Shown here piece after piece: positions 1 to 64,000 of a DNA stretch of 64,000 nucleotides; positions within the stretch are counted from its first letter, which is position 1, and each line of letters opens with the position of its first letter. The position numbers and the translations under genes were made by a program. The DNA comes from a virus. The notes under the pieces are model-generated. The model was not told the DNA's origin. It saw nothing but the letters and a program-made list of their open reading frames with translations, and did not search any database. The stretch covers positions 1 to 64,000 of the IMG/VR virus record IMGVR_UViG_3300028563_000021, one strand, 5' to 3'.

Positions 1-2191
1 GCTCGCGCTTTGGAAATTTTCGCGTGTTCAAAGTCTTTTTTGCTTGTGCTAACCGAGTGAATTCACATTCAAGGTAAATGATCTTGTTGTACACGGACAA
101 GCCATTTTCCTTGAAAAATAATTCATGCTCGGACTCGCAGCAATAATATGCGCCGTTCTTATCCCGACTGTCTCCAGTCATCACGACGAAAAAGCAATTG
201 TCGTTCAAATGCTCGATTGCCTTTTTGTACCCAGCGAACAAAACATCGCGGAATTGTTCGTATGTGTCGAGTGAGTTGATTTCTCCATCCGGCGATTTCC
301 CATCGTAGTCGATGTATTTCTCAACACGATAGTACGGCGGGCAGCTAAATACCAAATCAAACATGCCTGGAGGGTCAAATGTTGTGCTATCGCTTCGAAT
401 CCATTGGACGTTTGGAAACTCACTGCAAATCTTGTTGTTCGCATCAGCCTGATTCTGGCGGATTTCACTTGCCACATATTCGTATCCGCAAGCACCTGCG
501 ATGTACCCCATTTGAACGCCGCCGCCGAACGGATTGTAAATGCGATTACCATTTTTTGGCATGAAAAAACGTGCAATCACTTCGCAGGCAACCGGGTCAA
601 GCACAGAGGCATTGCCGTTGTGTGATTTTTCCTTATTAACCTTGATTTCACCGTTTTCAATCGTGCGCGTTTGAAGCACCACATTCGAAAAACCGGCCTC
701 ACCTTGCCAACATCCTTCACGCGATGCGAATGCAGGGTTAGGAACACCAACACGCTCGCCAGCCGACTCAATGCGCTCTTTCCATTCACCCTTTAAGCGC
801 AACCAATCGCCCTTGATCGAACTCCAGACGTTGCACATGGTAATGTGTGCAAGCAGTTTCATGCGAACGTCTGCAAGCTCTCCATGAACCATATAATGGA
901 ACCCTGACATCTTCAAGTAGGTGACGAAGCCGACACTCTCAAATAGCGCCGGGGTTTCGAACTTGCTTTTAGGGTCTGTGGTGATAACCGCAGGATATTT
1001 GTTTTTGTTCTGTGCGATGACTTCGCGCACCATTTGCGCGTACAGCTCCTTTGTATATTTGATCGGCTCAATAACCGATTGCAACAAGCAAAATTCACGC
1101 GCCACGTCATTGTTCTGGAATGTAAAAAAGCCGCTGAATTCGTCATTAATTTTTAGTATGATAGCCGAATGAATTTGCATGTTTTTCCGCGCCGCACGCT
1201 TGGCAATTCCGTCTTCAATAGCGAGTCTCGATACATCCTCTTCGTATCCAGACCCGATGACAGTCGGCACATAAACCCATTCCACCTCTTCATGAAACAG
1301 TGCGGTTTGATCCTGATATGTTGCAATATTCATGTTTTCTTCTTTCGTTAGTTTTAGCCGATTATCGGCACCACATTGATCCGGGCATGCGTTGCATGTT
1401 CCGAGATATACATTACGGTTGTGCAATGATACTAATTTTCCGCCTCCTATTGCTTCGTCCATTCTTGTTAAAATAATGTCGCCGCTGATGACGCGCGGAT
1501 TTGATTTCGTTGCTCGCAATGGATTGTCAATAATCGGCGTCAAGGTCAACAAATAATCCTGTCGATTCTTCGCTTGTTGCGCCCATTCCGAATCGCCATA
1601 CTGACAGGTAACAACGCGAGCAACACTTTTTATTCCAGCCTCTCTAATTCGTTCAATCTGTCGAACTCTGAACTTCGTTTGAGCGTCTGTATCAAGCCCA
1701 CTAACAGAGGTATTTATCACAGCGGAAAGATTCTTTAATCGGATCAATTGGTGGTTAGATAATGGTATCCAATGCTTGGTAATAATCACTGGAATTTTTC
1801 CTGTATCTTTCAACGCCTCAATAACTGATATTGTATTTTCCCAATCGTGACACGGATCGCCAGCGGTTCCAATTCGATACCATCCAGCATAATAATCTTT
1901 CACTGCGAAGAAAATTGTTTTCACATCCCATGGCATGAGCTTTCGAGATACCGATGTTGCAAAATCAATGCCGTATCTGCTTGCTGTCTTTAGCGCATAG
2001 CATTCGCCGTAACAGCCGCCTTCAGGTCTGGCAAGTATGCCTAGCGTACAACCTTTGACAGTATCGACATCAAGAACACCCTTTTGATTCTCTGAAACCG
2101 TGAGCACCGGCTTGTATTTTCTTGCTCCGATAAATTCTTCCGCATCATCGAATAATGAATTCTGAATGCGCTTGAATATTACCGAAGTCAT
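1..2191 (-). CDS. Radical SAM-like / acetyltransferase-like / DNA methyltransferase fusion (partial, C-terminus beyond window)
   Basis: One uninterrupted frame of 730 codons starts at ATG 2191 (overlapping the stop of the upstream regulator as ATGA) and leaves the window without a stop. Residues 1-275 look like a radical SAM-type fold: cysteines at 48, 60 and 64 (CX11CX3C, last pair in GGCYGECYA), a GDP motif near 111, and the stretch INTSVSGLD. A second cysteine cluster, TCNACPDQC (266, 269, 273), follows. Residues about 290-436 resemble a GNAT/Mom-like acyltransferase, ending in ALFESVGF. Residues about 470-730 are an amino-methyltransferase: FGGG (555-558) as the SAM-binding motif and SCPPYY (615-620) as the catalytic motif. 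Inferred role: hypermodification of phage DNA. The methyltransferase call is strong, the radical SAM call good, the GNAT call tentative. Confidence 0.8.
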   Translation of the reverse strand, partial: MTSVIFKRIQNSLFDDAEEFIGARKYKPVLTVSENQKGVLDVDTVKGCTLGILARPEGGCYGECYALKTASRYGIDFATSVSRKLMPWDVKTIFFAVKDYYAGWYRIGTAGDPCHDWENTISVIEALKDTGKIPVIITKHWIPLSNHQLIRLKNLSAVINTSVSGLDTDAQTKFRVRQIERIREAGIKSVARVVTCQYGDSEWAQQAKNRQDYLLTLTPIIDNPLRATKSNPRVISGDIILTRMDEAIGGGKLVSLHNRNVYLGTCNACPDQCGADNRLKLTKEENMNIATYQDQTALFHEEVEWVYVPTVIGSGYEEDVSRLAIEDGIAKRAARKNMQIHSAIILKINDEFSGFFTFQNNDVAREFCLLQSVIEPIKYTKELYAQMVREVIAQNKNKYPAVITTDPKSKFETPALFESVGFVTYLKMSGFHYMVHGELADVRMKLLAHITMCNVWSSIKGDWLRLKGEWKERIESAGERVGVPNPAFASREGCWQGEAGFSNVVLQTRTIENGEIKVNKEKSHNGNASVLDPVACEVIARFFMPKNGNRIYNPFGGGVQMGYIAGACGYEYVASEIRQNQADANNKICSEFPNVQWIRSDSTTFDPPGMFDLVFSCPPYYRVEKYIDYDGKSPDGEINSLDTYEQFRDVLFAGYKKAIEHLNDNCFFVVMTGDSRDKNGAYYCCESEHELFFKENGLSVYNKIIYLECEFTRLAQAKKTLNTRKFPKRE

Positions 2192-2361
2192 TTTGAATCC
2201 GCCTTAAGTCGATTTTCGGTGATCGTTTGGATCGCCAATTGCGACCAATGCGGGATATGCTTTGCAGCAAGCCACTGCCGAATACAAGGTACGGTTTTCC
2301 CGAGCGCGTGTGCGGCTTCCTTGTCGCTTCCGAAATGCTTTATTAAATCTTTTGGCGTCAT
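2188..2361 (-). CDS. Cro-like helix-turn-helix regulator
   Basis: A 57-residue protein starting MTPKDLIKHFGSDKEAA, with a compact helix-turn-helix (DKEAAHALGKTVPCIRQWL) typical of Cro/YdaS-type phage repressors. ATG 2361 is preferred over an upstream in-frame ATG (2397) because AGGAGGGC lies directly before it. Its stop overlaps the start of the large fusion gene, so the two are translationally coupled. Probably represses its own divergent promoter region (2384-2413). Confidence 0.75.
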   Translation of the reverse strand: MTPKDLIKHFGSDKEAAHALGKTVPCIRQWLAAKHIPHWSQLAIQTITENRLKADSK

Positions 2362-2383
2362 ATTGCCCTCCTGTTGGTTTCCG

Positions 2384-2413
2384 GTATTATTGCACAAGGC
2401 AGAGTAAATGCAA
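2384..2413 (-). promoter_or_regulatory. Sigma70-like promoter for the leftward regulator/fusion operon
   Basis: On the minus strand TTGCAT (2413-2408), an 18-base spacer and TAATAC (2389-2384) precede the Cro-like gene. The sequence TATTGCACA in the spacer resembles a half-site at the repressor promoter near 8970. Confidence 0.5.
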
Positions 2414-2504
2414 ATAAATTTCGTTTAAATTTTGTTTAGAATGTTCTTGACATCGCATAATTCATAACCGAGAATGACGTATCAGCAAACAACCGGAGCG
2501 CTAG

Positions 2505-2687
2505 ATGGCAACTCAACCAATCGACCGTAAGTCATTCAAGCATCAGATCAAGACTCTGCGCGTTGCTCCGCAGTTGGTAAATCGCACCAACAAACAAACA
2601 CTGGTGGAGCTTTCGCCGCTGCACGTTGTTCTGTATCGTTTTCCTTGCCATTGGCTTCATAACAAGCGCGAATACGGAGCGTGGTGA
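2505..2687 (+). CDS. Hypothetical small protein
   Basis: A 60-residue frame starting ATG 2505, preceded by CCGGAG at a suitable distance. It opens the rightward strand opposite the Cro-like gene, downstream of TTGACA (2449). N-terminal half is basic and polar. No family recognised; its end overlaps another possible start in a different frame (2626), so the annotated C-terminus may be wrong. Confidence 0.4.
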   Translation: MATQPIDRKSFKHQIKTLRVAPQLVNRTNKQTLVELSPLHVVLYRFPCHWLHNKREYGAW

Positions 2688-2691
2688 AATA

Positions 2692-2829
2692 ATGGAACCG
2701 ATCCTAATCCTAGCCCCGTTCGTCGTCGTGCCGATCCTCACTTTTATCGGATTCATTGCGAGCGGCATCATCAAGACGAGTATCGCATTGCGCCGTGATC
2801 GTGCATTGCTTGCGCGGCGGGAGTTTTAA
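2692..2829 (+). CDS. Small membrane protein
   Basis: A 45-residue protein starting MEPILILAPFVVVPILTFIG, essentially one long hydrophobic segment followed by a positively charged tail (RRDRALLARREF), as expected for a single-span inner-membrane protein with cytoplasmic C-terminus. ATG 2692 follows GGTG closely. An in-frame ATG at 2626 would add a second hydrophobic stretch but lacks a ribosome site. Function unknown. Confidence 0.5.
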   Translation: MEPILILAPFVVVPILTFIGFIASGIIKTSIALRRDRALLARREF

Positions 2830-3028
2830 TTGGCCATCACCCAGCCACAATTAGATCAAGCGCAATGTGTCTCTGACGTGCCCTCGAACGTGGCTGGCCT
2901 GATGCAGTATTACAAAAAGACCGCGAGAAGGATTGGTACATTCCTACGCCGCCATGCCCCCCCCGGGAATTGATCATATTTCGTGGGACGAGGATTGCTA
3001 TCAAGCGCGCAAACAACTCAATCGATAG
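2830..3028 (+). pseudogene. Small gene split by a C8 tract
   Basis: A TTG start at 2830 (directly after the previous stop, with GGGAG upstream) opens a frame that ends at TGA 2971 just after eight C residues (2957-2964). Removing one C joins it to a sensible downstream frame reading [20 protein letters not shown] to TAG 3028. Either a sequencing miscount, a recent mutation, or slippage; the joined product would be about 65 residues of unknown function. Confidence 0.4.
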
Positions 3029-3038
3029 GAGAGATAAA

Positions 3039-3692
3039 ATGAAAATTGAAATTAAAAATAGGTTTAATAATTCTGTGCTTTTCTCGCATGACTGCGAAGA
3101 AAATACTTTGAAAATAACTTTATTGATGGCTCTCAAAGCTTCGGCCGACCTGCGTAGGGCCGACCTGCGCGAGGCCAATCTGGGCGGGGTCGACCTGGGC
3201 GGGGCCGATCTGGGCGGGGCCAATCTGCGCGGGGCCAATCTGGGCGGGGCCGACCTGGGCGGGGCCGACCTGGGCGGGGCCGACCTGCGTAGGGCCGACC
3301 TGCGCGAGGCCAATCTGGGCGGGGCCGACCTGGGCGGGGCCAATCTGCGCGGGGCCAATCTGCGCGGGGCCGACCTGGGCGGGGCCAATCTGGGCGGGGC
3401 CGACCTGCGCGGGGCCAATCTGGGCGGGGCCGATCTGGGCGATTTAAAGCTTGTTGGTGGCCGCCCCTTCATGCAAATCGGGCCAATCGGGTCTCGCAAT
3501 GATTATTTGACCGCATTCATCACCGATAAGGGCGTTCATGTCCAAGCCGGTTGTTTTTTTGGCTCACGCGATCAATTTGAATTGAAAGTTGCTGAATCTC
3601 ACGGCAGCAATGAGCATGGGAAAGAATACCGCGCCGCCCTCGTATTGATCGACGCTCACGCTGAAATTTGGACGCCGAAAGAGCCTGCGTGA
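3039..3692 (+). CDS. Pentapeptide-repeat protein
   Basis: 217 residues from ATG 3039, with TAGGAGAG just upstream. After about 38 residues a run of more than 20 pentapeptide repeats ([15 protein letters not shown]) occupies residues 39-150 and should form a right-handed quadrilateral beta-helix. A unique C-terminal domain of about 65 residues ([20 protein letters not shown]) follows. Known relatives include DNA-mimicking gyrase-protection proteins (Qnr, MfpA) but most have no assigned role. At DNA level the repeats are near-identical 15-bp units, so repeat number can change by recombination. Confidence 0.9.
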
Positions 3693-3767
3693 TTTCCGCA
3701 AACACAACGATGCGCCATTCATCCGGCGATTGGATAGCGTGGTTTGAAAAACCAAAGGAGTCGAAAA

Positions 3768-3887
3768 ATGTCGATATTCGAAGCGCAAAAAACATGGGCA
3801 GCGAATCGGTATTTAAGGCTCATGTATCGAGAGGAGTTTCACAGTTACATGGCGCATGTGCGAACGTTGAAAAGTTGGATTAACTAG
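3768..3887 (+). CDS. Hypothetical 39-residue protein
   Basis: Starts MSIFEAQKTWAANRYLRLMY at ATG 3768 with AAGGAG eight bases upstream, a strong ribosome site; ends TAG 3887. Aromatic and basic composition suggests a single helix. A longer TTG-started frame through the same bases lacks a ribosome site and was not chosen. Function unknown. Confidence 0.5.
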   Translation: MSIFEAQKTWAANRYLRLMYREEFHSYMAHVRTLKSWIN

Positions 3888-3959
3888 TGAAATTTAAGTG
3901 GCGTAACGCACACGACCCTATGAATGAATGTGCGGATAACTTAGTGAGGCGATCATGCA

Positions 3960-4290
3960 CTGAAACGGCTTTTCTTGGGCCTGCACAGGAACCTGCTGAA
4001 ATGCAGCGAGAAAATCATAGAGGAATTTTGTATAGAATTTAGAAAAGTGTTGGTAGTACCGCCCCTTGCCGATGGTGAGGGGCAACAAAGCAAGGGCGGC
4101 GCGGAGAATCGGAGACGCGCAAAGTGGGTTGCCGAGCCACAGAAAAAACACGGTATTTGGTAGGTATGTAGCCAGGTAGATAACCGAGAGCCTAGAAATA
4201 GGCCGGACTGCGGATACATCGTTGGGGTAACGTCCAGCCCCTTGCTTTGTTGGCAGCAATCGCGGGTTAGCTCCACGACAAAACGTTACT
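3960..4290 (+). ncRNA. Structured non-coding locus A
   Basis: No plausible gene lies in 3888-4352, but the plus strand is rich in pairing. A 14-base stem joins 4083-4096 to 4239-4252. Within or beside it are CTGC/GCAG (3993/4003), GCCCCT/AGGGGC (4061-4066/4078-4083), a GAAA-capped five-pair hairpin (4190-4203) and GTAACGT/ACGTTAC (4227-4233/4283-4289). The core of the long stem, AACAAAGCAAG with CTTGCTTTGTT, recurs in locus B (9127/9213). It could be a leader of the 4353 operon or a stand-alone phage RNA; no named family is assigned. Ends are approximate. Confidence 0.5.
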
Positions 4291-4352
4291 AATCGTATCG
4301 ACAAGCCAAGACGCTTTAGTCAGTGCTGCCGACAACTATTTGGAGGATGAAA

Positions 4353-4637
4353 ATGAAAATCAAAGTATTTTTCCACGCAATTCTGAGCAAGTACGAAAAG
4401 AGCGGCATCGACATCAAAATCTCAAACCACGATATGACCTCGTTCGATTGGGGTCCGGTCTTCATGGTCAAGGAAATGGATATCGAGATTCCGTCACGCG
4501 AAGACTTGATTAACAATACTGTCACGATTCTTCGCAAAAAGCAGGCCGACAAGCGTGCCGAATGCGAGCGCGACGTTATTCGGCTTGAGCATGATATTCA
4601 AAGCTTGCTGTGCATCGAAAATTCGGCGGCATCGTGA
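4353..4637 (+). CDS. Hypothetical protein
   Basis: 94 residues starting MKIKVFFHAILSKYEKSG. ATG 4353 sits six bases after GGAGG; an in-frame ATG at 4347 overlaps that site and is less likely. C-terminal third (KKQADKRAECERDVIRLEHD) is probably coiled coil. It heads a three-gene cluster with overlapping stops and starts, downstream of structured locus A. Function unknown. Confidence 0.65.
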   Translation: MKIKVFFHAILSKYEKSGIDIKISNHDMTSFDWGPVFMVKEMDIEIPSREDLINNTVTILRKKQADKRAECERDVIRLEHDIQSLLCIENSAAS

Positions 4638-4834
4638 AACTCCCAACCAACTCCACCAAGCGCGCAAAACAGCAACAGGCCGCGCCGCTCCTGAAATACG
4701 AGCGCCACTCAACGGCACCGAGCGCAAAGCCAGTGCGGAAGCTCGTGGTCATTCTGGCGCTGCTTTTCTTCGCCCTCGTTCTTGCTGTCGAGGTTTTCGA
4801 AGTTGGGCAAACTTTTGAATGTCGAAGGGATTGA
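4634..4834 (+). CDS. Small single-span membrane protein
   Basis: 66 residues from GTG 4634, which overlaps the previous stop (GTGA). A basic N-terminus (KLPTNSTKRAKQQQ) is followed by one transmembrane segment, KLVVILALLFFALVLAVEVF, near the C-terminus. Function unknown; translation coupled to its neighbours. Confidence 0.55.
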   Translation: MKLPTNSTKRAKQQQAAPLLKYERHSTAPSAKPVRKLVVILALLFFALVLAVEVFEVGQTFECRRD

Positions 4835-4989
4835 TGATGAAATTTATTCCGCCAGACAAGCTGCATCTTGAACTGTTGGCAGCGCAAGCGATGCAAAAGG
4901 CATTAAAAGCGATCCAGCGCGAGGTCAACGGGAAGATGCGCCGCAGCAAAATTGAGAACATGGCGAAACACTGGCGTCAGTTCCTTTAG
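4834..4989 (+). CDS. Hypothetical basic protein
   Basis: 51 residues (MMKFIPPDKLHLELLAAQAM...), start ATG overlapping the previous TGA. Strongly basic C-terminus (REVNGKMRRSKIENMAKHW). It ends 14 bases before the transposon at 5003. Function unknown. Confidence 0.5.
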   Translation: MMKFIPPDKLHLELLAAQAMQKALKAIQREVNGKMRRSKIENMAKHWRQFL

Positions 4990-5024
4990 ATCGTTTTGTT
5001 ATGGGAATTATATCTTTAATTCCC

Positions 5025-5053
5025 TTGACATTAGGTAGGGAGTCATCTACAAT
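5025..5053 (+). promoter_or_regulatory. Transposon internal promoter
   Basis: Consensus TTGACA (5025-5030), 17-base spacer, TACAAT (5048-5053), just inside the left inverted repeat. It should drive the passenger genes and the transposase. The same arrangement, including spacer sequence AGGGAGTCATC, occurs in the second element at 9665-9693. Confidence 0.8.
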
Positions 5054-5090
5054 GAAGTCATTGGAAGTGCAAACCTAACCGGGGAATAAA

Positions 5091-5291
5091 ATGATCGCTA
5101 CACTCTACACAGATAAAACCACTGGCAAGCAGTACAGGGTGACGAACAGTGCAAGCGCCCGTGTTCAACAATATCCATGCGGTGCTGTAGTCCACTTCGA
5201 CGGATCGTCCGATAAACAATCTTTTGTAACGAATATGAAAACCCGCTCTGCGCTCAATTCCTGGCTGAAGATGATGGGGTTCAAGAAATGA
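5091..5291 (+). CDS. Transposon passenger protein 1
   Basis: 66 residues starting MIATLYTDKTTGKQYRV, preceded by CCGGGGAATAAA. Looks like a small beta-rich soluble protein; C-terminus RSALNSWLKMMGFKK. First gene of the transposon operon, stop overlapping the next start. No family recognised. Confidence 0.6.
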   Translation: MIATLYTDKTTGKQYRVTNSASARVQQYPCGAVVHFDGSSDKQSFVTNMKTRSALNSWLKMMGFKK

Positions 5292-5485
5292 GCGAATTCA
5301 TAATAGAAGAACGCTCCGCACGTCAGGCGTGGGCGAAGTCTGCCGCTAAGCATCATAGTTGGCCCGATGACTCACTCCCCGAACAAAATGACAGTGGGCG
5401 CTTTTCTTGTGGCTGGCATGAGTCAGAGTTTCAAATTTTTTACGCTGGCGTGAAATATGCTCTAAGCAAAGTGAAAACGTCATGA
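5288..5485 (+). CDS. Transposon passenger protein 2
   Basis: 65 residues, MSEFIIEERSARQAWAKSAA..., overlapping both neighbours by ATGA. Contains the acidic/aromatic stretch SGRFSCGWHESEFQIFYAG. Overlapping starts with the transposase suggest coupled translation. Function unknown; not shared with the second element. Confidence 0.6.
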   Translation: MSEFIIEERSARQAWAKSAAKHHSWPDDSLPEQNDSGRFSCGWHESEFQIFYAGVKYALSKVKTS

Positions 5486-6423
5486 ACGACAAACTCACAA
5501 TCAGCACTTTTGAGTTATTCAAGATGTTCCCGGATCAAGAATCGGCGCGGTTATATCTCGAAAAACGCCTTTGGCCTGAAGGTTGCCGTTGCCCAGTCTG
5601 CGGCATTGGCGACCGAGTGACGGCGCGCAAAAACGGTTTCTATCGCTGCAACCAGTGTAAGGAAGATTTCACGGTGCGCACTGGCACGATCTTTGAGCGG
5701 TCACATGTTCCTCTGCACAAATGGCTGTATGCCATGTACATGCTAGTAACGGCGCGCAAGGGCATTTCCTCATTGCAGTTAAGCAAGGAAATCGACGTTA
5801 CGCAAAAATCTGCGTGGTTCATGTTGCAAAGGCTCCGCGAAGCCTGCGGCAATGATCCTACGATTTTGAGCGGCGTTGTCGAGGTCGATGAAACGTATAT
5901 CGGCGGCAAAGAATCAGCCAAGCACGAATCGAAAAAGCTCAATGCTGGGCGTGGGGCGGTCGGCAAGACTGCCGTTATGGGCATGCGTGAGCGCGGCGGT
6001 AGAGTCAATGCCGTTGTCCTGAATGGCACAACTTCAACCGAAATGCTAGGCCACATCTTCACCAATGTGCAGGCCGGCTCAACTGTTTGCACCGACGAAC
6101 ATTCGTCATATCAAGCATTGCCGCCGCTTGGCCTGCCGCTTGATATTCCCGCTTACGACCATCAAACGGTCAATCACAGTGCGAAAGAGTACGTCAACGG
6201 AATGGCGCACACCAACGGCATTGAGAGCGTGTGGGCCGTTCTGAAGCGCGGTCTGCACGGTGTTTATCATCACGCCAGCCCGAAGCACATCGGACGCTAT
6301 GTCAATGAATTTGCGTTCAGGCTGAATGACGGCAACGTGAAGCGGTTGACGCTCGCTCGGATGGATAGTTTCATCAAAGCATGTTCCGGTTGCCGCATTA
6401 CATACAAGGAGTTGATAGCATGA
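5482..6423 (+). CDS. ISXO2/IS1595-family transposase
   Basis: 313 residues. An N-terminal zinc ribbon (C37, C40, C56, C59; CPVC and CNQC) is followed by an RNase H-like transposase domain with acidic motifs VDETYIGG, TDEHSSYQAL and TNGIESVW, as in ISXO2-type DDE transposases. Length and domain order are normal for the family, so the protein should be active. It catalyses cut-and-paste movement of DNA bounded by the GGGAATTATAT inverted repeats, and could mobilise the transposase-less element at 9643-10378 in trans. Confidence 0.92.
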   Translation: MNDKLTISTFELFKMFPDQESARLYLEKRLWPEGCRCPVCGIGDRVTARKNGFYRCNQCKEDFTVRTGTIFERSHVPLHKWLYAMYMLVTARKGISSLQLSKEIDVTQKSAWFMLQRLREACGNDPTILSGVVEVDETYIGGKESAKHESKKLNAGRGAVGKTAVMGMRERGGRVNAVVLNGTTSTEMLGHIFTNVQAGSTVCTDEHSSYQALPPLGLPLDIPAYDHQTVNHSAKEYVNGMAHTNGIESVWAVLKRGLHGVYHHASPKHIGRYVNEFAFRLNDGNVKRLTLARMDSFIKACSGCRITYKELIA

Positions 6424-6557
6424 AAGAACCAAAAGCTCCGCCAGCACTTGACCTGATTGCAGATAAGGTGCTGGCATTTCGTCCCAAACCAAAGAGCGAA
6501 CCAGCCAAAAAACGTGCAAAAGCGCGTAAGAAATTGGATAGGGAATCAAAGATATAA
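6420..6557 (+). CDS. Small basic protein of the transposon
   Basis: 45 residues (MKEPKAPPALDLIADKVLAF...), starting within the transposase stop (ATGA). Lysine/arginine-rich C-terminus KKRAKARKKLDRESKI is encoded partly by the right inverted repeat. Its last nine codons are retained, fused to the transposase N-terminus, in the second element. Possibly an accessory DNA-binding factor; unproven. Confidence 0.6.
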   Translation: MKEPKAPPALDLIADKVLAFRPKPKSEPAKKRAKARKKLDRESKI

Positions 6558-6576
6558 TTCCCTTTGTTATTGAAAT

Positions 6577-6639
6577 TCATTTCTTTACGTTGTCGCGCGC
6601 AAGCTGGCGGCGTTGCTCTCTAGATGTCTGGATGGTCAT
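6577..6639 (-). CDS. Possible very short or truncated protein
   Basis: A 20-codon frame MTIQTSREQRRQLARDNVKK starts inside the stop of the DUF1367-like gene (TAATG) and ends just before the transposon target duplication. Start context is good but the product is far shorter than phage proteins that begin this way, so it may be a remnant. Confidence 0.3.
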   Translation of the reverse strand: MTIQTSREQRRQLARDNVKK

Positions 6640-7163
6640 TATTGCCTCTCAAATTGAGCCAAAATACTTTCCATTGACGCCTGCGCCACAATGGGAGAAG
6701 CCGCTGGCCAGAGGTACTTTTGCGCGTGCGGTGTCCGCAGAAATTCGAGAACGCCGTCGCGGTAAATGCTGAAATCGCCTTCGTCGCACTTGGCAAAGCT
6801 GATGCTTTTTGGTACCGGGAAGACACCGCCCTTTGGCCCTTGCGCCCAGAATATCCAGCCTGATCCCACCTTAAGCCACAAGCGGAAGGCTTCTCGATCC
6901 TTGATGCGCTCTTGATTCTTGAAGATTTCGCCTTCAAGCTTCATTTGCTTTTTGTGAATCGGCAGATAGCGCGGGATCAGCGTGGCGATCGAAAAGAATT
7001 CGCCGCTTCCCATGCGCCAGATCGTGTTCCAGAATCTACGCCAGGCTTTTTTATCTTCCTCTGCTTGGCCGTCGATCAATCCGAACAGGCAATCGCGTAG
7101 CACTTCGCGCTGATGCTCGGTAAGTTCTATATCTGACTGCTTGCATAGAAGCATTTCGCTCAT
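6639..7163 (-). CDS. DUF1367-like phage protein
   Basis: 174 residues. The stretch VPKSISFAKCDEGDFSIYRD and the preceding region with KKAWRRFWNTIW match the pattern of DUF1367 proteins, found in the recombination or nin-type regions of lambdoid phages. Biochemical role unknown. Start overlaps the stop of the upstream gene by ATGA; it is the last full gene of the leftward operon from the repressor at 8958. Confidence 0.65.
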   Translation of the reverse strand: MSEMLLCKQSDIELTEHQREVLRDCLFGLIDGQAEEDKKAWRRFWNTIWRMGSGEFFSIATLIPRYLPIHKKQMKLEGEIFKNQERIKDREAFRLWLKVGSGWIFWAQGPKGGVFPVPKSISFAKCDEGDFSIYRDGVLEFLRTPHAQKYLWPAASPIVAQASMESILAQFERQ

Positions 7164-7576
7164 TCGTTCAGCCCCCGCGTAGGTATGGCCGACGAAGCCA
7201 CTTTAAGATTGATATCGCGCGTCCCATGCGCGCGCATCGTTGCCATGTGTTCGGCAAGTTTGCCAGCGCCAAAGCTTCGTGTGTCGCGCGGCGCGGAAAC
7301 TTCAACTGCAACCTTCGCCGATTTGATCTTTGACTCGATTTCGATCATGTCGGCAATTCCGGCTTTCATTTCGTCGGGCAACGATAGAACAGAATCGGTA
7401 TCGATTAACTGACCATCGCGGATCATGCTTTGAATAGTTTTCAGATCGTTGTATTTGTGACGCTCGCCAGCTTTATGTGTTTTCTGCACAAGAGCTTTTG
7501 CGGTCATCGGTCCGTGTTCGTAAATTGTTTTTGATACACGGCGACGACCTGTTTGTTGGGGTGGTGGAAATTTCAT
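7160..7576 (-). CDS. Winged-helix-like regulatory protein
   Basis: 138 residues. Residues 10-65 (SKTIYEHGPMTAKALVQKTH, then LKTIQSMIRDGQLIDTD) have the shape of a winged helix in which a second helix contacts DNA and a short hairpin follows. C-terminal half is charged. Overlaps both neighbours by four bases. Exact family not recognised. Confidence 0.5.
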   Translation of the reverse strand: MKFPPPQQTGRRRVSKTIYEHGPMTAKALVQKTHKAGERHKYNDLKTIQSMIRDGQLIDTDSVLSLPDEMKAGIADMIEIESKIKSAKVAVEVSAPRDTRSFGAGKLAEHMATMRAHGTRDINLKVASSAIPTRGLNE

Positions 7577-7770
7577 GATTCCGCCTTCAATGACTGAAAC
7601 TCGGCAACCGCTGCGGCCATGTCATTGACTGAAAATTGCCGATGCGATTCAATGCGCGCTAGCTCAGCATTGCGGGCGTGTTCGATGAAAGGCAATTTGG
7701 TAGTGATGGCGCGAATGTCGCGGAGCTTGTGTCCGCGTGCGCGCGCTTGCTCGTTAGGAGTTGGACTCAT
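7573..7770 (-). CDS. Hypothetical protein
   Basis: 65 residues from ATG 7770 (MSPTPNEQARARGHKLRDIR...), stop and start both overlapped by neighbours (ATGA). A longer upstream extension would read through the neighbouring gene. Mostly helical; contains an FSVNDMAAAVAEFQSL segment. Function unknown. Confidence 0.55.
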   Translation of the reverse strand: MSPTPNEQARARGHKLRDIRAITTKLPFIEHARNAELARIESHRQFSVNDMAAAVAEFQSLKAES

Positions 7771-8054
7771 GCGGTCACCGATTCGTCGATAGGTTGCTCG
7801 GTGTCGATGAACTCTGGATCGGATAGGCCGGATACGGGACGAAGTGCGAAGTCGGGACAACAAAGTGTTCGTCCGATAGTTCCGCGAATGCCTTTTTGTG
7901 GATTTTTGAATTGGATAATCCACGCCGGAAGCGTGCCGAATGTGGGATAAAACACGTTTCCTGCATATTTTTGAACTTCAACGATTTTCCCAATTGCGTC
8001 AGGAACCTGCGATTTCACAATAATCGCCAGACAAGGCGTTTTGGTAATGTTCAT
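7767..8054 (-). CDS. Hypothetical protein
   Basis: 95 residues (MNITKTPCLAIIVKSQVPDA...), beta-rich N-terminal half with FYPTFGTLPAWIIQFKNP. Tight overlaps with genes on either side place it in the repressor-side operon. No family recognised. Confidence 0.55.
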   Translation of the reverse strand: MNITKTPCLAIIVKSQVPDAIGKIVEVQKYAGNVFYPTFGTLPAWIIQFKNPQKGIRGTIGRTLCCPDFALRPVSGLSDPEFIDTEQPIDESVTA

Positions 8055-8368
8055 GCTGGAACCTTATCGTCATTAATTTTCAGATCGCGACGCAGTTCTT
8101 TCGCCATCTCGATAACCGCCCGCACTTTTTTGATACCTTTGCTATCAAGGTATTCGACGGACCACAACACTTTTTCGAGGCCATCGCATGTCGGCGGAAC
8201 TTGGGAAACTGAAAATCCAGTTTCGATGTGCGATGTGAGATATTCTCCGTCGCCATTTTGTGGATCGCCCATTCGTGCCCCATGTGCGAAAATTTCCAGC
8301 AATCTGTTAGCACGAGACCTTTTGGGAACGCCGCGAGGAATTCTGATTGTTCGAGTTTCATGCCTCAC
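8051..8368 (-). CDS. Hypothetical protein, GTG start
   Basis: 105 residues beginning VRHETRTIRIPRGVPKRSRA from GTG 8368, overlapping the end of the upstream gene. Upstream in-frame sequence up to 8632 reads across the neighbouring gene and is rejected. C-terminus KVRAVIEMAKELRRDLKIND is helical. Function unknown. Confidence 0.5.
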   Translation of the reverse strand: MRHETRTIRIPRGVPKRSRANRLLEIFAHGARMGDPQNGDGEYLTSHIETGFSVSQVPPTCDGLEKVLWSVEYLDSKGIKKVRAVIEMAKELRRDLKINDDKVPA

Positions 8369-8741
8369 CCAATTGCGCAACAATCGCGCTAAACGGCGAC
8401 GAGTGGCGCGGTAGATTGAAATCGGATGGCTGTGCGGCGCGATGCTTTCGAACAATCGGCGCATCGTCTGGCATGTCGTATTTGCGCTGCTTCGGCAATG
8501 CAGAATCGCCGACAGTGAAATATTGAAACCGGCAACGCGAGCCGATTTGATCGATAAGTCCATCATCACGCATGCACTTGAGTATATAGCCGAGTTCCTT
8601 GCCGGTCTTGTTTGTAGCTTGCGAGATTTCAACGCGATTCAAGCCAGGATGTTGCGTCAGCAGATCAACAATCGCGTTGCGCAATTCTTTGGTTTTGGTT
8701 TGTTGGAAGTTCACGCAGAAATCCTTTCTGTCAATAAACAA
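8358..8741 (-). CDS. Winged-helix transcriptional regulator-like protein
   Basis: 127 residues; residues 17-65 (TKELRNAIVDLLTQHPGLNR, then ATNKTGKELGYILKCMRDDG) form a clear winged helix-turn-helix as in phage regulators. Tail of about 40 residues is proline- and charge-rich. Located directly downstream of the HTH repressor in the same leftward operon, so a role in lysogeny or early control is likely but not shown. Confidence 0.6.
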   Translation of the reverse strand: MFIDRKDFCVNFQQTKTKELRNAIVDLLTQHPGLNRVEISQATNKTGKELGYILKCMRDDGLIDQIGSRCRFQYFTVGDSALPKQRKYDMPDDAPIVRKHRAAQPSDFNLPRHSSPFSAIVAQLGEA

Positions 8742-8754
8742 TAATAGACGCGCA

Positions 8755-8958
8755 TCATTTCCTAACTTTTGGCTTTTTGCAAATCTTTTTATGCAGCTTA
8801 AGCAGGCGATTGCCTAATTTCATTGTCGGGCGTTCGCCACGGTCGCCTCGAACAAATTTGCTTATAGTAGCTTGGTTGCACGGTACCTTATCAGCAAGTT
8901 CCTGCTGAGTTAATCCGGTAGCCAGCATTTCCGCGACAATTTGATTTATATTTTCCAT
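8755..8958 (-). CDS. XRE-family HTH repressor
   Basis: 67 residues from ATG 8958 (MENINQIVAEMLATGLTQQE). Classical lambda-repressor-type HTH: LTQQELADKVPCNQATISKFVRG. No C-terminal cleavage domain, so induction would not be by RecA-type self-cleavage. An in-frame ATG at 8976 is possible. Divergent from the strong promoter at 9048 that starts locus B, the position expected of the phage's main switch repressor. Confidence 0.75.
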   Translation of the reverse strand: MENINQIVAEMLATGLTQQELADKVPCNQATISKFVRGDRGERPTMKLGNRLLKLHKKICKKPKVRK

Positions 8959-8976
8959 GTGCGAATAATTGCACAT
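8957..8976. promoter_or_regulatory. Candidate repressor operator
   Basis: ATGTGC (8957-8962) and GCACAT (8971-8976) form a six-base inverted repeat with an eight-base A/T-rich centre, at the start codons of the HTH repressor. Suitable as an autoregulatory dimer site. Based on symmetry only. Confidence 0.4.
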
Positions 8977-9047
8977 AAAAAAAGACTTTTCAAGTATTAT
9001 TTACGCCACATGTCTTATAAATATTTTCAAAATTAATTAAAAAGTGC

Positions 9048-9077
9048 TTGCAAAGTTCAAACCATACGGCATAATAC
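9048..9077 (+). promoter_or_regulatory. Rightward early promoter
   Basis: TTGCAA (9048-9053), 18-base spacer, TAATAC (9072-9077), divergent from the repressor gene. Transcription should begin near 9084 and read the structured RNA and, through the inserted transposon, the recombination operon. Confidence 0.7.
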
Positions 9078-9083
9078 ACTCAC

Positions 9084-9634
9084 ATTGCAGCACAAACGAA
9101 GCACTGCCGCCATTCGCAAGAGTGGTAACAAAGCAAGTGCGTCCAAGCTAAGCCGTTTGGGCCTCGAATGAGAGGTGAGAAGTTGAACGAATCTGGATGT
9201 CGCGACCAGACACTTGCTTTGTTTATGATCCACGGCCATGTCGTACCGAGAGCGTAGGCCACGCTTGCCGCCGAGACTCGCTGAGGAAAGAGACAACACG
9301 TTAGAAATGACCTCCGCACGATAGACGGAGGGCCAACAGGAAAGAGGGGGCAATGAAAAAAGGTCTTCCTGAATTGCGCGCAGTACCGAACGACCGAGAG
9401 GGCGCAAATTGAAAAGGGTGAAATCCTCTTTTTCCTGTTGGCGGTCGCATGACTGGATTTGCAAGGATAGTATCCGCGCCGTTAAAAGTTCGTTTCATGG
9501 CTGTATGCCTACTATAAACGTTCAGTACGTAGCAATGAAGGTAGCCCGGCCATCAACACGCGGGGAATGTCGATGATAGTTCCGCGTAAAGACACAGATC
9601 GACCGCTAATACCGGCCCGCGCAGATGGCCGGAC
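9084..9634 (+). ncRNA. Large structured RNA, locus B
   Basis: About 550 bases with no credible gene but many exact pairings: a 13-bp stem AACAAAGCAAGTG (9127-9139) with 9211-9223; CCTCCG/CGGAGG (9311-9316/9326-9331); a long stem 9333-9347 with 9425-9441, enclosing TTGCGC/GCGCAA (9374-9379/9402-9407); and a closing stem CCGGCCATC/GATGGCCGG (9546-9554/9624-9632). Inside the last, ACGCGG/CCGCGT (9558-9563/9582-9587) interlocks with GTCGAT/ATCGAC (9569-9574/9598-9603), an H-type pseudoknot. Size, promoter and structure suggest either a large phage RNA in the style of GOLLD/ROOL or an antitermination leader. Class unassigned. Confidence 0.65.
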
Positions 9635-9664
9635 CAATTTAAGGGAATTATATACTTAAGTCCC

Positions 9665-9693
9665 TTGACATCCATTAGGGAGTCATCTACTAT
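9665..9693 (+). promoter_or_regulatory. Promoter of the non-autonomous element
   Basis: TTGACA (9665-9670), 17-base spacer, TACTAT (9688-9693). The spacer shares AGGGAGTCATC with the promoter of the complete element, so promoter and left end have been kept as a unit. Confidence 0.8.
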
Positions 9694-9730
9694 GGATATA
9701 TAGGTAGTGCAACCTTAATAGGATAACTAA

Positions 9731-10012
9731 ATGAAACTTAAAGACTTGATTGCTAGCTTTGACCAGCGAGCCAACGGCACGCCGCATGGGGAGTTTTATT
9801 TGACTGAACGGCAAAGTAATTTTGCTCGCGTACTCGCTGACAAAGAACAGGTTTCACTAGAGGCAGTCGCTGCGGAGCACGGCGTTTCGTTCCGCGACTG
9901 GTCAATCGGAAAGAATATGCGGTTTTATGGCACCAAGCATTTTGCACAGGAAGTCACACGAGCCAATGCATCGAACCAGCGCGGGATAGACCGTGTGATA
10001 GCAAATCATTAG
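9731..10012 (+). CDS. Passenger protein of second transposon
   Basis: 93 residues starting MKLKDLIASFDQRANGTPHG, with AATAGGATAA before the start. Contains a likely helix-turn-helix stretch, EQVSLEAVAAEHGVSFRDWS, so a DNA-binding role is possible. First gene after the element's promoter; absent from the complete element. Confidence 0.55.
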   Translation: MKLKDLIASFDQRANGTPHGEFYLTERQSNFARVLADKEQVSLEAVAAEHGVSFRDWSIGKNMRFYGTKHFAQEVTRANASNQRGIDRVIANH

Positions 10013-10032
10013 TCTGCACAAGGATACTCGCT

Positions 10033-10272
10033 ATGGCAACTGTTGTGCAAATAATAACCATTGATAATAATAATCGACACTTTGAAAGTCACCTTGTGGA
10101 CGGTACGTGGCACGCCATTATTTCCTATGGCGATGCGATCAGAACGGTCTGTGGAGTGCAATTGGAAGGGGATGACGGTTACGGACCTGGACCAGAAAAA
10201 CAAGGAGCAGTTACTTGCCAAGGCTGTCGCGCAATCATTGGCGAAATTCAGAAAATAAAAGGGTGGAAATAA
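10033..10272 (+). CDS. Small CXXC passenger protein
   Basis: 79 residues (MATVVQIITIDNNNRHFESH...). Beta-rich N-terminus, then VCGVQLEGDD and VTCQGCRAIIGE: three cysteines including CQGC, which could bind a metal with H residues nearby. Second passenger gene of the non-autonomous element. Unknown function. Confidence 0.5.
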   Translation: MATVVQIITIDNNNRHFESHLVDGTWHAIISYGDAIRTVCGVQLEGDDGYGPGPEKQGAVTCQGCRAIIGEIQKIKGWK

Positions 10273-10274
10273 TC

Positions 10275-10373
10275 ATGAACGATAAGCTCACCATCAGCAC
10301 TTTCGAGCTATTCAAGATGTTTCCAGACCAGCAATCAGCGCGTAAGAAATTGGCTAGGGAATCAAAGATATAA
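10275..10373 (+). pseudogene. Transposase remnant fused in frame to transposon tail gene
   Basis: 32 codons: MNDKLTISTFELFKMFPDQ matches the first 19 residues of the complete transposase, then QSAR joins KKLARESKI, the end of the small basic protein. The junction lies in a short GCGCG identity shared by the two parent positions, indicating microhomology-type deletion of about 1 kb. Confidence 0.85.
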
Positions 10374-10397
10374 TTCCCCAATTTAAAGGGATCGCAC

Positions 10398-10619
10398 ATG
10401 AACGAAATCACATCACTACTTGCTCTCGCCGCACTGGTGCTGTTTTGCAATTGGCTGATTGCGCCGGACGTCCCTGATTTGGTGGACGCGCACAAGAAGG
10501 AAGTTGCGGCGGCGAAGGTTGAGGCACATCAAAAGGCACAACAGTTGCGCGACGCTCAATTGCTGGATGACGCCAATCGAATGATGTGGCCGATTGCGCA
10601 GGCGCACGCGCCGCAATGA
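10398..10619 (+). CDS. Small membrane-anchored protein
   Basis: 73 residues from ATG 10398, AAAGGG upstream. N-terminal transmembrane segment (SLLALAALVLFCNWLIAP) followed by a charged helical region (KKEVAAAKVEAHQKAQQLRD). Before the transposon inserted it would have followed locus B directly. Function unknown. Confidence 0.55.
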   Translation: MNEITSLLALAALVLFCNWLIAPDVPDLVDAHKKEVAAAKVEAHQKAQQLRDAQLLDDANRMMWPIAQAHAPQ

Positions 10620-10744
10620 AAGCGCTCGCAAGTATAAAGGAATTCGCGCAGCAGTTCGCGTGGGGCTATCAACACTTTCGCGGCAAGGAACACGGCATAG
10701 CAGGATCAATTCGGCGCTCGTTTCGGACGCTTCGTAAGATTTAA
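10616..10744 (+). CDS. Hypothetical basic protein
   Basis: 42 residues (MKALASIKEFAQQFAWGYQH...), starting within the previous stop (ATGA) and ending in RRSFRTLRKI. Amphipathic and basic. Function unknown. Confidence 0.5.
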   Translation: MKALASIKEFAQQFAWGYQHFRGKEHGIAGSIRRSFRTLRKI

Positions 10745-10760
10745 ATAAATGGAGAATCAA

Positions 10761-11558
10761 ATGGGCAATGAATTATCAACTTTTACCCTTGAGCCGCGCA
10801 GTTTGGCCGAGGCAATGGAATACGCCAAAATCATCGCGTCCAGCGACATGGTGCCGAAGGATTATATCAACAAGCCCGGTAACGTTCTCGTTGCTGTGCA
10901 GACTGGCGCAGAGCTTGGACTGAAGCCTATGCAGTCTCTTCAGGGTATCGCGGTAATCAATGGCCGTCCGACGATCTGGGGCGATGCCCAATGGGCACTC
11001 GTGGCCGGTCATCCTGACTTCGAATATTCGAAAGATGACTTGACCGACACAAAGGCGACGGTATGGCTCAAACGTCGCAACCAGCCAGAAATAATGCGTT
11101 CGTTTTCAATTGATGACGCGAAAAAGGCCGGGCTTGCAGGAAAGTCTGGGCCGTGGTCAACAAATCCAAAACGCATGATGCACATGCGCGCTCGTGCGTT
11201 CGCTTCGCGTGACCTGTTCCCTGATGCACTCAAAGGCATTAAGTCAGTCGAGGAAGTTCGCGACTACGGGCCAGAATGTCAAACCGAAATCGATATCACG
11301 CCAAAGTCCGAAACAAAAGCGGAAATCAAAGGCCCGGAATTTCTGACCAGCGAAAAATTTGAAGCCAACAAAGAAGCATGGCGCAAGTTGATCGACACGA
11401 AGAAAAAAACGGTCGATACGCTGATTGCGTTCCTTGATTCGAAAGCGCCGCTGACTGAGTCGCAGAAATCTGAAATCAAATCATGGGAAGTAATGCCAGT
11501 GCAGACAGAGGTCGTTGATGACTTCAATGCCGGCCTTGATTCCTACGTTCCAGAATAG
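10761..11558 (+). CDS. RecT-family single-strand annealing protein
   Basis: About 265 residues. Conserved RecT features: LMVAVQTG-like segment NVLVAVQTGAELGLKPMQSL, the block AVINGRPTIWGDAQWALV, and GPWSTNPKRMMHMRARAFA. Such proteins bind single-stranded DNA and anneal complementary strands with a partner exonuclease, here the next gene. ATG 10761 is favoured by GGAG six bases upstream; ATG 10749 would add four residues. Confidence 0.88.
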   Translation: MGNELSTFTLEPRSLAEAMEYAKIIASSDMVPKDYINKPGNVLVAVQTGAELGLKPMQSLQGIAVINGRPTIWGDAQWALVAGHPDFEYSKDDLTDTKATVWLKRRNQPEIMRSFSIDDAKKAGLAGKSGPWSTNPKRMMHMRARAFASRDLFPDALKGIKSVEEVRDYGPECQTEIDITPKSETKAEIKGPEFLTSEKFEANKEAWRKLIDTKKKTVDTLIAFLDSKAPLTESQKSEIKSWEVMPVQTEVVDDFNAGLDSYVPE

Positions 11559-11571
11559 GGAGGAAAATATC

Positions 11572-13377
11572 ATGCAAGTTATACCAGTATCGCAGGGATC
11601 AAGCGAGTGGCTAGCTGTTCGCGCAACGCATCTGTGTGCCAGTGAAGCGGCGGCAATGCTCGGTTTCGACAAGGCGACGACGCGGACGCAATTGCTTCAA
11701 TTGAAGCACACCGGACTCGGCAAAGAGTTCTCCGAGTGGGTTCAAACCAATCTGCTTGATAAGGGCCACGAAATAGAAGCGGCAACGCGCCCAATCGGAG
11801 AGGAAATAATAGGGGAAGAGCTTTACCCGTGCATCGGAACTATTGAGGTTGACGGCCTTCGTTTGCTCGCCAGCTTCGACGGCATGACGATGTGCGAAGA
11901 CGTTGTTTGGGAATGCAAAAGCCGCAATGCTTCGTTGATAGCGGCAATGGCGGACGGCGATTTGCCGGATACGCATTGGCCGCAGGTCGAGCAGCAATTA
12001 ATGATTAGCAACGCGGATAAAGCGCTCTTCACTTGCGGCGATGGCACAGCGGAGCACACTGATCACCTATGGTATCAGTCGCGTCCAGAGCGTCGCGCAA
12101 AGATCGTCGCAGGGTGGCATCAATTTGCCAAGGATTTGGCAAATTACAAGCAGGTCGAAATCGTTGAAAAGCCAAAGGCTGAAGCGATCATGCAACTGCC
12201 TGCGGTGGTAATCAATGTGCACGGTGAACTCGCGCTTTGCAACCTTGGAGACGTCACGCCAAAATTTGACGCTTTTTTGTCCGGCGCAAATATTGATCTG
12301 AAGACTGACGACGATTTTGCAAACGGCGAAGCAACGGCAAGATTCAGTCGCTCCACTGCGAAGACGCTCAAGCTCAAGGCTAAAGAGGTAATTGGTCAAA
12401 TCGCAACCGTAAGCGAGGCCGTCTGTACCTTGGAACTGTATGCGGATAAGTTTGATGCGCTCGGCCTGAAGCTCGAAAAAGCTGTGACGGGCCAGAAAGA
12501 GACCATCAAGACCAACATATTGAACGCGGCAAAATTGGCATTCACTGAACACGTCGCGAGCCTGGAAGCGGAAATCAAACCAATCCGTTTAGTGCACGCT
12601 CAACCGGATTTCGTTGGCGCGATGAAAAACAAGCGCACGCTGGCCAGCCTGCACGATGCCGTCGATACTGAGCTGGCCAATGCCAAGATCAACACCGACG
12701 CTATCGCTAAGGGCGTTAGAACGCGGATGGGCTGGTGTAAGACGAATGCCGAAGGCTTTGGCTTCTTGTTTGCCGATCTGCAAAGCATCATCTACAAGGC
12801 CGATGACGACTTCCATCTGATTGTGACGACTCGCGTCGATGCGCACAAAAAGGCGGAAACCGACAAGATCGAGGCAGAGCGCGCGAAGATTCGGGCCGAC
12901 GAGGAAGCCAAGGCGACCGCCAAAGCTGCAGAGGACACCCGCCGTCAAGTGGCCGAAGCGCAGGCCAAGGCGGAGGCAGAAGCAAAGGAAAAGGCTGACG
13001 CTGATGCGAAGGTTTTGCGGGAAGCGGAGCAAGCGCACGCAGCCGCACCAGTCCAGGCACCAGCGCAAGAAAGTATTGCTCCTGCAATAGCTGCCACGCC
13101 TCCGCCTGTCCGCGCTCCGGAATCGTATCAGTTCCCGGCGCGGTCAACGGAATCTAGCCACACATCAGCCGAATCTTCGGTATTGGTCAACCTCGGCAGC
13201 ATCAACGCCGCCCTTGGCTTCACGGTGACGGCTGACTTTCTTGGGCGTCTTGGCTTTGACGCCGTACAACAAAAGAACGCGAAATTGTATCGCGACTCTG
13301 ATTTTCAACGAATCTGTGCCGCGATCGTGCGTCACGTTCAAATCGCTGCAGCTACGCCATTGAAGTCCGCAGCTTAA
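11572..13377 (+). CDS. YqaJ-like recombination exonuclease with C-terminal extension
   Basis: 601 residues from ATG 11572, with GGGAGG upstream. Residues 1-210 are a YqaJ/lambda-exonuclease-type nuclease: SSEWLAVRATHLCASEAAAM at the N-terminus, catalytic D103 (SFDG) and ECK (114-116). Residues 260-430 resemble DUF1351, residues 430-520 are a highly charged coiled coil rich in KAEAE, and the last 70 form a small globular region. It should resect double-stranded ends to load the RecT-like protein. The fused tail makes it more than twice the length of a plain YqaJ enzyme. Confidence 0.85.
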   Translation: MQVIPVSQGSSEWLAVRATHLCASEAAAMLGFDKATTRTQLLQLKHTGLGKEFSEWVQTNLLDKGHEIEAATRPIGEEIIGEELYPCIGTIEVDGLRLLASFDGMTMCEDVVWECKSRNASLIAAMADGDLPDTHWPQVEQQLMISNADKALFTCGDGTAEHTDHLWYQSRPERRAKIVAGWHQFAKDLANYKQVEIVEKPKAEAIMQLPAVVINVHGELALCNLGDVTPKFDAFLSGANIDLKTDDDFANGEATARFSRSTAKTLKLKAKEVIGQIATVSEAVCTLELYADKFDALGLKLEKAVTGQKETIKTNILNAAKLAFTEHVASLEAEIKPIRLVHAQPDFVGAMKNKRTLASLHDAVDTELANAKINTDAIAKGVRTRMGWCKTNAEGFGFLFADLQSIIYKADDDFHLIVTTRVDAHKKAETDKIEAERAKIRADEEAKATAKAAEDTRRQVAEAQAKAEAEAKEKADADAKVLREAEQAHAAAPVQAPAQESIAPAIAATPPPVRAPESYQFPARSTESSHTSAESSVLVNLGSINAALGFTVTADFLGRLGFDAVQQKNAKLYRDSDFQRICAAIVRHVQIAAATPLKSAA

Positions 13378-13404
13378 CCATCACCAAAACCACAGGAGAT
13401 TCAC

Positions 13405-13674
13405 ATGGACCACGAAATCAAAGAACGCCAGACTATCGCAATGGATGCCGTAGTCAGCAGTCAAATCCATAGCATCGGCCACGACCCCAAAACCAATACC
13501 CTGGCGATACAATTCCCCGAACGCAAGGATGGCAGCCAGGGATCGCTTTATCACTATGCGAATTTCTCGGTCGAGGAGTTCGACAAGTTCAAAAGCGCGG
13601 AATCGACCGGATCGCATTTCATCCACCACATCAAGAAATTTCCCGATCGTTTCCCCTACACGAAGATCGGCTAA
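13405..13674 (+). CDS. KTSC-domain protein
   Basis: 89 residues; SSQIHSIGHDPKTNTLAIQF, YHYANFSVEEF and GSHFIHHIKKF fit the KTSC domain, found in phages and often fused to other domains; role unknown. Start ATG 13405 follows CAGGAGA. Part of the recombination operon. Confidence 0.7.
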   Translation: MDHEIKERQTIAMDAVVSSQIHSIGHDPKTNTLAIQFPERKDGSQGSLYHYANFSVEEFDKFKSAESTGSHFIHHIKKFPDRFPYTKIG

Positions 13675-13715
13675 TCGGCCGTATTGAATAACCCCGCAAC
13701 AACATAGGAGCAGTC

Positions 13716-14057
13716 ATGGGAATACGATTATTTACAGACGTCATGCGCGATTTGCGATTTGGCGAAACGCTCGACGAAATCAGCTTGGAATTTAACAAAC
13801 TGGTGACCGCAGTCGAGAGCACCGGCAAAGCTGGCGAAATGACGTTCAAGGTCAAGGTCAAGCCGTCCGCTGCTGGCGCAATTGAAGTCATTGACGAAAT
13901 CAAGACCAAGTTGCCACAACTCGCGAAAGGAACATCACTGTTTTTCGCAACACCGGAAGGCAATCTGGTCCGCAATAACCCACGGCAGGATGAATTGCCG
14001 GGCCTGAAAGAAGTAGCAGCAAACACCAAGCCACTAAAGGAAATCAAGAATGGATAA
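13716..14057 (+). CDS. Hypothetical phage protein
   Basis: 113 residues starting MGIRLFTDVMRDLRFGETLD; a short helical N-terminus then beta-strands (GEMTFKVKVKPSAAGAIEVI). Commonly sits beside DUF2303 genes in phages, as here, where it overlaps the next start. Function unknown. Confidence 0.65.
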   Translation: MGIRLFTDVMRDLRFGETLDEISLEFNKLVTAVESTGKAGEMTFKVKVKPSAAGAIEVIDEIKTKLPQLAKGTSLFFATPEGNLVRNNPRQDELPGLKEVAANTKPLKEIKNG

Positions 14058-14862
14058 CCACAATGCCGACACGGTGCGCGATCTTGCGGCCTGTTTAGCT
14101 CAAATCCGTAGCGTAGGCGTCGATGATAGTCCGTTCATCGTTTTGCCGGAAGGATATCAAGTCCACGACCTCGAAAAGACGCTCGAAATGCCGATCCGCA
14201 AGCGCGGCACGGTGACAATGAATGATGCAATAAGCTTCGTTGATTACTTCAAGCTACACCAAGCCGCTAGCCGGATTTACGGCCAAGTCGAACCACCGAA
14301 ATTCATTGCGGTATTAAACGACAACCGCAAGGACGAGGCTGGCTGGCGCGATCATCGTGTCGTCTACAACTGCCCGTTTTCCAAAGAATGGGTTACATGG
14401 AAGCAGTTTGCGGGACAGCCTCGCGACCAAATCGCCTTTTCCGAGTTCATGGAATCGAACACGCCGGACATTATCAGCAGCGCCGCCGACGAACCAAGCG
14501 GCGCGGTAATGCTGGAAGTCGCGACCAGTTTCAAGGCACAAAAGAAGGTCAACTTCGCCAGCGGACAACGCCTCGATAACGGACAGGTCGATTTTACTTT
14601 TCAGGAAGAAATTCAGGGCAGTGCTGGCGCGAAAGGTCATATCAAAGTGCCGGAACGGTTCTGGATCGGAATTCCGGTATTCGAAGGCGGCGCTCCATAC
14701 CGCATCGAGTGCAAGCTACGCTATCGGCTCAAGGATGGCGGTCTGTCGATGTGGTTCGATCTGGTACGTGATCACAAAGTGCTGGAGGCGGCTTTCATGG
14801 ACATCTGGAAAGAAATCACTGACGGTACGCAGACAACCATCTGGCGCGGCACGCCAGCGTAA
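14050..14862 (+). CDS. DUF2303 family protein
   Basis: 270 residues. Segments FIVLPEGYQVHDLEKTLEMP and FVDYFKLHQAASRIYGQ, then PEWVTWK-like KEWVTWKQFAGQ, fit DUF2303, a family of phage proteins of unknown activity near recombination genes. Start overlaps the previous gene by eight bases. Confidence 0.75.
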   Translation: MDNHNADTVRDLAACLAQIRSVGVDDSPFIVLPEGYQVHDLEKTLEMPIRKRGTVTMNDAISFVDYFKLHQAASRIYGQVEPPKFIAVLNDNRKDEAGWRDHRVVYNCPFSKEWVTWKQFAGQPRDQIAFSEFMESNTPDIISSAADEPSGAVMLEVATSFKAQKKVNFASGQRLDNGQVDFTFQEEIQGSAGAKGHIKVPERFWIGIPVFEGGAPYRIECKLRYRLKDGGLSMWFDLVRDHKVLEAAFMDIWKEITDGTQTTIWRGTPA

Positions 14863-14945
14863 CGATCAACGGAGCCGCTGCGCCAAGTAGCTCGGGTCGC
14901 GGCTTTAGCCGTGGCCCCTTCGAATAACAACAGCAAGAGATAAAA

Positions 14946-15029
14946 ATGTCTTCAGCAGAAACTCCAACATCCGACGAATTGACAAATGCTGAATTCTCCA
15001 CTGTGAATATCGCGACGACGCTGAAATGA
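14946..15029 (+). CDS. Possible 27-residue peptide
   Basis: MSSAETPTSDELTNAEFSTV..., after AAGAGATAAAA. Its stop overlaps the next small start (ATGA). The preceding 80 bases (14863-14945) hold short GC hairpins but no gene. Low complexity and length make this uncertain. Confidence 0.3.
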   Translation: MSSAETPTSDELTNAEFSTVNIATTLK

Positions 15030-15139
15030 CCTGCACGCACTGCACGCACTGCAAGCAAAATACCGTGGCGCTGCACCGATCCGGCGTGCTGCCAATGAAC
15101 CGAAAGTTACTTTGGATTGGAAGACGAAATGAAAATTGA
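15026..15139 (+). CDS. Possible small cysteine-rich peptide
   Basis: 37 residues, MTCTHCTHCKQNTVALHRSG..., coupled to the preceding peptide by ATGA and overlapping the next start. CTHCTHC could bind zinc or may simply reflect a duplicated six-base unit (TGCACG). Uncertain. Confidence 0.35.
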   Translation: MTCTHCTHCKQNTVALHRSGVLPMNRKLLWIGRRNEN

Positions 15140-15392
15140 AATTGAGGTTACTGCGGATGAAATTAAGGCAGCAATTGAAAAAAAGGTACGTGCGGCTATT
15201 TTCGATCAAACTACTGGATTCGTATTTGATGCCTACGTGAAAGATGCCGTAAAAGCTGCGTTGATTCCAGTGGTTAAGTCAATGATTGAGGAGCGCATCG
15301 CCGATGCTCCAAGCATTGAGAAAAAAATCACGGAAGAGATTGAGAGAAAAATTAAGGCGCAAATTAACGCTCTGATGAGGGCGAAACCATGA
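15129..15392 (+). CDS. Hypothetical helical protein
   Basis: 87 residues from ATG 15129 (MKIEIEVTADEIKAAIEKKV), after GGAAGA. Predominantly helical and highly charged, ending in an amphipathic coiled coil (EKKITEEIERKIKAQINALM). Overlaps the next gene by ATGA. Function unknown. Confidence 0.6.
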   Translation: MKIEIEVTADEIKAAIEKKVRAAIFDQTTGFVFDAYVKDAVKAALIPVVKSMIEERIADAPSIEKKITEEIERKIKAQINALMRAKP

Positions 15393-16120
15393 ACGAAGAA
15401 GACGCAATGAATCAAAAACCGCTGCAAGCCATCGCAGATCAGGCGCAGGTTCCTGCCGGATTCAATTTTGCCGATCACTTGCAGCGCCAGCGCGACTTTT
15501 CAGAAAAGACATTCGGCCCCGGCGCTCGTACTGCTGGCGTGGTTGACCATATCAGAAAGGAACTGAAGGAAATCGAAGCGGCACCAGACGATATAACCGA
15601 ATGGATCGACGTTGTAATTTTGGCGCTTGATGGCGCGTGGCGATCCGGCGCAAGTCCGCAACAGATCATTGATGCGATGGTTTCCAAACAAACGAAAAAC
15701 GAAGGTCGCATCTGGCCTGATTGGAGAACTGCTCCGACCGATAGAGCAATCGAACATGATCGAACTGGCGAGCTATCCGCCGCGCCGCAGCAAACCAAAG
15801 AGCCGGTAGAGCAAGAGGCTGTCGGTCTTTCGGAAAAAGTTCGGCAAGCAATACACCGCGCATGGAACTTAGGTATTGAAGCTGGCATGCATTTCAACAG
15901 TACGGCAGAATTAGACATAAAGAAAGCCGATGCAGCGGCTAGAAAAGTAGGTGAATTGCAGAAGGGAATAAAGCTACTGATTGAACTGCCATCGCGCCAA
16001 ATTTATGAACAAGCGGAGTTGAAAGCGTTTGGCGAGTTAGTTCGCCAGCAGGGGCTTGATGTCGACGAGCTTGTTGCTGAACTGCAAGCACCCGCCGTCC
16101 AACTCACGCCAAAGGAATGA
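15389..16120 (+). CDS. DUF550 / MazG-like dNTP pyrophosphohydrolase domain protein
   Basis: 243 residues. The core RQRDFSEKTFGPGARTAGVV ... DHIRKELKEIE ... EWIDVVILALDGAWR ... KNEGRIWPDW matches DUF550, a branch of the all-alpha MazG-like pyrophosphohydrolases with a metal-binding EE/ED pattern. In phages with 2-aminoadenine DNA a homologous enzyme (MazZ) trims dATP/dGTP pools; no purZ-like gene is seen here, so that role is not claimed. The C-terminal 110 residues are a separate helical region. Confidence 0.75.
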   Translation: MNEEDAMNQKPLQAIADQAQVPAGFNFADHLQRQRDFSEKTFGPGARTAGVVDHIRKELKEIEAAPDDITEWIDVVILALDGAWRSGASPQQIIDAMVSKQTKNEGRIWPDWRTAPTDRAIEHDRTGELSAAPQQTKEPVEQEAVGLSEKVRQAIHRAWNLGIEAGMHFNSTAELDIKKADAAARKVGELQKGIKLLIELPSRQIYEQAELKAFGELVRQQGLDVDELVAELQAPAVQLTPKE

Positions 16121-16121
16121 T

Positions 16122-16295
16122 ATGACCGACGACGAGAAAATTAATCTGGAAGAATTGCGCAAGACAGCGCAAGCTACAAAGGCTGCTGCCGAAAAAGCGT
16201 GGTATGCCTTCGCCGGGGCGCTTGATGTTGGACCGGAAAGAACGTATGCGTTTGACGTGTACGAACAAATTCGCACTGCCACAAGGAGACTGTGA
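16122..16295 (+). CDS. Hypothetical protein
   Basis: 57 residues (MTDDEKINLEELRKTAQATK...), AAAGGA upstream. Acidic N-terminus and helical body. One of a run of tightly packed small genes after the DUF550 gene. Unknown. Confidence 0.55.
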   Translation: MTDDEKINLEELRKTAQATKAAAEKAWYAFAGALDVGPERTYAFDVYEQIRTATRRL

Positions 16296-16296
16296 A

Positions 16297-16629
16297 GTGA
16301 CCGAAGCTATCAAGAGGTACGACTGCGAACCGGATTACGACTGCTCGCAAGTAGATGCGATGATAGAGTTTGTAACCGGCGACTACGTGAAATATGAAGA
16401 CCACGTTGCCGCCATCGACGACCTCAAAGCCGAGCGTGAGGCGGATAAGTTGGATGCGGAGCGTTGGCGAAAAGCAAAGCATTTAATTGGCGCTGAATCA
16501 AATTACGGAAGCGTTCCTGTTTTCAGGTTTGCTATGTTGAAACCATTAAATAATCCGTTACAAGGTAGTGTGGCACAGCACTTCGAAGAAGCCATCGACG
16601 CGGCAATAGCACAAAAGAAAGGCGGTTGA
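16297..16629 (+). CDS. Hypothetical protein, GTG start
   Basis: 110 residues, VTEAIKRYDCEPDYDCSQVD..., from GTG 16297 with AAGGAG upstream. Central charged helix DDLKAEREADKLDAERWRKA and C-terminal HFEEAIDAAIAQKK are common in Ea22-like phage accessory proteins. Function unknown. Confidence 0.55.
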   Translation: MTEAIKRYDCEPDYDCSQVDAMIEFVTGDYVKYEDHVAAIDDLKAEREADKLDAERWRKAKHLIGAESNYGSVPVFRFAMLKPLNNPLQGSVAQHFEEAIDAAIAQKKGG

Positions 16630-16630
16630 A

Positions 16631-16801
16631 ATGAGAACGAATTTAACTCAAGATCAAGTAACTGCGATCATTCACGATTTCTTTGCGAGCCAAGACGGGT
16701 CTGTAAATTTCCTGTATTACGATGTTGGAGATGACGGATCATTCAACGGCTGTTTGGTCGATCACGATTATTCTGTCGAACTTCTTGATACGGTAGAGTG
16801 A
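16631..16801 (+). CDS. Hypothetical acidic protein
   Basis: 56 residues (MRTNLTQDQVTAIIHDFFAS...), starting one base after the previous stop region. Acidic C-terminal half (YYDVGDDGSFNGCLVDHDYS). Good coding context; unknown function. Confidence 0.55.
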   Translation: MRTNLTQDQVTAIIHDFFASQDGSVNFLYYDVGDDGSFNGCLVDHDYSVELLDTVE

Positions 16802-16802
16802 C

Positions 16803-17087
16803 ATGAACAAAAAAGAAGCGAAAGCAAAGAGCCTATCCGAGACACTCACATTCGGGAACTTGCGTCACATCATTGATCGCGGAAAGTTTTTGAAGAAAAA
16901 AAGCAAGGTTAATCCAGATATTCCGATTGAAAAAATTATCGAGATATACGAAGCGGCCATTGCCGGAAGACCTGAAAATGAAATCGTCAAAGGATATTCC
17001 TACAAGCCAAGCCTTGGAGCCGATAGACCATCCCGCGATAGCTTGGTTGCGTTCAATATTTTGCGCGATTTTGGAGAACTGAAATGA
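16803..17087 (+). CDS. Hypothetical basic protein
   Basis: 94 residues (MNKKEAKAKSLSETLTFGNL...), basic N-terminal half, stop overlapping the next start (ATGA). No family recognised. Confidence 0.55.
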   Translation: MNKKEAKAKSLSETLTFGNLRHIIDRGKFLKKKSKVNPDIPIEKIIEIYEAAIAGRPENEIVKGYSYKPSLGADRPSRDSLVAFNILRDFGELK

Positions 17088-17461
17088 GCGAGTTGAAACC
17101 AGTGGCATGGGAATGTTCTTTTCCGCACGGCGGTAGTTGCATAACCGAGAAAGAGGATTTCAAGGACGCTTATATTAAAGGTGGGTGCGTTGTAAAAAAT
17201 CTCTATTCACAGGATCAAGTCGCACAGTTGCAGGCTGATGTGAAGATGTTGCGCGATGCACTCGAAAGAATTGCGCAGCCAGTTGATGCCGGTTGCGGGT
17301 GTAGTTTTCCGTGCAGATGCGATACACCTGAAGCTGAAGCAATCAATGCTGAGGAAATGCGGGAAAACGCTAGTCAAGCATTGGCCGCTACTGCGCCGGG
17401 GGAATCACCCAAACATGGCGCGGATAGCGAAGCCGGGGAACCAAAAAAGCAAGAAAAATAG
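17084..17461 (+). CDS. Ea22-like accessory protein
   Basis: 125 residues. Opens SELKPVAWECSFPHGGSCIT, includes the helix DQVAQLQADVKMLRDALERI and a CGCSFPCRC cluster, then a disordered charged tail. The mixture of a short PVAW motif, a leucine-rich helix and low-complexity end is typical of mosaic Ead/Ea22-like phage proteins. Last gene of the rightward operon; it converges on the patatin gene. Confidence 0.55.
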   Translation: MSELKPVAWECSFPHGGSCITEKEDFKDAYIKGGCVVKNLYSQDQVAQLQADVKMLRDALERIAQPVDAGCGCSFPCRCDTPEAEAINAEEMRENASQALAATAPGESPKHGADSEAGEPKKQEK

Positions 17462-17468
17462 GATCATT

Positions 17469-18263
17469 TCAGCCTCCAATGGCAATATTTACGGCAGCGT
17501 AGCCACGGTTAAACAACTCAAGGCGATCAGTGAAGTGCATTCTGGTATTTAGCATCCCGAAACCAGTAACATTGACCCGCGCAATCTTGGCATGCTCCAA
17601 CAGGCCGATGCGCTCCTGTGCGGCCTCGCTGGCGTTCAGTGTTACCTCAATGATACGGGATGCTATGGACAACGCTGATCGCGTCTTGATCGGCCATGAT
17701 TCCATGGTGCGAGTCAGTTCGATGCCAAGTTTCAGGTCGCAATCTTCCGGCAAATCATCCATGTCGATATTCGAACTTGTCCCGCCGTCACTTGCAAAAA
17801 TGCCATCGTATTGAACCGGCGCGTAAATGAACGGAATGGCAGCGCTGGCGCGCGCGCCGAGAGCAAGCGTCATGTTGGGCGTCGTATGGCGGTTCAGTAG
17901 CTTCTTGCTGCCGCTAACGCTATCTGTGACAACCATACTGATATCTTGCTCGACATCTGCGAAGGTCTTGCTGCCGGTCATCTTTGTCAGCCACTTCAGC
18001 AGGTTATTGCCATTGCAGTAGGACGCCTGAGTGATCGGCGACAACCACGAAAAATTGAGGAACGACGAGAAATCGTCGTTAAGCGCCATCTGCCGCATGT
18101 CGTCAATGTGCATGCCGGAAGCGTAGATAGCTGACACGACGCTGCCGCCGCTGGTGCTGTCAATCGGGCCAATCGTATGCCCCGCGTCAAGGAGCGCCGA
18201 CAAGCCGCCGACATGCACGGCGGCTAGATAGCCCGATCCTGACATCGCGACGGCGATTTTCAT
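17469..18263 (-). CDS. Patatin-like phospholipase
   Basis: 264 residues. Hallmarks of the patatin fold: glycine-rich oxyanion loop near the N-terminus (VAMSGSGYLAAVHVGG), nucleophile motif STSGGS (residues 36-41, S38) and the catalytic-dyad aspartate in SDGGTSSNID. These enzymes cut acyl groups from phospholipids. No signal peptide. It is the last gene of the late operon, three bases after a lysis-region gene, suggesting a role at host lysis or in membrane attack. Confidence 0.8.
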   Translation of the reverse strand: MKIAVAMSGSGYLAAVHVGGLSALLDAGHTIGPIDSTSGGSVVSAIYASGMHIDDMRQMALNDDFSSFLNFSWLSPITQASYCNGNNLLKWLTKMTGSKTFADVEQDISMVVTDSVSGSKKLLNRHTTPNMTLALGARASAAIPFIYAPVQYDGIFASDGGTSSNIDMDDLPEDCDLKLGIELTRTMESWPIKTRSALSIASRIIEVTLNASEAAQERIGLLEHAKIARVNVTGFGMLNTRMHFTDRLELFNRGYAAVNIAIGG

Positions 18264-18265
18264 GG

Positions 18266-18553
18266 CTATGCTGCCGGTGCTGGCGTTGGCGATGGAACTA
18301 TGGCCGGTGTCGGCAACGTGCCAGCAGATCGGTACGCGGTGACAATGCCCGTAACAGCAGTCGCCAGCATTTGCTCGGTGCCCACCAGTAGGGGTTCAGC
18401 GGCGACCATCGTATTGATGACAAATCCGGCCTTGGTTAAGCCAGTTGCATTGGGCGCGATCACTTCAGCGACTTGGATGAGTTGGCCGAGCGAAGGAAGC
18501 ACAGCGATAAGTTGTGCCATTTTTTTTTCAAATGCTGCGAAGTCGAAAGACAT
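18266..18553 (-). CDS. Hypothetical lysis-region protein
   Basis: 95 residues from ATG 18553, MSFDFAAFEKKMAQLIAVLP..., with GGAAATAAT before the start. Moderately hydrophobic helical body and a proline/alanine tail (IVPSPTPAPAA). Between the lipoprotein-like gene and the patatin gene. Function unknown. Confidence 0.55.
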   Translation of the reverse strand: MSFDFAAFEKKMAQLIAVLPSLGQLIQVAEVIAPNATGLTKAGFVINTMVAAEPLLVGTEQMLATAVTGIVTAYRSAGTLPTPAIVPSPTPAPAA

Positions 18554-18554
18554 A

Positions 18555-18755
18555 TTATTTCCAATCGTCATAGTTACAAGTGATGAAGCTAATTGACTCG
18601 ATGTAATCAAGTCGCTGTCGGACGGTGAATTGTCCGTTTTCGGTGCTTGGCATTCCGTCTGGAGGTTGCCAGGTGTTGATAACAAGTTCTGGCTTGCAGG
18701 ACACGTTTGCACAGCCCACGATATAAAGGCAGGCGATGAGACTAAAGAGTCGCAT
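18555..18755 (-). CDS. Small lipoprotein, possible outer-membrane spanin component
   Basis: 66 residues. N-terminus MRLFSLIACLYIVGCANVSC has a lipobox (IVGC), so the mature protein would start at a lipidated cysteine. It overlaps the holin gene. Position beside holin and endolysin suggests an Rz1-like role, but it lacks the usual proline-rich tail and there is no clear Rz partner. Confidence 0.6.
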   Translation of the reverse strand: MRLFSLIACLYIVGCANVSCKPELVINTWQPPDGMPSTENGQFTVRQRLDYIESISFITCNYDDWK

Positions 18756-18960
18756 CGCCGCTGGCGTTTTTTACATTGCGTGCATTCATCGCATTGCAGG
18801 CAAGGTGCCCGACTGTGACGACACCAGCGGCCAGCGCAACGACAACCTGCGGCGGTGCGTCCCAGTGCAATAGGGTATTGACCGCCCAATCAATGACAGC
18901 CGCGATTGCCGCCGCCGCTCCTGTAACCGCCCCGGTTACTGCGCTTGATGTTGGATTCAT
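18742..18960 (-). CDS. Holin-like membrane protein
   Basis: About 72 residues from ATG 18960 (MNPTSSAVTGAVTGAAAAIA). Two hydrophobic segments (residues 5-28 and 35-58: AIAAVIDWAVNTLL, VVVALAAGVVTVGHLACNA) and a polar C-terminus, as in small class II-type holins. It directly follows the endolysin gene. ATG 18969 is an alternative start. Confidence 0.65.
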   Translation of the reverse strand: MNPTSSAVTGAVTGAAAAIAAVIDWAVNTLLHWDAPPQVVVALAAGVVTVGHLACNAMNARNVKNASGDATL

Positions 18961-18970
18961 GATTTCCATT

Positions 18971-19456
18971 TCAGGTTGTTGGTGTGTCGTACTGCGTGAG
19001 ATTGCGGGCATGGATTTCTCCGCAAAGCTGCTGCCCGTATTGCGGATTTGTGCTGTAACCTGCGGCGGCAATCGCCATCGCCTGAGATGGGCCGTCCGTG
19101 CATTTCAGAGCGGCGGCATAGCGGCCAGGCTTGCCATTATTAGCAAGGAATGCCGCATGATCCGCGATACTGGCCGCTTCGTCTGGATAGCTGCGAAATG
19201 AGGCAGTGATCGTGTATTGCGAGTCGTCCGGACGATCTTCCTTTGTCGGCATATCGATTGTTGCGCCAGCCCATCCTTGGCTTGACTTTATGCCGAAAAA
19301 GTTTTTCGCCTTCTGTGCCAGCCCACTGGACCCCCATGTGGACTCGAAAATAGCTTGTGCAATCGAAACACTCGCAAATACGCCCCACTTCTTTTGTGCG
19401 GCCTGCGCGCCGGGAACCAACCCGGCGATAAAATCAGTCTGTTGTTGCGGTGTCAT
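18971..19456 (-). CDS. Endolysin, glucosaminidase (FlgJ/GH73-like)
   Basis: 161 residues. Fold markers SIAQAIFESTWGSSGLAQKA and NFFGIKSSQGWAG match FlgJ-type N-acetylglucosaminidases; E in FESTWG is the expected catalytic acid. No signal sequence, so it needs the neighbouring holin to reach the peptidoglycan. The length suits a single-domain endolysin. A related domain is built into the tape measure protein. Confidence 0.85.
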   Translation of the reverse strand: MTPQQQTDFIAGLVPGAQAAQKKWGVFASVSIAQAIFESTWGSSGLAQKAKNFFGIKSSQGWAGATIDMPTKEDRPDDSQYTITASFRSYPDEAASIADHAAFLANNGKPGRYAAALKCTDGPSQAMAIAAAGYSTNPQYGQQLCGEIHARNLTQYDTPTT

Positions 19457-19457
19457 A

Positions 19458-19856
19458 TCAAACCTCTACTAAAAATGAATATCTCCACTCGCGCGGATTT
19501 CCCGCAAGCCCCGTTCTATCGGGGTGCGGATCGTGGACAATTTTTCCATTGCAACCAACAACGGCGTGCCACACTCCATTGCCGCGCGGAGACGGACCGG
19601 CAATTTCGTGATAAACGTCGACGCCGTCTTTCGTGTGATATATCGGGTTGACATGCCATAGCATTTCGAGGCCGCGCGCTTCCAGAAAATCGCCAATCTG
19701 GCCGTAAAACGGTTGCCCGGTATCATTCGCAATTTGCGCAAAATGTGGAACATCGGAAATCGGCAGATCAAGAGGCGATGCAATCACAGCACGCGCGCAA
19801 TCTCCGCGCTGCCCGATTTCAGATTTCAATAAAAACTCTTGATCTTGTGGTGTCAT
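19458..19856 (-). CDS. Papain/C39-like cysteine peptidase-fold protein
   Basis: 132 residues. GDCARAVIASPLDL supplies a likely catalytic cysteine at a helix start, GVWHAVV a histidine on a strand, and HDPHP an aspartate, the order of papain-like peptidases. One base separates it from the endolysin gene, so it may be a second wall-degrading or processing enzyme. Assignment by motif only. Confidence 0.55.
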   Translation of the reverse strand: MTPQDQEFLLKSEIGQRGDCARAVIASPLDLPISDVPHFAQIANDTGQPFYGQIGDFLEARGLEMLWHVNPIYHTKDGVDVYHEIAGPSPRGNGVWHAVVGCNGKIVHDPHPDRTGLAGNPREWRYSFLVEV

Positions 19857-20302
19857 TTTGCGATTGCCTCCAATATGTCTTCCCAGCGAAGCACCTCGCC
19901 GTGCCAGATAGCCGTTAAAATTGCCCCGACTATCAAAATCGGCGTCAGTAGTTTTGATACCTTGCTTGCGCCGCGCGTGCCGGTCGTGACGACATCAGCG
20001 GTCGCCTCGCCGAACTTTGCGAGCCTGACCAATCCAGCGGTATCGTCGGCGGTTTTCTGAGCAAGTTCGGCGGTCTTTTTGGTCATGTCCGTATTTTCCG
20101 CAAGTGCGGTGGTCAGTGTTTCGATGTGCGCGGCCAGGGTCGAAACGTTGCCAGTCAGAACGGCTACATCACATTTTATTTCTGTGAACTGCCTTTTGCC
20201 CTCCTCCAAGCTCTGCATCGTGAAATCCTTGAATTGATCGGCTGTCATGTTCGATCGCTGATTTATCCGGCGCTCTACGCGCGGCTGCACTTGGGAATTC
20301 AT
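19853..20302 (-). CDS. Coiled-coil membrane protein
   Basis: 149 residues. A long coiled coil (residues 25-95, with TLAAHIETLTTALAENTDMT) precedes a transmembrane segment (LLTPILIVGAILTAIWH) near the C-terminus. Overlaps both neighbours by ATGA. Could be a lysis accessory or spanin-like protein with reversed topology; function not determined. Confidence 0.55.
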   Translation of the reverse strand: MNSQVQPRVERRINQRSNMTADQFKDFTMQSLEEGKRQFTEIKCDVAVLTGNVSTLAAHIETLTTALAENTDMTKKTAELAQKTADDTAGLVRLAKFGEATADVVTTGTRGASKVSKLLTPILIVGAILTAIWHGEVLRWEDILEAIAK

Positions 20303-20898
20303 ACGATCGCCTCATCTGGCATCAAAATGAATCCGGCCTTTTTTGGGAAAATCTGCAAGACCCACTCAGGGAACGTGGACAGGTGAATACCATGATTTTT
20401 TCGAATGTGGAATTTCTCGTTTAGTGGGAGCATGTTGTATTTGCTATCTACGAACTCGACCGGGTTCGCCGGGTCGAATGTAGTCCAATCCATACCCCAG
20501 CACACCTCAAGCCATTTACAGAACTTGAACAGCAAAGACTCTTCCGCAGAAAAGAATTCACCTGGCACAGGTTGATCCGTCCCCAAATCCAAAACCGGCA
20601 TTTGCGTGATAGTTCCCGTCGCTATTCCCTTGACCTGTATCCAATCAATCTCGTCACGCGCTGCATATTCGCACATTACATGATGATATTGCGGGTGTGG
20701 TTGTCCAGAAATTGCACAGACTGCCCCGCGATTATCCTCCCCCCGCTTCATCCTCTCAAAATAGATAGAAGGTTTGCGCGGTTCCGGCTCGTCGATGTAG
20801 AACAAATCAACATGCATCGTCGCGCTGATTTCGTGTTCACCTTTTGGTGCGAGCGTGTCTCTCTGTTCGTGGTCTTGCGTGACGGGAGTTTGCGACAT
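20299..20898 (-). CDS. Hypothetical protein
   Basis: 199 residues from ATG 20898, directly after GGAGGAAAAACA. Soluble, acidic, with several CXXC-less cysteines and the segment KFCKWLEVCWGMDWTTFDPA. Lies between the outer-membrane protein and the lysis cassette. No family recognised. Confidence 0.6.
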   Translation of the reverse strand: MSQTPVTQDHEQRDTLAPKGEHEISATMHVDLFYIDEPEPRKPSIYFERMKRGEDNRGAVCAISGQPHPQYHHVMCEYAARDEIDWIQVKGIATGTITQMPVLDLGTDQPVPGEFFSAEESLLFKFCKWLEVCWGMDWTTFDPANPVEFVDSKYNMLPLNEKFHIRKNHGIHLSTFPEWVLQIFPKKAGFILMPDEAIV

Positions 20899-20912
20899 TG
20901 TTTTTCCTCCGT

Positions 20913-21611
20913 TTAAAATGTGTATTCGATGCCGATGAATGGCGAGACACCGGCGGCACTTGATGCAACGGGGCGATACCACGTCTGCTGTCTTGATACC
21001 GGGTCAAATTGGGAATTGGTCGCGTGCGTTGGAATGATCTTGCCGACCAATGCAAAGCGTTCGCTGAATTGATAGCCGACCGTCGCGCCGATGCTCAATG
21101 TGTTCGCCACCTGATGGTCAACGTGCGAAACAATTGGCCCGACACGATAATTCGGCGGCGGCCCATACCAATCGAAATTGGTGTTTTCGTAGCTCATGCG
21201 GGTAACGTAGAGATCGCCTTCGACAAACCAGTTGTCGATTTTCTTGCGGACGCCAATATATGCAAACGGTTCATCGCCTTGACCCTGCATGTGCGACAAC
21301 GGGCCGCAATTCGTCACGCAATTGTCGATGTTGTAAATCATCGCATCGGAAGTGAAACGACCGGCATTTCCTAAACCGCCGCCGATTTGCCATCCATCCG
21401 CGAACGGGTCGGTATAAACACCAATGGAGCCGGACAACGACTTCAAGCGAAGCGTGTAAGGCGTCGTCGTCGTGCATTGAAACCAGTTCCCGCACGGCGC
21501 GCGCAGATAATCCGTCATGCCGATGTCGACCTTGATTTCAAGGGCATTCGCGTAACCACATAAAGCGATCGCGCATAAAAAAAGCGCCAAAAGGCTCTGC
21601 ATATTGAGCAT
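20913..21611 (-). CDS. Phage-encoded outer-membrane beta-barrel protein
   Basis: 232 residues from ATG 21611 (AGGAAAAATC upstream). Clear signal peptide, MLNMQSLLALFLCAIALCGY..., then alternating polar/hydrophobic strands and a C-terminal aromatic (IEYTF), the typical barrel-assembly signal. Probably an eight-stranded barrel in the host outer membrane. In prophages such genes alter the host surface or block other phages. Its first codons share a 19-base identity with the tail fibre gene. Confidence 0.75.
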   Translation of the reverse strand: MLNMQSLLALFLCAIALCGYANALEIKVDIGMTDYLRAPCGNWFQCTTTTPYTLRLKSLSGSIGVYTDPFADGWQIGGGLGNAGRFTSDAMIYNIDNCVTNCGPLSHMQGQGDEPFAYIGVRKKIDNWFVEGDLYVTRMSYENTNFDWYGPPPNYRVGPIVSHVDHQVANTLSIGATVGYQFSERFALVGKIIPTHATNSQFDPVSRQQTWYRPVASSAAGVSPFIGIEYTF

Positions 21612-21631
21612 GATTTTTCCTATGAGGTGAA

Positions 21632-24616
21632 TTATTTCCTGCGGCGACGTATCTTTGCTGGCCGAACGCAAATACCTTTGACGTATCGTATTGAGCACAA
21701 TGCTGTACGCAGTTCTCGAATCTCTATCTGCTGCTTTTCAATTTCCTTTTGTTCTTCTTGAATCGCCTTTGTTAGAACTGCTGCCATTTGCATATACCTG
21801 ACACCGCGCGTCTGACCGTCGTCTTGAAATGAAACAAGTCGCTTATCAACTTCGGCCACATCTTCAGCAATGAACCCCACTTGACGACCTAAGTGTTCCG
21901 GGTCAAATTCCGGCTTCAGTTCATATTCAACAGGCCGCAAAGCGAGTGCTTCCGCCAAGCTGTCGCCGAGCGGAATTATGTTTTGTTTATACCGTCCGGC
22001 AGAGGCCAAGCAGGAGAGCGTAGTATCAACAGTTACGTTTCCGGTAGAGGTTGTCCAGCAAAGTGTTCCGGTGGTCGCCGAACTGGAAGAGGCCAGTCCA
22101 GGTAGCGTTACTGCGCCTGAGACTGCAAGTGTACCTGTTACTTCAACTTGATGAGTTGGGGCTGTAGTAGAGCCGAATGCCGTATTTCCTTTTAAAAAAT
22201 TGTTAGCTGTGCCGTCAAGATATAAGCAGCCTTTAGCCGATCCTGACGAGATAAGACACCTAATTCCCATATTCAGCGACGTACCGTGTGTCAGGTCAGG
22301 GATATAAACGCCATACTGCTGCGTGATCGCCGATCCTGAGCCAAGCACCGCGTCAGCAACAGTTAAACCAGCGCGCGATCCCATCGTATATGAGCCTGCC
22401 GCCAAAATACCGCCAGCGTATAAGTCGCTACCCGAACTCGTCGCCGCTGCCGTGTAAGTGGGAACAGAGGAGATACCAATTTGCGCGGTTCCGGCGAACG
22501 TCCCCGACCCGCTTGCTGTTATCAAATTGTTTGCACTTGTTGCCCCTGCTGCCAAAATCGGGGCAGTTGCGCTTGTCGAAAAAGTTCCGGCCATCCCGTA
22601 AATAGTTGACCACCTGTACGACGCCGACCCCAGCGTGGTTGTGTTGTCAACGTATGGTGTGAAGTACGACGTGCTGACTTGGGTAAAACCGCTTGTCGTG
22701 CCACTGAAAAAATTGGTCAGAGCGCCAGACGCATCGCCAAGGTATAAATAGCCATGCACGTAATCCATTTCGATACGCGGGTAAGTATCCCCTTTGCGCT
22801 TGCCGTACATGAATTGCGCACTATTAGAATAAGACCAATCGTTGGCCCCGGCCAACTCAGGCAAAGTACCAGCTTCGTAAAAAAGGTTAATTGGGCTTGA
22901 ACTTGACGCACCGTTCTGAATTCCGATAGCGCCATCTGTACTCCGGTAATCGCCATTGTAGCCGCGCATGGAGTTTTTCAAGCCGCCACCGCCAGCCGTC
23001 GAATAGGTAAATTGAATTGCGTCAACGTTGTACCCTGCGTCAATTATATTTCCCGATGCCTCTGTTGTGTTGTCAGGGGCATAGTATTCGACTTTGGGGG
23101 GAGCCGATTCCCATCTGGCTTGCAATAATGTATTGTTAGCACCGGAGTTGACAACATGATACTGCGGGGTGTTACCCTCAATAGATGGTTTGATAAACAG
23201 ATTGTTGTTGACTGCGTGTGTAGCGGATGGGCTTAGCAAGATGTGGTAGACGCCGGTAACGTTCGTGCCTTCAGCCGAGTTTTGACTAAACCGACCGCCA
23301 TAAAAATTATTCTCATTGACCCACGATGACGAGTCGCCGGGGTTCAATTGTAAATTCACTTGACCGTTTTCCATCCACCCCATGAAATAGTCATTGTAGA
23401 CATTGCCATATCCGCCGTATGAAGTAATAAGCGCACTTGTTGCAAAGTTGTTAGTGGTGCCAAAGTACACTCTGCTAGAGTAGGCATTAACCACGCGGAC
23501 GCCAATGCCTTGGCCTGCCCACCCCGTACCAGGCTTCGTCATGTTGTTAATAGCAGGAAGCCAAACATTGTGAGAAATAAATGGCGTCGTCGGATTCGTG
23601 GCGTTGCCAGTTGACACTTCTACCGCGATCGTTGGTGTACCGTAGACATTAAATATCGCGTTCGAAAAATCCGCGTCGCAAGTGATAGTTACCTGTGAAC
23701 TTGTTTTAAAAGTTCCAACTGCAACGACCTTGCCTCCAATTGATGTTGCATAATTGATCGCATTTTGGACAGCTGTAGTTGAGTAATTTGTACCAGTGGG
23801 GTCGGCACCATAATCTACAACCGGGTCGACGATATGGACGCCGATATTTCCTCGTGCTATTGGTGCGCTAGCGACATCAGAAAAATTATTCGGCCCAAGC
23901 ATGGCGGTGCCTGTATTAGCCTCAGCACGCCAAGCTGTATTCGCTGAGTCATATGTCCACCACATATCCCGGCCATGCCCAATAACAAACGTCGATCCGC
24001 TTCCGATTGTTGTTCCTGCGCCAGCAGTCACGGTATCGGACGCGGTAGCGTCAATATTAACAAGGTGTATTTGCGTGCCGTTTATCAAGCCGGTTGCCGT
24101 TGATGCTGGCAATGTATCTGTCATCGCGGTTCCGCTATTCGACCGGCGCGTTTTTTTGAAGAAATCGGCGGTCGCAAATACATGGCTAGCGCCGGTAATT
24201 GTCTGCGGTGGCAGTAACCCCTCAATCGTTCCGGTTCCTGGATTTGCAACAGAAACTCCAAATCCGAGCCACGACGGAGCGCCAGCATTTTCCTGAAATA
24301 AACCAGTTCCTTGCGATATAAATGATGTCGTGTTTGCGCCGGTTTGATATGGTATTGAATTGGCTGCGCCGCCCGCTAGATTTTTCGCTGGCGCTGGAGG
24401 AAGGCTAAGCCAATTTGTACCGTTTGACGTGAATACATTGCCGGTCGTAGACGGATTGATATAATCCTGTTTCGCGCCAAAATAGCTATTCCACTGCCCC
24501 GGAGTTGGGACTTGTCCGTATGCGAAACCTGGATTGGATTGCGAAAATACATCGGCCGAAAAAAACAAAGCAAGCGCGCATAAAAAAAGCGCCCGCAGGC
24601 GCTGAAATTTGATCAT
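21632..24616 (-). CDS. Tail fibre/spike with beta-helix and S74 chaperone domain
   Basis: 994 residues. Residues 1-25 look like a Sec signal peptide (ALFLCALALFFSADVFSQ), odd for a virion protein. Residues 260-600 start with IVDPVVDYGADPTGTNYSTT, the entry to a pectate-lyase-like beta-helix. The last 110 residues (YKQNIIPLGDSLAEALALRP ... GFIAEDV) are a peptidase S74 chaperone that trimerises the fibre and cleaves itself off, ending in a coiled coil. The likely receptor-binding protein. Confidence 0.85.
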   Translation of the reverse strand: MIKFQRLRALFLCALALFFSADVFSQSNPGFAYGQVPTPGQWNSYFGAKQDYINPSTTGNVFTSNGTNWLSLPPAPAKNLAGGAANSIPYQTGANTTSFISQGTGLFQENAGAPSWLGFGVSVANPGTGTIEGLLPPQTITGASHVFATADFFKKTRRSNSGTAMTDTLPASTATGLINGTQIHLVNIDATASDTVTAGAGTTIGSGSTFVIGHGRDMWWTYDSANTAWRAEANTGTAMLGPNNFSDVASAPIARGNIGVHIVDPVVDYGADPTGTNYSTTAVQNAINYATSIGGKVVAVGTFKTSSQVTITCDADFSNAIFNVYGTPTIAVEVSTGNATNPTTPFISHNVWLPAINNMTKPGTGWAGQGIGVRVVNAYSSRVYFGTTNNFATSALITSYGGYGNVYNDYFMGWMENGQVNLQLNPGDSSSWVNENNFYGGRFSQNSAEGTNVTGVYHILLSPSATHAVNNNLFIKPSIEGNTPQYHVVNSGANNTLLQARWESAPPKVEYYAPDNTTEASGNIIDAGYNVDAIQFTYSTAGGGGLKNSMRGYNGDYRSTDGAIGIQNGASSSSPINLFYEAGTLPELAGANDWSYSNSAQFMYGKRKGDTYPRIEMDYVHGYLYLGDASGALTNFFSGTTSGFTQVSTSYFTPYVDNTTTLGSASYRWSTIYGMAGTFSTSATAPILAAGATSANNLITASGSGTFAGTAQIGISSVPTYTAAATSSGSDLYAGGILAAGSYTMGSRAGLTVADAVLGSGSAITQQYGVYIPDLTHGTSLNMGIRCLISSGSAKGCLYLDGTANNFLKGNTAFGSTTAPTHQVEVTGTLAVSGAVTLPGLASSSSATTGTLCWTTSTGNVTVDTTLSCLASAGRYKQNIIPLGDSLAEALALRPVEYELKPEFDPEHLGRQVGFIAEDVAEVDKRLVSFQDDGQTRGVRYMQMAAVLTKAIQEEQKEIEKQQIEIRELRTALCSIRYVKGICVRPAKIRRRRK

Positions 24617-24641
24617 GATGTTTTCCTGTTTCTATTATCAG

Positions 24642-25586
24642 TTATGGCATACCGATTGATGTTGCGAGGCCTTGCAACCATCCATCAAAAGACGGCCTGT
24701 TATACATGCGTGGGCCGACTGCAAAGCCGCCGGTGTAGACGGCAAAACAAACTTTATTTGCACCCCACGGATAAAGCAACGACACAAGAGCGCCATCGGT
24801 ACCGATTCCGGTCGGATCGCTAATTATGTTTAATCCGATGCCGCCTGCGCCAGAATTATCGAAAACCGCCTGCCCCGTAGTGCCATTCCGAAACAAGACC
24901 ACTGACGACTGATTGATTGCACCGAACCCTGTTGATCCGTTTGAAGTTATGCGAGCAAAAAGAGTTTTATCAGCAGTCGAATACCATTGCTGCTCGGTAG
25001 ACGCTGCTATCCCGTTGCCGTTCAACAGCAACTGATTTTCAGCCGTTGTAACCAATCCAGTGGTAGTGGAAATTGTGAAATTGTAGGTACCGTTCCATAC
25101 CTGAATGCCGGTCAATGTACTACCCGAGTAGATGCCCTCAAGTTGCAGCGTCGGTGTATTTAGAACGCCCATTGTATTAGTTGGCCCGGTAAATCCTGAC
25201 CCTATCCCAACAAATCCACCGCCGCCAACATAATCGTATTTCCCAAGCCATCCATGCCCCGGAGTAGTGATATCTCCGACGAGAAGCCATATATATCCAT
25301 TTGGCACATCAAGCCAAATCCCGGCGAAATACGAATTTGACCCTGCTGTGCTTATATAGCCAGCGTTATAGGATGCCAATATCGCATTTGAATTTGAATA
25401 TGTGTAAAAATTAAGAAACTGCGATGTCGTCCCTCCCTGGATTCCTATCGATTTACCATCGTTTGCCGGATGTGCCCAGACGAATTCATAGCTCACAGGA
25501 TTATGATTGCACGAAATTCCGCCGATCGACTGCGGAAATGGTGTAGCAATGTTGGCGTTCCCGCCGCCTAAGAGTTGAGTGGTCAT
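24642..25586 (-). CDS. Putative tail fibre-associated structural protein
   Basis: 314 residues, glycine/serine/threonine-rich and beta-strand-rich, starting MTTQLLGGGNANIATPFPQS. Lies between two tail fibre genes and overlaps the upstream one by ATGA, so it is probably a virion host-recognition or fibre-tip protein. No family recognised. Confidence 0.6.
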   Translation of the reverse strand: MTTQLLGGGNANIATPFPQSIGGISCNHNPVSYEFVWAHPANDGKSIGIQGGTTSQFLNFYTYSNSNAILASYNAGYISTAGSNSYFAGIWLDVPNGYIWLLVGDITTPGHGWLGKYDYVGGGGFVGIGSGFTGPTNTMGVLNTPTLQLEGIYSGSTLTGIQVWNGTYNFTISTTTGLVTTAENQLLLNGNGIAASTEQQWYSTADKTLFARITSNGSTGFGAINQSSVVLFRNGTTGQAVFDNSGAGGIGLNIISDPTGIGTDGALVSLLYPWGANKVCFAVYTGGFAVGPRMYNRPSFDGWLQGLATSIGMP

Positions 25587-26449
25587 TGCTGCATCCTTAT
25601 GTTGATAATTTGAAGGTTCCCACTATTTGTATCCAGAACATTATTTGATAGCCGCGTCAGAACGCAATTCACCGTTCCCGGATAACTCAGTGCCGCCGAC
25701 GGAATGATCATTGTTGCAGTGGCGTAATTGACCTCGTTGTTTGCTGTCGATGGCGCGGTCAAAGTTTCGTTCGTGCTGGTGTAGCTCAACGCCAAGCCTG
25801 ACGACGTAATATTCTGGTATTGAAACTGCATGTAAAAATTGTTGTTCGCAACGTTGCTCGTGAACGATATTTGCATCTTCACCGGCAAAGTCAGATCGAT
25901 ATTGCTCGTTACATCAACGCCCCAGAAAGCAGCCTGATTGAACGATTTTTGGAACTGAGTGGCCGGTGTGTCGAATACGGTTACCGCGCGCGCGGGATAT
26001 GGGCCGTACGGATTTAAGATTGGGACATTGTATTGATAGGCGGTAGACAGAATGAAGCTTTGCCATCCTGCGCCGCCGGTATCCGGGTCTGACGTGTTGT
26101 TTTCGACAGTGCTAAGCCAAAGTCCATTCAACGTCGCTTTTGCCAATACAGCGCCCTTTGGGTATCCACCGATCGCCGCGCTGAATGTTGAGTTGTAGAC
26201 GTAAAATCCGCCCGCCTGCTGCCATTGCACCGGGCCTGCGAGCATGTTGCCGAGGCCGTTCATGTCACGGCCATCTGGCAAGACGCCGCCCGATGCCAGC
26301 GCTACGAACGTTTCTGGTGGAAATCCGAGCGTCAACGATGCCGCCGCAGGATCAGAAGTCGTAGTCGGGATCGTGCGGATATAAGTCCCGCTTACCGCGT
26401 CGACAGCAAAGACGACTGGCAATTGTGCTGGGGCGTTGCTCGATTGCAT
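25583..26449 (-). CDS. Tail fibre-like protein
   Basis: 288 residues. GGVLPDGRDMNGLGNMLAGP, GYPKGAVLAKATLNGLW and NNTSDPDTGG resemble N-terminal parts of myophage tail fibres. The C-terminal 130 residues are a separate beta-rich domain (NNNFYMQFQYQNITSSGLAL). It follows the DUF2612-like gene, the usual position of the baseplate-proximal fibre. Confidence 0.7.
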   Translation of the reverse strand: MQSSNAPAQLPVVFAVDAVSGTYIRTIPTTTSDPAAASLTLGFPPETFVALASGGVLPDGRDMNGLGNMLAGPVQWQQAGGFYVYNSTFSAAIGGYPKGAVLAKATLNGLWLSTVENNTSDPDTGGAGWQSFILSTAYQYNVPILNPYGPYPARAVTVFDTPATQFQKSFNQAAFWGVDVTSNIDLTLPVKMQISFTSNVANNNFYMQFQYQNITSSGLALSYTSTNETLTAPSTANNEVNYATATMIIPSAALSYPGTVNCVLTRLSNNVLDTNSGNLQIINIRMQQ

Positions 26450-26457
26450 GCCTACCT

Positions 26458-27081
26458 CTAAAGTTGAACGACGCTAGCAGCTACGCCGCAAGGGCGCGGC
26501 AGCACGCCGGAATTGAAAACGATGGACGACTGAACGGGCGACAATTGGAATGCGAATGTGTAGGTCATGGTCATATCCAGACCGTCGGTAACATAGCAGA
26601 CTTGGTCGGGGAATATCATCCGTAAAATCGCATTGAGACCAAGTATCGAACCATCCCAAATATTGGCCGCCGCCTTCGCGAAAAGAAGTTGCCTGAATGC
26701 GTCGTCAGTAAGCGAGTAATTGGAATTCAACGCCTCGCCGGAATACCATGTGTACCAAGCCGTTGGATTGCTGTCGCCGCCGGAATTCGCAAAGGAAAAA
26801 TAAGGAGTTTCCGACACGCTCAAAACTCTGCTGACGCCAAGGATACGGCCCCATACATCAAGCCCGTATCCAACTGCTGTTTCAATGTTCCAAAGTTGGT
26901 CATACCACGCATCGATATTCGCATTGGCATCGATCCACTGCGAGAAATAATCCAACCACGCCATGATTACCGGGCTGTTATAGTATTGCGAATAGACGGT
27001 ATTCGGCCAGTAGAATGGCTGATCGCCAATCGCCGATTCCCCAATGATGAAATCGCCTATGCCGTTTGGTATTTGCGGCAT
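26458..27081 (-). CDS. DUF2612-like baseplate/tail protein
   Basis: 207 residues with aromatic repeats such as YGLDVWGRILGVSRVL and DDAFRQLLFAKAAANIWDG, fitting DUF2612, the gpI-like proteins that follow baseplate J and link fibres to the baseplate. Gene order supports it. Confidence 0.75.
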   Translation of the reverse strand: MPQIPNGIGDFIIGESAIGDQPFYWPNTVYSQYYNSPVIMAWLDYFSQWIDANANIDAWYDQLWNIETAVGYGLDVWGRILGVSRVLSVSETPYFSFANSGGDSNPTAWYTWYSGEALNSNYSLTDDAFRQLLFAKAAANIWDGSILGLNAILRMIFPDQVCYVTDGLDMTMTYTFAFQLSPVQSSIVFNSGVLPRPCGVAASVVQL

Positions 27082-27085
27082 ATTG

Positions 27086-28729
27086 CTAAACCGAAACGTT
27101 GATATTCAATGCCGCTGTAACTGGCATTTGGTTGATAAGCATTTGCAGCGAGGTCGCAGTCATTGCGATGATGTTCATCGATTCACTGCCGACGGCTTGT
27201 GCATTGGAAATTTTGTAAGTGCCAGTCGATCCGGTCGGTCCTGAAATTTGAGAAACGATTGCCGTACCCGGCACAACGCCTGCGCCTGCTATAACTTGCC
27301 CCGCAGCGATTGCGCCGCCGGTTGCCGTTACCGTTAATGTCGTGCCGGACGATGAAGCCGTAATGGCAAATGCTGGCGATGCCGATGATCCCATAGTCAG
27401 CGATTCGAGCATTGCCCACGATCCTAGAGTATAAATCCCAGGATAAAATCTACTCGCAAGCATGAGCGTGTCCATCTGCATGCGCAGGCCGCCATCGTTT
27501 CCGGTGAACGCATTGATGATCGAGTTCTGTATTTGCGTGGCGGCATTTGCTGGGACTGACGCGCTATCGAGTATCACCACATTGAAATAAATTTCGACGT
27601 CGGACGGTGTTTCGTATGAGATCGGGTAGGCAATGCCTGGCGGAGCATATGGATAACTCGAATCATAAACGGTGACGGTCGTATTCCCGTTCAACCCGCA
27701 GCCAGGTGGTTTTTTGTTGAAAATTTGCTGAGCAACGGCGGTCGAAGTGCCGCCTGCCACGCTAACATAGAGCGAGTTGGGGAGAATTTGCACGCCGCCA
27801 AGCTGCAAGGTATTCGTGGCTACCGTCTGGGAAATGCTGACCGTGTAAGGCGAACTCGATCCGGCTGTGATCGTCGTGCCCGATGTTACGCCTGGTCCGC
27901 TGATGATTTGCCCGATGGCGACAGTCCCGGATATCACGGACGAAACCGTGAGCGATGTACCCGAAATTGACCCGGAAATCACCGCGCTCGGATTCGTTGC
28001 GATTGGGTATGCGTTCGGATTGTCTTGCACATATGCGCCGATGACGTTCGGGACGGCGAGTACTTGACCCAAAACCGCCTGCGATGTGTTCAACGCATTG
28101 GCCGCCACGGATTGCCGACGGCGATTTTCGAACTGCGCGCGCGATTCGACGTTGTTGCCCTCTGCGCCGTCGCTCGCATTATTGATCGAGTCCCATCCAT
28201 TGATCGTTTGGTAGATCGTCGTCAGGGTGTTGGCTGGGCATGGTATCGGACCCTGCAGATTGTTCGCGAATGGCAAAACGATGCTGCCGCTCGGCGGGAT
28301 AGTTCCGGATTGCGTGCACGAGTACAGATTGCCGGATATGTCAACGGCCAACGCGCCGATCGGTATGACGACGCCAGGATAGCCGGAGCATGTGCATTGC
28401 GCAACCGTGGAAGCTGCCGGGATGCGTGTCAGGAAATAAATGCGCCCGATGGCGTCTTGCATACGTCCAGCGGCATAAGCCGGATCAACGCCATTGAACA
28501 GCGCCAGCAGCAAGTCGTTTGTGTTGCCGATGATTGCCGTTTCAGTGGTCGCCAATTGCATTTGCGGAGGTGCGACTGTTCCGGTCGATGGCGCACCGGC
28601 AGGAAAATTCAACCCACCGCCGAATGCGGTATTGATGTCGGCGATAACTCCCGCTAGGACCGCTGATTGTGCGGGCGCAATCCAGCCTACCTCCGTTTGA
28701 GATATCGACGGTACTGAAGATGTGGTCAT
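27086..28729 (-). CDS. Baseplate J-like protein with two inserted beta-domains
   Basis: 547 residues. The gpJ core includes GRIYFLTRIPAASTVA and AEGNNVESRAQFENRRRQSV, and forms the wedge ring of a contractile-tail baseplate. Two insertions, residues 251-310 and about 452-517, share the pattern ISGTSLTV...GTTI...YTVSISQTVAT that recurs in three other virion proteins here. Starts one base into the stop of the W-like gene. Confidence 0.88.
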   Translation of the reverse strand: MTTSSVPSISQTEVGWIAPAQSAVLAGVIADINTAFGGGLNFPAGAPSTGTVAPPQMQLATTETAIIGNTNDLLLALFNGVDPAYAAGRMQDAIGRIYFLTRIPAASTVAQCTCSGYPGVVIPIGALAVDISGNLYSCTQSGTIPPSGSIVLPFANNLQGPIPCPANTLTTIYQTINGWDSINNASDGAEGNNVESRAQFENRRRQSVAANALNTSQAVLGQVLAVPNVIGAYVQDNPNAYPIATNPSAVISGSISGTSLTVSSVISGTVAIGQIISGPGVTSGTTITAGSSSPYTVSISQTVATNTLQLGGVQILPNSLYVSVAGGTSTAVAQQIFNKKPPGCGLNGNTTVTVYDSSYPYAPPGIAYPISYETPSDVEIYFNVVILDSASVPANAATQIQNSIINAFTGNDGGLRMQMDTLMLASRFYPGIYTLGSWAMLESLTMGSSASPAFAITASSSGTTLTVTATGGAIAAGQVIAGAGVVPGTAIVSQISGPTGSTGTYKISNAQAVGSESMNIIAMTATSLQMLINQMPVTAALNINVSV

Positions 28730-29079
28730 CAGAAATTCGCTATTGAAATATTGCCGGATGAATCGGTTAATTGCACTTGGCCGCTGACTTGCCCGCTTTT
28801 AATCGATGTTAGATAGACGCTCGCACTTTGCACGCCGGGAACGGTCTTTGCTGCATCAATAATGAGCGTTTTAAGCAAATTCACAGGCGGATTTTTGCCG
28901 AGAACTTGCTCGAAATACGGTATTCCGATAGTTGTATCGAACCAATATTCGCCGAGGAACAGGCGGATTGCGCTTGCGGCATCCTGCGCCAACGAATACG
29001 GCGCTTTCGCCATCGCAATATTGCCAGATGCATCGATACACAAATCCCAATTCGTGCGATCAAGTAAAAGGGTATTCAT
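28729..29079 (-). CDS. gp25/W-like baseplate wedge protein
   Basis: 116 residues. Opens TNWDLCIDASGNIAMAKAPY and contains ASAIRLFLGEYWFDTTIGIP, the signature of DUF2634/gp25-like wedge proteins. It precedes gpJ as in other myophages and overlaps both neighbours by ATGA-type junctions. Confidence 0.85.
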   Translation of the reverse strand: MNTLLLDRTNWDLCIDASGNIAMAKAPYSLAQDAASAIRLFLGEYWFDTTIGIPYFEQVLGKNPPVNLLKTLIIDAAKTVPGVQSASVYLTSIKSGQVSGQVQLTDSSGNISIANF

Positions 29080-29711
29080 CAGATCGGCACTCCGGTATCG
29101 CTGCCGCCCGGCGTAACTCCGCCATGGACATGGCTATCAAGACTGATGCCATTTCCGACAACATCACCTGTCGCCGTGATCCCGCAATTGACTATCATGC
29201 TCGATGCATTCACGGTAAAAGACCCAGGAGTGGTTAATGCGATTCCGGCGCCATCATTCAAAAACTCGAAAATTTGCGTCGGCAATCCATTCAAGAATCC
29301 GCCAAAATACAATCCATCCGATACGTCAAATTCTCGGCCACTGCCCGGGCTCGATTGCGCTTTTGTCGTGACGACATTCGAAATGTCGCTGTCGGCAAAT
29401 ATCGCAATCCCGATGTCGCCAACTTGCGGATCAAGGATGATTGCATTCGCGCCGCCCTGAAGTCTGAAGTACGGAATATGGTAGATCGCGCCTTGCGCCA
29501 TCGCCACGCCAGCGCCAGTGACTTGATTGACGAGCGGCTGAAGATCGACGAAACCAACGGGAGATACGCCGCCCGCATTCGTCACGCTCGTCACCTTGCA
29601 CAATGTCGCTGTGCGGATTTTCGAAAGAATTGACAGGATGATGAACCGCAGGGAATTGTATTCCGATCCGAACGATGAAAGCGGCTGAGAGCCTGAAGTT
29701 GGTTGCGTCAT
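29079..29711 (-). CDS. Baseplate spike (gpV/Gp138-like)
   Basis: 210 residues. Gp138-type OB-fold N-domain (VGFVDLQPLVNQVTGAGVAM ... PQVGDIGIAIFADSD) followed by a short beta-helix and an apex motif DSHVHGG. The HVH pair is of the kind that coordinates a metal ion at the tip of P2 gpV-type spikes. Forms the membrane-piercing needle. Confidence 0.85.
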   Translation of the reverse strand: MTQPTSGSQPLSSFGSEYNSLRFIILSILSKIRTATLCKVTSVTNAGGVSPVGFVDLQPLVNQVTGAGVAMAQGAIYHIPYFRLQGGANAIILDPQVGDIGIAIFADSDISNVVTTKAQSSPGSGREFDVSDGLYFGGFLNGLPTQIFEFLNDGAGIALTTPGSFTVNASSMIVNCGITATGDVVGNGISLDSHVHGGVTPGGSDTGVPI

Positions 29712-30595
29712 TGCGATCCCAATCCGACAAAATTTTGCGCTTGAATTTCAGTGTCCCATCGGCCCTCTGGAAGCTCGCTCTCCAAAGTGTGGGCGAGCCC
29801 GAATACGGTCCACATACCATTCAAATTCGTTACCTTCAAGCTGCTTTTCACTTGTATTTGCGCGCCCCATTTAATGTTCGGATTGTAAAGCGTCTTCAGC
29901 CCGATCCCGATATTCGAATAGCTTGGGTATCCAATCATTGCCGGGTCTTGGTCGTCTGATACCGTCACAACTTTTTGGCTTGATCTATTCCCATTTTTCG
30001 GAAAAATCACTACAGAATTGTCGTCAATAATCAAGTTGATGTTGGCCGCCTTCGCTAGCGCAATCGCCTGGTCGCGCGCGGTGCCGTTGAATGTTGATCT
30101 GCCTAGCGTCTGCTGCACGCCATTCGGCTCGAAATCAAGATTCATCAGGTTAGCAAGGCTTCCCATAGCCGTCGCAACGTCGAAGGTGTTGGGATATTCC
30201 GTTGATTTAACTGGCGTCAATGCCTGCAAGAGCGCGGTCTGTGCGATGACATTCATCACCGAGTCAGGCTGGCTATTCAAATCGATCTGAGCGATCGTGA
30301 TCTGCCCGACGAAAACTATCGGATTAGGTCCGGTCGCCGAATCCCCGGCCATCACTTTTACGGTGTTCTGCTGGATGTAATTCGTGACCGGATAAATCGA
30401 TGTCAATTTGTTGTAAATGTCCGGCGTCAACCCCCATATCCTGAGCTGGCATTCGTTCATCGCGGCGCTTGCCGTCTTCACGATCTTGCAAGATACGCGC
30501 AAGCCTTTCACGGTCACTTGATTCGATGATCCGCTGAAAGTATTCGATCCGCCCAGCGTGAAAACCAGATCGATCCGCTTTTTCGTGAATGCCAT
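29708..30595 (-). CDS. Baseplate hub protein
   Basis: About 295 residues from ATG 30595, overlapping the previous stop (TGATG). QNTVKVMAGDSATGPNPIVF, the repeat-rich tail-hub body and LEGRWDTEIQA-like PEGRWDTEIQAQNFVG near the end fit gp27/gpD-type hubs on which the spike sits. Gene order (plug, hub, spike, W, J) supports the call. Confidence 0.75.
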   Translation of the reverse strand: MAFTKKRIDLVFTLGGSNTFSGSSNQVTVKGLRVSCKIVKTASAAMNECQLRIWGLTPDIYNKLTSIYPVTNYIQQNTVKVMAGDSATGPNPIVFVGQITIAQIDLNSQPDSVMNVIAQTALLQALTPVKSTEYPNTFDVATAMGSLANLMNLDFEPNGVQQTLGRSTFNGTARDQAIALAKAANINLIIDDNSVVIFPKNGNRSSQKVVTVSDDQDPAMIGYPSYSNIGIGLKTLYNPNIKWGAQIQVKSSLKVTNLNGMWTVFGLAHTLESELPEGRWDTEIQAQNFVGLGSQ

Positions 30596-30909
30596 CAACC
30601 AACCCCTATCGGCAAATCAAACGTGTCGAGATAGCAAAATACATAGCGAGTTCCAAGTCCTGGCGACATCGGGTCGCCCAATCCTTGCGTATCGACAAAC
30701 GATAGGTCGCCGATGAAACCAAGATACAGGTCGCGCACGATGCGGTTCCTGTCCTGGCAAATTACCCCAGCGACGATTAGCGTATTCGATATCAACAAAT
30801 CACAAAATAGCCCCTGCGAATTTTCGTATAGATTGATCGCGCATTGCTGCCCAGCGAGCGTTACTTGAATCTGTTGATTCGGCACGTCTTGAATTGGGAT
30901 GATCTGCAT
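30595..30909 (-). CDS. Baseplate plug-family protein
   Basis: 104 residues: QIIPIQDVPNQQIQVTLAGQ, AINLYENSQGLFCDL and FVDTQGLGDPMSPGLGTRYV match the small plug protein family of simple myophage baseplates, which seals the hub centre. Located just before the hub gene. Confidence 0.75.
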   Translation of the reverse strand: MQIIPIQDVPNQQIQVTLAGQQCAINLYENSQGLFCDLLISNTLIVAGVICQDRNRIVRDLYLGFIGDLSFVDTQGLGDPMSPGLGTRYVFCYLDTFDLPIGVG

Positions 30910-30911
30910 GA

Positions 30912-31979
30912 TTATTGGAAATAATTTGATGGAACAACTTCGATCAAATCACCCTGTCTACTGTATTTGTTCAATGTGCCATCTGCGTTTTTAACGTAGA
31001 CCGGCCCTTTTGTCGGTATCGGATTGCCATTGCCTTGCGTTCCCTCAATTTCCACCGGATTCCCATCGGCATCGCGTGGAGTGTTGTCGAATTGTGGCGA
31101 GGTACTTTTTACGGCCGGTGTTTCTGTTGCCGTCACGGCAGCGGCCTGCGTTGGCGTTACTTGATCCGGCGGCGCGACGGACGCTTGCGGAGCCGCCGCG
31201 CCAGATTCAAATTGTGCCGAGCTTGTCGGCTGGCCGCCAGTTGTATTTGGAGTATCGGTAACGGGGACGGCCTGAACTGTTCCGCCATTCACTTGCGCCG
31301 CTGCCGCCGTGGTGGCGGTATTCGTCATTGTCGACGCTGGAGCTTCGCGGATTTCAAGCAATGACATTTCTACGGTCAACAAAGTTACGCCATTGGTTGA
31401 CGTCCTTTTGTAATCGTAATGCTCGATTGACATGTCCCGGTATGTAATGTCCGGCGTCACCACGATGTACAAATTCGTGCTATTCGCCGCTATCTCAATG
31501 TCAGCTAAAAAATTCTGCCTATCCTCGGTCGTGCCTCCCTTGGTCATGCTGATCCGAATATTGAATGGCGTCTGGACCTTGTTATAGGATTGGAATGCGC
31601 CTTGCTCCATCGGATAATTCGGTAACCTCCACGACTGCTGATATTCAAGCGACTTGATCGAATCAGGGGAAATTGCTTTATTGAAATCCTGTTGAAAAAT
31701 TCCCCATTGACCAGGCTGAACAGCCGCATTTTGTACGCCCGACGAATCGCCGGTTAATGCCGTAGGAAGTTCGCCAAACGCTCCATTTACAAGGTTTGAC
31801 CCAATCTGCTGGGCGTTGCTGATAATCCCGCTGACGGCCTGTTGCGCGGCCCCAATTGCAATATTCGGCAAACTGTTTGCGATACTTCCGACTGACGCCA
31901 ATTTCTGACGCAGCACAGACGGCACCCCGGCGGCGATCGGCACGTCCGGGAACGATGGAACATTGAACGGAAGGCTCAT
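30912..31979 (-). CDS. Dit-like baseplate protein
   Basis: 355 residues. Residues 90-215 (SLEYQQSWRLPNYPMEQGAF ... MTKGGTTEDRQNFLADIEI ... EHYDYKRTS) resemble the N-domain of Dit-like phage tail proteins. The C-terminal 140 residues are a disordered Ala/Thr/Pro-rich linker ending in a short folded tail. Follows the tape measure gene. Confidence 0.7.
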   Translation of the reverse strand: MSLPFNVPSFPDVPIAAGVPSVLRQKLASVGSIANSLPNIAIGAAQQAVSGIISNAQQIGSNLVNGAFGELPTALTGDSSGVQNAAVQPGQWGIFQQDFNKAISPDSIKSLEYQQSWRLPNYPMEQGAFQSYNKVQTPFNIRISMTKGGTTEDRQNFLADIEIAANSTNLYIVVTPDITYRDMSIEHYDYKRTSTNGVTLLTVEMSLLEIREAPASTMTNTATTAAAAQVNGGTVQAVPVTDTPNTTGGQPTSSAQFESGAAAPQASVAPPDQVTPTQAAAVTATETPAVKSTSPQFDNTPRDADGNPVEIEGTQGNGNPIPTKGPVYVKNADGTLNKYSRQGDLIEVVPSNYFQ

Positions 31980-34261
31980 GGGTTCAATCCATTATTTGCA
32001 TTGGATGCAAGAACATAGGTTTGCATGCTCTGCAAATTAGCACCAAGACCTTGTGCAACGCCCTTGGCATCGGTCGCCTGGGTGTAGATATTGATCGGCC
32101 CGTTGACATTGGTTTCCGCTTGCACGGAGCTATTCGAACTGTGGTTATTCGTCGTCTGGTTCGTCGTGACCGCCGCCGTCGCTCCGGTGTTCAATCCTCT
32201 GTCGATCGGCGGACCAGGGCGCAGCGCGGCGGCGATACCACTTGTGCCGATCGTCGTTGCACCGCCTTGCTCCGCGATAATCGTCTTTAATTTGCTTCCG
32301 TAGTTCGCGTCGGTAGCGTACTTGCCTGTCAGCGCATCAGCGAACGCATTGGGGTCGTCTTTGTGCTTGCGCGCTTCCGAGTATGCCGACCCGGTCGCAA
32401 GCAACTTGGCATGCGCTTCAAATGCGTCTGCGAGCGAATCGAACTTCTTGAATTTTTGCTTGATGCGGACATCGACACCGTTCAAATGCTCGGTCGTCAT
32501 CCCCTCGACATACTGGCCTTTTTCTATTTCCGCTCGCGTGGCCTTGATGCCGAACGGGTTATTGCTCCCCGCTGGCGTCTTTTTACCGTTATTGCTTTCG
32601 AGTTTGTATTGCGCGAGCGTGACGGCGGCCGGGATGCCGTATTTCGCTTCGGCTGCTTTGGCGGCCTCTTGTGGATCAAGCGATGCCGCCTGAGCCGGTG
32701 CATTGGTTGCCTGACTTCCTGCGGCAACGTCGCGATACGAGATGCCATGGGCCGAGCCGCCTTGCGCTGTTGGGACTTCAGCACTCTTCGGCGCAACGGC
32801 TGCCACTTCGCGCGCGGCCTCGGCCTTCAATGCCGATTTATCGATCTTCTCCAGATTGATATTTGACTTGACTCGCTTGGCCGCTTCAACTTCTTTCCCT
32901 GCTGCTGGCGATTCTGCGCTCTTTTCCTCGCCGCCGATCTTCTTGCCGTTCTTGTCGTAATATTTCAGGCCAAACGTCTTATCCAGCCATTCTGAAAGCG
33001 CATATCCGCCCTTGAACCCGGCAACAAGCGATAACCCGCCAAGCAAAGCTGTGATGCCAGCCGTGGCCGCCGCGATCGCAGTTCCAACGACGCCAATTCC
33101 CGTCGAAAGCCCCAGAAACGAAACGGCTCCGGCCGCCGTCAACGCAGCAGTCAACCCACCGACCGCGATTTCCGTCTGTTTTATGTGATCGTGCGAATAT
33201 GCCAGGGTCTTGGTCATGCCCTTTTCAATGCCATCGATTGCCGGAGCCAAGTCGACAAGCATCGAGTCGCCGACGCCTTTGACCTGGTTTTTTATTTCAT
33301 TCCAGGCTTTCGCGAGTTTCAGCGACGATTCAGATGCTTTTGCGGCATCTTTATCGATGTCGCGCGCATGCTGCAATTCGATGGCAAGTTCGACGTTCCC
33401 GGCGTGAAGCGCGCGCGCGATGTTTTCGCCGATGCCGAGCTTAGCCAGCCACAACGCCGAATCCTTCTCGGTCAATTGTGCGGCAGTTTTCGACAATTCC
33501 AGCAAACGCTCTTCCGACGAAATGCGCTGGTCAGCCAATCTCGACCAATCGGCGGAAATGTGCGATCCCGTGCGGGAATTGATGGCCGCCAATTCGATGG
33601 CAAGATCGTTCAGCTTCTGCGTTGCTTCCGGTGCGCCCTTCGACAATGCATCTTGGAACTGATTCATCGACCGGAAAGCGTCTTCGACTTCGGCGGCGCT
33701 GGCCCCGAAATTGGACGCGGTCGTCGTCCATGCATTCAGAGCTTCGGCTGATAGTCCAACAGCGCCAGCGGTGCGCGCCGCATGTGCGCCGAGTCCAATC
33801 AGGCTTTCGCCGAATCCCTTTAGTGCCGACAACCCGACAAATGCGCCGATCAGGCCAAGAACTTCATTTCTGACTTTCGAAATGCCTTCGGCGGCTTTCT
33901 TGCCTTGATCTTCCTTTTCTTTCGCCGCCTTGGACTCCTGATCGCGCGTCTTCTTCGCGACATCAAGTTTTGCCGACTGATCTTTCTTGAAGTTGAAGAG
34001 TTGGTCTTGCTGCTGACGCTTGAACAGATCGGATTCTGATTTTGCGGCTTGTTGCGATAGCTTGCCGGAAGCGACCTGCGATTTTACGCGCTTCTCAAAA
34101 GCAACCTTAGCATCCTCCTGCCCGCGTTTGAATGCATCGGCCGCGTCCTCGGAATCCTTCTTGATCTTATCGAATGAATCGGACGCATCTTTCGCGCCTT
34201 TCTTCATGCCTGATGCGTCCAGACCGAGCGACACCAACAGGGAATCGATAATAGTTGCCAA
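31976..34261 (-). CDS. Tape measure protein with glucosaminidase domain
   Basis: 761 residues. Long charged coiled coil at the N-terminus, two hydrophobic stretches around residues 365-410 (ALTAAGAVSFLGLSTGIGVV), and at residues 545-690 a FlgJ-like muramidase: AVTLAQYKLESNNGKKTPAG, NPFGIKATRAEI. It fixes tail length and, on ejection, digests the peptidoglycan locally. At about 760 residues the predicted tail is of medium length. Confidence 0.9.
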   Translation of the reverse strand: MATIIDSLLVSLGLDASGMKKGAKDASDSFDKIKKDSEDAADAFKRGQEDAKVAFEKRVKSQVASGKLSQQAAKSESDLFKRQQQDQLFNFKKDQSAKLDVAKKTRDQESKAAKEKEDQGKKAAEGISKVRNEVLGLIGAFVGLSALKGFGESLIGLGAHAARTAGAVGLSAEALNAWTTTASNFGASAAEVEDAFRSMNQFQDALSKGAPEATQKLNDLAIELAAINSRTGSHISADWSRLADQRISSEERLLELSKTAAQLTEKDSALWLAKLGIGENIARALHAGNVELAIELQHARDIDKDAAKASESSLKLAKAWNEIKNQVKGVGDSMLVDLAPAIDGIEKGMTKTLAYSHDHIKQTEIAVGGLTAALTAAGAVSFLGLSTGIGVVGTAIAAATAGITALLGGLSLVAGFKGGYALSEWLDKTFGLKYYDKNGKKIGGEEKSAESPAAGKEVEAAKRVKSNINLEKIDKSALKAEAAREVAAVAPKSAEVPTAQGGSAHGISYRDVAAGSQATNAPAQAASLDPQEAAKAAEAKYGIPAAVTLAQYKLESNNGKKTPAGSNNPFGIKATRAEIEKGQYVEGMTTEHLNGVDVRIKQKFKKFDSLADAFEAHAKLLATGSAYSEARKHKDDPNAFADALTGKYATDANYGSKLKTIIAEQGGATTIGTSGIAAALRPGPPIDRGLNTGATAAVTTNQTTNNHSSNSSVQAETNVNGPINIYTQATDAKGVAQGLGANLQSMQTYVLASNANNGLNP

Positions 34262-34263
34262 TT

Positions 34264-34889
34264 TCAGTCCTTGGATTTTTTCGCGGCGTCAGCAGCGAGT
34301 TTGCGATTGTGGTTGTCGATGCTGATCACTTCGAGCATGAAATAAACATCTTCAAGCGAGTAGTACGTTTCCAATTCTTTCAACGTCGCTTTTCCGTGCG
34401 ACAAAACAGCGCCTATCGACCTCGGAATGTTTGGGTATTCCGCGTATTCTGGTGATTCTTGCCAGCCGCTGTCGGAGTCGATGTCGAGCGGGCGTCTGGC
34501 GTAGAGAAATTTATGTGAAGTTTGAATACGTCGATGCGCAATTTGATAAGCGTTGCCACTTCTTCGATATCGTTGTCAACAAGGTTGCGCTTGAAATTAG
34601 GACTGGATGCATCTGGGATGCATTCGACGCACAAAAGCATTTCATGCAAGAGAGGTTCCGCATCATCGTAATTAAGACCGGCGAACGCCTTCATGCCGAG
34701 CGCAGCGACACCGGCTAAACCTGAACTTGCAATTTCATCCGCTATCTTGTCACCGGATCGAGCAAGCGCAAGAAACGCCTTGGTTGCCCAGCGTTCAGCC
34801 TGCATGGCTGGCATTTCGGTGATGTGGAAAAGCTTATTTTGATCCCGCCCTTCAGCGGTAATTTTGACGGTCGCCTCACGGAGTGCCAT
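34264..34889 (-). CDS. Tail assembly chaperone, frameshifted long form (G-T type)
   Basis: The short-form frame shifts by -1 at AAATTTC (34506-34512 on the minus strand), read as A AAT TTC in the zero frame, a canonical slippery heptamer. The -1 frame then runs HKFLYARRPLDIDSDSGWQE ... LEDVYFMLEVISIDNHNRKL to TGA 34264. This is the conserved G/GT arrangement of tailed phages; the long form recruits tape measure protein. It ends three bases before the tape measure start. Confidence 0.75.
34413..34889 (-). CDS. Tail assembly chaperone, short form
   Basis: 158 residues (MALREATVKITAEGRDQNKL...), located between tube and tape measure genes. Contains the helical core typical of gpG-like chaperones (AERWATKAFLALARSGDKIA). 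The last 32 residues after the slippery site are low-complexity, as expected of a terminated zero frame. Confidence 0.8.
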   Translation of the reverse strand: MALREATVKITAEGRDQNKLFHITEMPAMQAERWATKAFLALARSGDKIADEIASSGLAGVAALGMKAFAGLNYDDAEPLLHEMLLCVECIPDASSPNFKRNLVDNDIEEVATLIKLRIDVFKLHINFSTPDARSTSTPTAAGKNHQNTRNTQTFRGR

Positions 34890-34919
34890 TTGATTCCCCT
34901 TGAAATTCCCCTTAGTTAA

Positions 34920-34978
34920 TGCATGCGACTTGCATCAAGGGGATTGAACTGCAATGACATTTAAGTCAGTCGCATGCA
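34920..34978 (-). promoter_or_regulatory. Eleven-base-pair stem-loop between tube and chaperone genes
   Basis: TGCATGCGACT (34920-34930) pairs perfectly with AGTCGCATGCA (34968-34978) around a 37-base loop. No U-run follows, so it is more likely an RNA processing or attenuation element that sets tube above chaperone expression than an intrinsic terminator. Confidence 0.5.
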
Positions 34979-34983
34979 ACCAT

Positions 34984-35415
34984 TTACAGCGGAGCGGTAG
35001 TTACCGACTCCCAAACGATCGTGAATTTTCTCGGCTGTACGAGTTTCTTCAAGCTCGGTGCCGGTGATTTCTTTTTTAGAATGCCGTTGGTATAAACCCA
35101 CTTGTAGCCAAGTCCCGGCAACTGAATATTCATGCTTGCGGTAGTGATATCATTTTTCTGATCCTCGAATGCCGACCAGCTATCGAATACCTGGCATGAT
35201 GGTGAATTCGCCGCCAAAGTAACCGACCAAGGCACTTCCACATAAATCTTCCCGCCGGACAATTTGCCGTCAACGCCCATTACGGTCTCTGCCGAATCAA
35301 TATCTTCCAAGTCAAACACATCGTCTGCGGAAAACTGTTGCAGCTTTTGAGGATTGGAAAATACGCCATTGACCGCGAGCATGATCACGGAATTTGCTGC
35401 TGTTAAAGTTGCCAT
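34984..35415 (-). CDS. Tail tube protein (DUF3277-like)
   Basis: 143 residues. VFDLEDIDSAETVMGVDGKL followed by beta-strands and KWVYTNGILKKKSPA is characteristic of DUF3277 tail tube subunits. Position after the sheath gene and before the chaperone is standard. Forms the inner tube of the contractile tail. Confidence 0.85.
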   Translation of the reverse strand: MATLTAANSVIMLAVNGVFSNPQKLQQFSADDVFDLEDIDSAETVMGVDGKLSGGKIYVEVPWSVTLAANSPSCQVFDSWSAFEDQKNDITTASMNIQLPGLGYKWVYTNGILKKKSPAPSLKKLVQPRKFTIVWESVTTAPL

Positions 35416-35427
35416 GATTTCCTCGTA

Positions 35428-37185
35428 TTAAATGACGTCGATGGACGCGAGATTGATCTGAAGGACGCTGCCGCCATCTGTGTAGAAAAACTGGATGACC
35501 GGCGACCCGCCGCCGCCGCGCACGATCGCGCCAGGGTCAAGCACTTGGAGGTACCAGCCAACCGATTGTAGTGTCCCGGCGATATTTGCGCCCGCCTGAT
35601 AGTTGACTTCCGCGATCTGAGCTGGCGACAGGGTGATGCCGGACTGAATCATGCCGAAGGTGATGGCGTTATTAATGTCTGTCTGCATCGCCGCTTCAAT
35701 AAGTGCGTAGCCATCTTGCGCATACGGCACAGCCTTGACGGTCGTCAACAAATCCATCAGAGAAATTTGGAAACTACGATTCAGCCAGATTTGATTGAAG
35801 TAACGTTCCATCGAGAGAAATTGGCCGCTGATCGATCCAGGATACAAGAACGCCCATTGACTCTCGCCAGATGCCGACGTGCAATAGAAGTTGTAGCCAT
35901 TCGCTTGAAGATTGGCTTTCTGTGTTTCGTTCGTGATCGATGGGCTGAGGCCGCCTTGATATTTGAAGGCAAAGCTGGTATTGCCGTTTGGCTCAGTGAA
36001 ATTGATCGACGCCGCAATGCCGCAAGTGAACGATGCGAGATGCAAATCGGACGGCTCGTAAATCGGCGCGGTGCCGGAATATTGCCCGGCAATCAGGATT
36101 TGACCAAGACTCGCTGCCGCATTAGTAGATTGGGTCGGCGTAATATCCGTATCCCATGCGATGTATGCATATTGATTATTTTGCAGCGTCGTCCATTCCG
36201 CAAATGCGACTTTGTTCGCATTGCCGGACGCATCTGGATTGAACAGCGTCATGAACGATGCAAAATTTGTCGTGACCGACGTAATGGCATTCATGGCCGC
36301 TGCCGGTGTCGCCGCCGCCGCACCTTGAGACAAAATTGATCCAGTTGCTTGCGTCAGTGCCAGCGCGGTAACGAATGCGCCAGTCGGGCCGAATGAATCA
36401 ATTGCGCTTGATGCGAGATTGCCTGGGCTGCCCGCCACGCTGATTGTGTAGGTTCCGGCACCGCCAGTCGTCCCGGTCAACTGATTGAGAATCGTGCAAC
36501 CTGACGGCAGGCTGTTTGTGCTATCGGTGCCGGTGACGTAATCGCCGACGTTATAAACGCCGGTGACCGTACCGGAAACCGTCAAAACAGTGCCTGACGT
36601 AGTGCTTGTGGTCGACGTGCCGGTGCCGCTGACGGCGTAGGAGATTGTCTCGCTGCCGCCGGTTGCAGTTGTCGTGAAAAGCAAGCCGCCAGATACGCTG
36701 TCGTATGTCACGGTGCCTGCGAACGATCCGAATGCCGAATGGATGGCGGCGGCCACGAGCGATGGCGTGCCGGAAGTGGTCAGGCTGATGTTGCTCGAAG
36801 TTTCAATTACGCCGTTGACAGATACCATCAATACGCCGGACAGCGCTTCGAGTTGGGCGGTCGTCAGCGACGAGATGTTGCCACCGCGCAGATACGCCGG
36901 TACCGCAGCCTGATTGTATTGCGCGAACAACAGTGCACCAGGCTTGGCACTTGAGTTGACGTTACCGGCAAAATAAATACCGGCCTCGGTAGTTTCTTTT
37001 GCGGATGGCCCGAAATAGGACGATACCGCCTTGGCCGATGGAAACGACAGGACGCTTCCAATCGGAACGCGGCTACCGTTACTGAGGAAAAGACCATTAA
37101 GCGCCACAGCGGCCCCGCCAGCGCCGATAGTCTGCGGATTGACATTGACGAATGCGCTTGCGGGTATCGTCGTGGAAATAGACAT
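35428..37185 (-). CDS. Tail sheath protein (DUF3383-like) with inserted beta-domain
   Basis: 585 residues from ATG 37185, with GGAGCAATAC upstream. N-terminus IPASAFVNVNPQTIGAGG and the C-terminal half (ATSLGQILIAG-like, LDPGAIVRGGGGSPVIQFFY) fit DUF3383 sheath proteins. Residues about 205-285 hold an extra domain, GTVLTVSGTVTGVYNVGDYV ... GTYTISVAG, of the type also inserted into gpJ. The sheath contracts to drive the tube into the cell. Confidence 0.85.
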   Translation of the reverse strand: MSISTTIPASAFVNVNPQTIGAGGAAVALNGLFLSNGSRVPIGSVLSFPSAKAVSSYFGPSAKETTEAGIYFAGNVNSSAKPGALLFAQYNQAAVPAYLRGGNISSLTTAQLEALSGVLMVSVNGVIETSSNISLTTSGTPSLVAAAIHSAFGSFAGTVTYDSVSGGLLFTTTATGGSETISYAVSGTGTSTTSTTSGTVLTVSGTVTGVYNVGDYVTGTDSTNSLPSGCTILNQLTGTTGGAGTYTISVAGSPGNLASSAIDSFGPTGAFVTALALTQATGSILSQGAAAATPAAAMNAITSVTTNFASFMTLFNPDASGNANKVAFAEWTTLQNNQYAYIAWDTDITPTQSTNAAASLGQILIAGQYSGTAPIYEPSDLHLASFTCGIAASINFTEPNGNTSFAFKYQGGLSPSITNETQKANLQANGYNFYCTSASGESQWAFLYPGSISGQFLSMERYFNQIWLNRSFQISLMDLLTTVKAVPYAQDGYALIEAAMQTDINNAITFGMIQSGITLSPAQIAEVNYQAGANIAGTLQSVGWYLQVLDPGAIVRGGGGSPVIQFFYTDGGSVLQINLASIDVI

Positions 37186-37198
37186 TGTATTGCTCCAA

Positions 37199-37222
37199 TA
37201 AAAAAGCCTCCGCATGGAAGGC
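37199..37222 (-). terminator. Terminator-like hairpin before the sheath gene
   Basis: Minus strand: GCCTTCC and GGAGGC (37222-37206) form a short stem followed by six U residues. It lies between the neck-type gene and the sheath start, so it should reduce, not abolish, readthrough; a promoter may follow. Confidence 0.5.
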
Positions 37223-37261
37223 TTATGGGAAATATCCGCATTACTGCGGCATTCTGTGAAA

Positions 37262-38017
37262 CTAAATTACGTCAATAATTTCTACTGGCCCGAGTACCGT
37301 TGCAAATGCTTGCGGCACGGTGACAATCGGATTAACCTGCATGACCGCGTCAATTATCCATCGCTCTTCGATCTGCTGCTCACCGTTGATGAATGGCATC
37401 TGGCGCGGATCGCTTGTATATAGCGGCACGATCTCCGCGCCGCCGATGGTCATCATGCCGATTTCAGCGATGCCGATGCCGCTATTAAACTGGAATGCCT
37501 GGACGCCATAGTCATCGCGAAATAGCGTCGTGATAATCTGCGCGTTGTCGGCGCTGATCGGGCCATGCACGTCCAATTGGACTGTCAATTGCGTTGATTG
37601 CTCTACCGTTTTCGATCCAGCCTGCATTGGGTAGCTGCCGATCGTTTGCGAGCTGTTCAGCGTGTATGTGCCGACGCCACCAGTGCCGGTGCCGAGCGCC
37701 GTAACGTAGGTGCCGTATGCAACGCCCGGTCCGTAAATCGTTGAATTGACCGAGATGCCGCCGCTGCCGATGGACGCCACCGTCAAAGTCGTGCCAGATA
37801 TCGATCCGACAAACAAGCAAGTTACATAGTCATCCAAGTTCGTCGCTAGCCGCTCTTGAAAAATCGGCGTCATGACAACAAAATTCGTATTTGATGGTTC
37901 CGGTACCCGATTTACCAATCCGCGAACAACTACCGTATTCGCAGGCAAGATGCCGACCAAAAATGATCGCAGTGTCGTGAGCGCTTGCGTTTCCGTCGCG
38001 TTTAATGAAACTGGCAT
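37262..38017 (-). CDS. Phage neck/tail terminator-like protein with inserted beta-domain
   Basis: 251 residues from ATG 38017 ([20 protein letters not shown]). The N-terminal and C-terminal parts ([20 protein letters not shown] ... [20 protein letters not shown]) resemble LIC_12616-like neck proteins. Residues about 80-145 are the beta-insert [15 protein letters not shown] ... [13 protein letters not shown]. Confidence 0.65.
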
Positions 38018-38018
38018 G

Positions 38019-38402
38019 TCAAGCGCCGTTCTGAAGGGTAGCGCAAATCTTCGTCCAGCCGGAAGACATCGACCAATTTTCAAGGACCATCGCGCATAGC
38101 CACACCTGACCGTCCGGCGTCGTGATCAGATCACCGCCCTTTGATTCAGACCGCACAAGGCCATTCCAGTCGCCGACGATGTACATCGCCTGACGCTTGC
38201 CCTGAATATTCATACCGCTGATTTGCATCAGGTCGTTATATGTCAAGGCCTGGCACTGCACTTCGATTGCGACCGGATCGGCATATCCAGGCACTTGCGA
38301 ACCATCCGGCAAAATTGTGTATCCATTCGACGCCTGCAAAGAGCAAAGCAGGAACGGATTTACTGATGCGACGTATGGAGCAACTATGCCGTGCAAATTC
38401 AT
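38019..38402 (-). CDS. Hypothetical head-tail joining protein
   Basis: 127 residues ([20 protein letters not shown]...), central segment [20 protein letters not shown] and ending in W-rich strands. Located in the connector block between the gp10-like and neck genes. Probably a structural connector subunit; family not recognised. Confidence 0.6.
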
Positions 38403-38890
38403 TCTTTCACCTCAAATGCGGCTGCGCGCTTCATGTCGCCGGTATCCAAAAGCGTCGTATCGAAACCCTTTTTCTGAACTGTCGATTTTGCCAGCGGCTG
38501 ATAAACCTGATCCGTGATCGATTGCACCAATTCGCCTGTCATGCTTTCGCCCATCAGACTAAGCGCCACCGAGCTATCGTAGTCTGCATGCAACAGGGCT
38601 TTCCCGAGGTCGTCGCCCCAATGCTTCTCGCCGTCCTTAATCATGCCACGGAAAAATGGGCGTGGCGGCGTTCGATATTCTTTGTCTTCTTTCGGCTCTC
38701 CGCTCTCATTCGGAATTTCTACACCAAACTCATTGCAATAGGCAACCATCGGCGTCGATACTCCAGATGCACTTTCCGTCGATCCTTCGAAAAACCCAAC
38801 ATCGACAATCGACGACTTACTGACTTTTTTTGACAGCTCAGCGAGCCGCGCCTTCAGCTTGTCGCCGCCCTTGAATGTGTAAGTTGCCAT
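38399..38890 (-). CDS. HK97 gp10-like tail completion protein
   Basis: 163 residues. VDVGFFEGSTES, AYCNEFGVEIPNES and RPFFRGMIKDGEKHWGDDLG are typical of gp10-like neck/tail completion proteins. Overlaps both neighbours; order DUF4054, gp10-like, neck is common in myophages. Confidence 0.7.
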   Translation of the reverse strand: MATYTFKGGDKLKARLAELSKKVSKSSIVDVGFFEGSTESASGVSTPMVAYCNEFGVEIPNESGEPKEDKEYRTPPRPFFRGMIKDGEKHWGDDLGKALLHADYDSSVALSLMGESMTGELVQSITDQVYQPLAKSTVQKKGFDTTLLDTGDMKRAAAFEVKE

Positions 38891-39345
38891 TACAGTCTGA
38901 CGATATTCAGCCCATAGGGATTGAAATTCGGCCGCGGCCCTGGCACATAGCGCATCGTGCGGAATGAGGAGCTAGCCTGCCAGTATGCGATTCCGTATTT
39001 CGATTGCGCGTACCATTGTGGTGATCCTGCCGGGTAATCCAACTGCGTTTGCACTGACACACTTCCCTCGGTCGCGCTATTGATGCGCCCGACCAGCGGG
39101 CTAGATGGTTGCCCATTGATGACGGCATTCAACATCGTGATATGCGCCGTCAGCATGTTGAGGAATTGCGCGCGCTGAAACACTGGCGCGCAATTTGGAA
39201 CCAATCCAACGGGCGAGTTATCGCAATACAATTGCGCCTCGTTGAAATATGCCTGAACGGTGTTCTGTGGAACAGAATTGAATTCAGGATATCGCGCCGC
39301 CCACGAAGGGTAATCGAAAACGACAACGTTGGATTGGTTCGACAT
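38890..39345 (-). CDS. DUF4054 head-tail adaptor
   Basis: 151 residues. Starts with FDYPSWAARYPEFNSVPQNT and has the helical FLNMLTAHITMLNA region and conserved SQWYAQSKYG-like PQWYAQSKYGIAYW. DUF4054 proteins are adaptor subunits below the portal. Confidence 0.85.
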   Translation of the reverse strand: MSNQSNVVVFDYPSWAARYPEFNSVPQNTVQAYFNEAQLYCDNSPVGLVPNCAPVFQRAQFLNMLTAHITMLNAVINGQPSSPLVGRINSATEGSVSVQTQLDYPAGSPQWYAQSKYGIAYWQASSSFRTMRYVPGPRPNFNPYGLNIVRL

Positions 39346-39347
39346 GA

Positions 39348-39863
39348 TTATTTCTTGGCGTTGGGCGAATTGTCGGATGTTTCGACGGTGACCTTCCCCA
39401 TTTTCGGCAATGCCGCTGGGTTAAGCCGCTCCATGCCGGACTTTTCGGCTTCGAATTCGCGAGTCATCGACGTGACGCTGGCAGATTCTTTGTGCGCAAA
39501 AATCATGTTGTTTTTCACGGCATCATGCGATTCAAATTGGGCGAGCCATTCCTCCCAAAACTCTTTCGGGATGTTGTTGGTGATTGCAAAGCCAGCGGAA
39601 ATGATGCCCCCCGCGTCGCCGGGCTTCTTGAGGTATGCGTTGCCCGCGATGATGTACGATGTCGGCCGGTCTTTTGTGCCGACGATCGGCTCAAATACTT
39701 CTTCTGTAATAGTGCCGCCATGCGCCTGGATTGTGCGCCTTACTTTTTTGTGCAACTGAAGCACGAACGGCATCGGCATTTTGCTTGCCACGCTCACGGT
39801 TTCGTTGCTCCAAGTCTGTCCGGTTTGTTTCTTCAGTGTTAATGTGGTTTCGGCGTTTGCCAT
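39348..39863 (-). CDS. Hypothetical virion-region protein
   Basis: 171 residues (MANAETTLTLKKQTGQTWSN...). Beta-rich N-terminus, then FEPIVGTKDRPTSYIIAGNA and a charged helical end. Just downstream of the capsid terminator hairpin and upstream of DUF4054. No family recognised. Confidence 0.55.
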   Translation of the reverse strand: MANAETTLTLKKQTGQTWSNETVSVASKMPMPFVLQLHKKVRRTIQAHGGTITEEVFEPIVGTKDRPTSYIIAGNAYLKKPGDAGGIISAGFAITNNIPKEFWEEWLAQFESHDAVKNNMIFAHKESASVTSMTREFEAEKSGMERLNPAALPKMGKVTVETSDNSPNAKK

Positions 39864-39890
39864 TTAGTTCCCCTTGTGAATTCGGAAAAG

Positions 39891-39916
39891 AAAACGCCCG
39901 AACTTATCGGGCGTTC
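39891..39916 (-). terminator. Intrinsic terminator after the major capsid gene
   Basis: Minus strand AACGCCCGA (39915-39907) pairs with TCGGGCGTT (39901-39893), a nine-base stem with a five-base loop, followed by TTCTTTTCC. It fits partial termination after the most highly expressed head gene. Confidence 0.75.
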
Positions 39917-39956
39917 TGCACTACAGTTAATGCTATTTCTTGGCGTTATACGCCTA

Positions 39957-41057
39957 TCAAACCCCCACGAGCGTACCTAACGCAAACGGCTGGCGAAGGA
40001 TGAAGCCAGACACACCCTGCGCCAATTTTTGCTTGTAGCTGGACAGGTCTGGAATAACAGGACCGGCGAACAATTTCGTATTGAAACTGCAAAAGCCGGA
40101 ATCCTGACCTTCCGCATCTGGGCACCACAATTGAACGGTTTCGCCGACGGCGTTGCCCTGTGGGTTCTGCGCAGTCACTGCGCCGTATTGGATGGCCGAA
40201 CCGATCTTCAGGTTCTTGTAGTTGTTTTTCAACAGCGCCATCACGTTCACGTTGAATGTGTTTGTCGCTGTCAAAGCGCCCTGGCTATGCGGCGACATGG
40301 CAAGAATGAAGTTCGAATCGACATCGATCATACCGGACGATTGGTTGATCAACTGATTCACCAACTGCTGAATGTCAGCGAAGATTTCGTTTGCCGTTGC
40401 ATTCGGCGCAGTGCCGTTCAGCCAAGCCACGCCGCCATTTGCTTTCGGAATTGGCGCGATCGCTGGATACAGATTCGGGTCGGTAAGCAGGCCGTAGTTT
40501 TGCAGACCTTGAATGCCCTTGAAGTAGGCCAAATTGCCGAACTTATTCAAACCGTTGACGGCAGCGGCCTTTTGTTCGGCGACGAAACCAATTTTCGCCA
40601 GGCCAGCGCGCGCGATTTCCAAATTCCCATACTCGACAACCGTCTGATACAAATACGGTTGACGTTCCGGGAAGACCATATTGATACCGGCGCGGCCATT
40701 GTTGTTGAAATCTCCGTAGCTGGAGACTTCATATGTTTGCTCTACTACCGGGAAGATCAACGTCGAATCGGTCCAAGTGCCTTTTTGCTTTTCACCGAAG
40801 AGTTCAGCGGCTTTGTTCGGAGCCTGCAAGACGCGCAGGATATCCGGGTCGGTGAAAAACGTCAGATACGCGGGGATACCGGAATTGGCGACGGTCACCA
40901 ATTGCGGCTGCGCATCCATCGCCAAGTCCATGTTTTTCTTCCACTCAGGGCGCGTGAAAATGTTCGCGCCGTTGAGATGTATACCCCATTCCTGCTCGCA
41001 GAAATTGATATACGCCTGTTGGTCGCTCGGCGACATGTCGTAAGCTAATTTAGCCAT
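39957..41057 (-). CDS. Major capsid protein (DUF2184-like)
   Basis: 366 residues. WGIHLNGANIFTRPEWKKNM, VEQTYEVSSYGDFNNNGRAG and FPERQPYLYQTVVEYGNLEI are the recognisable core of DUF2184 capsid proteins, which have the HK97 fold. Located after the decoration-like gene and before the terminator, as expected of a highly expressed head gene. Confidence 0.88.
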   Translation of the reverse strand: MAKLAYDMSPSDQQAYINFCEQEWGIHLNGANIFTRPEWKKNMDLAMDAQPQLVTVANSGIPAYLTFFTDPDILRVLQAPNKAAELFGEKQKGTWTDSTLIFPVVEQTYEVSSYGDFNNNGRAGINMVFPERQPYLYQTVVEYGNLEIARAGLAKIGFVAEQKAAAVNGLNKFGNLAYFKGIQGLQNYGLLTDPNLYPAIAPIPKANGGVAWLNGTAPNATANEIFADIQQLVNQLINQSSGMIDVDSNFILAMSPHSQGALTATNTFNVNVMALLKNNYKNLKIGSAIQYGAVTAQNPQGNAVGETVQLWCPDAEGQDSGFCSFNTKLFAGPVIPDLSSYKQKLAQGVSGFILRQPFALGTLVGV

Positions 41058-41095
41058 GATTCAAAAGTTCCTTTAGTTTGAGTTAATGGCTAGGA

Positions 41096-42295
41096 TTAGC
41101 CTAACAGCCAAGTAGAAATCTTTACGAGTTCGCCAGGCGCACCAATCGAGGCCGCCACCCATTTTGTTTCTGTGCCCACGTTGACGGTAAATGTTTGCGC
41201 ACCGATCGCGGTTTGATACTGATTGGTCCGATACGTGCCCGCGCCGCCAGTGCCGGTCAGGTTTGCGTTTTGCGCAGCCGTTGCGGTGATGTAGCAAGGC
41301 ACTGTCAGGCCGGAGCTATTGAGCGAGTCATTCAGTTGCCAGACGCCGGTCGAGCTGGAGTCAACAGTGAAGAACATCGCATTTGTCGCTGTGATCGTGC
41401 CAGCGGCAACCGCAGTAGCAGCCGGTGCGCTCAGCAGGTAGGTGCCAGCGGCCCCGCCAGTTGCCGACACGATGCCGGTGATGTAAGTGCCAGCGGTCAG
41501 CGATCCTGACGATGCGACGGCCAGGATATCGCCGACCGAGAAAACGCCAGTAGTGTTCCCGCCGGTCAGCGTCATGCAGCCGCCCGATGCGGTGATTGTG
41601 GTCGATGCCACAGTCTGCGAGATGCTGACGGTATAGACACCGACGCCGCCATTGGTGCCGCTGACGAAGCCGGTCACGGTCGTGTTCGCATCGACATAGC
41701 CGACCGTCGAAGAGCCGCCGGAAAGAACTTGTCCGACGCCGATGACCGTACCCGCAGCGATTGCGCTGACGGTCATGGTGGTGCCGCTGATGGCCGCCGT
41801 GCAGGACGGTGCAGTCGCAGGGATCGCCGCGCCGGTACTGGCCGATACGATCTTTGCCAGCGTGCCGCCAGTGCAAGAGCCGGAAGTCGGCGGCGTGCCG
41901 GTGACATTGAACGTCACTTGACCGGTTGCGTTGTTGGCATAAGCCTTATTGCCAATGGCCGAAGTCGTCGTCCCGGTATTGAGCGCCCAGAATCCGCCCT
42001 CGTTGAATAGCGTAACCGGCGAGCCTGGATACATCATCAGCGTGTCATCAGCCAAATATGTGGTGATGATACCCTGTTGATCGCGATGGACAAAACCGGT
42101 CGGCGCACCTTGGCCGGTATTGCTGACGGTGATATTCTGCGCATCGGCCCATGCGAACGCGCCAACGGCAACGCCATTTGGACCAGCGATGAACGCGCCT
42201 GCGCTGGCATTGACCGTAGCGCGCGGATTCGAATCGGCGAAATCACCGAGTACGGCAGGTGCCGCAACAACATTTACTTGACGGGGAAAGCCCAT
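41096..42295 (-). CDS. Head cement/decoration protein with large beta-insert
   Basis: 399 residues. The flanks (DQQGIITTYLADDTLMMYPG, SPVTLFNEGGFWAL, and GTETKWVAASIGAPGELVKI at the end) resemble Gp24-type capsid cement proteins, normally about half this length. The middle, residues about 170-340, is filled with three or more copies of the ISGTTMTV ... VGVYTVSISQTVA domain. Likely displays the inserts on the capsid surface. Confidence 0.7.
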   Translation of the reverse strand: MGFPRQVNVVAAPAVLGDFADSNPRATVNASAGAFIAGPNGVAVGAFAWADAQNITVSNTGQGAPTGFVHRDQQGIITTYLADDTLMMYPGSPVTLFNEGGFWALNTGTTTSAIGNKAYANNATGQVTFNVTGTPPTSGSCTGGTLAKIVSASTGAAIPATAPSCTAAISGTTMTVSAIAAGTVIGVGQVLSGGSSTVGYVDANTTVTGFVSGTNGGVGVYTVSISQTVASTTITASGGCMTLTGGNTTGVFSVGDILAVASSGSLTAGTYITGIVSATGGAAGTYLLSAPAATAVAAGTITATNAMFFTVDSSSTGVWQLNDSLNSSGLTVPCYITATAAQNANLTGTGGAGTYRTNQYQTAIGAQTFTVNVGTETKWVAASIGAPGELVKISTWLLG

Positions 42296-42329
42296 TTTAT
42301 TGCTCCTTGAATTTTGGTGTGGTGGTGAA

Positions 42330-44180
42330 TTAACGGCTCAAGCGGTTCGAGTCAGGGAAGCACTCGGTTACATCGCCGGATAACGCCGCATCGTTCGCCA
42401 CTACTTGCAAAGTGGCTTTCTGTGGCTTGGGTAAGTTGGTGAGAATTGATTTATAGGCATCGGAATGCATGCCCTTGGTATCGATGCCCTTGATCGTCAA
42501 GGCGGCTTTATAGACCGCTTCTGCGCTGTCGCAAGCGATGGCAATTTCACCGACAATCGGCTTGACGAATTTCAGCGCATCGGCGATGCCGTTCATGCGA
42601 TCGATTGTCTTTTGCTCGGCTTCTTTGGCGGCTTTGTCGCACGCCAATTTGATTGCCTTGTCCATTGCGGCCTTGTCCATTTTTTCCTCGTCGTCGTCAG
42701 CCGCAGCGGGCTTTTTGTTTTCCTGATTATTGGGGTTCGCATTCGCGGCGTTAGCGGTTTGCGCTGGCTCGTCGGCGGCGGTCGGTACGGCCACTGGTTT
42801 TGCCTTCAGCATGGCCTCGATTTCTGCGAGGTCTTCATCGCTAATCTTGCCGCGCAACTTGTCCATGATTCCAGCCATCTTTGGGTCAGGCTCGTCCTGA
42901 GCGACGTTGTCATCGTCTGGCTCGGCGCTGTCCAACTTGTCCAGCAATTTAACGATGTCGGCGAGATCGGTATCTTTCGCCAACAACGGCTTGATGGCCG
43001 CTACGATGCCGGGCTTCTTTTCAAGCCAGTTCTTGCGCTTGACGCCAGCGAGAATGGTATCGAGATTCGGCATTTGCGAATCCGTTGCCATCATTGGCTT
43101 CAGGACAGCCAACAAGGCTCCCTTGGCCATCACTGCTTTTTTGCTTAGGGATTTACCCATGTTGATTGCTCCATTGAGGTTGATTGAAACTACCTTTACA
43201 TTCGGCCCGGCCGAATCTCCTACTATAACGTCTGCTCCGCATCTCCCTTTTTCTACCAATGCGACGTGATTCGCCCGGATATTTCGCATGATTCCGTCGT
43301 ATTGAACGCCTTCATAGGTTCCCGGCGTCATGTCAGCGTTGTAGTAATAGGCGCATGAAATCTCTTGTTGCGCGCCGGTCTCAACGCCTTTGATTGCGTC
43401 CTGCGTCCAAATGACCAGGGAATTTTTCAGGTACGGGTGTTCGAAAACTGCGTCCGTCCCGGTTGCGCCGACGGTCGCCTTCGGCTGATGCGATTGCGCA
43501 TTGACCGGGATGTGCTCATTGAGCAATTGCACGTTGTTCCATGTCGGCACGGATTTCGCCAGCTCATCAGGATCGCGCAGTAGCATGTAAATGCGTTTCG
43601 GATCAAGTCCAAGCGCCTGCGCCTCAGGGATTTCCTCACCATAGTACGGGCAGACCATAGCTTTACTAATTGGCGTCAATTCCACGCGCATCCGGCCATC
43701 TTGATCGACGCTGCGCACTGATTGCCTGTCGAATGCCAGCGCATCCTTTGCTATCTGGCAGTCCTGCGCTGGCTTCTTGCCAAGCATCGTATCGACTACT
43801 TGGCGCACGCCTGGGTGCAGCGGCTCCGGCGGATTCTCAAGCGTCGCCCACTTGAACGCCGTATGCTCGGATTTATCCAACTTCGGCGTGAACTTGTGCA
43901 TGATTCGCATCTTGAACGTCAGGAAATCGACTTCTTTGCCGCTGTCGTCTTTGCTGGATGTGTCGGCTATTTTTTCGAGTTGGCCGTATGGAAGAGCGCC
44001 GATTTCCTCGCGAGTCTCGCGCTTGGCCGTTTGCTCTGGAGTTTCGCCATCGTCGGCGCGGCCTCCTGGCAAATCCCATTCTCCTGGATGATTGGACGAT
44101 GGCGAACGCAGCAGAAACAGGCACTCATCTTGCGGCGTGATCAATGCAATGCCAGCGCCCTTAATCTTTTCGTCTGCCAC
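42330..44180 (-). CDS. NUDIX hydrolase - DUF2213 prohead protease - scaffold fusion
   Basis: 616 residues. Residues 1-135 are a NUDIX domain with an intact box at 40-62 ([20 protein letters not shown] then IGA). Residues 145-330 match DUF2213-type capsid maturation proteases ([20 protein letters not shown] ... [20 protein letters not shown]). The remainder is a charged helical scaffold. Protease and scaffold would assemble and mature the procapsid; an active NUDIX domain fused to them is unusual and would be cut off or packaged. Confidence 0.85.
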
Positions 44181-44205
44181 GATGAATTCATTTCTCCGTT
44201 AAAAA

Positions 44206-45069
44206 TTATGCTTCTGATTTTAAAAATGAAAGAATGGAACGAGACATGCATCTGCAATTTATTTCTGAACCGGGAAATACAAATTTCTGATCCACTTCAG
44301 ACCACATGCCCTCATCAATTTTATATGTCTTCCCGTTCCATGCTAAGTGCTCTGGACGTGGTTCTTTACCGCCTCCAGAGTGCATCCACTTTGCCTCTGT
44401 GATGCCAAGTTCGCGCTGCCGCACTATCGTCAGATTTGCGGTCAACTTGTTATTCTGATCCCCGGAAATTAGTGCCGCACGTCGCCGCGTAATGCCATAC
44501 CGCTTTTGCAGTTCCGCAGTTAATGTGCCGAGATCGCGCCCGGCGGAGACAGACCGCATAACAAGCCCCTGCACATCCGATAGATGCTCGCTCGCGATGT
44601 TTTTTATTAGCCCGACGTTCTCGCCAATCGTCGCTTGAAGCACGTCATTCATTTTCGCGGTCATCTTGAACTCGACCGTCATGCCTGATTTTTTCAGCGC
44701 CGCGCGCAACCCGGCGTCCGTGCGCTGGGCCGCCGTTTTTGCGAAGTGCTTCGCCATTTCTTCGGCACCATCGTCAAAGCGCTTCTGCCAAATCTTCGAC
44801 AGCTTACGCATGACGTTTTGCATCACGCGCGCCGGGCTTCCGGTTTGCTGGATCGCCGCCGCTATTTCCTCGGATACCGTTTTTGATGCCTCGTCGCCGA
44901 TATCAGTGTCGTGCGCCATTTCTGGATTGTTAGCCCGATATGCCGCCTTCACCCACCATGAAACAGATCGATTCATCGCATCGATCATCGCATCCAGTTT
45001 CTTTTGATACGCGACCTCAATCCCGGCATTCGGATGAACCGGCCGGATAGTCTTCGCCTTGGCCTTCAT
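44206..45069 (-). CDS. MuF-like minor head protein
   Basis: 287 residues. The C-terminal third contains KYGITRRRAALISGDQNNKL-type sequence and the MuF core HSGGGKEPRPEHLAWNGKTY ... FPGSEINCRCMSRSIL with conserved cysteines. MuF proteins sit on the portal and enter the head. Expected next to the portal; here one repeat-rich gene intervenes. Confidence 0.88.
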   Translation of the reverse strand: MKAKAKTIRPVHPNAGIEVAYQKKLDAMIDAMNRSVSWWVKAAYRANNPEMAHDTDIGDEASKTVSEEIAAAIQQTGSPARVMQNVMRKLSKIWQKRFDDGAEEMAKHFAKTAAQRTDAGLRAALKKSGMTVEFKMTAKMNDVLQATIGENVGLIKNIASEHLSDVQGLVMRSVSAGRDLGTLTAELQKRYGITRRRAALISGDQNNKLTANLTIVRQRELGITEAKWMHSGGGKEPRPEHLAWNGKTYKIDEGMWSEVDQKFVFPGSEINCRCMSRSILSFLKSEA

Positions 45070-45072
45070 TAT

Positions 45073-46560
45073 TTACGACGGCAGGCTTCCGTCCAATTGC
45101 ATATTCGATTGGAACGACGTGAGCGCCGATGTGTTGTGCATCGAGACATTCACGTAGGAATATGCAAGGCCGTCATTTACCGACAAGCTGCCAGCAACAG
45201 CGGTACCAGATGCCGTAACGGATACGGTTGCATTGGTGCCGACCGGCTGCGCGCCGAGCGGGTCGCTGAATCGCTGAATGCCGACCGTGCAATTCTGCGT
45301 GACAGCAAACGCTAAAATGAGATTCGACAGGTCTTTGATGTAAAAGATTCCGCTGTTCCACGTTTTCCCGGCGATCAGCGCATTTGGGAACCCGGTCGGA
45401 GTTTGAATTCGCACCGGATTGTTGACCGGCGAATAAACTGGCAGCGTGAATGGCGATGTCACAGGCTGATTCAGCGCTGCCATTTGCGCCGCGCTGACAG
45501 CGGCGGCCTGGTCGGTCGTCAATGCATACAGTTGCGCTTGCGACATAACCGCGAAAGCTGGTGCCGGAATGCTTGCGACTTGCGCGGTCGTCAATGATGC
45601 GACTTGTCCAGTTGTCAGTGCCTGAAACTGCGCCGATGTCACGCCCTGAATTTGCGACGTGGTGACCGCCTGCAATTGCGCGGTAGTGATCGCCGCAATG
45701 GTCGCTGGCGTGTGACCCTGGGCAATCTGCGCAGACGTGAACGCTTGAATCTGGCTTGTCGTCAGCGCGGCGATGTCGGCGGTATTGATGGCCGAAATTT
45801 GCAATGGTTGCAGCGCGGCGATTTGCGATGTCGTCAGCGATACAGCCTGCGCAGTCGTTAATGCCTGCACTGCGGCCGCGCTCAATCCGAGTGCCGTTTG
45901 CTTTGTCGTTAGCGTCGATAGTTGCGACGTGGACAGCGCTACAATCTCAGCGGTTTGCAGCGCCAGCAATGCGGCAATCGGCAGCGCCACGGTTTGCGAG
46001 GTGCTAAGCGCAGCGACCTGTGCCGTCGTCAATCCTGCGGTGTTGTTGCCAAGCTGCGCGACCTGTGACGTGGTGAGTGCCGCCGTATCGGCCGTTGTGA
46101 GTGCGCCGACCTGGGCGGCGGTCAGCCATGTCATGTTCGCCGCCGGAATCGCAACGGTTTGCGCGGTCGTCAACAGCGCCAGATTTGCGGTTGTGATCGA
46201 GTGCATCTCGTCCGACGTCAATCCGCCAACTTGGCCGGTTGTCATTGCGCTGAATTGCGCGGTTGTGATCGCGGCCACGCCAGGCGGCGCGAATGCGCCA
46301 ATTTGCGAAGATGTGAGATGCGAAAACTGGCTTGTGGTCAACGCAGCAACCTGCGCACTCGATAGTTGATAGACGTCGACCGTTGGCATCACTGCAAGCG
46401 TGGCCGTTGCGAATGCCGACATTTGCGCCGTCGTCAATCCACTGACCTGATTTGTCGCCAGCCCGAGGATATCGGCAGTTGTGGCCGCCGCAATCTGCGC
46501 AGTGGTCAATGCGCCCACTTGGGCGGTTGTTAGCGGCGGCGGTCCGGCGAAGAGCGTCAT
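45073..46560 (-). CDS. LTTAQ-repeat fibrous protein
   Basis: 495 residues. Residues 8-385 consist of about 40 degenerate 8-10-residue units with consensus LTTAQVAAL (variants LTTSQIQAF, ITTAQFSAM, LSTS). The last 110 residues are a beta-rich cap (VRIQTPTGFPNALIAGKTWN ... NVSMHNTSALTSFQSNMQLD). The regular spacing suggests a helical solenoid or long stalk. Lying between portal and MuF it is probably a head or neck fibre. Family unknown to me. Confidence 0.7.
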   Translation of the reverse strand: MTLFAGPPPLTTAQVGALTTAQIAAATTADILGLATNQVSGLTTAQMSAFATATLAVMPTVDVYQLSSAQVAALTTSQFSHLTSSQIGAFAPPGVAAITTAQFSAMTTGQVGGLTSDEMHSITTANLALLTTAQTVAIPAANMTWLTAAQVGALTTADTAALTTSQVAQLGNNTAGLTTAQVAALSTSQTVALPIAALLALQTAEIVALSTSQLSTLTTKQTALGLSAAAVQALTTAQAVSLTTSQIAALQPLQISAINTADIAALTTSQIQAFTSAQIAQGHTPATIAAITTAQLQAVTTSQIQGVTSAQFQALTTGQVASLTTAQVASIPAPAFAVMSQAQLYALTTDQAAAVSAAQMAALNQPVTSPFTLPVYSPVNNPVRIQTPTGFPNALIAGKTWNSGIFYIKDLSNLILAFAVTQNCTVGIQRFSDPLGAQPVGTNATVSVTASGTAVAGSLSVNDGLAYSYVNVSMHNTSALTSFQSNMQLDGSLPS

Positions 46561-46574
46561 GTCAATTTGTCCTG

Positions 46575-48122
46575 TTATTCACTGCCAATATTTTCACTAA
46601 AATCATTCATCCCCGGCTCTTTGCCAGGCGCTTCCGGCGGATCAATGACCGCGTTCAGATCGATCCCAGAATAAGGCGATTCTTCCTCGTTGGCGAGCTT
46701 CTTGCGCACCTCTTCTTGCGACAAAATTCCGGCGTCAAGGTGCGCGATATCAGTCTCAGCCTCGGTTTTGCGGATATCAGCCAATTCTTTCTGCGTTACG
46801 ACCTTCAACTGATTCCATGTAAATCCGATATCCGGGTCAATTTCGCCGAATAGCGACAACTGGACGATGTTCAGAATCTTCGATAGTGCGGGCGTGTAAA
46901 TCTCCTGGTTCGCCGAGATGGTGTCCTGGAACACTTCGATTTCACCTTGCGATGACGGATTGAGTCCGGCTGGGGTGATCCCGGTCAGATATACCACTGG
47001 CAAGCCGCTGGGCGAACACATTTGTTCTTGTGCTTGCGCCTGAAGCTTATCAAGTCCGGCAATGTTCGCTGAGACGTTGGAGAAATCTTCTTTTTCCTTT
47101 TCAATCATGTTCAGGCCATGATTGTCGCGCGCCGCGTTGAATAGCGCCGCGCGATTGTATAGTTGCTCTGCGCCGCCCGCATTCAGCAGCGATCCGAAAT
47201 CAGTCGCCAACACCCATACGGTAAAGGAATGCACCAAATCCGAAACGCTCTGCCGAGTGCGTAGCCAGTTATCGACATACGGCTTCATCATCTGCAAAAG
47301 CGACAGCCCGGCGAATGCGTATGCTGGCTTCAATATGTCAGGCAATGGCCGCGTGATGATGGTTATCAAGCGCGAGCTATGAATCTCCTTGCCCATTACA
47401 AACCACGAAGTCGGCTTGTAAAATGTCTTGTCTAACGGATCGTCGGCATTGTACCGATTCGGGTAGCTCCAGATCGGCTCGATATTCGCCAAGCGCTTGA
47501 GCGCCCCTTTGCCGATCTTTTCAGGCTCCTCTACTAAATCTGTCCTCAGCTCTTCCGGGTCGATGTCATCCGATTCTAGGCCAACGTCGATGAAAATCTG
47601 ACTGCGCCCAAAAAATCCATCTTGCTCGATCGCCTTGCGAAAAACGGCTTGCACATTCAGGCGCTTGAATTCCGCGTCGATTGCCTTGATCTTCTCGGAC
47701 TTGTCGCTGTCGCCAACTGCCTGGAATTTGATCCACTTGCGCGTCATCTCGCGCGCGAATATTTCCGCAGGACGGCGGAACTCTGGAATCTGCGACCAAT
47801 TCGCTAAAACCGTGAAACCGGGGAATGCATAGCCTTCGTTGAATGCGCTGTTGATATTCGCGAGCAGCCCATTATTGAACGCTGCGCCACTATCGAACCC
47901 AGCATCCATTGCAATCCGCTTGCCGGTCAATTTTCCTGGCAAAACGCCTTTGGGCGGCTCGTAGGCGGCAAAGTAGTCGCTCGACATTTTCCTTGCATGG
48001 CGCGTCGATGGCCGGTTGCGCATCGTCGAAACCGCTTCATTCGATATGTGCATCGCGCTCTTCGGTGTCTCCGCAGGCTTGGACGCTGCCATCTTCGCCA
48101 TTTTCTTCTGTTTGCGGTTCAC
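46575..48122 (-). CDS. Portal protein (DUF1073-like)
   Basis: 515 residues. FRRPAEIFAREMTRKWIKFQ, IIKPAYAFAGLSLLQMM-like PDILKPAYAFAGLSLLQMMK and VVYLTGITPAGLNPSSQGEI are hallmarks of DUF1073 portals. Forms the dodecameric DNA gate at one capsid vertex. Overlaps the terminase stop by ATGA. Confidence 0.9.
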   Translation of the reverse strand: MNRKQKKMAKMAASKPAETPKSAMHISNEAVSTMRNRPSTRHARKMSSDYFAAYEPPKGVLPGKLTGKRIAMDAGFDSGAAFNNGLLANINSAFNEGYAFPGFTVLANWSQIPEFRRPAEIFAREMTRKWIKFQAVGDSDKSEKIKAIDAEFKRLNVQAVFRKAIEQDGFFGRSQIFIDVGLESDDIDPEELRTDLVEEPEKIGKGALKRLANIEPIWSYPNRYNADDPLDKTFYKPTSWFVMGKEIHSSRLITIITRPLPDILKPAYAFAGLSLLQMMKPYVDNWLRTRQSVSDLVHSFTVWVLATDFGSLLNAGGAEQLYNRAALFNAARDNHGLNMIEKEKEDFSNVSANIAGLDKLQAQAQEQMCSPSGLPVVYLTGITPAGLNPSSQGEIEVFQDTISANQEIYTPALSKILNIVQLSLFGEIDPDIGFTWNQLKVVTQKELADIRKTEAETDIAHLDAGILSQEEVRKKLANEEESPYSGIDLNAVIDPPEAPGKEPGMNDFSENIGSE

Positions 48123-49546
48123 CGTGTTCTGCCCATTCTCGTAAATTCGTTAAGTGCGTCCTGGTTGATCTTCATCGGTGCGACGCCTGGTGCGAACGCC
48201 ATGATAAAAGCATCGGCTAAATTTGGCGACGGCACATCGCGCTTAGCCAAATCCTTTTTTGCCTCAACTTTTACCTTGCCGTTGCTGTCGAAATCGCGCT
48301 TGGGCGTCGATAGCTCGTCGATCAAATCATTCAAGTGCGGCAAATTGCCGTCAATGCTGATTAATTCGTCGTCGTCAAACTGTTCGCCGTTATGTACAGC
48401 GTTGTATGTGTTGCGGAATCGATCAGCAACCAGCCACCAGGCCTGCGCCTTGATGTTCAGGAAATGGTCTTTGTTCTTGATCTTCGGCAGGTAATCGCTT
48501 TCGGGCCGGAATACCGCGCCGCCCGCGTTGAACTTTTGATGCTGAATGCGTCCGTCGATAATCGTTTCGTTCAACTCGGTGAACTTCGCCCCGGCGCTGG
48601 CTCCGACTCCAATCGAATCGTATGTGACTGCCGCGCCAACCTCGCGCGCCGCTTTCCATACTCGCGTGCAGGACTTCAACAACTCGTCTTCCTGGCCTTT
48701 CCAGAGATCAGCCCCGCGCGCCGCCCAGCCATGCACATAGACCATAGCGCACTTGTCCGCGCCGGAATCGGCAATGTCAAATCCGATCCGCTTGCTGCCG
48801 GACACCTCGCGCTTCAACTTCTTGTCTGCGTCGACCGCCGCCAAAATCCACGAACGCTTGATGATCGCGCTGTCGTCATTGGTTTTCGGCTCGCCCTCGT
48901 AGACGTGCAGGTATTCGTCGTAATCCTTGATTTTCGCGGCATCGATGAGTTGCCGCATCGTGTCCGACAAAAACTGATTTTCGTCATAATTGATCTTGCG
49001 AATCAACGTATTGGGCGGCGGATTTTTGACAAACTGCCGATAAACGAAATCAGTCACCAGTCGCGGATTGAAGATGATCCAAACCTGCGAGCCTTCTTTG
49101 CGAATGGTCGGCTCCAGCACCTTCCATTGCTCTTCGGTGAGGTTGTGAGCCTCTTCGATCCAAAGGATATCGATCCCCTCCAACGACTTGATTTCGTCGA
49201 TGGACCGCCACAGCCCGTAAAACAAGAATTCGCTTTCGGTGTTGCGCTCGATGATCTTGTTGTCCAAAATGCGAAAGCGATCGCCTAGCTTGTACCGCTC
49301 AATTTGCAACTTCAGCAGCGTATAGACCGATTCTTCAATCTTATTCTGAAACTGCCGCACGCACAGGATGCGCAATTTGCGTTTGCTGGAAAGATGAACC
49401 GCCCTACCTGCTGCATCCCAGGACTTGCTTGATGACCGCCCGCCGTATGGCACGCGGTTGCGAATCTTCTCGCCATCTGGGGTGCGCCACGTGGTCCAGA
49501 ACTCCTTAAGCGCTGGATTCGGAGACGGCTTGTCAGTCGTCCCCAT
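48119..49546 (-). CDS. Terminase large subunit (PBSX/Terminase_3 type)
   Basis: 475 residues. ATPase: Walker A-like GGRSSSKS (35-42) and Walker B with IDILWIEEAH (near 124-133). Nuclease: FDIADSGADKCAMV, DSIGVGASAGAKF and the late PSPNLADAFIMAFA, whose aspartates coordinate metal. The motor and nuclease of DNA packaging. Family usually packages from pac or cos; the mode is not visible here. Confidence 0.92.
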   Translation of the reverse strand: MGTTDKPSPNPALKEFWTTWRTPDGEKIRNRVPYGGRSSSKSWDAAGRAVHLSSKRKLRILCVRQFQNKIEESVYTLLKLQIERYKLGDRFRILDNKIIERNTESEFLFYGLWRSIDEIKSLEGIDILWIEEAHNLTEEQWKVLEPTIRKEGSQVWIIFNPRLVTDFVYRQFVKNPPPNTLIRKINYDENQFLSDTMRQLIDAAKIKDYDEYLHVYEGEPKTNDDSAIIKRSWILAAVDADKKLKREVSGSKRIGFDIADSGADKCAMVYVHGWAARGADLWKGQEDELLKSCTRVWKAAREVGAAVTYDSIGVGASAGAKFTELNETIIDGRIQHQKFNAGGAVFRPESDYLPKIKNKDHFLNIKAQAWWLVADRFRNTYNAVHNGEQFDDDELISIDGNLPHLNDLIDELSTPKRDFDSNGKVKVEAKKDLAKRDVPSPNLADAFIMAFAPGVAPMKINQDALNEFTRMGRTR

Positions 49547-50051
49547 AGAATGAATCTAGGCCGGATTCGACAAGACCCTTTTCCGGTTTTGCCATGTCCT
49601 TGTTGGCGTTCAGCAGGTTTAGACCGATTTTCGAGCTTTCGTTTGCCACTTGCGAGAGCGCCATCACAGTCTTCATGTAGCCTGCTGTGGACTCTGGGTC
49701 GGCATCATCAATCTTTTGGACTTGTTCATTTGCGATCGCCTGGCATCGATGCGCCGTCATCAATCCTAACTTCCCGGCGCTTGCGGCATGTATTGACATA
49801 GCGCGCAATTCATCAACAAGACTTGTTGCGATTACCTGTTGCGCAACAGGGAGAGATTTAAGCGCCGATTCGGCTGCAAGTATTTGATTAGCAACATTTT
49901 TTACTGTTGCGATTTGTTGCGAAAACTTGCGAGTAATGGCCGCGCGGTTAATGCCGTACTTTCGAGCAAGGTCAGCGGCTTTTTCACCCGCAATGAGTCT
50001 CGCCCCGATATCTTCCCACTGCTTATCGGTTAATGATGACTTGCGGCCCAT
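49533..50051 (-). CDS. Terminase small subunit-like DNA-binding protein
   Basis: 172 residues. N-terminal helix-turn-helix (DIGARLIAGEKAADLARKYG INRAAITRKF, shown in two parts) followed by long helices for oligomerisation. Start ATG 50051 overlaps nothing upstream; the stop lies inside the large subunit start. Recognises the packaging site. Preceded by a strong terminator, so transcription of the late operon probably begins between 50155 and the gene or reads from upstream. Confidence 0.7.
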   Translation of the reverse strand: MGRKSSLTDKQWEDIGARLIAGEKAADLARKYGINRAAITRKFSQQIATVKNVANQILAAESALKSLPVAQQVIATSLVDELRAMSIHAASAGKLGLMTAHRCQAIANEQVQKIDDADPESTAGYMKTVMALSQVANESSKIGLNLLNANKDMAKPEKGLVESGLDSFYGDD

Positions 50052-50125
50052 TTACTTCTTCGTGGGGAGCCATTGCCCCCAAATGATCATCCACATTGAA
50101 AGTGCTGACATGGCGTACCTCAAAT

Positions 50126-50154
50126 AAAAAGCCCGCGACCGTAACAGTGCGGGC
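50126..50154 (-). terminator. Strong intrinsic terminator upstream of the terminase genes
   Basis: Minus strand GCCCGC (50154-50149), 12-base loop, GCGGGC (50136-50131), then TTTTTATTT. Ends transcripts of the small genes and tRNA-like gene before the packaging genes, implying Q-type antitermination or a separate late promoter. Confidence 0.8.
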
Positions 50155-50195
50155 GAAGCGCCAGATTTGCGGTCTGACGCGGAGACTCTTGAAAA

Positions 50196-50268
50196 TGGAG
50201 CGGGCATTGAGAATCGAACTCAATCAGCGAAGTTTGGAAAACTTGCGGCGCACCTTGCGCTTGCCTGC
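50196..50268 (-). tRNA. tRNA-Gly(UCC)-like gene, atypical D arm
   Basis: Seventy-three bases. The T arm is perfect (TTGAG, loop TTCGATT, CTCAA), and the 3' end TGCCCGCTCCA includes an encoded CCA and equals the end of typical bacterial tRNA-Gly. The acceptor stem pairs six of seven (one A-C mismatch). The anticodon loop reads TTTCCAA, giving anticodon UCC. The D arm has a four-pair stem GCGC/GCGC with only a five-base loop, and the anticodon stem has a C-C or bulge. Either a divergent functional phage tRNA or a decayed one. Confidence 0.5.
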
Positions 50269-50322
50269 GTTATTCGGTTTCCATCAGCGGGACTATTGCA
50301 GCCTCACGGCGCTTGGGTGATT

Positions 50323-50505
50323 CTACTTGCTGCGCTCAAACTCTAGCCGCGCATTAATGACTTGCAAATTCAGCAATGTGATCGCCTTGTCTGTTTTCTC
50401 TTGGAACGCGCACAATTCAGCGACCGCATCGCGCATTACCGCTGCATGCGTGCGAAGTTTTGCAAGTTGCAACTCGGCGTTTTCGATGTCAGCGAGCGTG
50501 GTCAC
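50323..50505 (-). CDS. Small coiled-coil protein
   Basis: 60 residues from GTG 50505, overlapping the previous stop as GTGA. Almost entirely heptad-patterned helix (TLADIENAELQLAKLRTHAA). Function unknown. Confidence 0.5.
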   Translation of the reverse strand: MTTLADIENAELQLAKLRTHAAVMRDAVAELCAFQEKTDKAITLLNLQVINARLEFERSK

Positions 50506-50696
50506 TTGTAAATCTCTTTCGGGCTGCACGGGACCATGTGAAATTTACCGGTCCCCTGTTGCTCATAAGTCGTCATGCCGTATATCGACTGCACCGGTAC
50601 ACTTTCCATGATCTCGACACGCTTCGTCGCCGTGGCCGGGCCAAGGTAGAAATCTTTGTCCTTGTCGGCCAAGGTGTAATTTCGCGCCGTTCGCAT
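50502..50696 (-). CDS. Hypothetical protein
   Basis: 64 residues (MRTARNYTLADKDKDFYLGP...), start at ATG 50696 joined to the previous stop as TAATG; this start is preferred over an in-frame GTG at 50732. Beta-rich. Unknown function. Confidence 0.5.
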   Translation of the reverse strand: MRTARNYTLADKDKDFYLGPATATKRVEIMESVPVQSIYGMTTYEQQGTGKFHMVPCSPKEIYK

Positions 50697-50830
50697 TAGC
50701 TTACCATGCGCTTGTAGAAAGCCGCTAGCCACGCGGGTTCTGGCCTCGGTGCGACACGTTGGCGCTCGTCGTGCAGTCGGATCAATGTCGGGCGTTCGTT
50801 CAGCTTCAGGAATCGGATAGCGACTTGCAT
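50696..50830 (-). CDS. Hypothetical 44-residue protein
   Basis: MQVAIRFLKLNERPTLIRLH... to TAA 50696. AGGAGGG lies just before ATG 50830, the best ribosome site in this cluster. Basic, tryptophan near the end. Unknown function. Confidence 0.55.
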   Translation of the reverse strand: MQVAIRFLKLNERPTLIRLHDERQRVAPRPEPAWLAAFYKRMVS

Positions 50831-50838
50831 AGACCCTC

Positions 50839-51102
50839 CTACATTTGCTTTTCAGGCTTGCCAGTCGGCAACAGCTTCCCGTACTTTTCGTTTTCGCTGA
50901 GATTTTTTAGCTTCTCCGGCGAAATCCATTGTTCCAGACAATCCGCTTGGTCGACGAACTCTGCGCGCTTGCTCGCGTCCATCTTGTTTGCGATATAAGC
51001 GATCCCCGCACGGCAGGAATCCATGTCTTTGAAGCCGATGGTGAATTGATATGTCGGGTAAGGCTGGGAGGTCAAAAGAATTGCCAGGATAAAGGCATGC
51101 AT
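50839..51102 (-). CDS. Small exported protein
   Basis: 87 residues from ATG 51102 after GGAGGG. N-terminus MHAFILAILLTSQPYPTYQF is a short signal-like hydrophobic stretch; the mature part is charged with two cysteines (DSCRAG, ADCLEQW) that could form a disulfide. Possibly periplasmic. Confidence 0.55.
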   Translation of the reverse strand: MHAFILAILLTSQPYPTYQFTIGFKDMDSCRAGIAYIANKMDASKRAEFVDQADCLEQWISPEKLKNLSENEKYGKLLPTGKPEKQM

Positions 51103-51352
51103 TTCGATCCCTCCAAAATCAATTGAACGATGGCTAATCCGCACTCCCCGCCTCACAGGCTACCGGGAGTATCGCGGCGGCGACCAGGCATTGCCAGCGA
51201 TGCCGCAGACTGCTGCGACCCGATTTTGTTCGGTTCTGGTTGCGTAGATCGGCTGTCAAACCATCGCGGCTGGATACTGAAAAGCATGGATTTCAGGTCC
51301 ATGCATCGGCAGTGTCACAATCCCCATGCGTGATGATTCGGCCCTGAAATAC

Positions 51353-51374
51353 AAAAAGCCGCAATTAAGCGGCT
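51353..51374 (-). terminator. Intrinsic terminator
   Basis: Minus strand AGCCGC (51374-51369), loop TTAATT, GCGGCT (51362-51357) then TTTTGTATTT. It would end leftward transcription arriving from the right. Confidence 0.7.
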
Positions 51375-51572
51375 ATAGGGAATTCCAAGTCTATCTGAAA
51401 AGTGAATTCGTCAAATTTTATCGGCGCGGGTGCAATCATCGTAGCTTTCTTGCGCCGACCTTTGCGTGTTGCGAATTTCTCGACTTAGACGACGCATCGG
51501 TGAATTTTCCGTGATTCTATCAATTAATATTCGTTTGTGTCAAGTGATTATTTCACGGCGAGGAAAGTATGC

Positions 51573-51610
51573 TAGTGGGGTAGTGGGGTAGTGGGGTATT
51601 TTCACCCCAC
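51573..51610 (+). repeat. Three tandem TAGTGGGG octamers with inverted partner
   Basis: TAGTGGGG occurs three times in a row (51573-51596), and the third unit's GTGGGGT (51591-51597) pairs with ACCCCAC (51604-51610) around ATTTTC. It lies about 35 bases upstream of the promoter at 51644, so it may be an activator or repressor site. Confidence 0.55.
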
Positions 51611-51643
51611 ATCAAAATATTTTCGTTTCCGTGCAAATAGTTC

Positions 51644-51672
51644 TTGATTATGTGTACTATGTTGACTATACT
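51644..51672 (+). promoter_or_regulatory. Promoter for the 51711-52831 genes
   Basis: TTGATT (51644-51649), 17-base spacer, TATACT (51667-51672), about 40 bases before the first start codon. Confidence 0.7.
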
Positions 51673-51710
51673 GAATTCATACCAGCAGCACAAACCCAAC
51701 GGAGAAAATC

Positions 51711-51884
51711 ATGCTATTCACACCAAACAATCTCAAAGATGCAACACTCGAAGATTTGGATCAAATTCTCGAGGACACTTGCTACACCGAGAACTGTGTA
51801 CCGGCAACCGAAGAAGCTGAATTGGATGTAAAAATGCGCAAAGCTGCATACATCGAATATCAACGACGCGGCATCGGCTATTAA
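51711..51884 (+). CDS. Hypothetical acidic protein
   Basis: 57 residues, MLFTPNNLKDATLEDLDQIL..., after ACGGAGAAAATC. Acidic N-terminal two-thirds and a basic end (MRKAAYIEYQRRGIGY). First gene from the 51644 promoter. Acidic small proteins of this type can be DNA mimics, but nothing specific supports that. Confidence 0.6.
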   Translation: MLFTPNNLKDATLEDLDQILEDTCYTENCVPATEEAELDVKMRKAAYIEYQRRGIGY

Positions 51885-51932
51885 ACCCAATCGGCCCGCA
51901 AGGGCCATTCTAAAACCCTACAGGAGATCGAA

Positions 51933-52544
51933 ATGAAACTCACGACAACATTTAATAAATTAAAAATCAAAGGCGCATGCGGTCAGGCTGTCGGGTGCAA
52001 TAAAGGCTATGACAGACTATCACAATTCCTTGGTGGCTCAGATCAATACGGCAAAACCACGCCAATTAACATTTTAACCATCCTTGAATCAAACGGATTC
52101 GATGATGCTGTTTGGTGCCTTCGCGCCACGCTTGAATCGGCGGATTCGGTTAAACGACTCATTGCTGCCGATTTCGCTGAATCTGTTTTGCACATCTTTG
52201 AATCTAAACACCCTGGCGATTTGCGCCCACGCATAGCAATTCAAGCGGCTCGCGATTTTGCAAATGGATCGATAACCTCCGATCAAATGACGGCGACTCA
52301 CCGCGCTGCTGATGCTGCTTATGCTGATGCTTATGCTGCTTATGCCGCTGCTGATGCTGCTTATGCTGATGCTGCTTATGCTGCTGCTTATGCTGCTTAT
52401 GCCGCTACTGATGCTGCTTATGCTGATGCTGCTTATGCTGCTGCTTATGCTGCTGCTTATGCTGATGCTGCTGCTGCTTATGCTGCTCGCAAAAAACATA
52501 AAGACGAAATTCTTTCCGCTATCCTCATCAAGCACTTATCGTAA
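51933..52544 (+). CDS. Protein with expandable AAYADA low-complexity domain
   Basis: 203 residues, ACAGGAGATCGAA upstream. Residues 1-128 form a normal domain (NKGYDRLSQFLGGSDQYGKT ... VWCLRATLESADSVKRLIAA) of a type seen in phage-borne putative immunity-like proteins. Residues 129-185 are built only of A, Y, D and T, encoded by the reiterated DNA word GCTTATGCTGAT. A short basic tail follows. The repeat can change length by slippage. Confidence 0.75.
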   Translation: MKLTTTFNKLKIKGACGQAVGCNKGYDRLSQFLGGSDQYGKTTPINILTILESNGFDDAVWCLRATLESADSVKRLIAADFAESVLHIFESKHPGDLRPRIAIQAARDFANGSITSDQMTATHRAADAAYADAYAAYAAADAAYADAAYAAAYAAYAATDAAYADAAYAAAYAAAYADAAAAYAARKKHKDEILSAILIKHLS

Positions 52545-52553
52545 AGTGCGATC

Positions 52554-52652
52554 ATGTCCAAAGCATCCATTCAAGTCCGAGTAAAAAGCCAGCCACGTGG
52601 CATTTGCCGCAGAACTGGCGCACATTTACATACCTACCCGAGGAGAAAATAA
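52554..52652 (+). CDS. Possible short basic peptide
   Basis: A 32-codon frame, MSKASIQVRVKSQPRGICRR..., ends within the next start region. No clear ribosome site. May be real or a decayed gene. Confidence 0.25.
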   Translation: MSKASIQVRVKSQPRGICRRTGAHLHTYPRRK

Positions 52653-52831
52653 TGGCCGCTCGCAAATATCCATCAAAGCGCACTCTGGCCGTCGGCCTGG
52701 TACGCGCCGGAGCATCGGTAAATGATGCTGCCGCCCGCCTTGGCATTACGCCAAATAATATCTATCGTTGCCCGGCGTATAAGGAGCTGCTGGCCGAGCG
52801 CCAAAAAATAATCGACGAATCTTTGAAATAG
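52652..52831 (+). CDS. Small helix-turn-helix protein
   Basis: 59 residues from ATG 52652, after GAGGAGAAAATA. Clear HTH: LVRAGASVNDAAARLGITPN then NIYRCPAYKELL. Resembles small phage regulators of transposase-HTH type. Converges on the Q-like gene; a GC hairpin (GCGCGGC 52856-52862 with GCCGCGC 52876-52882) lies between the two ends. Confidence 0.65.
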   Translation: MAARKYPSKRTLAVGLVRAGASVNDAAARLGITPNNIYRCPAYKELLAERQKIIDESLK

Positions 52832-52861
52832 TCATCCGGCACTTAACGCGACAACGCGCGG

Positions 52862-53449
52862 CTATACGCGGATTTGCCGCGCATTGGCCGCCACATCGCT
52901 CAAATCCTGCTCACGCATCGCATATACCGCCCGCGTCGAATGTGAATCAACGATCTCTTGCAAATCAGATACCAAATCGAGCGCAATTCCCTTGTCCGGC
53001 TCTTTCATCAACAATTCGGCTTTGCCGGTCCCTTTGCAGTGAATACATGTGCGCCGGTCGGAATCGACGCCAGCGCCTTCGCAGACCCCGCAGCGGTCAT
53101 CCAAAAAATAGGCTAGTGCAGACTGCCCAACGCGCACATAAAGCGCCTCTGCGCTCGCTGCGTCGCGTCTTGGAGTGCTTCCGCCTTTGTGCCACTTACG
53201 ATGTTCGCCTTTGTTGCGCACCATCGGCAACCATATCCGCAGCGCCTCGGAAAAGTTGCGGCACCCTGATTCGAAAAGCATCTTACTGTTGCCGTCCGCC
53301 CAGAGGATGCGGAGAAGAATTGCGCCAAGGCCGGAAATATCCCGACTTGCCCAGCCTGACGCCGCCAGCGGTTCGCACGAATAATGCCGCTCGCTGTCTT
53401 GGAGATTTGAGGAATTAACTGAACGCGCATATGCTTTTTTGAAATTCAA
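52862..53449 (-). CDS. Q-like late antitermination protein
   Basis: 195 residues. Zinc-finger region CGVCEGAGVDSDRRTCIHCK (residues about 120-140) preceded by a helical region with AILLRILWADG and followed by a helical end, as in the Q antiterminators of lambdoid phages. It is the last gene of the leftward early operon, as Q is, and would let polymerase pass the terminators before the late genes. Confidence 0.65.
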   Translation of the reverse strand: MNFKKAYARSVNSSNLQDSERHYSCEPLAASGWASRDISGLGAILLRILWADGNSKMLFESGCRNFSEALRIWLPMVRNKGEHRKWHKGGSTPRRDAASAEALYVRVGQSALAYFLDDRCGVCEGAGVDSDRRTCIHCKGTGKAELLMKEPDKGIALDLVSDLQEIVDSHSTRAVYAMREQDLSDVAANARQIRV

Positions 53450-53511
53450 TTTGCCGTCTCCCGTGCGTTATTCGGCGCGATAATACCATGCATTGTCAAG
53501 TAAATCAATCG

Positions 53512-53700
53512 TTAAAACGGCAGTAGAAACCGCAGGCAATAGCCGCTATGCAGCCAGTCGTTGCGCTTGTGGCGACGCTTCATGCGGACTGTATGCGGAG
53601 CCTTCAGGCAGAAATTTTCATCAATGTGTTCGATGATGGTCCCGCGAGTTCTCCCAGCGTACCATCCCTCGCGCTTGTTCCGGCTGATCGATGGTTTCAT
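53512..53700 (-). CDS. Hypothetical basic protein
   Basis: 62 residues (MKPSISRNKREGWYAGRTRG...), overlapping the upstream stop by ATGA. Highly basic, histidine-containing, resembling small nin-region proteins. Unknown function. Confidence 0.5.
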   Translation of the reverse strand: MKPSISRNKREGWYAGRTRGTIIEHIDENFCLKAPHTVRMKRRHKRNDWLHSGYCLRFLLPF

Positions 53701-53984
53701 GTCGGCGCTTTCTGCACAGGATTACGGCTCAATAGTTCTTGAACCTTCTTGTTCGATAACGGAAATTCCAACCCATGCCGCACCCGGAAGTTCTGAGGGC
53801 TTTCTGTTAATGACTTTTCCCACTCTTCGACCAGAATATCGAGATAGCGCTGACATAAATCCATGACGACCGGATCGTGCGCCATCCATCGTTGATCATC
53901 TTGAATAATCACGCGCAGATATTCCAACTGATTGGCAATCGGCCATTTCCGGCGGCGTTGCCATTTTCTGAACCATGCAAACAT
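53697..53984 (-). CDS. Hypothetical protein
   Basis: 95 residues, MFAWFRKWQRRRKWPIANQL..., basic aromatic start then acidic helices (LCQRYLDILVEEWEKSLTES). Start overlaps the preceding gene's stop. No family recognised. Confidence 0.55.
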   Translation of the reverse strand: MFAWFRKWQRRRKWPIANQLEYLRVIIQDDQRWMAHDPVVMDLCQRYLDILVEEWEKSLTESPQNFRVRHGLEFPLSNKKVQELLSRNPVQKAPT

Positions 53985-54414
53985 TACTTGCCTCCTTTCA
54001 GCATCACATCAATAATTGCAATCGGGATTTCGAATCGGATCACTTCGGTTAGCGCTGCTGTTTGGCGCTCAATCCATTCAAGTGCGTGCGGAACACATTG
54101 ATCGCCATGCGCACCGCACCCAGGAATCGCGGCCAATACCATGTTTCGATCCGCTAGCAATTTGTCGGAAATTGCAATTTCCTCTTCCGCCAGTTCCACT
54201 CGCTCGATAAGTTCAATAATTGCTTGCGGATTGGCGGTGGAAATAAACTCGGCATCTTGTCCAGTCCCGTGCTCGCATTGACGATGGAATGCATCGGATA
54301 GCTTTGCAACTGGATGATATTGGTTGCTCGTGACTGTTTGCCGTCTTTGGAAATTCTCCAAGGGCCGGGCGTTGCCATCTCTGCCAGCCGCTTGAGTTCT
54401 TTAAGGTCGGTCAT
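53984..54414 (-). pseudogene. Ead/Ea22-like gene interrupted by a one-base deletion
   Basis: Frame one begins MTDLKELKRLAEMATPGPWR at ATG 54414 and reads to NASTGLDK; frame two resumes at DAEFISTANPQAIIELIERV and runs to the stop at 53984. The natural sequence of such proteins (…GLDKDAEFI…) is restored by one extra base in the CTT run near 54262. The joined protein is about 144 residues. True frameshift or read error. Confidence 0.65.
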
Positions 54415-54608
54415 TTTGCACTCCTATGAATAGCAACAAGTTCATTTAAATGTAATAGATTTGCCATGACCGCAAGTGATCCTTTAGCGACAGCATTTGC
54501 ATCTCGGTCTTTCGGCTTATCGAGTGCGCATTGAAAATCTTTAATACAATCGGCCAAAACTTCTTGCTCGACGCTGTTTATGGATATTGGCGGACGGATA
54601 GCTTTCAT
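54411..54608 (-). CDS. Hypothetical protein
   Basis: 65 residues (MKAIRPPISINSVEQEVLAD...), overlapped by neighbours at both ends. Helical throughout. Unknown function. Confidence 0.55.
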   Translation of the reverse strand: MKAIRPPISINSVEQEVLADCIKDFQCALDKPKDRDANAVAKGSLAVMANLLHLNELVAIHRSAK

Positions 54609-54934
54609 TCTTCAACCTCAATCATAGTTTTATCATCCAATCCAATGACGGTCACTGATCCAATAGGAAGATACCGCGCCGCCTCTAATTGCGCATCATG
54701 TATATATTGTAAAAACTGATCAGTGTGGCGTATTGCTCCATCTTGAAACTTTAAAAGCCATTTGTACATTTTAACTTTTTTAGCCCGAATAATTGCGATA
54801 TCAAAATCTAGTACATCGCCAGCAACGCATCCTCCTATTTCTTTTGAGGATAAAATAAATGTCGATGAATCGTCTAGAAACAGAAATCTTGAGCCGTCAC
54901 TTTGAAGGGTTACCTGCAAAATTTTCTTTTTCAT
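54605..54934 (-). CDS. Hypothetical protein
   Basis: About 109 residues from ATG 54934 (MKKKILQVTLQSDGSRFLFL). Beta-strand-rich with IEVEE at the end; a GTG at 54946 is an alternative start. Overlaps the next gene by ATGA. Unknown function. Confidence 0.55.
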   Translation of the reverse strand: MKKKILQVTLQSDGSRFLFLDDSSTFILSSKEIGGCVAGDVLDFDIAIIRAKKVKMYKWLLKFQDGAIRHTDQFLQYIHDAQLEAARYLPIGSVTVIGLDDKTMIEVEE

Positions 54935-54942
54935 TTTATTTC

Positions 54943-55011
54943 TCACAGAAAGAAAGTTTTAAATGCGTATGCGAGCGACATAATTAATCCGCTTCCAATC
55001 ATTTTATTCAT
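54943..55011 (-). CDS. Possible 22-residue membrane peptide
   Basis: MNKMIGSGLIMSLAYAFKTF..., start overlapping the end of the gene at 55004. One hydrophobic stretch. Gene-like overlap, but very short. Confidence 0.3.
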   Translation of the reverse strand: MNKMIGSGLIMSLAYAFKTFFL

Positions 55012-55186
55012 CCCGCCACATCCTCCTTTGGTTGACTTGAAATCGCCGTATCTCAGCGGCTTCGAACTCCGTGCATTCCAACGGATCGCGCCATTTCCGT
55101 TGCTCCAAAACCTTCGTCAGCGGCTTTCCCTTGCGAATCTCTTTCAATCGCTTGAGTTCCACAAGGGAGATTGGATCGTCGGCCAT
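55004..55186 (-). CDS. Hypothetical charged protein
   Basis: 60 residues from ATG 55186 (MADDPISLVELKRLKEIRKG). Strongly charged, ending in RFQVNQRRMWRDE. A TTG at 55237 would extend it into the upstream gene and is less likely. Confidence 0.5.
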   Translation of the reverse strand: MADDPISLVELKRLKEIRKGKPLTKVLEQRKWRDPLECTEFEAAEIRRFQVNQRRMWRDE

Positions 55187-55199
55187 GTTATGCGCTGGG

Positions 55200-55403
55200 T
55201 TAGCAATAACCGAGAATCGCGCCCAGCGGAGCGACAAACACGCCGATGATGCGAAGGACTAGAAGTCCGGTGATGTCGTTGAAATTGGCGTGCGCGATTG
55301 CGATGATGTTCAGAACCCATCCGGTGCCTGCGCCGATCGCCATAGCCAAGATAATCAAAATTCCGATCAGTGAAATGATTGCGTTGCCTTTTTGCTTTTT
55401 CAT
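55200..55403 (-). CDS. Two-span membrane protein
   Basis: 67 residues, ATG 55403 after AAGGAGATTC. Two hydrophobic segments (IISLIGILIILAMAIGAGTG and ITGLLVLRIIGVFVAPLGAI). Could be an antiholin or early membrane protein; role unknown. Confidence 0.6.
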   Translation of the reverse strand: MKKQKGNAIISLIGILIILAMAIGAGTGWVLNIIAIAHANFNDITGLLVLRIIGVFVAPLGAILGYC

Positions 55404-55437
55404 TATGAATCTCCTTGTGTTTTACTGCATTGGACTA

Positions 55438-55863
55438 CTAAACCCTCAATACACCAGTTCTATCGAACTCACGCAAAGCCGCCCGCGCCGCCCGGTCAAT
55501 CTGAATATTCGTCACCGTCTGTAAATATGCCATCGTCTTGCCGGTTCCAAGTTGCAGTAAATGCAGTTCGTCGCCAGTGACAGCAAGCTTCCCGATGCGC
55601 TGGGTGCGCTCTTGTATCGCGGCGCATGCCTCTACCATACCTTGAGCGTATGGAAGCACTGAATGGCCGTTTGGCGCGATCCTGCGCACTATGTCGGCGT
55701 TGCTCAGTAAGTCATAGACATGTTGCTCGCAAAAATGAGGTTGACCGAGCGCGAGACTTGCTTGATAGCCCGGTATCTCCATTTTCACGGCATCACGAAT
55801 GCCAAGCGGTAAAACGCATGGTTTCGCTCGATACGCCTTACGCGGTTTGGATGACTTCCCCAT
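55438..55863 (-). CDS. Hypothetical phage protein
   Basis: 141 residues from ATG 55863 (MGKSSKPRKAYRAKPCVLPL). Mixed alpha with HLLQLGTGKTMAYLQTVTNI in the C-terminal half. Resembles conserved unknown proteins of beta-proteobacterial phages. Start overlaps the upstream stop. Confidence 0.6.
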   Translation of the reverse strand: MGKSSKPRKAYRAKPCVLPLGIRDAVKMEIPGYQASLALGQPHFCEQHVYDLLSNADIVRRIAPNGHSVLPYAQGMVEACAAIQERTQRIGKLAVTGDELHLLQLGTGKTMAYLQTVTNIQIDRAARAALREFDRTGVLRV

Positions 55864-55864
55864 T

Positions 55865-56173
55865 TCAGCCGCCAGCGCCTTCTTCGCATGGAACTTTGCA
55901 CTTGCCGCAACATCCTTGCCTATGTGTCGGGTCAATCTCTTGCATGACTGGCGGAGCGTGGATTACGTCGGCATAGGCGTTGCCAATCGCCGTCATCAAT
56001 ATATCCGTGTGCGCGCCAACCTCTTCCGGCGTGCTCGGGCTCGGTGCGTCCGGAATGGTTTCGAGTATTGCGTCTAGCTGGCGCTCTGGCATGATCGCGA
56101 AAGCTCTGATTACCCGATACCGCGCCGCATCGATCGCGTTTTGTGCGTGAAGTGCTTGAAGTTCTGCGTTCAA
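55865..56173 (-). CDS. Hypothetical protein, TTG start
   Basis: 102 residues from TTG 56173, directly after AGAGGAG, reading LNAELQALHAQNAIDAARYR. Ends in a cysteine cluster, QGCCGKCKVPCEEG, which may bind zinc. Upstream in-frame sequence overlaps another gene and is rejected. Confidence 0.55.
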   Translation of the reverse strand: MNAELQALHAQNAIDAARYRVIRAFAIMPERQLDAILETIPDAPSPSTPEEVGAHTDILMTAIGNAYADVIHAPPVMQEIDPTHRQGCCGKCKVPCEEGAGG

Positions 56174-56174
56174 T

Positions 56175-56318
56175 TTATTCTCCTCTTGGTAAATCGTTGT
56201 AAAAACCCCACGAGCGCGCGGCGAATGTCTGCCAGGATGCAATGCCAACGAGTTCGCCGCATTGCCATTGCTCTCGCTTGCCCGTTTTGATGTTGTCGAA
56301 TGTGCCGTGTGGCTTCAA
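56175..56318 (-). CDS. Hypothetical 47-residue protein, TTG start
   Basis: Reads LKPHGTFDNIKTGKREQWQC... from TTG 56318 with AAAGGAG upstream, ends TAA 56175. Tryptophan-rich. Both it and the next gene use TTG with strong ribosome sites. Confidence 0.5.
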   Translation of the reverse strand: MKPHGTFDNIKTGKREQWQCGELVGIASWQTFAARSWGFYNDLPRGE

Positions 56319-56329
56319 TTTAGGCTCCT

Positions 56330-57716
56330 TTAAAGTTTGTCTACTTCGTTGTCATTCAAAGATTCCGGCTCGCCGAGCAAGCAGGACAAGTGCTGTAGCA
56401 GCTTGGAGCGGTACGCAGCCGTTACCAAGGGCGCGGAGTTGGGCCGAGCGATTGTCGAAGTCCAATGTATCGGCAAGCCCATGAGATTCTGCACAAAGTA
56501 TGGATTGGGTCTCATCGCTGATTGCCGGAGCGAGCCAGGGGAATCGATCGATGATTCCGAACCATCTGGTGTCGGCTGGGCCAGGGGCGAATAAAGGATG
56601 AATGCCGGTAAGCTCGGCCCCGACGGTCGATTGAAATGCTCCATCGTTTTTACCCCCCCCCACCTCTGATCTGTAGTCCCGTGCCGCTGGTGTCGACCAT
56701 TGGTACACAGTTTGTCGCAGCGACGGTGTATTGCGATTCATCTCTGAAGCACACACCCCGCGATTCATTTCCGATGCTTTTGGCGTAGGCCAATTCTCCA
56801 CATCCAGAATCAATGCCCTGTTGCGCTCGCCCTGTCCGCTGCGCTCCAATGCCGTCGGCATTATCCAGTGTGTCACCTGTTTCGCAAACTCGCCGCCCGC
56901 GCCAGCCTTCCCGGTTTCCGCTTCCATCCCCGACATTCCGTGCGGTGTCAGCCAGGTATTCGCTTGTGCCTTCAGCTTCGGCTCGCCGCGTGAGTTCCGC
57001 CCGCTGCCGCTCGCTTCCTCGTCCTTCGGCGTCTGCCAAAGCATTGCTTTCGCTTGATTTCCAAGTCCAGCTACTTGGCTTTTCCGATTGCTTCCTGTGT
57101 TCGGCGCTTCCGGCATCGAATCCGGCGTATCCCATTTTCCATGCGAGACAAAACCATCTTGCGCGACCATGCGAGGCACCCACGTCGGACGCAGAAATAA
57201 CGATCCATTCCGAATTCCACCCGAGGTCGGCCAATTCTCCCATGACTCTGGCGGCCGCGCGCTCGTCAAGTTCGCCTTCGGCTTCGCCCACAACGGAGGC
57301 GGTGGCAGTAGCGATGCCAGCGACGTTCTCCAAAAGGATGAATCGCGCACCGCTATCGGTTGCGATTTGAATGGCGTCGAAAACGAGTCCGCTTCGCTTG
57401 CCGTCAAGTCCTTCTCTGCGACCGGCAATAGATAGGTCCTGACATGGTGTTCCGGCAATGACGCAATCCACCATTCCGCGAAATTGCTTGGCTGGCAGTT
57501 CTCTAAAATCGCCGAACCAGATAGGCGCCGCATCCAGGCTTCCCTCTTCCATGCGCGCAGCCAAGACGCTGACAGGGTAAGCTTCCCGTTCAGCGTAGAG
57601 GATCGTTCGGCTTCGGATGCCCATGAACTCAAGTCCGGCAGAAGCTCCGCAATCGAACATTCCGACGCCTGCGCATAGGCTGATAATATTGAAGGTGAAA
57701 CTATCCACATTTTCAA
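56330..57716 (-). CDS. Overprinted protein overlapping the cytosine methyltransferase
   Basis: A second frame over the methyltransferase stays open for about 355 codons from ATG 57716 (MKMWIVSPSILSAYAQASEC). It has motifs repeated along its length, WPTPKASE, STPAARDYRSE and ENWPTSGGIRNGSLF, typical of phage proteins that overlap Dcm-like genes. As read it crosses the G9 tract into the methyltransferase's last exon-like segment. If one G is removed it instead reads PNPYFVQNLMGLPIHWT to TAA 56330, the family's usual ending. Role unknown. Confidence 0.65.
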
Positions 57717-57738
57717 GTTCCTTGAACTTATTTTTCAT
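56352..57738 (-). CDS. C5-cytosine DNA methyltransferase, frame broken at a G9 tract
   Basis: From ATG 57738. Motif I SLCAGVGM (20-27), IV TPCQ with catalytic C99, VI ENV (137-139), VIII GRARWF (191-196). As read the frame stops at TAA 56650, right after nine G (56653-56661 as C on plus). With eight G it continues through TRWFGIIDRFPWLAPAISDE to motif X RALGNGCVPLQAA and ends at 56352, about 460 residues. Probably protects phage DNA from restriction. Without the join the product lacks motifs IX-X and should be inactive. Confidence 0.8.
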
Positions 57739-58067
57739 TTGGTAATCAAAACATCTATGCCCAGCACAGTTTTCATCAAATGTTGCTTGATGCGAAACGC
57801 CTGCGTCATCACACCCTTGCAGTCCTCGACGATCCGTGCGCCCGACTTGGAATCCTGATAAACGAAGTCGGCACGATAAATCAATGCTCGCTTCGCCTTG
57901 CCGCCGACGATTGCGCCGGGCGCGAGAATGAATGAAGCTTGACGCGACAAATCCGTGATGTGACCGGCGCGCGCCAAAATCTGCAATTCCTGATACCGGC
58001 GGCATTCGGCTTTCGAATCGAATGTCATGCCGTCAAGGGTGACTTTCTTGTTGCGGTACTTGGTCAT
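57735..58067 (-). CDS. DUF1064-like nuclease-fold protein
   Basis: 110 residues. TFDSKAECRRYQELQILARA at the N-terminus and RADFVYQDSKSGARIVEDCK match DUF1064, a phage family with a PD-(D/E)XK/VRR-type nuclease fold (E near AEC, D in ADF, E-x-K in EDCK). Stop overlaps the methyltransferase start. Confidence 0.8.
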   Translation of the reverse strand: MTKYRNKKVTLDGMTFDSKAECRRYQELQILARAGHITDLSRQASFILAPGAIVGGKAKRALIYRADFVYQDSKSGARIVEDCKGVMTQAFRIKQHLMKTVLGIDVLITK

Positions 58068-58159
58068 TTATCCATCCAATCCGCATACCAGACGGCCAAT
58101 GCCGACAAGACGCCGATAGCGGTGATTAGCGCGCAGCCGATTAATTCTGTGTTTGTCAT
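58064..58159 (-). CDS. Small membrane protein
   Basis: 31 residues, MTNTELIGCALITAIGVLSA..., one transmembrane segment, overlapping both neighbouring genes by ATGA. Unknown function. Confidence 0.5.
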   Translation of the reverse strand: MTNTELIGCALITAIGVLSALAVWYADWMDK

Positions 58160-58314
58160 TTCGAAACTCCCGGTAAAGTTGCAATATTAAGAACCGCAGC
58201 GGCAATCCAGTAGGCGACCTGCGCCCAATTACCAGCACAGGCCCAACGGATCGCGGCGGCCAGGAACATGGCGATAATCGCGAAGTTAAATATCCGAGGG
58301 TCGCTAATCATCAT
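58156..58314 (-). CDS. Small membrane protein
   Basis: 52 residues from ATG 58314 (MMISDPRIFNFAIIAMFLAA), start inside the helicase stop region. Two hydrophobic stretches. Unknown function. Confidence 0.5.
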   Translation of the reverse strand: MMISDPRIFNFAIIAMFLAAAIRWACAGNWAQVAYWIAAAVLNIATLPGVSK

Positions 58315-59665
58315 TGAATCCACGTGATTTAGGAGCCTGCTTTTTTGGCGGAGCTGGGTGCCATTGATGCGCCATGCTCTCAAAGCGAACTTGCTCTCCG
58401 ATATATGCGAGCGCAACAATTCCCGGAGCGCCCTGGCGATTCAACGCGATATTGACTTCACAGACGCCTTTATCCTGTGTGTCTGGGTTGTAGACCTCAT
58501 CTCGGTACAGGAATATCGCAATATCGCAATCCTGCTCAATTGATCCTGAATCTCGAAGATCAGACGGCATTGGACGTTTATTGGGACGCTCTTCCAATTT
58601 TCGATTGAGTTGCGACAACAATAGAATCGCGATGTCCAACTCTTTTGCGAGCGCCTTCAGTCCGCGTGTGATGCCCTCGATCTGCGCGTTCCTGTTTGTT
58701 CCCTCGCCGGACATGAGCTGCAGGTAATCGATTACCAACACGTCAAGACCGGCCTTGCGCTTGATGATCTTAGCCTTGGATCGCACGTCAAGCAGAGTAA
58801 GTGCCGGTTGATCATCGATGTAGAGACGCATTTTCGAGATTTTCTGCACGGCATACGTAACCCCAGGCCAATCCTCATCGGAAAGTTGGCGCGGGTCGAT
58901 TAGATGGTCGAGATGAATTTTCCCAATACTGGACAAATTTCTATCGTGAAGCTCGCTACGCCCCATTTCCATTGAGAACACAGCGGAAATTCCATCGACG
59001 GCCACATGATTTGCAATGTTCACCGCAAGGCCTGTCTTCCCCATCTTCGGCCGACCAGCAACCACAATCAAATTCCCGCGCCGCAAGCCGCCATTCAGCC
59101 GTTTGTCAATATCTGGATATCCGGTCGATATTGCAGCTATTTCCGCGCCACGATACCGCTCATCAATCGAAGTGATATGCGCAAGCATGTCATCCGCAGC
59201 CAGCACCGGTTCATTTCGAACGTGTGCGCGCGCCAACTCTTCCAACTTGGAGGAAAGACGGTCAACCAATGCGGGAGCGTCCTCAATCGATTTTTCAATC
59301 GACTCCTCAGTTTCCCGGCAGAGAGAAATAATACCGCGCTTGATTGCCCGGTCCCTGACGATGCCAGAATACTGCCGGATGTTGACCGAGCTGGCAGTGT
59401 TCTGTTGCAGGTCCGTCAGGTAGGACAGATCGGCTGCGCTTGATCCTGCCGCTTGAAGCGCATCAAAAACCGTTATGACGTCCGCACCCTTTCCTGCCGT
59501 GACGATCTTGACAATCGTTTCGAATATCTTGCGATGATCGGCATTGAAAAAATGCTCACCCCGCAAATCGCCGATGCCGTCAATTGCATCGTTGTTCATC
59601 AACAGCGCACCAATCACGAACTGCTCTTGCTCGCGCGCCACCAGACGACTTTCCTTTGCGCTCAT
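58304..59665 (-). CDS. DnaB-type replicative helicase
   Basis: 453 residues. N-terminal DnaB domain (EQFVIGALLMNNDAIDGIGD), Walker A GRPKMGKT (204-211), Walker B LDVLVIDYLQLM (near 305), and the C-terminal GSIEQDCDIAIFLYRDEVYN with arginine-finger region. Unwinds DNA at the phage fork. Overlaps the initiator gene by ATGA, the usual lambda O-P style pairing with a phage helicase replacing the loader. Confidence 0.93.
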   Translation of the reverse strand: MSAKESRLVAREQEQFVIGALLMNNDAIDGIGDLRGEHFFNADHRKIFETIVKIVTAGKGADVITVFDALQAAGSSAADLSYLTDLQQNTASSVNIRQYSGIVRDRAIKRGIISLCRETEESIEKSIEDAPALVDRLSSKLEELARAHVRNEPVLAADDMLAHITSIDERYRGAEIAAISTGYPDIDKRLNGGLRRGNLIVVAGRPKMGKTGLAVNIANHVAVDGISAVFSMEMGRSELHDRNLSSIGKIHLDHLIDPRQLSDEDWPGVTYAVQKISKMRLYIDDQPALTLLDVRSKAKIIKRKAGLDVLVIDYLQLMSGEGTNRNAQIEGITRGLKALAKELDIAILLLSQLNRKLEERPNKRPMPSDLRDSGSIEQDCDIAIFLYRDEVYNPDTQDKGVCEVNIALNRQGAPGIVALAYIGEQVRFESMAHQWHPAPPKKQAPKSRGFNDD

Positions 59666-60450
59666 GGCGTCCCTTTATGATATTTTCCTTCGACAACTTT
59701 CGCAAAGTTTTGCGGGTTCACAAGCCAATCCAAGCTCACGACAAACGGGTCACGACCTGGCGACGCTGCCGCCCGGCCGGTCAGAAACTCGGATTCTGCT
59801 ACGTAGACAAAAAACTTCCGCCACCAATCAACCGACTGTCGCTTTGCACTCTCCCTCCATCTGGCTTGCAAATGCTTGGCGCGCGCGCCGTTCCATACTC
59901 GGACGCGAGTACCGACCGGAATCGATTCGTGGTATGTGGCGATTATTTCCTGATGCGGACAAGCGACGTTGGCAACCTCGTTGCCGACAACTACCTCGTC
60001 AGAGGTAGTAGGTTTTAAGTCTTTTCTTATCTCATCTAATCTCTTCTCTTCTAGCGTTCGGTTGCGTTCGGTTGCGTTCGGTTGCGTTTGATCTCGTTCT
60101 TTTTCTGCCTTTTGAGCCTCACGCCATGCCTTTGCACGCTCTGCGGCACCATCTTCCTTGATTGGCTGGCGCTTTCCCCATCCAAGCAGATAATCACCAT
60201 CCAACACGCGGCCTTGCATAGCGTTGCGAATCGCTTCAACCTGGCTTGTTTCGATATCCAGTGCGGTCGCTACATCTTCGTCGTTCCACCCTTCCGTTCG
60301 TCCGCGTTCGGTTGCGTTCGATGCTGCTGTGAGCATGTGGATATAGGTCGCGACGACATCGCCAATTTTTTGGCCGGATGCGCGTGCAATAGTTCGCCAT
60401 TTCGGGTCGTTGATCATGTCAGACCAAAGGCGGAACCACGGATTTGACAT
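59662..60450 (-). CDS. Replication initiator (O-like) containing iterons
   Basis: 262 residues. N-terminal winged-helix region (WFRLWSDMINDPKWRTIARA ... DEDVATALDIETSQVEAIRN) like DnaT/O-type initiators, a charged linker, and a C-terminal RWRESAKRQSVDWWRKFFVY ... LDWLVNPQNFAKVVEG domain common in phage replication proteins. The linker is encoded by iterons, so the gene also holds the origin. Confidence 0.75.
   Translation of the reverse strand: MSNPWFRLWSDMINDPKWRTIARASGQKIGDVVATYIHMLTAASNATERGRTEGWNDEDVATALDIETSQVEAIRNAMQGRVLDGDYLLGWGKRQPIKEDGAAERAKAWREAQKAEKERDQTQPNATERNRTLEEKRLDEIRKDLKPTTSDEVVVGNEVANVACPHQEIIATYHESIPVGTRVRVWNGARAKHLQARWRESAKRQSVDWWRKFFVYVAESEFLTGRAAASPGRDPFVVSLDWLVNPQNFAKVVEGKYHKGTP
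60004..60093. other. Putative replication origin (iterons plus A/T-rich segment)
   Basis: Three perfect tandem copies of GCGTTCGGTT (60054-60083) and a partial fourth, with a further copy at 60304-60313, lie inside the initiator gene. The adjacent 60004-60050 is A/T-rich and pyrimidine-rich on plus. Same layout as the lambda origin inside gene O. Confidence 0.6.
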
Positions 60451-60743
60451 TACGCAACCTTTCCAATGCCGTATAATTCGCCAAACTTTTCAACATCGGC
60501 GAACAATATGCACTCTCCAGCGCGATTAGTTATCGGATTCGCCCATGATTGTTTTGGCGCTACCGGGGCAAGCTTTCGCGTGCATCGATCACATGATGGA
60601 ATCTCTGCGCCGTCGCACTTGGCAAGGTCGGCGCGGTATCCAAGGTTGATGTGCTCGCTGGCGCACAGACCGCCGCCTTGTAACGCGGTATCGTTGCCCA
60701 CGGGCGTTTGACTTGTTGGTTTTTTTGGAGGAAAAATTTTCAT
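60450..60743 (-). CDS. Hypothetical protein with cysteine pair
   Basis: About 97 residues from ATG 60743 (MKIFPPKKPTSQTPVGNDTA). Contains SCDRCTRK and further cysteines at LCAS and AKCDG, possibly one zinc site. Its stop overlaps the initiator start as TAATG. Confidence 0.55.
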   Translation of the reverse strand: MKIFPPKKPTSQTPVGNDTALQGGGLCASEHINLGYRADLAKCDGAEIPSCDRCTRKLAPVAPKQSWANPITNRAGECILFADVEKFGELYGIGKVA

Positions 60744-60757
60744 TTTAATCAAAATCC

Positions 60758-61237
60758 TTAATATGCCAATTCCACGCGATTGTCGTCAAGAATAGCCTGC
60801 ATTTCCAACTTGAAATCGAATCCATCGACCATTGGAACCGGAATTTTCTTCAACCTCAAAGCCGCCATCATGCATGCAGGGCAATTATTTGCAGCTTGTC
60901 GAAATGATGGAAGACAGTCTTTCATCGCTTGGGAAAAGCGCGTATATTCATTGTCGCTGCCAGAGAATAAATTAGCATTAAGGAATTCAGTTGGGTCTGG
61001 TAGCATGGCAACCAATGCCGCAAGATCGGTGCCTTCCTGAAGAATTTCGCACACTCTGCACTCGCGTTTAGGATTCAATGTGCAATGCAATTCGTGTTTA
61101 ACCATTGCACGAGATTGCAATCCTGCCTTGTTGCAGAAATCACACCAGTATCGAGTTACTTTTTTCGATCTCACCAAAGCACTTTCAGGAAGAATCCGGC
61201 GATAAACCCGGAAAGAAAAACGCCCGAACTCTGGCAC
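60758..61237 (-). CDS. Zinc-finger-like protein, start uncertain
   Basis: Up to 159 residues. YWCDFCNKAGLQSRAMVKHE followed by LHC makes a C2H2/C2HC-like finger, and RECRVCEIL and NNCPACM add cysteine pairs. The start may be GTG 61237 or GTG 61174 (VRSKKVTRYWCDF); neither has a strong ribosome site. Unknown role. Confidence 0.55.
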   Translation of the reverse strand: MPEFGRFSFRVYRRILPESALVRSKKVTRYWCDFCNKAGLQSRAMVKHELHCTLNPKRECRVCEILQEGTDLAALVAMLPDPTEFLNANLFSGSDNEYTRFSQAMKDCLPSFRQAANNCPACMMAALRLKKIPVPMVDGFDFKLEMQAILDDNRVELAY

Positions 61238-61428
61238 AGACGCTTGTCTATGTCGCTTCCTGAAAATACTCTGATGATATTCATTTTTGGCCTAGAGTTT
61301 TGGAGTATCGGATTATCATCCCGATATCAAAAGTATTTCACAAATCCGCACGCCGCGCAACGACTATGTACGTTGGCGTACAGACTTTTATTTATTTTTC
61401 GAATCTTTCCGACAAGATGGTGAATGCT

Positions 61429-61457
61429 GAGCCTATCCCCGCTCGCGCGGGGGAATC
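61429..61457 (-). repeat. Solitary type I-E CRISPR-repeat-like unit
   Basis: Minus strand reads GATTCCCCCGCGCGAGCGGG then GATAGGCTC, 29 bases. It resembles type I-E repeats (consensus TTCCCCGCGCNAGCGGGGAT) with one extra C; the hairpin CCCCGC-GCGA-GCGGGG is perfect. A half copy GATTCCCCGC lies upstream (61480-61471). There is no array and no cas gene. AGCCTA/TAGGCT (61430/61464) forms an outer stem. On plus, a U-run follows, so a plus-strand terminator is the main alternative. Confidence 0.45.
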
Positions 61458-61486
61458 GTTTTTTAGGCTTGCGGGGAATCATACTT

Positions 61487-61933
61487 CTACTTTTCGCCTT
61501 CAATCAATAGCATTGCGGCGTGGAACCCATCGCGGAATGCGCAAGATTCACGGTGCGGAGTATTTTCGGTTCCCCACATCGCTTCAGCTTTATTCATTTC
61601 CGAAAGATGATCTTCAGTGCAATCGAAATTAGTTTTTCTGCGCAGGTTTATTCCATGCAAATATGCATGCATTACCGCCGCTGATGTGTTGTATCCCCAC
61701 TTCGATTGGATCGCATGTAGTTGCCTCAGTTCTTCGCCGGTAAGAAGTGGCGTCTCCGTTCCCTCTAAAGATCGAGTGATCGCAGAAAACATCCTATCTT
61801 CAACTTTTGAATATTCTACATACAATCTCGCCTCTTCAACAATTTCATTATCAGACATGCGCACCTTGTATCTACAACCAGTTTCTTTGGTGCGGCCACA
61901 ATCGCCGCCACAGGATTTGCATTGTTTGGTCAT
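61487..61933 (-). CDS. Hypothetical protein with N-terminal cysteine cluster
   Basis: 148 residues. MTKQCKSCGGDCGRTKETGC suggests a small zinc site; the remainder is helical and charged, ending RDGFHAAMLLIEGEK. Overlaps the upstream stop. Unknown function. Confidence 0.6.
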   Translation of the reverse strand: MTKQCKSCGGDCGRTKETGCRYKVRMSDNEIVEEARLYVEYSKVEDRMFSAITRSLEGTETPLLTGEELRQLHAIQSKWGYNTSAAVMHAYLHGINLRRKTNFDCTEDHLSEMNKAEAMWGTENTPHRESCAFRDGFHAAMLLIEGEK

Positions 61934-62139
61934 TTCAATCCTTTAAGTTTTATCTTCGGCTTAACATCGACTTGCACGAGACATTGATAATTAAGAGTTC
62001 CTTCGGTGCGATTGTCGCATTTGACAACGATGCGCATCCTGTTCTTATCGAAATCCCTGCGAACCAATTTAAACCATTCGCCAGTGCGTAGTAATTTAAA
62101 ACGAGCGCCATCGGCGACTAGTCGTAGTTCGCAGATCAT
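61930..62139 (-). CDS. Hypothetical protein
   Basis: 69 residues from ATG 62139, overlapping the upstream stop by ATGA (MICELRLVADGARFKLLRTG). Beta-rich and basic. Unknown function. Confidence 0.55.
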   Translation of the reverse strand: MICELRLVADGARFKLLRTGEWFKLVRRDFDKNRMRIVVKCDNRTEGTLNYQCLVQVDVKPKIKLKGLK

Positions 62140-62606
62140 TTCAAATATTCCCCATCGCGTTCCGTCCAATCTGGGCCATGATTATCTGATTTATCACTTA
62201 ATTTAAGTCGCGCAATCTCGTCAGATAAACAGCGATTCTCTTTTGTGAGAATATTGATCTCATTGGTTTTTTGTCGATCAGAGTCAATGTATCTTTGCAT
62301 TTCAAGTGTCATCCTCTCGATTTCTTCTATAATCGGGCCAGCGCCCTCCGCATCTTCTGGAAGAAGTCCGATTGATTCATGTACGCTAGCAATGTCTTTC
62401 ACTGCTTGAAGGAATAAAGATTCATAATCTGGCTTGTCAAATTCTTCAATCCTTTCAAGCGCCAACAAAACAAGCTCAACGCCTTCCATTGACGGAAAGA
62501 AGTCGGACGATTCAGCAGAAAAGAAATCCTGAATCCGACGTAGGAATTTTGGATCAATCTGCCATCCGTTCTTTACGGAATTATGGTCACGCGGGAACTT
62601 AAACAT
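62136..62606 (-). CDS. Hypothetical coiled-coil protein
   Basis: 156 residues; basic start MFKFPRDHNSVKNGWQIDPK, acidic middle and a C-terminal coiled coil (EINILTKENRCLSDEIARLK). Unknown function. Confidence 0.55.
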   Translation of the reverse strand: MFKFPRDHNSVKNGWQIDPKFLRRIQDFFSAESSDFFPSMEGVELVLLALERIEEFDKPDYESLFLQAVKDIASVHESIGLLPEDAEGAGPIIEEIERMTLEMQRYIDSDRQKTNEINILTKENRCLSDEIARLKLSDKSDNHGPDWTERDGEYLK

Positions 62607-62607
62607 A

Positions 62608-62793
62608 TCAATCCTTCCATGCTACAGAAAGTCTAATTTCAGTTTCGAGTGCATCGTCAAGCAAATGCAAATCGTCCATGTATCTCAAAGCTATTTTATT
62701 GTCGTTCAAGTTTGATGCGACTAATGCCGCTGCTTGGATAAATCGCATGTCGCCGACAAGTTTTTTTAATGCTAACAGTTCTGGTAGATTCAT
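62608..62793 (-). CDS. Hypothetical small protein
   Basis: 61 residues from ATG 62793 (MNLPELLALKKLVGDMRFIQ), GGATGGA upstream. Helical. The longer in-frame extension to 62826 overlaps the upstream gene. Confidence 0.5.
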   Translation of the reverse strand: MNLPELLALKKLVGDMRFIQAAALVASNLNDNKIALRYMDDLHLLDDALETEIRLSVAWKD

Positions 62794-62807
62794 GTCATTC
62801 CATCCAA

Positions 62808-63050
62808 TTAGCGCAGCAACGCGCATGGAATCATGGACTGGCCGCGCCGCTCAACCTCCGTGCGTACTGTTAGCTCGCCGGGCTTGATATGTGTGCCGCG
62901 CCCATGCGCCGGACGCACGTTGTATTGGGTGCAAGGCATTCGCAAGAAAATTCCCTGTTCTTTCCCGAACGCGTCTTCATAATTCACTCCGGCGTCGCAA
63001 CATTTATTAGTAAACGCGCCGTTCAGGTTAATGCATCTTCCTTCGTTCAT
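62808..63050 (-). CDS. Hypothetical cysteine-containing protein
   Basis: 80 residues (MNEGRCINLNGAFTNKCCDA...), four cysteines in the first half, basic end. Start overlaps the upstream stop by ATGA. Unknown function. Confidence 0.5.
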   Translation of the reverse strand: MNEGRCINLNGAFTNKCCDAGVNYEDAFGKEQGIFLRMPCTQYNVRPAHGRGTHIKPGELTVRTEVERRGQSMIPCALLR

Positions 63051-63181
63051 TTGAGTAACCCCATCATTTCCAATATTGACCGGCTCCGCACCCTAGCGAC
63101 GTTGAACTGCGCGCGCACCGTTTCACGATCGATGCCCATGTTTGCGTAGCCGCCATCGTAGTAAGCATGGCATGCACTCAT
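63047..63181 (-). CDS. Hypothetical 44-residue protein
   Basis: MSACHAYYDGGYANMGIDRE... ending ILEMMGLLK. Its last ten residues nearly match the end of the partial gene at the window edge (IVEMMGLLK), indicating a duplicated gene end. Helix-turn-helix-like spacing is possible. Confidence 0.5.
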   Translation of the reverse strand: MSACHAYYDGGYANMGIDRETVRAQFNVARVRSRSILEMMGLLK

Positions 63182-63891
63182 AGTAGAAATCCTCTCGATT
63201 GCATGTATTCAATGGGGTCTTTGGCAGATTTTCGAACGTTGCACGTCGGACAAAGTAATTGAATATTATTTGGTTCGTGCTTACCGCCGCGCGCGAGCGC
63301 GGTTATGTGATCGACGTGATACTTATCGACAACCGAGCATTTGCATATCGCGCACTTTTTCCGCTGCAACTCAAAAAGCTTTGCCACAAATCCGCGTGGG
63401 AGACGACCTGTTTTTCTGCCATGTCTTTTTTTGGAGAATTCGCGCACCTTGTGAGGATTTGATTTTCGATAGGCACGAAGTTTTTCAGCCATAAAAGGCT
63501 TTGCCCTAGCAAGTGACGCTTCCGGTCCGCCAGTCCAATCGGGATGGTCCGGGCCACTTTTGCGATGAACTCGCCCCTCGGTATGCGCTTGAAGCATTCC
63601 AGAAACACGCTTTGCTACATTTTCAGACGAATTTAAAATGTCGTGGTTGAACTTAATGCCGCAACCTTTTGAGCAAAATTTTCCCTGACCGACATCAATT
63701 TGCGTTTGTCGCGCAACGAATGAAGTTGAGCATTGCAAGCAAATTCTCGTTCTGCGCGCAATACTTTTCTCTTTTTCAGTGGCGGCGTGTGCCTTTTTGC
63801 ATGCCGATGAACAACAATGCTCGCGCCAATCCCTGCATTGCGGAATATGGAAATCCTTCTGGCAGTTACGGCATTGCTTAATTATTCTCAT
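63178..63891 (-). CDS. HNH endonuclease with N-terminal zinc ribbons
   Basis: 237 residues. Two cysteine-rich ribbons at the N-terminus (CRNCQKDFHIPQC, CLQCSTSFVARQ with CSKGC), a basic linker, and a C-terminal HNH domain: CAICKCSVVDKYHVDHITAL ... NNIQLLCPTCN. HNH plus zinc ribbons is typical of free-standing phage homing-type nucleases. Between two genes with paralogous 3' ends, so it may be an insertion. Confidence 0.85.
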   Translation of the reverse strand: MRIIKQCRNCQKDFHIPQCRDWREHCCSSACKKAHAATEKEKSIARRTRICLQCSTSFVARQTQIDVGQGKFCSKGCGIKFNHDILNSSENVAKRVSGMLQAHTEGRVHRKSGPDHPDWTGGPEASLARAKPFMAEKLRAYRKSNPHKVREFSKKRHGRKTGRLPRGFVAKLFELQRKKCAICKCSVVDKYHVDHITALARGGKHEPNNIQLLCPTCNVRKSAKDPIEYMQSRGFLL

Positions 63892-64000
63892 TTCAATAGC
63901 CCCATCATTTCAACAATCGATTGCGTGACGCGAATGCCATTCAGAAAGCACGCATCAACCTGCTCAATGGTCAAGCATTCTGGTCGCGGCGCGCGCCCAT
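63888..64000 (-). CDS. Partial gene at window edge, C-terminus only
   Basis: 37 codons to TGA 63888 are visible, ending DACFLNGIRVTQSIVEMMGL LK (split here). The 3' end is paralogous to the gene at 63047. Upstream part lies outside the window. Confidence 0.5.
   Translation of the reverse strand, partial: GRAPRPECLTIEQVDACFLNGIRVTQSIVEMMGLLK

Follow-up and report, generated by a model that had tools for sequence, protein, structure and literature searches.

A radical-SAM/GNAT/methyltransferase fusion protein as a candidate DNA-base hypermodification enzyme of uncultured phages

The viral record comprises 64,872 bp, and the window, the whole stretch of DNA analysed here, covers 64,000 nucleotides of it. 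Window 1-126 recurs as record 64745-64870, and with this terminal direct repeat of 126 bases the genome can be read as a circle of about 64,744 bases. The fusion gene is located on the minus strand at the left end of the window (1..2191, frame 2..2191). It starts with an ATG at 2191, has 730 codons within the window and is open past the left end. Read across the terminal-repeat junction of the record, the full protein has 754 amino acids, with the stop at record 64671; the C-terminal 24 codons fall outside the window. A gene for a P22-Cro-like regulator (2188-2397, minus strand; PF14549, E 1.1e-11) lies upstream and overlaps the fusion gene at its start codon (ATGA), so both genes are probably co-translated. 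The first-pass annotation had described a single frame with six cysteines, an FGGG and an SCPPYY motif. This frame is real, and all of these features are conserved in relatives; the strand, the 24 codons beyond the window and the ATGA overlap had escaped that annotation. Proteins 57-86% identical over most of the length occur on at least 80 viral contigs, which argues against a chance reading frame.

The same genome carries a separate gene for a C5-cytosine DNA methyltransferase (56650-58005, minus strand; PF00145, E 3.9e-26). A profile match placed a YqaJ-type recombinase domain at 11515-13377, and RecT-like, terminase and DnaB-like genes were recognised by eye. The terminase shares about 66% identity with those of Klebsiella prophages. 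An IS1595-type (ISXO2-like) transposase with a zinc ribbon is located inside the phage genome (5482-6423, plus strand). Further genes code for a patatin-like phospholipase (17469-18263, minus strand; PF01734, E 3e-24) and, by domain match, for a NUDIX domain fused to DUF2213 (42330-44180, minus strand), a pairing that is, to our knowledge, uncommon. The open-frame translation of 2970-3692 (plus strand) is rich in pentapeptide-type ADLxxAxL repeats; the protein possibly has a DNA-mimic fold.

The N-terminal part of the fusion protein, residues 1-275 (1367..2191, minus strand), is predicted to form a domain of the radical-SAM type, built on a six-strand (beta/alpha) core. The AlphaFold model of residues 1-292 had a mean pLDDT of 89.8. 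Strands at residues 45-47, 104-107, 133-138, 158-164, 188-195 and 220-225 alternate with helices, giving the six successive strand-helix units of the partial (beta/alpha)6 barrel of radical-SAM enzymes. In a Foldseek comparison with the PDB, the pyruvate formate-lyase activating enzyme (PFL-AE), EpeE, biotin synthase and HydE ranked first, followed by lipoyl synthase, QueE and others; nearly all of the best matches were radical-SAM enzymes. Radical-SAM proteins were also the best matches among viral structures. The TM-scores to radical-SAM structures are modest, about 0.35-0.43. The structural comparison by which the initial radical-SAM assignment was to be checked thus returned radical-SAM matches.

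Two cysteine triads mark this domain. The sequence C48-x11-C60-x3-C64-Y-A (2000..2050, minus strand) provides candidate [4Fe-4S] ligands. The three cysteines are kept in all 52 complete relatives, and the 53rd sequence is truncated before C48 and C60. While C60-x3-C64 is the second part of the motif, the distance between C48 and C60 varies from 7 to 25 residues among the relatives listed, and the resulting C-x7..25-C-x3-C differs from the canonical radical-SAM spacing C-x3-C-x2-C. The second triad, C266-x2-C269-x3-C273-G (1373..1396, minus strand), is invariant in 53 of 53 sequences and may bind an auxiliary Fe-S cluster or zinc.

Sequence profiles gave fainter signals. The radical-SAM Pfam family PF04055 had no listed match to the N-terminal domain of any of the 53 members; its cut-off was passed only by the replacement genes described below. 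DUF5131 (PF07505) was matched by two of the 53 (best E 0.00079), short of the Pfam cut-off. A profile comparison with DUF5131 gave a weak alignment over residues 41-146 (E 1e-4, the hhalign value of a single comparison), which pairs GC..CYA, GDPxHDW with MSDLFH, and ITK with LTK. An identity as a PPR protein, which emerged when the N-terminal profile was compared with PDB sequences, was rejected as an artefact of a 31-residue helical repeat. GP88 (PF17338) was discarded as a separate kin family; in the searched genomes, its matches turned out to be DUF5131-like. Altogether, a radical-SAM type of the modelled N-terminal domain is supported by the Foldseek matches to PDB and viral structures, by the weak DUF5131 profile match and by the replacement of the native partner with a PF04055 gene in relatives.

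Residues 288-457 (821..1330, minus strand) are modelled as a GNAT-fold domain (AlphaFold pLDDT 85.1). The listed Foldseek matches were GNAT enzymes throughout, with GCN5 and PCAF first (probability 1.00, TM about 0.64). A Pfam scan of the domain gave no convincing match. RAARKNMQ.HS and EFCLLQS are invariant in this region, and the acetyl-CoA motif [QR]xxGx[GA] is present in none of 45 middle-domain sequences. The first-pass annotation had seen a GNAT-like region of the Mom type: the fold stands, the likeness to Mom does not. The fusion protein had no match to the Mom family PF25680 in Pfam scans, and a single hhalign comparison with a Mom profile of three sequences gave a probability of 0.15% and an E of 0.39. 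The Mom signature SFAD..G..G..YQA and the HY pair, present in true Mom genes, are absent from the domain. Kinship with Mom was rejected on the basis of this profile comparison and the missing signature.

The C-terminal part, residues 460-730 and on to 754 beyond the window (1..814, minus strand), has the features of a SAM-dependent DNA amino-methyltransferase. It matched two phage DNA methyltransferase families, phrog_12517 (E 4.5e-35) and phrog_498 (E 1.5e-29). Motif I for SAM binding, FGGG (residues 555-558; 518..529, minus strand), occurs in the context NPFGGGVQ and is invariant in 48 sequences. Motif IV, catalytic as judged from the motif, is SCPPYY (residues 616-621; 329..346, minus strand), of which CPPYY (617-621) is invariant in the same number of sequences. 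The PF01555 score of the fusion protein was 15.5 bits, compared with a curated cut-off of 26.7; the cut-off was passed by four of five isolate-phage relatives scanned, and one was below it.

These relatives are ParB-methyltransferases of isolate phages (phiFL3A gp36, P2559S, ZRG1, AlanGrant gp1 and ZS04; phrog_498 / phrog_12517). Their methyltransferase domain is about 30% identical to that of the fusion protein and shares SCPPY or TCPPY and the motif order. An N-terminal ParB domain or a PLP insert takes the place of the radical-SAM and GNAT domains. The residues before motif I are mostly DPF or DTF in the isolate proteins and NPF in the fusion family. Family-specific changes flank motif IV in the alignment, and an insert after it, DG..P.GE.NS, is present in the fusion family and missing from the isolate proteins. 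PHROG families and this alignment agree with the initial proposal of an amino-methyltransferase C-terminus; judged by its sequence, the domain belongs to the phage DNA N6/N4-methyltransferase families.

Like the fusion, the isolate ParB-methyltransferases are paired with extra enzymes. A SAM decarboxylase is adjacent in P2559S and ZRG1. A PLP-type PALP enzyme is adjacent in AlanGrant and inserted into the ParB-methyltransferase of ZS04. The loci of these four phages (L090 2518-4363, L155 482-2123, L154 1-2275 and L156 550-2988) are candidates for further hypermodification systems, and their SAM-decarboxylase and PLP neighbours suggest that the methyltransferase scaffold has repeatedly been paired with unusual chemistry.

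Relatives of the fusion protein were found in metagenomic viruses. The search of IMG/VR found 90 loci, of which 80 were kept, with 57-86% identity across most of its length; the GNAT-methyltransferase is thereby present on at least 80 metagenomic viral contigs. In these related contigs, the gene is located amid RecT, ERF, YqaJ, SSB, DnaB and primase-helicase genes, that is, in replication and recombination modules. Genuine Mom-family (PF25680) genes occur as separate genes on some of the contigs with a GNAT-methyltransferase (L047 8430-9188, L062 10326-11084 and L049 4044-4715). The 50,697 isolate phage records contained no match covering 80% of the fusion protein. The methyltransferase end alone was matched in 25 of these records, and the GNAT and radical-SAM domains had no match among them at E up to 1. 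A plasmid search yielded one weak match, to the methyltransferase. Bacterial genomes contributed six loci; three (L085, L088 and L089) have phage-type neighbours by eye, and the remaining contigs are short. No published description of the radical-SAM/GNAT/methyltransferase architecture was found in the open-access literature.

The radical-SAM part is not always fused. Among 68 distinct sequences, 25 are fused, 10 have a radical-SAM gene upstream, 26 have it downstream and four have a different, PF04055-type gene downstream; two are without a radical-SAM gene found, and one was unassigned. An origin of the fusion as an assembly artefact was rejected, given the fused form in 25 of the 68. In one locus (L031 5944-8213), the fused protein is encoded in two overlapping frames, with the split near residue 509. 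The maximum-likelihood tree requires 18-19 changes of arrangement. The four PF04055 replacements occupy four separate positions in the tree, forced by the starred branches, and the replacement gene takes the same downstream place as the native radical-SAM gene. The profile alignment of the replacement partner with the native module is weak (E 1e-3, from a three-sequence partner profile in a single hhalign comparison). By eye, the replacement gene resembles the spore-photoproduct-lyase / DUF5131 type, with CxxxCxYC and TDxFQP motifs. The PF04055 partner gene at L078 7371-8239 is split into two overlapping frames, either by a frameshift or an assembly error, and its pieces are below the Pfam cut-off.

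With the radical-SAM domain as the sole bait, 214 loci were recovered, and 73 of the 80 kept also had the GNAT domain. Those without it were mostly at contig ends or in ParB contexts. One member of the radical-SAM family without a GNAT-methyltransferase (L225 3194-6430) lies, as judged by eye, between ParB-like genes and beside a PP-loop-like gene with an SGGKDS motif, which may encode a PAPS-reductase/DndC-like enzyme. Conversely, no radical-SAM partner gene was found in the sequence examined for two lineages with a GNAT-methyltransferase, L039/L042 and L085. In nearly all loci examined, a single protein contains both the methyltransferase and the GNAT domain, and the two together have a mean column identity of 71%. 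The occurrence of the radical-SAM part as fused, upstream or downstream and its repeated replacement at the same spot argue for one pathway with the GNAT-methyltransferase. No other evidence speaks as strongly for a joint function of the parts as this pattern of arrangements. The identities of the domains, their conservation and the coupling of the two parts in evolution were all obtained by computation.

This context is best explained by a new base hypermodification, as the first-pass annotation had proposed, and evasion of restriction would be a putative consequence. A role in DNA modification is suggested by the family to which the methyltransferase belongs and by the viral surroundings, and the coupling to a radical-SAM enzyme suggests more than methylation. 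With a probability of roughly 0.6, the fusion protein is a phage enzyme for DNA-base hypermodification, in which all three domains jointly modify phage DNA. We infer DNA as the substrate, as well as the order of steps, the product and the purpose; the substrate could instead be RNA or a nucleotide.

The reaction may start with the C-terminal SAM-dependent domain (FGGG, SCPPYY), which would bind phage DNA, take up a base and alkylate it at the exocyclic amino group (adenine N6 or cytosine N4). In the N-terminal radical-SAM domain, C48/C60/C64 would hold a [4Fe-4S] cluster and C266/C269/C273 may hold a further metal centre; this domain would generate a 5'-deoxyadenosyl radical. This radical would activate the added carbon or a small donor molecule, and the GNAT-fold domain would supply or attach a second group. 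The modified base would exceed a methylated base in size, with protection from host nucleases as the simplest purpose. That the steps follow exactly this order is doubtful, and confidence in any exact chemistry is far lower than in hypermodification in general. Tentatively, and at somewhat less than even odds, the system represents an undescribed hypermodification route in which radical-SAM and GNAT-fold domains act on a base while the methyltransferase scaffold holds it, a route widespread in uncultured phages and with a radical-SAM partner that can be swapped for an unrelated one. The modest TM-scores, the divergent cysteine spacing, the missing acetyl-CoA motif and the lineages without a partner gene count against joint hypermodification by the three domains.

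The radical-SAM and GNAT domains may instead prepare an unusual donor from SAM, and the methyltransferase may move the new group to DNA in one step. A precedent are the CmoX/CmoA phages, which put carboxy-SAM to use on DNA (PMC12783734). The SAM decarboxylases beside the methyltransferase relatives in P2559S and ZRG1 and the family-specific changes around motif IV are in line with such an altered donor. However, neither a SAM decarboxylase nor CmoA was noticed next to the fusion gene of the window, and the CmoX motif is SPPC, not SCPPY. We also know of no radical-SAM/GNAT route to a modified SAM, and an altered donor is considered unlikely.

Still less probable is a DNA counterpart of Elp3, in which radical-SAM and GNAT domains make an acyl-donor radical and form a new carbon bond on the DNA base, and the methyltransferase-type domain mainly binds and flips the base. 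The domain order, radical-SAM and then GNAT, is the same, GCN5/PCAF-type acetyltransferases are the best matches of the GNAT model, and transfer of acetate between sites is established for Elp3 (PMC13315578). However, the acetyl-CoA motif is missing throughout, Pfam and NCBIfam gave no Elp3-type match, and the methyltransferase motifs I and IV are intact. The radical-SAM part can also be detached to either side or exchanged for another family, unlike an intimate two-domain tunnel. The least probable reading, an ordinary DNA methyltransferase joined to two independent enzymes, for example, for lesion repair (radical-SAM) and acylation of a protein or host factor (GNAT), has in its favour the resemblance of the replacement gene to spore-photoproduct lyase and DUF5131 and the lineages without a radical-SAM gene, but it is at odds with the joint conservation of GNAT and methyltransferase domains and with the recurrent pairing with radical-SAM genes in one and the same position, which favours one pathway.

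Most known phage DNA hypermodifications came from cultured phages. The architecture described here lacks an 80%-coverage match in the isolate records, yet it is represented by at least 80 metagenomic viral contigs for the GNAT-methyltransferase and by 214 for the radical-SAM domain. If the DNA is modified, radical-SAM, GNAT fold and amino-methyltransferase would be a pairing of activities for which no description was found. The family would then give sequence-based access to a new modified base, and one methyltransferase scaffold would have been joined repeatedly to different donor chemistries, namely SAM decarboxylase, PLP enzyme and radical SAM.

Among known systems, DUF5131 (PF07505) and the PF04055 partner genes share the GC..CYA, MSD/GDP and TK motifs with the N-terminal domain, in the same order. 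They differ in cysteine spacing, the profile matches are weak, and the second C-x2-C-x3-C triad is absent from the DUF5131 sequences fetched. Mom of phage Mu (PF25680) is likewise a GNAT-type enzyme in phage DNA modification, but the GNAT domain of the fusion has neither profile similarity to Mom nor its signature. Elp3 produces 5-carboxymethyluridine (cm5U) in tRNA. It combines radical-SAM and GNAT in one chain, with a nucleic-acid base as the presumed target in both cases, and passes acetate from the acetyl-CoA site to the radical-SAM site (PMC13315578). The fusion family differs by the missing acetyl-CoA motif, the extra methyltransferase domain and the detachable radical-SAM part. Membership in Elp3 was rejected after no profile match in Pfam or NCBIfam, with none for TIGR01211 at E up to 1. 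The CmoX/CmoA/CmoY pathway to 5-carboxymethylcytosine likewise hypermodifies phage DNA by means of a methyltransferase and an unusual donor chemistry (PMC12783734). It differs in using a cytosine C5 methyltransferase with SPPC and a separate CmoA and ligase, and its description names no radical-SAM or GNAT enzyme. Neither Elp3 nor CmoX/CmoA is a membership match, and by analogy both indicate that a related logic exists.

Follow-up and report, generated by a model that had tools for sequence, protein, structure and literature searches.

Does a long non-coding stretch of phage DNA, lying opposite a repressor-like gene, give rise to a large structured RNA, and if so to which class would that RNA belong and how might it act? 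The question is raised by positions 9084 to 9634, plus strand and with approximate ends, of a window of 64,000 nucleotides, the whole stretch of DNA analysed here, which is positions 1 to 64,000 of IMG/VR virus record IMGVR_UViG_3300028563_000021. Folding energy, exact stems, homologues and covariation identify a large modular structured RNA at this position, almost certainly representing a new class of large modular phage RNA. The kind, that of the large ornate phage RNAs, is known; the class appears to be new and to stand outside Rfam 15.

The locus and its predicted fold

Only antisense or short open reading frames cover 9084-9634 and none is a convincing coding gene, in agreement with the initial annotation, which had claimed about 550 non-coding bases. 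Opposite the RNA, on the minus strand, is a helix-turn-helix repressor-like gene (8755-8976; PHROG 6831, phrog_6831, E 3.2e-16), and the rightward genes beyond the RNA include RecT-like (10749-11558) and RecE-like (11515-13377) genes. The plus strand carries a promoter-like site before the RNA, TTGCAA-16-CATAAT at 9048-9075, with 9 of 12 consensus matches, and the flank holding this site is similar in locus L007 (a short match, with the hexamers compared by eye). A second plus-strand site, TTGACA-17-TACTAT at 9665-9693, lies directly after the RNA, between it and the first rightward gene, and is the better match (10/12). The promoter scan overall was not above chance (five sites found, 5.3 expected), so that of the good promoter opposite the repressor that had been claimed, the repressor stands and the promoter is the weakest element. 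AAGGGA/TCCCTT repeats, which may be operators, surround the second promoter-like site (9632-9693). Elsewhere in the window a transposase gene of 313 amino acids, which we take to be IS1595-like, occupies 5482-6557; a short frame downstream of the RNA (10275-10373) has the same first residues and the same last residues (RESKI) as the end of this element and looks like an internally deleted, MITE-like copy of it. No tRNA genes were found in the window.

Among pairs no more than 200 nt apart, exact stems of 13 bp (9127-9139/9211-9223), 12 bp (9332-9343/9431-9442) and 9 bp (9546-9554/9624-9632) are present. In 300 dinucleotide shuffles the longest stem averaged 7.7 bp and none reached 13 bp, while stems of at least 9 bp, of which three are observed, averaged 0.21. 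Stems of 13, 11 and 9 exact pairs had been described beforehand; the first and last are as stated and the middle one has 12 pairs. The folding energy of 9080-9680 corresponds to a z of -3.3, with none of 20 shuffles as low. Several elements are predicted from the single sequence of the window, namely a hairpin, CCAUUC-GCAA-GAGUGG (9110-9125), the first long-stem module that follows it (9127-9223), closed by the exact 13-bp stem and for which a homologue was not found, and the 9-bp stem (9546-9632), which encloses the pseudoknot described below and takes part of strand C. A further hairpin, CCUCCG/CGGAGG, lies directly before the core module (9311-9331); read by eye, all eight core loci differ in sequence here yet are self-complementary. 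All these elements are on the plus strand.

Modules shared with other phages

The core module (9333-9441, plus strand) is 109 nt long and is found, with covariation, at eight distinct loci. It comprises a 17-pair closing stem (9333-9349/9425-9441), inner helices and the helix P2 (9374-9379/9402-9407), which is capped by a CC-GAGA-GG tetraloop at 9394-9401. Blastn against phages gave a single match, to Aeromonas phage ST4 (E 1e-22, with 83.9% identity over 110 bases). It falls in unannotated DNA, with three tRNA genes downstream; the annotation of ST4 places a hypothetical frame of 47 aa, ST4_093, within the RNA stretch, ahead of the core. Pattern scans added six distinct loci, L003 (Pseudomethylobacillus aquaticus), L006, L007, L011, L014 and L017 (a Gallionella MAG), which with the window and ST4 form the set of eight; L018 was dropped, being the same place as L003. 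Rejected as not homologous to the core were L004 and L005 (of five pattern-scan loci), L008, L009, L010, L012 and L013 (of eight) and L015 and L016 (of six), and a further scan of 35 loci recovered four known homologues and no new one.

In the alignment of the eight core sequences, which was fitted to model R1 so that the counts lean towards the structure R1 favours, 98.2% of the cells are paired and both sides have changed in 10 of 28 pairs; covariation is 0.302, as against 0.121 in shuffled and at most 0.065 in slid alignments. P2 was drawn into R1 by hand. RNAalifold on the MAFFT alignment had missed this helix because its columns are misaligned there, and it is readable by eye in the raw sequences (UUGCGC/GCGCAA, CCACGC/GCGUGG, GCACAC/GUGUGC). 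Twelve of the 17 closing-stem pairs are invariant, and so the sequence itself must be under selection there. Invariance of the remaining core parts is not an artefact of the search patterns, since L006 and L007 were first found through the 3' arm alone and L011 and L014 through the apical loop alone. The window RNA has the core with both closing stem and P2; the window belongs to the training set of R1, its homology having first been seen by blastn. Outside the training set, R1 gave only weak matches in 50 sources (best L084 at 32 bits, and Leclercia at 27 bits), and over 300 genomes of one order it found only the genome on which it was centred. In the Gallionella locus there are two copies of the pseudoknot module and, scoring 15.1 bits, a weak second module like the core (5772-5838, 6393-6494 and 6603-6669), the modules being duplicated within one predicted RNA.

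After the core comes a domain for which two forms can be distinguished. The window has the form that we call type II (9435-9558, plus strand), shared with L199, L206 and L011 and consisting of strand B (about 9435-9444), GCAUGACUGGAU (9447-9458), GAAGGUAGCCCGGCC (9537-9551) and strand C (9550-9558). Two IMG/VR contigs, L199 and L206, match window positions 9446-9603 nearly module for module, in the order GCAUGACUGGAU, GUGAAGGUAGCCCGGCC (AUGAAGG in the window) and then the pseudoknot, and L011 has close forms of both GCAUGACUGGAU and GUGAAGGUAGCCCGGCC. Counted by eye, eight of the nine positions of the B-C stem pair in the window. The canonical form is seen at about 100 loci; in ST4 and L017, GAAUGCGCAGGCUGAUGCGC comes next after the core, and after that a second hairpin, which reads GCCGGAGAUCAGCACCGGCC in ST4 and varies from it in L017. 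These two loci have the canonical kissing loops GGCUGAU and AUCAGC, which are absent from the window, where the type II motifs are found instead.

The canonical B-C closing stem reaches at least 6 bp in 88 of 100 non-redundant loci, as against 14.8 (maximum 22) with shuffled partners, and eight of its nine pairs change on both sides in 27 sequences (from 28 picked for similar length among the roughly 100 loci, L105 being left out for its length). The loop-loop complement GCUGA/UCAGC is invariant in the same 27 sequences, so that covariation speaks neither for nor against kissing. An upstream strand, A, is complementary to B in 39 of 90 cases, compared with 18.5 (maximum 28) after shuffling, a moderate enrichment. 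B has two possible partners, A, with which it would close the core, and C, with which it would close the domain that follows. In IMG/VR the second hairpin was matched in at least 120 stretches. The exact kissing-domain motifs each occur in one of 369 class genomes, and for one of them the reversed control also matched once; the 1405 of 5426 E. coli genomes matched in a further search are not a prevalence because some of the matches are to 16S rRNA. At about 627-666 of L135 the variable part of the domain resembles E. coli 16S rRNA (85-87.5% over 40 bases), possibly as an rRNA mimic, possibly by chance.

The interlocking H-type pseudoknot of the initial annotation is borne out at 9559-9603 (plus strand), with stem 1 at 9559-9563/9582-9586 and helix 2 at 9569-9574/9598-9603. 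Its pattern, CGN-GGGGAA, a loop, AGUUCC and a second CG, with the N paired to its counterpart (CGN-GGGGAA...AGUUCC-N'CG), was found by scans and a script at 38 places in phage contigs. Every one of these has a complementary N pair as well as a loop that pairs, at a nearly constant distance, with a stretch downstream, and 17 different helix sequences are used. All 22 distinct loops pair with their partners; with shuffled partners the mean is 4.1 and the maximum 10. In the 13 sequences that share one helix 2 spacing, out of 21 (a choice that did not enter the count of 38), every pair of helix 2 changes on both sides and the covariation is 0.768, against 0.161 shuffled and at most 0.092 slid. Ten of 48 rows, those with no CGN first stem, were not counted (L192, L195, L198, L200, L202, L208, L209, L219, L224 and L226). 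The pseudoknot is real beyond reasonable doubt. One scan of six loci found it in L050 only, where about 700 non-coding bases of Vibrio phage 1.238 (about 13400-14070) hold the module; this stretch ends in a tRNA-like 3' part, with an acceptor and a T-arm-like element, that ARAGORN does not call, and 42 Vibrio phage records match it in part.

Covariation in homologues, the lack of which the initial annotation had named as grounds for abandoning the idea, is thus present in both the core and the pseudoknot. It also bears on whether the fold arises by chance or belongs to a DNA element such as an origin or an operator cluster. Inverted repeats occur at origins and operators too, and the RNA does lie in a control region, but RNA is indicated by helices that differ in sequence while keeping their spacing, by G-U pairs, by a GNRA-type tetraloop and by a pseudoknot, and together with the covariation in core, pseudoknot and B-C stem these features make either alternative hardly credible. 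At the level of sequence comparison, what emerges is a conserved, strand-specific RNA of the plus strand, made of modules that are re-used in different combinations.

Genomic settings and possible modes of action

As judged from sequence matches, many phages of Gram-negative bacteria share building blocks of this RNA, which have had no name so far, and the class would span lambdoid, lytic and jumbo phages of Proteobacteria. The kissing-hairpin domain, unannotated, is found in all three kinds of phage, both where operons begin and next to tRNAs. When L011 and L017 were used as blastn queries, the same motifs were seen in phiEt88, Escherichia phage HC6, Gamaleyavirus nithesis and Pantoea phage PA-1, with further matches in CcrPW, CcrColossus and a Leclercia plasmid (a phage-plasmid). 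All seven stretches lie in unannotated or merely hypothetical DNA, and tRNA genes are near six of them, there being none beside the PA-1 stretch. Of the second-hairpin stretches listed from IMG/VR, 81 were examined, and 9 of these have a tRNA at most about 1.2 kb upstream or 0.7 kb downstream; tRNAs are close to three of the eight core loci (ST4, L006 and L014).

Some of these phages carry other RNA signatures near the modules. By eye, a tmRNA-like tag frame reading GCA AAC GAU GAU GUU ... GCG GCG UAA lies upstream of the modules in HC6 (L059, about 2290-2330) and nithesis (L063), where Rfam gives only weak permuted or beta tmRNA scores (27-29 and 18-19 bits) and ARAGORN none. Permuted tmRNAs lie between the phage tRNAs of CcrPW (L060, 1193-1608; 90 bits) and CcrColossus (L064, 1171-1464; 84 bits), both above the Rfam cut-off; ARAGORN finds that of CcrPW only, and both are missing from the annotated features shown. 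In PA-1 (L062) an int-alpA RNA, RF02996, follows directly after the kissing domain (2659-2724; 44.4 bits, above cut-off).

Three settings can be recognised. The RNA lies at the start of early operons, between leftward and rightward genes, in the window, L007 and L011; in mEp460 it is found just after the repressor, between the repressor and the left operon, and in E. coli O103 RM8385 between a LexA-family repressor and yfdP. In HK629, CUS-3, phiEt88 and E. coli O19:H7 730V1 it lies between Q and the lysis genes. It also stands alone with tRNAs: in ST4 three tRNAs and an intrinsic terminator come after the core, with no annotated protein gene between, and in HC6 the RNA is followed by tRNA-Ile and a terminator. 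By PHROG assignment, for which there is no control set, holin and endolysin families are among the nearest genes downstream of 70 loci, and repressors, Q-like proteins and HNH endonucleases among those nearest upstream of 77 loci. Downstream of the core, RecT- or Erf-like genes are found in the window, L011, L017 and L006. L065 had been read as carrying putL and putR copies around an immunity region, wrongly, as lysis genes follow its minus copy and an insertion sequence adjoins its plus copy.

Positions of the first two kinds, at the starts of left, right and late operons, are those expected of a cis-acting put-like leader, a folded RNA that binds the transcribing polymerase and lets it pass the terminators of the operon, as the initial annotation had suggested. 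Put sites are short. As with the put RNA of HK022, the RNA of the window would be a structured leader near the immunity region, and a word of 11 nt in its core loop (12 in L011) is also found in the HK022 cro-cII leader, the longest word shared with the other HK022 leader being 7; an 11-nt word was seen in 4 of 1000 core shuffles and 16 of 1000 whole-RNA shuffles, though it was found after looking. The shared 11 nt extend beyond what the two HK022 leaders have in common, however, and the core, kissing-domain and pseudoknot motifs are all absent from the HK022 region with the put sites (the limits of which carry no annotation). In HK629, moreover, a hairpin resembling a terminator (read by eye) separates the annotated pR' from the RNA, which occupies a position where Q already acts. 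A strict intrinsic terminator stands between the RNA and the first gene in 14 of 92 relatives, which a stand-alone RNA fits better than a put-like leader, and in ST4 and HC6 no protein gene separates the core from the terminator. The leader explanation accounts for the positions of the relatives and, on balance, seems fairly unlikely.

The reading that we favour, at a probability of roughly 0.55, is that of a stable folded RNA made in early rightward transcription and acting in trans, perhaps by self-assembly. Its transcription would start early in infection at the site opposite the repressor and run rightward, and the product would act as a stable folded RNA, not as an mRNA or leader only. 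Its loops and exchangeable strands might link copies into a multimeric RNA particle in the manner of GOLLD and ROOL, which is the least certain step, and such a particle could be associated with phage tRNAs or host RNA-binding proteins. Action in trans, on which taken by itself the odds are about even, is suggested by the terminator in the 14 relatives and by the arrangement in ST4 and HC6; self-assembly is favoured because the GCUGA/UCAGC complement and the alternative A-B and B-C pairings could be swapped between copies. Against this, in 78 of the 92 relatives no terminator was recognised, and in the window and many relatives same-strand protein genes follow with none recognised between. The window itself has no tRNA, with tRNAs near only three of the eight core loci, A-B pairing is no more than moderately enriched, and the type II form of the window is devoid of the canonical kissing sequence. 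Going further, it might be imagined that strands (A-B or B-C) and loops swap partners between copies to form particles that hold or protect tRNAs or tmRNA-like RNAs, with the small RNA STnc100 and its kin being pieces of this RNA, an unlikely extension.

Relation to known RNA families

In a cmscan against all of Rfam 15 no family matches the window; at E up to 10 one chance match is seen, and the core relatives give only tRNAs and one chance match. Membership of GOLLD, ROOL or another Rfam class would be in keeping with the size, the phage host, the pseudoknots and the tRNAs beside relatives. Neither the GOLLD (RF02032) nor the ROOL (RF03087) covariance model matched any of 10 records, a result that is weak alone as no positive control matched, and in the whole-Rfam scans the window matched none of GOLLD, ROOL and HEARO (the last presumably RF02033), making membership very improbable. 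The suggestion of a new large ornate phage RNA therefore survives as to kind, the RNA being conserved, covarying, modular and phage-borne with tRNAs near relatives, and, as far as these scans reach, fails as to membership of a known class. No account of the class was found among the papers listed in a literature search, and a text search of papers for the motif strings gave no match, which says only that these strings are not printed there.

The nearest approach to a known family is to STnc100 (RF02076), for which 5 of 19 records score below the cut-off and none above it (best 39.1 bits, against 47). The scores in ST4 (39.1 bits) and the Leclercia phage-plasmid (36.4 bits) fall inside the same non-coding stretch as the modules, and nithesis also has a sub-threshold match. 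Parts of PMC13192938 describe STnc100 and the Pas sRNAs as prophage-encoded and PasD as related to STnc100, and this source and sections of PMC12370729 place STnc100 in prophages or phages. STnc100 primers given in those sections of PMC12370729 share GGTGAAT and CACCGGGAGGC, by eye, with the ends of the Leclercia module. It could then be supposed that the large RNA is a precursor, cut into base-pairing sRNAs such as STnc100 and the E. coli prophage Pas sRNAs that act on mRNAs via Hfq. The window gives no match to the STnc100 model, however, and what is conserved is a structure over hundreds of bases with stems free in sequence and not a short seed, so that a precursor of this type is quite improbable. 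Phage and prophage location and the sub-threshold matches in ST4, Leclercia and nithesis are common ground with STnc100 and PasD, whereas the STnc100 family is about 200 nt long and studied as an sRNA, and by the scans the core and pseudoknot are outside the Rfam family. Annotated prophage sRNAs such as STnc100 and PasD may nonetheless prove to be parts of a larger RNA.

A further large non-coding phage RNA is that of Vibrio phage ICP1, of about 800 nt and, in the portion of PMC7567579 that concerns it, the most abundant ICP1 transcript. It resembles the window RNA in being large, non-coding and phage-encoded; none of the class motifs occurs in ICP1 between ORF139 and ORF140.

Since relatives occur in tractable E. 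coli and Klebsiella phages (HK629, CUS-3, mEp460 and the HC6 group), deletion, expression and structure work on this class should be simple. To our knowledge large ornate RNAs are few, and we know of no function for GOLLD and ROOL. According to passages of PMC12286853, both are large and ornate, encoded by phages or prophages, often near tRNAs, contain pseudoknots and kissing loops, and self-assemble into multimeric RNA particles. Like these, the window RNA is large, ornate and phage-encoded, with pseudoknots and with tRNAs near several of its relatives; unlike them, it shows no detectable sequence-structure similarity to either, and it belongs to a class whose parts are re-used, several copies of them standing at the starts of operons.

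Follow-up and report, generated by a model that had tools for sequence, protein, structure and literature searches.

In the genome of a contractile-tailed phage, the gene for a C5-cytosine methyltransferase shares nearly its whole length with a second open frame on the same strand. This overlap is conserved among relatives, the methyltransferase motifs are divided between the two frames, and a G tract inside the overlap differs in length between relatives, leaving the ends of the two frames in one of three states. We are almost certain that a real second gene overprints the first. Comparison with other methyltransferases makes it probable that the two frames encode a two-subunit C5-methyltransferase, and our preferred reading, which we hold with somewhat less assurance, is that two subunits of one phage enzyme are encoded in fully overlapping frames, with slippage in the G tract shifting both at once.

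Two overlapping frames at the methyltransferase locus

The window, i.e. the whole stretch of 64,000 nucleotides analysed here, comes from a virus record of 64,872 bases whose genes include those for a sheath, a baseplate, a terminase, a portal and a RecE-like exonuclease. The overlapping pair lies on the minus strand (57738-56330), and its upstream neighbours are a DnaB-like replicative helicase and a small ORF that matches a family of Holliday junction resolvases. A search of the methyltransferase region against Rfam gave no match. The two protein-like frames that a sequence-only reading had described here were recovered: frame A runs uninterrupted from 57738 to a TAA at the G tract and frame B from 57710 to 56352. 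Both are open over 1.06 kb, and frame B is +1 relative to frame A. The coordinates of the features are given in Table 1.

Table 1. Features of the overlapping methyltransferase frames in the window.
Feature	Coordinates	Strand	Basis
Frame A, predicted C5-cytosine methyltransferase catalytic subunit	56650..57738	-	PF00145 E 2e-26; phrog_29583 E 1e-73
Frame B as read with G9 (MWIVSPS..SFWRTSLASLLPPPPLW..W-TP cassettes, then off-register into A's tail)	56352..57710	-	open 452 aa
AAGGA Shine-Dalgarno (57723-57719) and twin start ATGTG (B ATG 57710, A GTG 57708)	57706..57723	-	same twin start in most relatives
W-TP cassette region, proposed target-recognition part, read in B	56662..57134	-	third-position variability is B's in relatives
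G9 tract, proposed slippage site setting the register of both tails	56653..56661	-	relatives with G7-G10 at the same site
Displaced A tail with motif X (GNGCVPL, ~56409-56426), now in frame B's register	56352..56652	-	relatives' A tails
Displaced B tail with motif IX-like NPYFVQNLMGLPIHWT (56459-56506), now in the third frame	56330..56649	-	relatives' B tails

Frame A carries motifs I-VIII in one chain, including SLCAGVG, PCQ (motif IV), ENV (motif VI) and HGRARWF, and is matched by the PF00145 profile. Its TAA (56650-56652) stands immediately 3′ of the G9 tract. The ATG of frame A shares bases with the stop codon of the upstream ORF (ATGA), and the alternative GTG start overlaps the ATG of frame B, which sits 8 nt after AAGGA. 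Among the relatives, the start of A usually lies at -4, +2 or +5 nt relative to that of B (ATGTGG, ATGACATGG), and a twin start of the form ATGTG or ATGACATG is found in most of them. Since the two starts are only a few nucleotides apart, a single ribosome-binding region could serve both.

Conservation of the overlap

Searching viral contigs with a single protein gave no matches. An alignment query was then built as a profile from the window and two Acidovorax phages, and it yielded 42 viral and 10 genome loci. About 40 relatives carry the pair, comprising IMG/VR phages, Acidovorax phages, prophages and alphaproteobacterial plasmids. Across these relatives frame B is uninterrupted over almost the entire methyltransferase, and the other alternative frame has many stops. 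To obtain a null expectation, synonymous codons were permuted within each gene, which preserves both the protein and the codon usage. For the window, shuffles of frame A predict 4.7±1.4 stops in frame B and none is observed (1/500 shuffles); the other alternative frame holds 15 stops, as expected. In the catalytic half of 32 loci, frame B contains 5 stops against 76.5±5.9 expected and is fully open in 27 loci, and in the cassette half of 24 loci, with the codons of B permuted, frame A contains 0 stops against 84.3±6.8 expected; the loci are akin, so that these pooled counts are non-independent tests, and many pairs share only 40–60% of residues. In most members frame B also runs past the stop of A.

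The sequence-only reading had called both frames genes and had looked to relatives lacking an open second frame as the finding that would speak against this. This objection was not borne out: the openness of frame B through the catalytic half in the relatives, together with the stops introduced by shuffling, strongly supports overprinting. An open second frame is absent from distant relatives (L042, L043 and L053-L056), and the open frame is therefore a lineage trait. The Acidovorax MAG locus L052 has a nonsense codon in frame B at position 3466, in a conserved SWENWP segment. In the methyltransferase of Salmonella phage SEN5 (L061, 1026-2015), the +1 frame encodes W-TP cassettes and LNPELALWLMGLP; it is closed near the start and open later, so another methyltransferase subfamily may share the overlap. 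Copies of the SEN5 type are rare in E. coli.

The overlap also explains misannotated records, in which frame B is called a methyltransferase or a hypothetical protein and frame A is missed. In the Acidovorax phages Alfacinha3 (L002, 2499-3665) and Alfacinha1 (L003, 2493-3626), gp46, annotated 'cytosine-specific methyltransferase', is frame B, and the catalytic frame is unannotated. The same pair occurs on alphaproteobacterial plasmids (Sphingomonas, Roseicitreum): the annotation of L062 (1414-2505) lists frame B as a hypothetical protein and misses the methyltransferase frame, and L063 (about 814-2079), where the annotation is partial, has the two frames open. Same-strand overlaps a kilobase long with both proteins conserved are, to our knowledge, rare in double-stranded DNA phages, and literature searches with partial coverage returned no description of such an overlap in phages.

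Division of motifs between the frames

Frame B of the window matches phrog_1008 and phrog_27243 and is homologous to frame B of L005, L006, L011 and L002; phrog_1008, 'DNA methyltransferase', is matched by 28 of 28 frame-B proteins. Frame-B proteins also match the C-terminal halves of single-chain mycobacteriophage C5-methyltransferases (E to 2e-10), in which the same cassettes and motif IX sit in frame with the catalytic domain. When compared with these C-terminal halves, frame B reached E values of 6e-14 and the same DNA read in frame A 3e-3 at best, and neither the third frame nor shuffled B gave a signal. The weak signal of the frame-A reading probably comes from motif X. With hhalign, frame B and the in-frame mycobacteriophage motif IX were aligned at 97.5% probability over the segment RRLNPxFxxWLMGWPxxW. 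At the level of sequence, motif IX is thus encoded in a separate polypeptide, as in M.EcoHK31I, by NPxFxxWLMGWP in frame B. Frame B therefore looks like the target-recognition and motif IX subunit of the same enzyme, a role that the sequence-only reading had overlooked. Since B matches the recognition and motif IX half of other C5-methyltransferases, we discarded the idea that it is a second gene unrelated to the first.

The W-TP cassettes of frame B, each of about 40 residues, differ in number and order between phages (L005-L050), like exchangeable modules. Read in frame A, the cassette DNA gives a low-complexity linker that is predicted to be disordered. Frame B alone is predicted to fold poorly, with a mean pLDDT of 49 and values above 70 only in the motif IX region; a sequence search of the PDB with B gave chance matches only. 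Translation of the first half of frame B could serve only to reach the second, the first half being a passenger.

The structure predicted for frame A of the relative L006 has an ordered catalytic domain matching M.HaeIII and M.HhaI and a confident motif X helix, and residues 212-292, in the place expected for the recognition domain, are disordered. Frame A thus does not hold a recognition domain and motif IX in the same chain as motifs I-VIII, and in the in-register relatives it carries motifs I-VIII and X. The loss of motifs IX and X from frame A at the tract, proposed earlier, is borne out for motif X, which lies in the displaced A tail. It does not apply to motif IX: the IX-like segment lies in the tail of B, so IX was not lost from A, which never had it.

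The variability of codon positions shows the same division. Among twelve close relatives, the ratio of variability at the third to that at the first position of A exceeds 1.5 in most of motifs I-VIII, lies largely at 0.4–0.95 in the cassettes and motif IX, and is about 3 at motif X. Of the differences in the stretch from the last cassette through LMGWP, 53% fall on the third position of B, i.e. the first position of A. This pattern assigns motifs I-VIII and X to A, and the cassettes and motif IX to B. In the catalytic half, differences are distributed over A positions 1, 2 and 3 as.32/.11/.56 at 85–90% identity, compared with.24/.20/.56 at 80% identity in a 450-codon gene; as this is the one usable control gene and it differs too little, the evidence for dual constraint in the catalytic half is the depletion of stops. 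With so few control genes, depressed third-position change in that half is not claimed.

If this reading is true, the overlap has a testable reason: the two frames would be the two halves of one enzyme, and for each part of the DNA the main constraint would come from the half that has its motif there. Frame A would supply motifs I-VIII, in a large catalytic domain that binds AdoMet, together with motif X at its end. The contribution of frame B, which starts 2–5 nt off in most relatives, would be motif IX and a target-recognition part made of a variable number of W-TP cassettes. The two polypeptides would assemble into one enzyme, as in M.EcoHK31I, and may methylate the phage DNA.

A G tract and the register of the tails

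The tract is exactly nine C on the plus strand, and there is only one other G/C run of at least 7 in the 64 kb. That run is a C8 (2957-2964) just upstream of an ORF with pentapeptide-like repeats. On the 3′ side of the tract, the tail of A is in the frame of B and the tail of B is in the third frame. The displaced A tail is 51–58% identical to the A tails of relatives (E down to 5e-30), with 53–58% for L005, L006 and L011; the displaced B tail, ending 22 nt past the A tail, is 43–52% identical to the B tails of these three loci and matches the relatives' B tails with E down to 8e-20. From these matches, one net base separates both frames from their tails, and the earlier observation that a single base change repairs both frames holds.

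Fifteen loci, counting the window, have a run of 7–10 G at one position in the last cassette, and the effective lengths of these runs fall in all three phases. Within the ACAGnCAGGAAGCACATGG subtype, the G8 loci (L007, L011, L065) are in register and the G9 (L015, L066) and G10 (L012) loci are off-register, as is L008 with G7; L071, of the same subtype, is off-register through the loss of an A beside the tract. Taking all types together, 9 of the 15 tract-bearing loci are off-register as against 1 of 26 without a tract (Fisher p=1.2e-4). Two kinds of tail swap are seen. B takes the motif X tail of A in the window, L009, L013, L015 and L066, and A takes the motif IX tail of B in L008, L012, L046 and L071. 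State also differs between loci that are nearest to each other in the tree (window/L006, L015/L065, L007/L046). L047 is off-register with only GGGTGGGGGG. The tract is dispensable, as L021 encodes the same stretch without one. In the more distant relative L066, frame A is short and further G runs of at least 7 lie along the gene in addition to the last-cassette tract.

The locus thus has a simple repeat in a coding frame that differs in length between relatives, and the occurrence of all three phases and the excess of off-register loci among those with a tract fit phase variation of both subunits at once. The phase-variation switch proposed from the sequence alone was upheld in the comparison of relatives, where sister phages differ, and found no counterpart within one population: a pattern search for near-identical copies of the window's tract returned none, nor any near-identical genomes with different tract lengths. 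On the sequences compared, we put heritable switching at the tract at even chances. In many members slippage in the last cassette would shift both frames together. The ON state would have both tails in register; in the off state represented by the window, A would be truncated and B would gain motif X, and in the other off state A would gain the tail of B and B would be truncated. We infer that frame B is translated, that the subunits assemble and are active, that switching takes place in vivo, and that the modification would have an anti-restriction or epigenetic use. If true, a single homopolymer setting both subunits would be an unusual phage route to switching DNA modification. A bolder reading, somewhat less likely than not, is that the cassettes of one frame form a recognition array subject to recombination and that length changes in the tract reversibly switch both subunits and swap their tails; the dual-coded gene would then hold a three-state modification switch.

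Alternative explanations

Frame B might be no protein at all but a frame kept open by codon or composition bias in GC-rich DNA, its resemblance between phages mirroring frame A. Open alternative frames are common in GC-rich genes, and the first half of B is rich in Ser, Pro and Arg, like accidental frames, and has a poor predicted structure. However, many stops appear on shuffling when protein A and its codon usage are preserved, the fast position in the cassette half is the third of B and not of A, B is homologous to in-frame regions of other C5-methyltransferases, and most members extend past the stop of A; we find this explanation hardly credible. Programmed frameshifting, with translation starting in A, shifting to B for the cassettes and motif IX and returning for motif X, would make the tract a site of RNA slippage instead of a heritable switch. 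G runs are known slippery sequences, and A dominates both ends of the gene and B the middle. Such a mechanism, however, requires two shifts, and leaves the conserved start and open 5′ half of B and the open cassette half of A superfluous. In-register members that have no G tract also speak against it, and we judge it very unlikely.

The remaining explanations concern the off-register loci. Tract-bearing genes might be decaying, with indels in the tract as the first hits, as the nonsense codon in frame B of L052 and the short A frame and several G runs of L066 would suggest; but the damage clusters at the tract and is not spread along the gene, and the frames are otherwise intact in the window and in most off-register relatives, which makes decay quite unlikely. 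A real overlap and a split enzyme could also be combined with sequencing or assembly errors in G homopolymers, the genes being truly always in register with no switch. Most tract-bearing records are metagenomic contigs without reads, and a search for tract variation within a population found none. On the other hand, 'plus' and 'minus' states both occur, in unrelated samples, the off-register L008 has an isolate-type IMG identifier, L047 is off-register without a longer run than GGGTGGGGGG, and L071 owes its state to a base beside the tract. Such errors are, in our estimate, an unlikely cause.

Comparison with known methyltransferases

In M.EcoHK31I, too, the small subunit is encoded in an overlapping alternative frame. 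The phage locus is divided in the same way, into motifs I-VIII and X on one side and IX on the other, but its second frame spans the whole gene and starts beside the start of A in most members. It also differs in being carried by phages, in often holding a variable G tract and in having W-TP cassettes as the proposed recognition part. M.EcoHK31I (YGGCCR) consists of two polypeptides, a large subunit with motifs I-VIII and X and a second one with motif IX, and its recognition domain is assigned to the large subunit (PMC3404938). For the phage enzyme, recognition is proposed to reside in the small subunit B, as the cassettes evolve as B and frame A is linker-like there; this departure from M.EcoHK31I counts against the proposed reading.

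M.AquI is a C5-methyltransferase split into I-VIII and IX-X (PMC3404938). In the Mycobacterium phages Eagle and A10ZJ24 and the Streptomyces phage Euratis (L057, L059, L060) the methyltransferase consists of two adjacent genes, the second of which is in the +1 frame and carries cassettes, IX and X. The phage pair studied here resembles M.AquI and Eagle gp78/gp77 in being divided after motif VIII into catalytic and recognition halves, the second half being +1 in Eagle as well. In M.AquI and the split mycobacteriophage methylases, by contrast, motif X goes with the second half, and the annotated genes of the phage pairs overlap by few bases or none. DLane-like phages have a single-chain methyltransferase with a remnant +1 frame.

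In the DNA methyltransferases of phasevarions, the length of a simple repeat inside the open frame sets ON or OFF. Here too a simple repeat lies within an open frame and its length would set the state, but the tract is carried by phages and would shift two overlapping proteins at once and, beyond truncation, swap their tails. The multispecific C5-methyltransferases of Bacillus phages (M.H2I and relatives) have tandem recognition modules (PMC8936443). The W-TP cassettes of the phage enzyme studied here, which vary in number and order, may be modules of this kind; they lie in a separate frame, unlike those of the M.H2I group.
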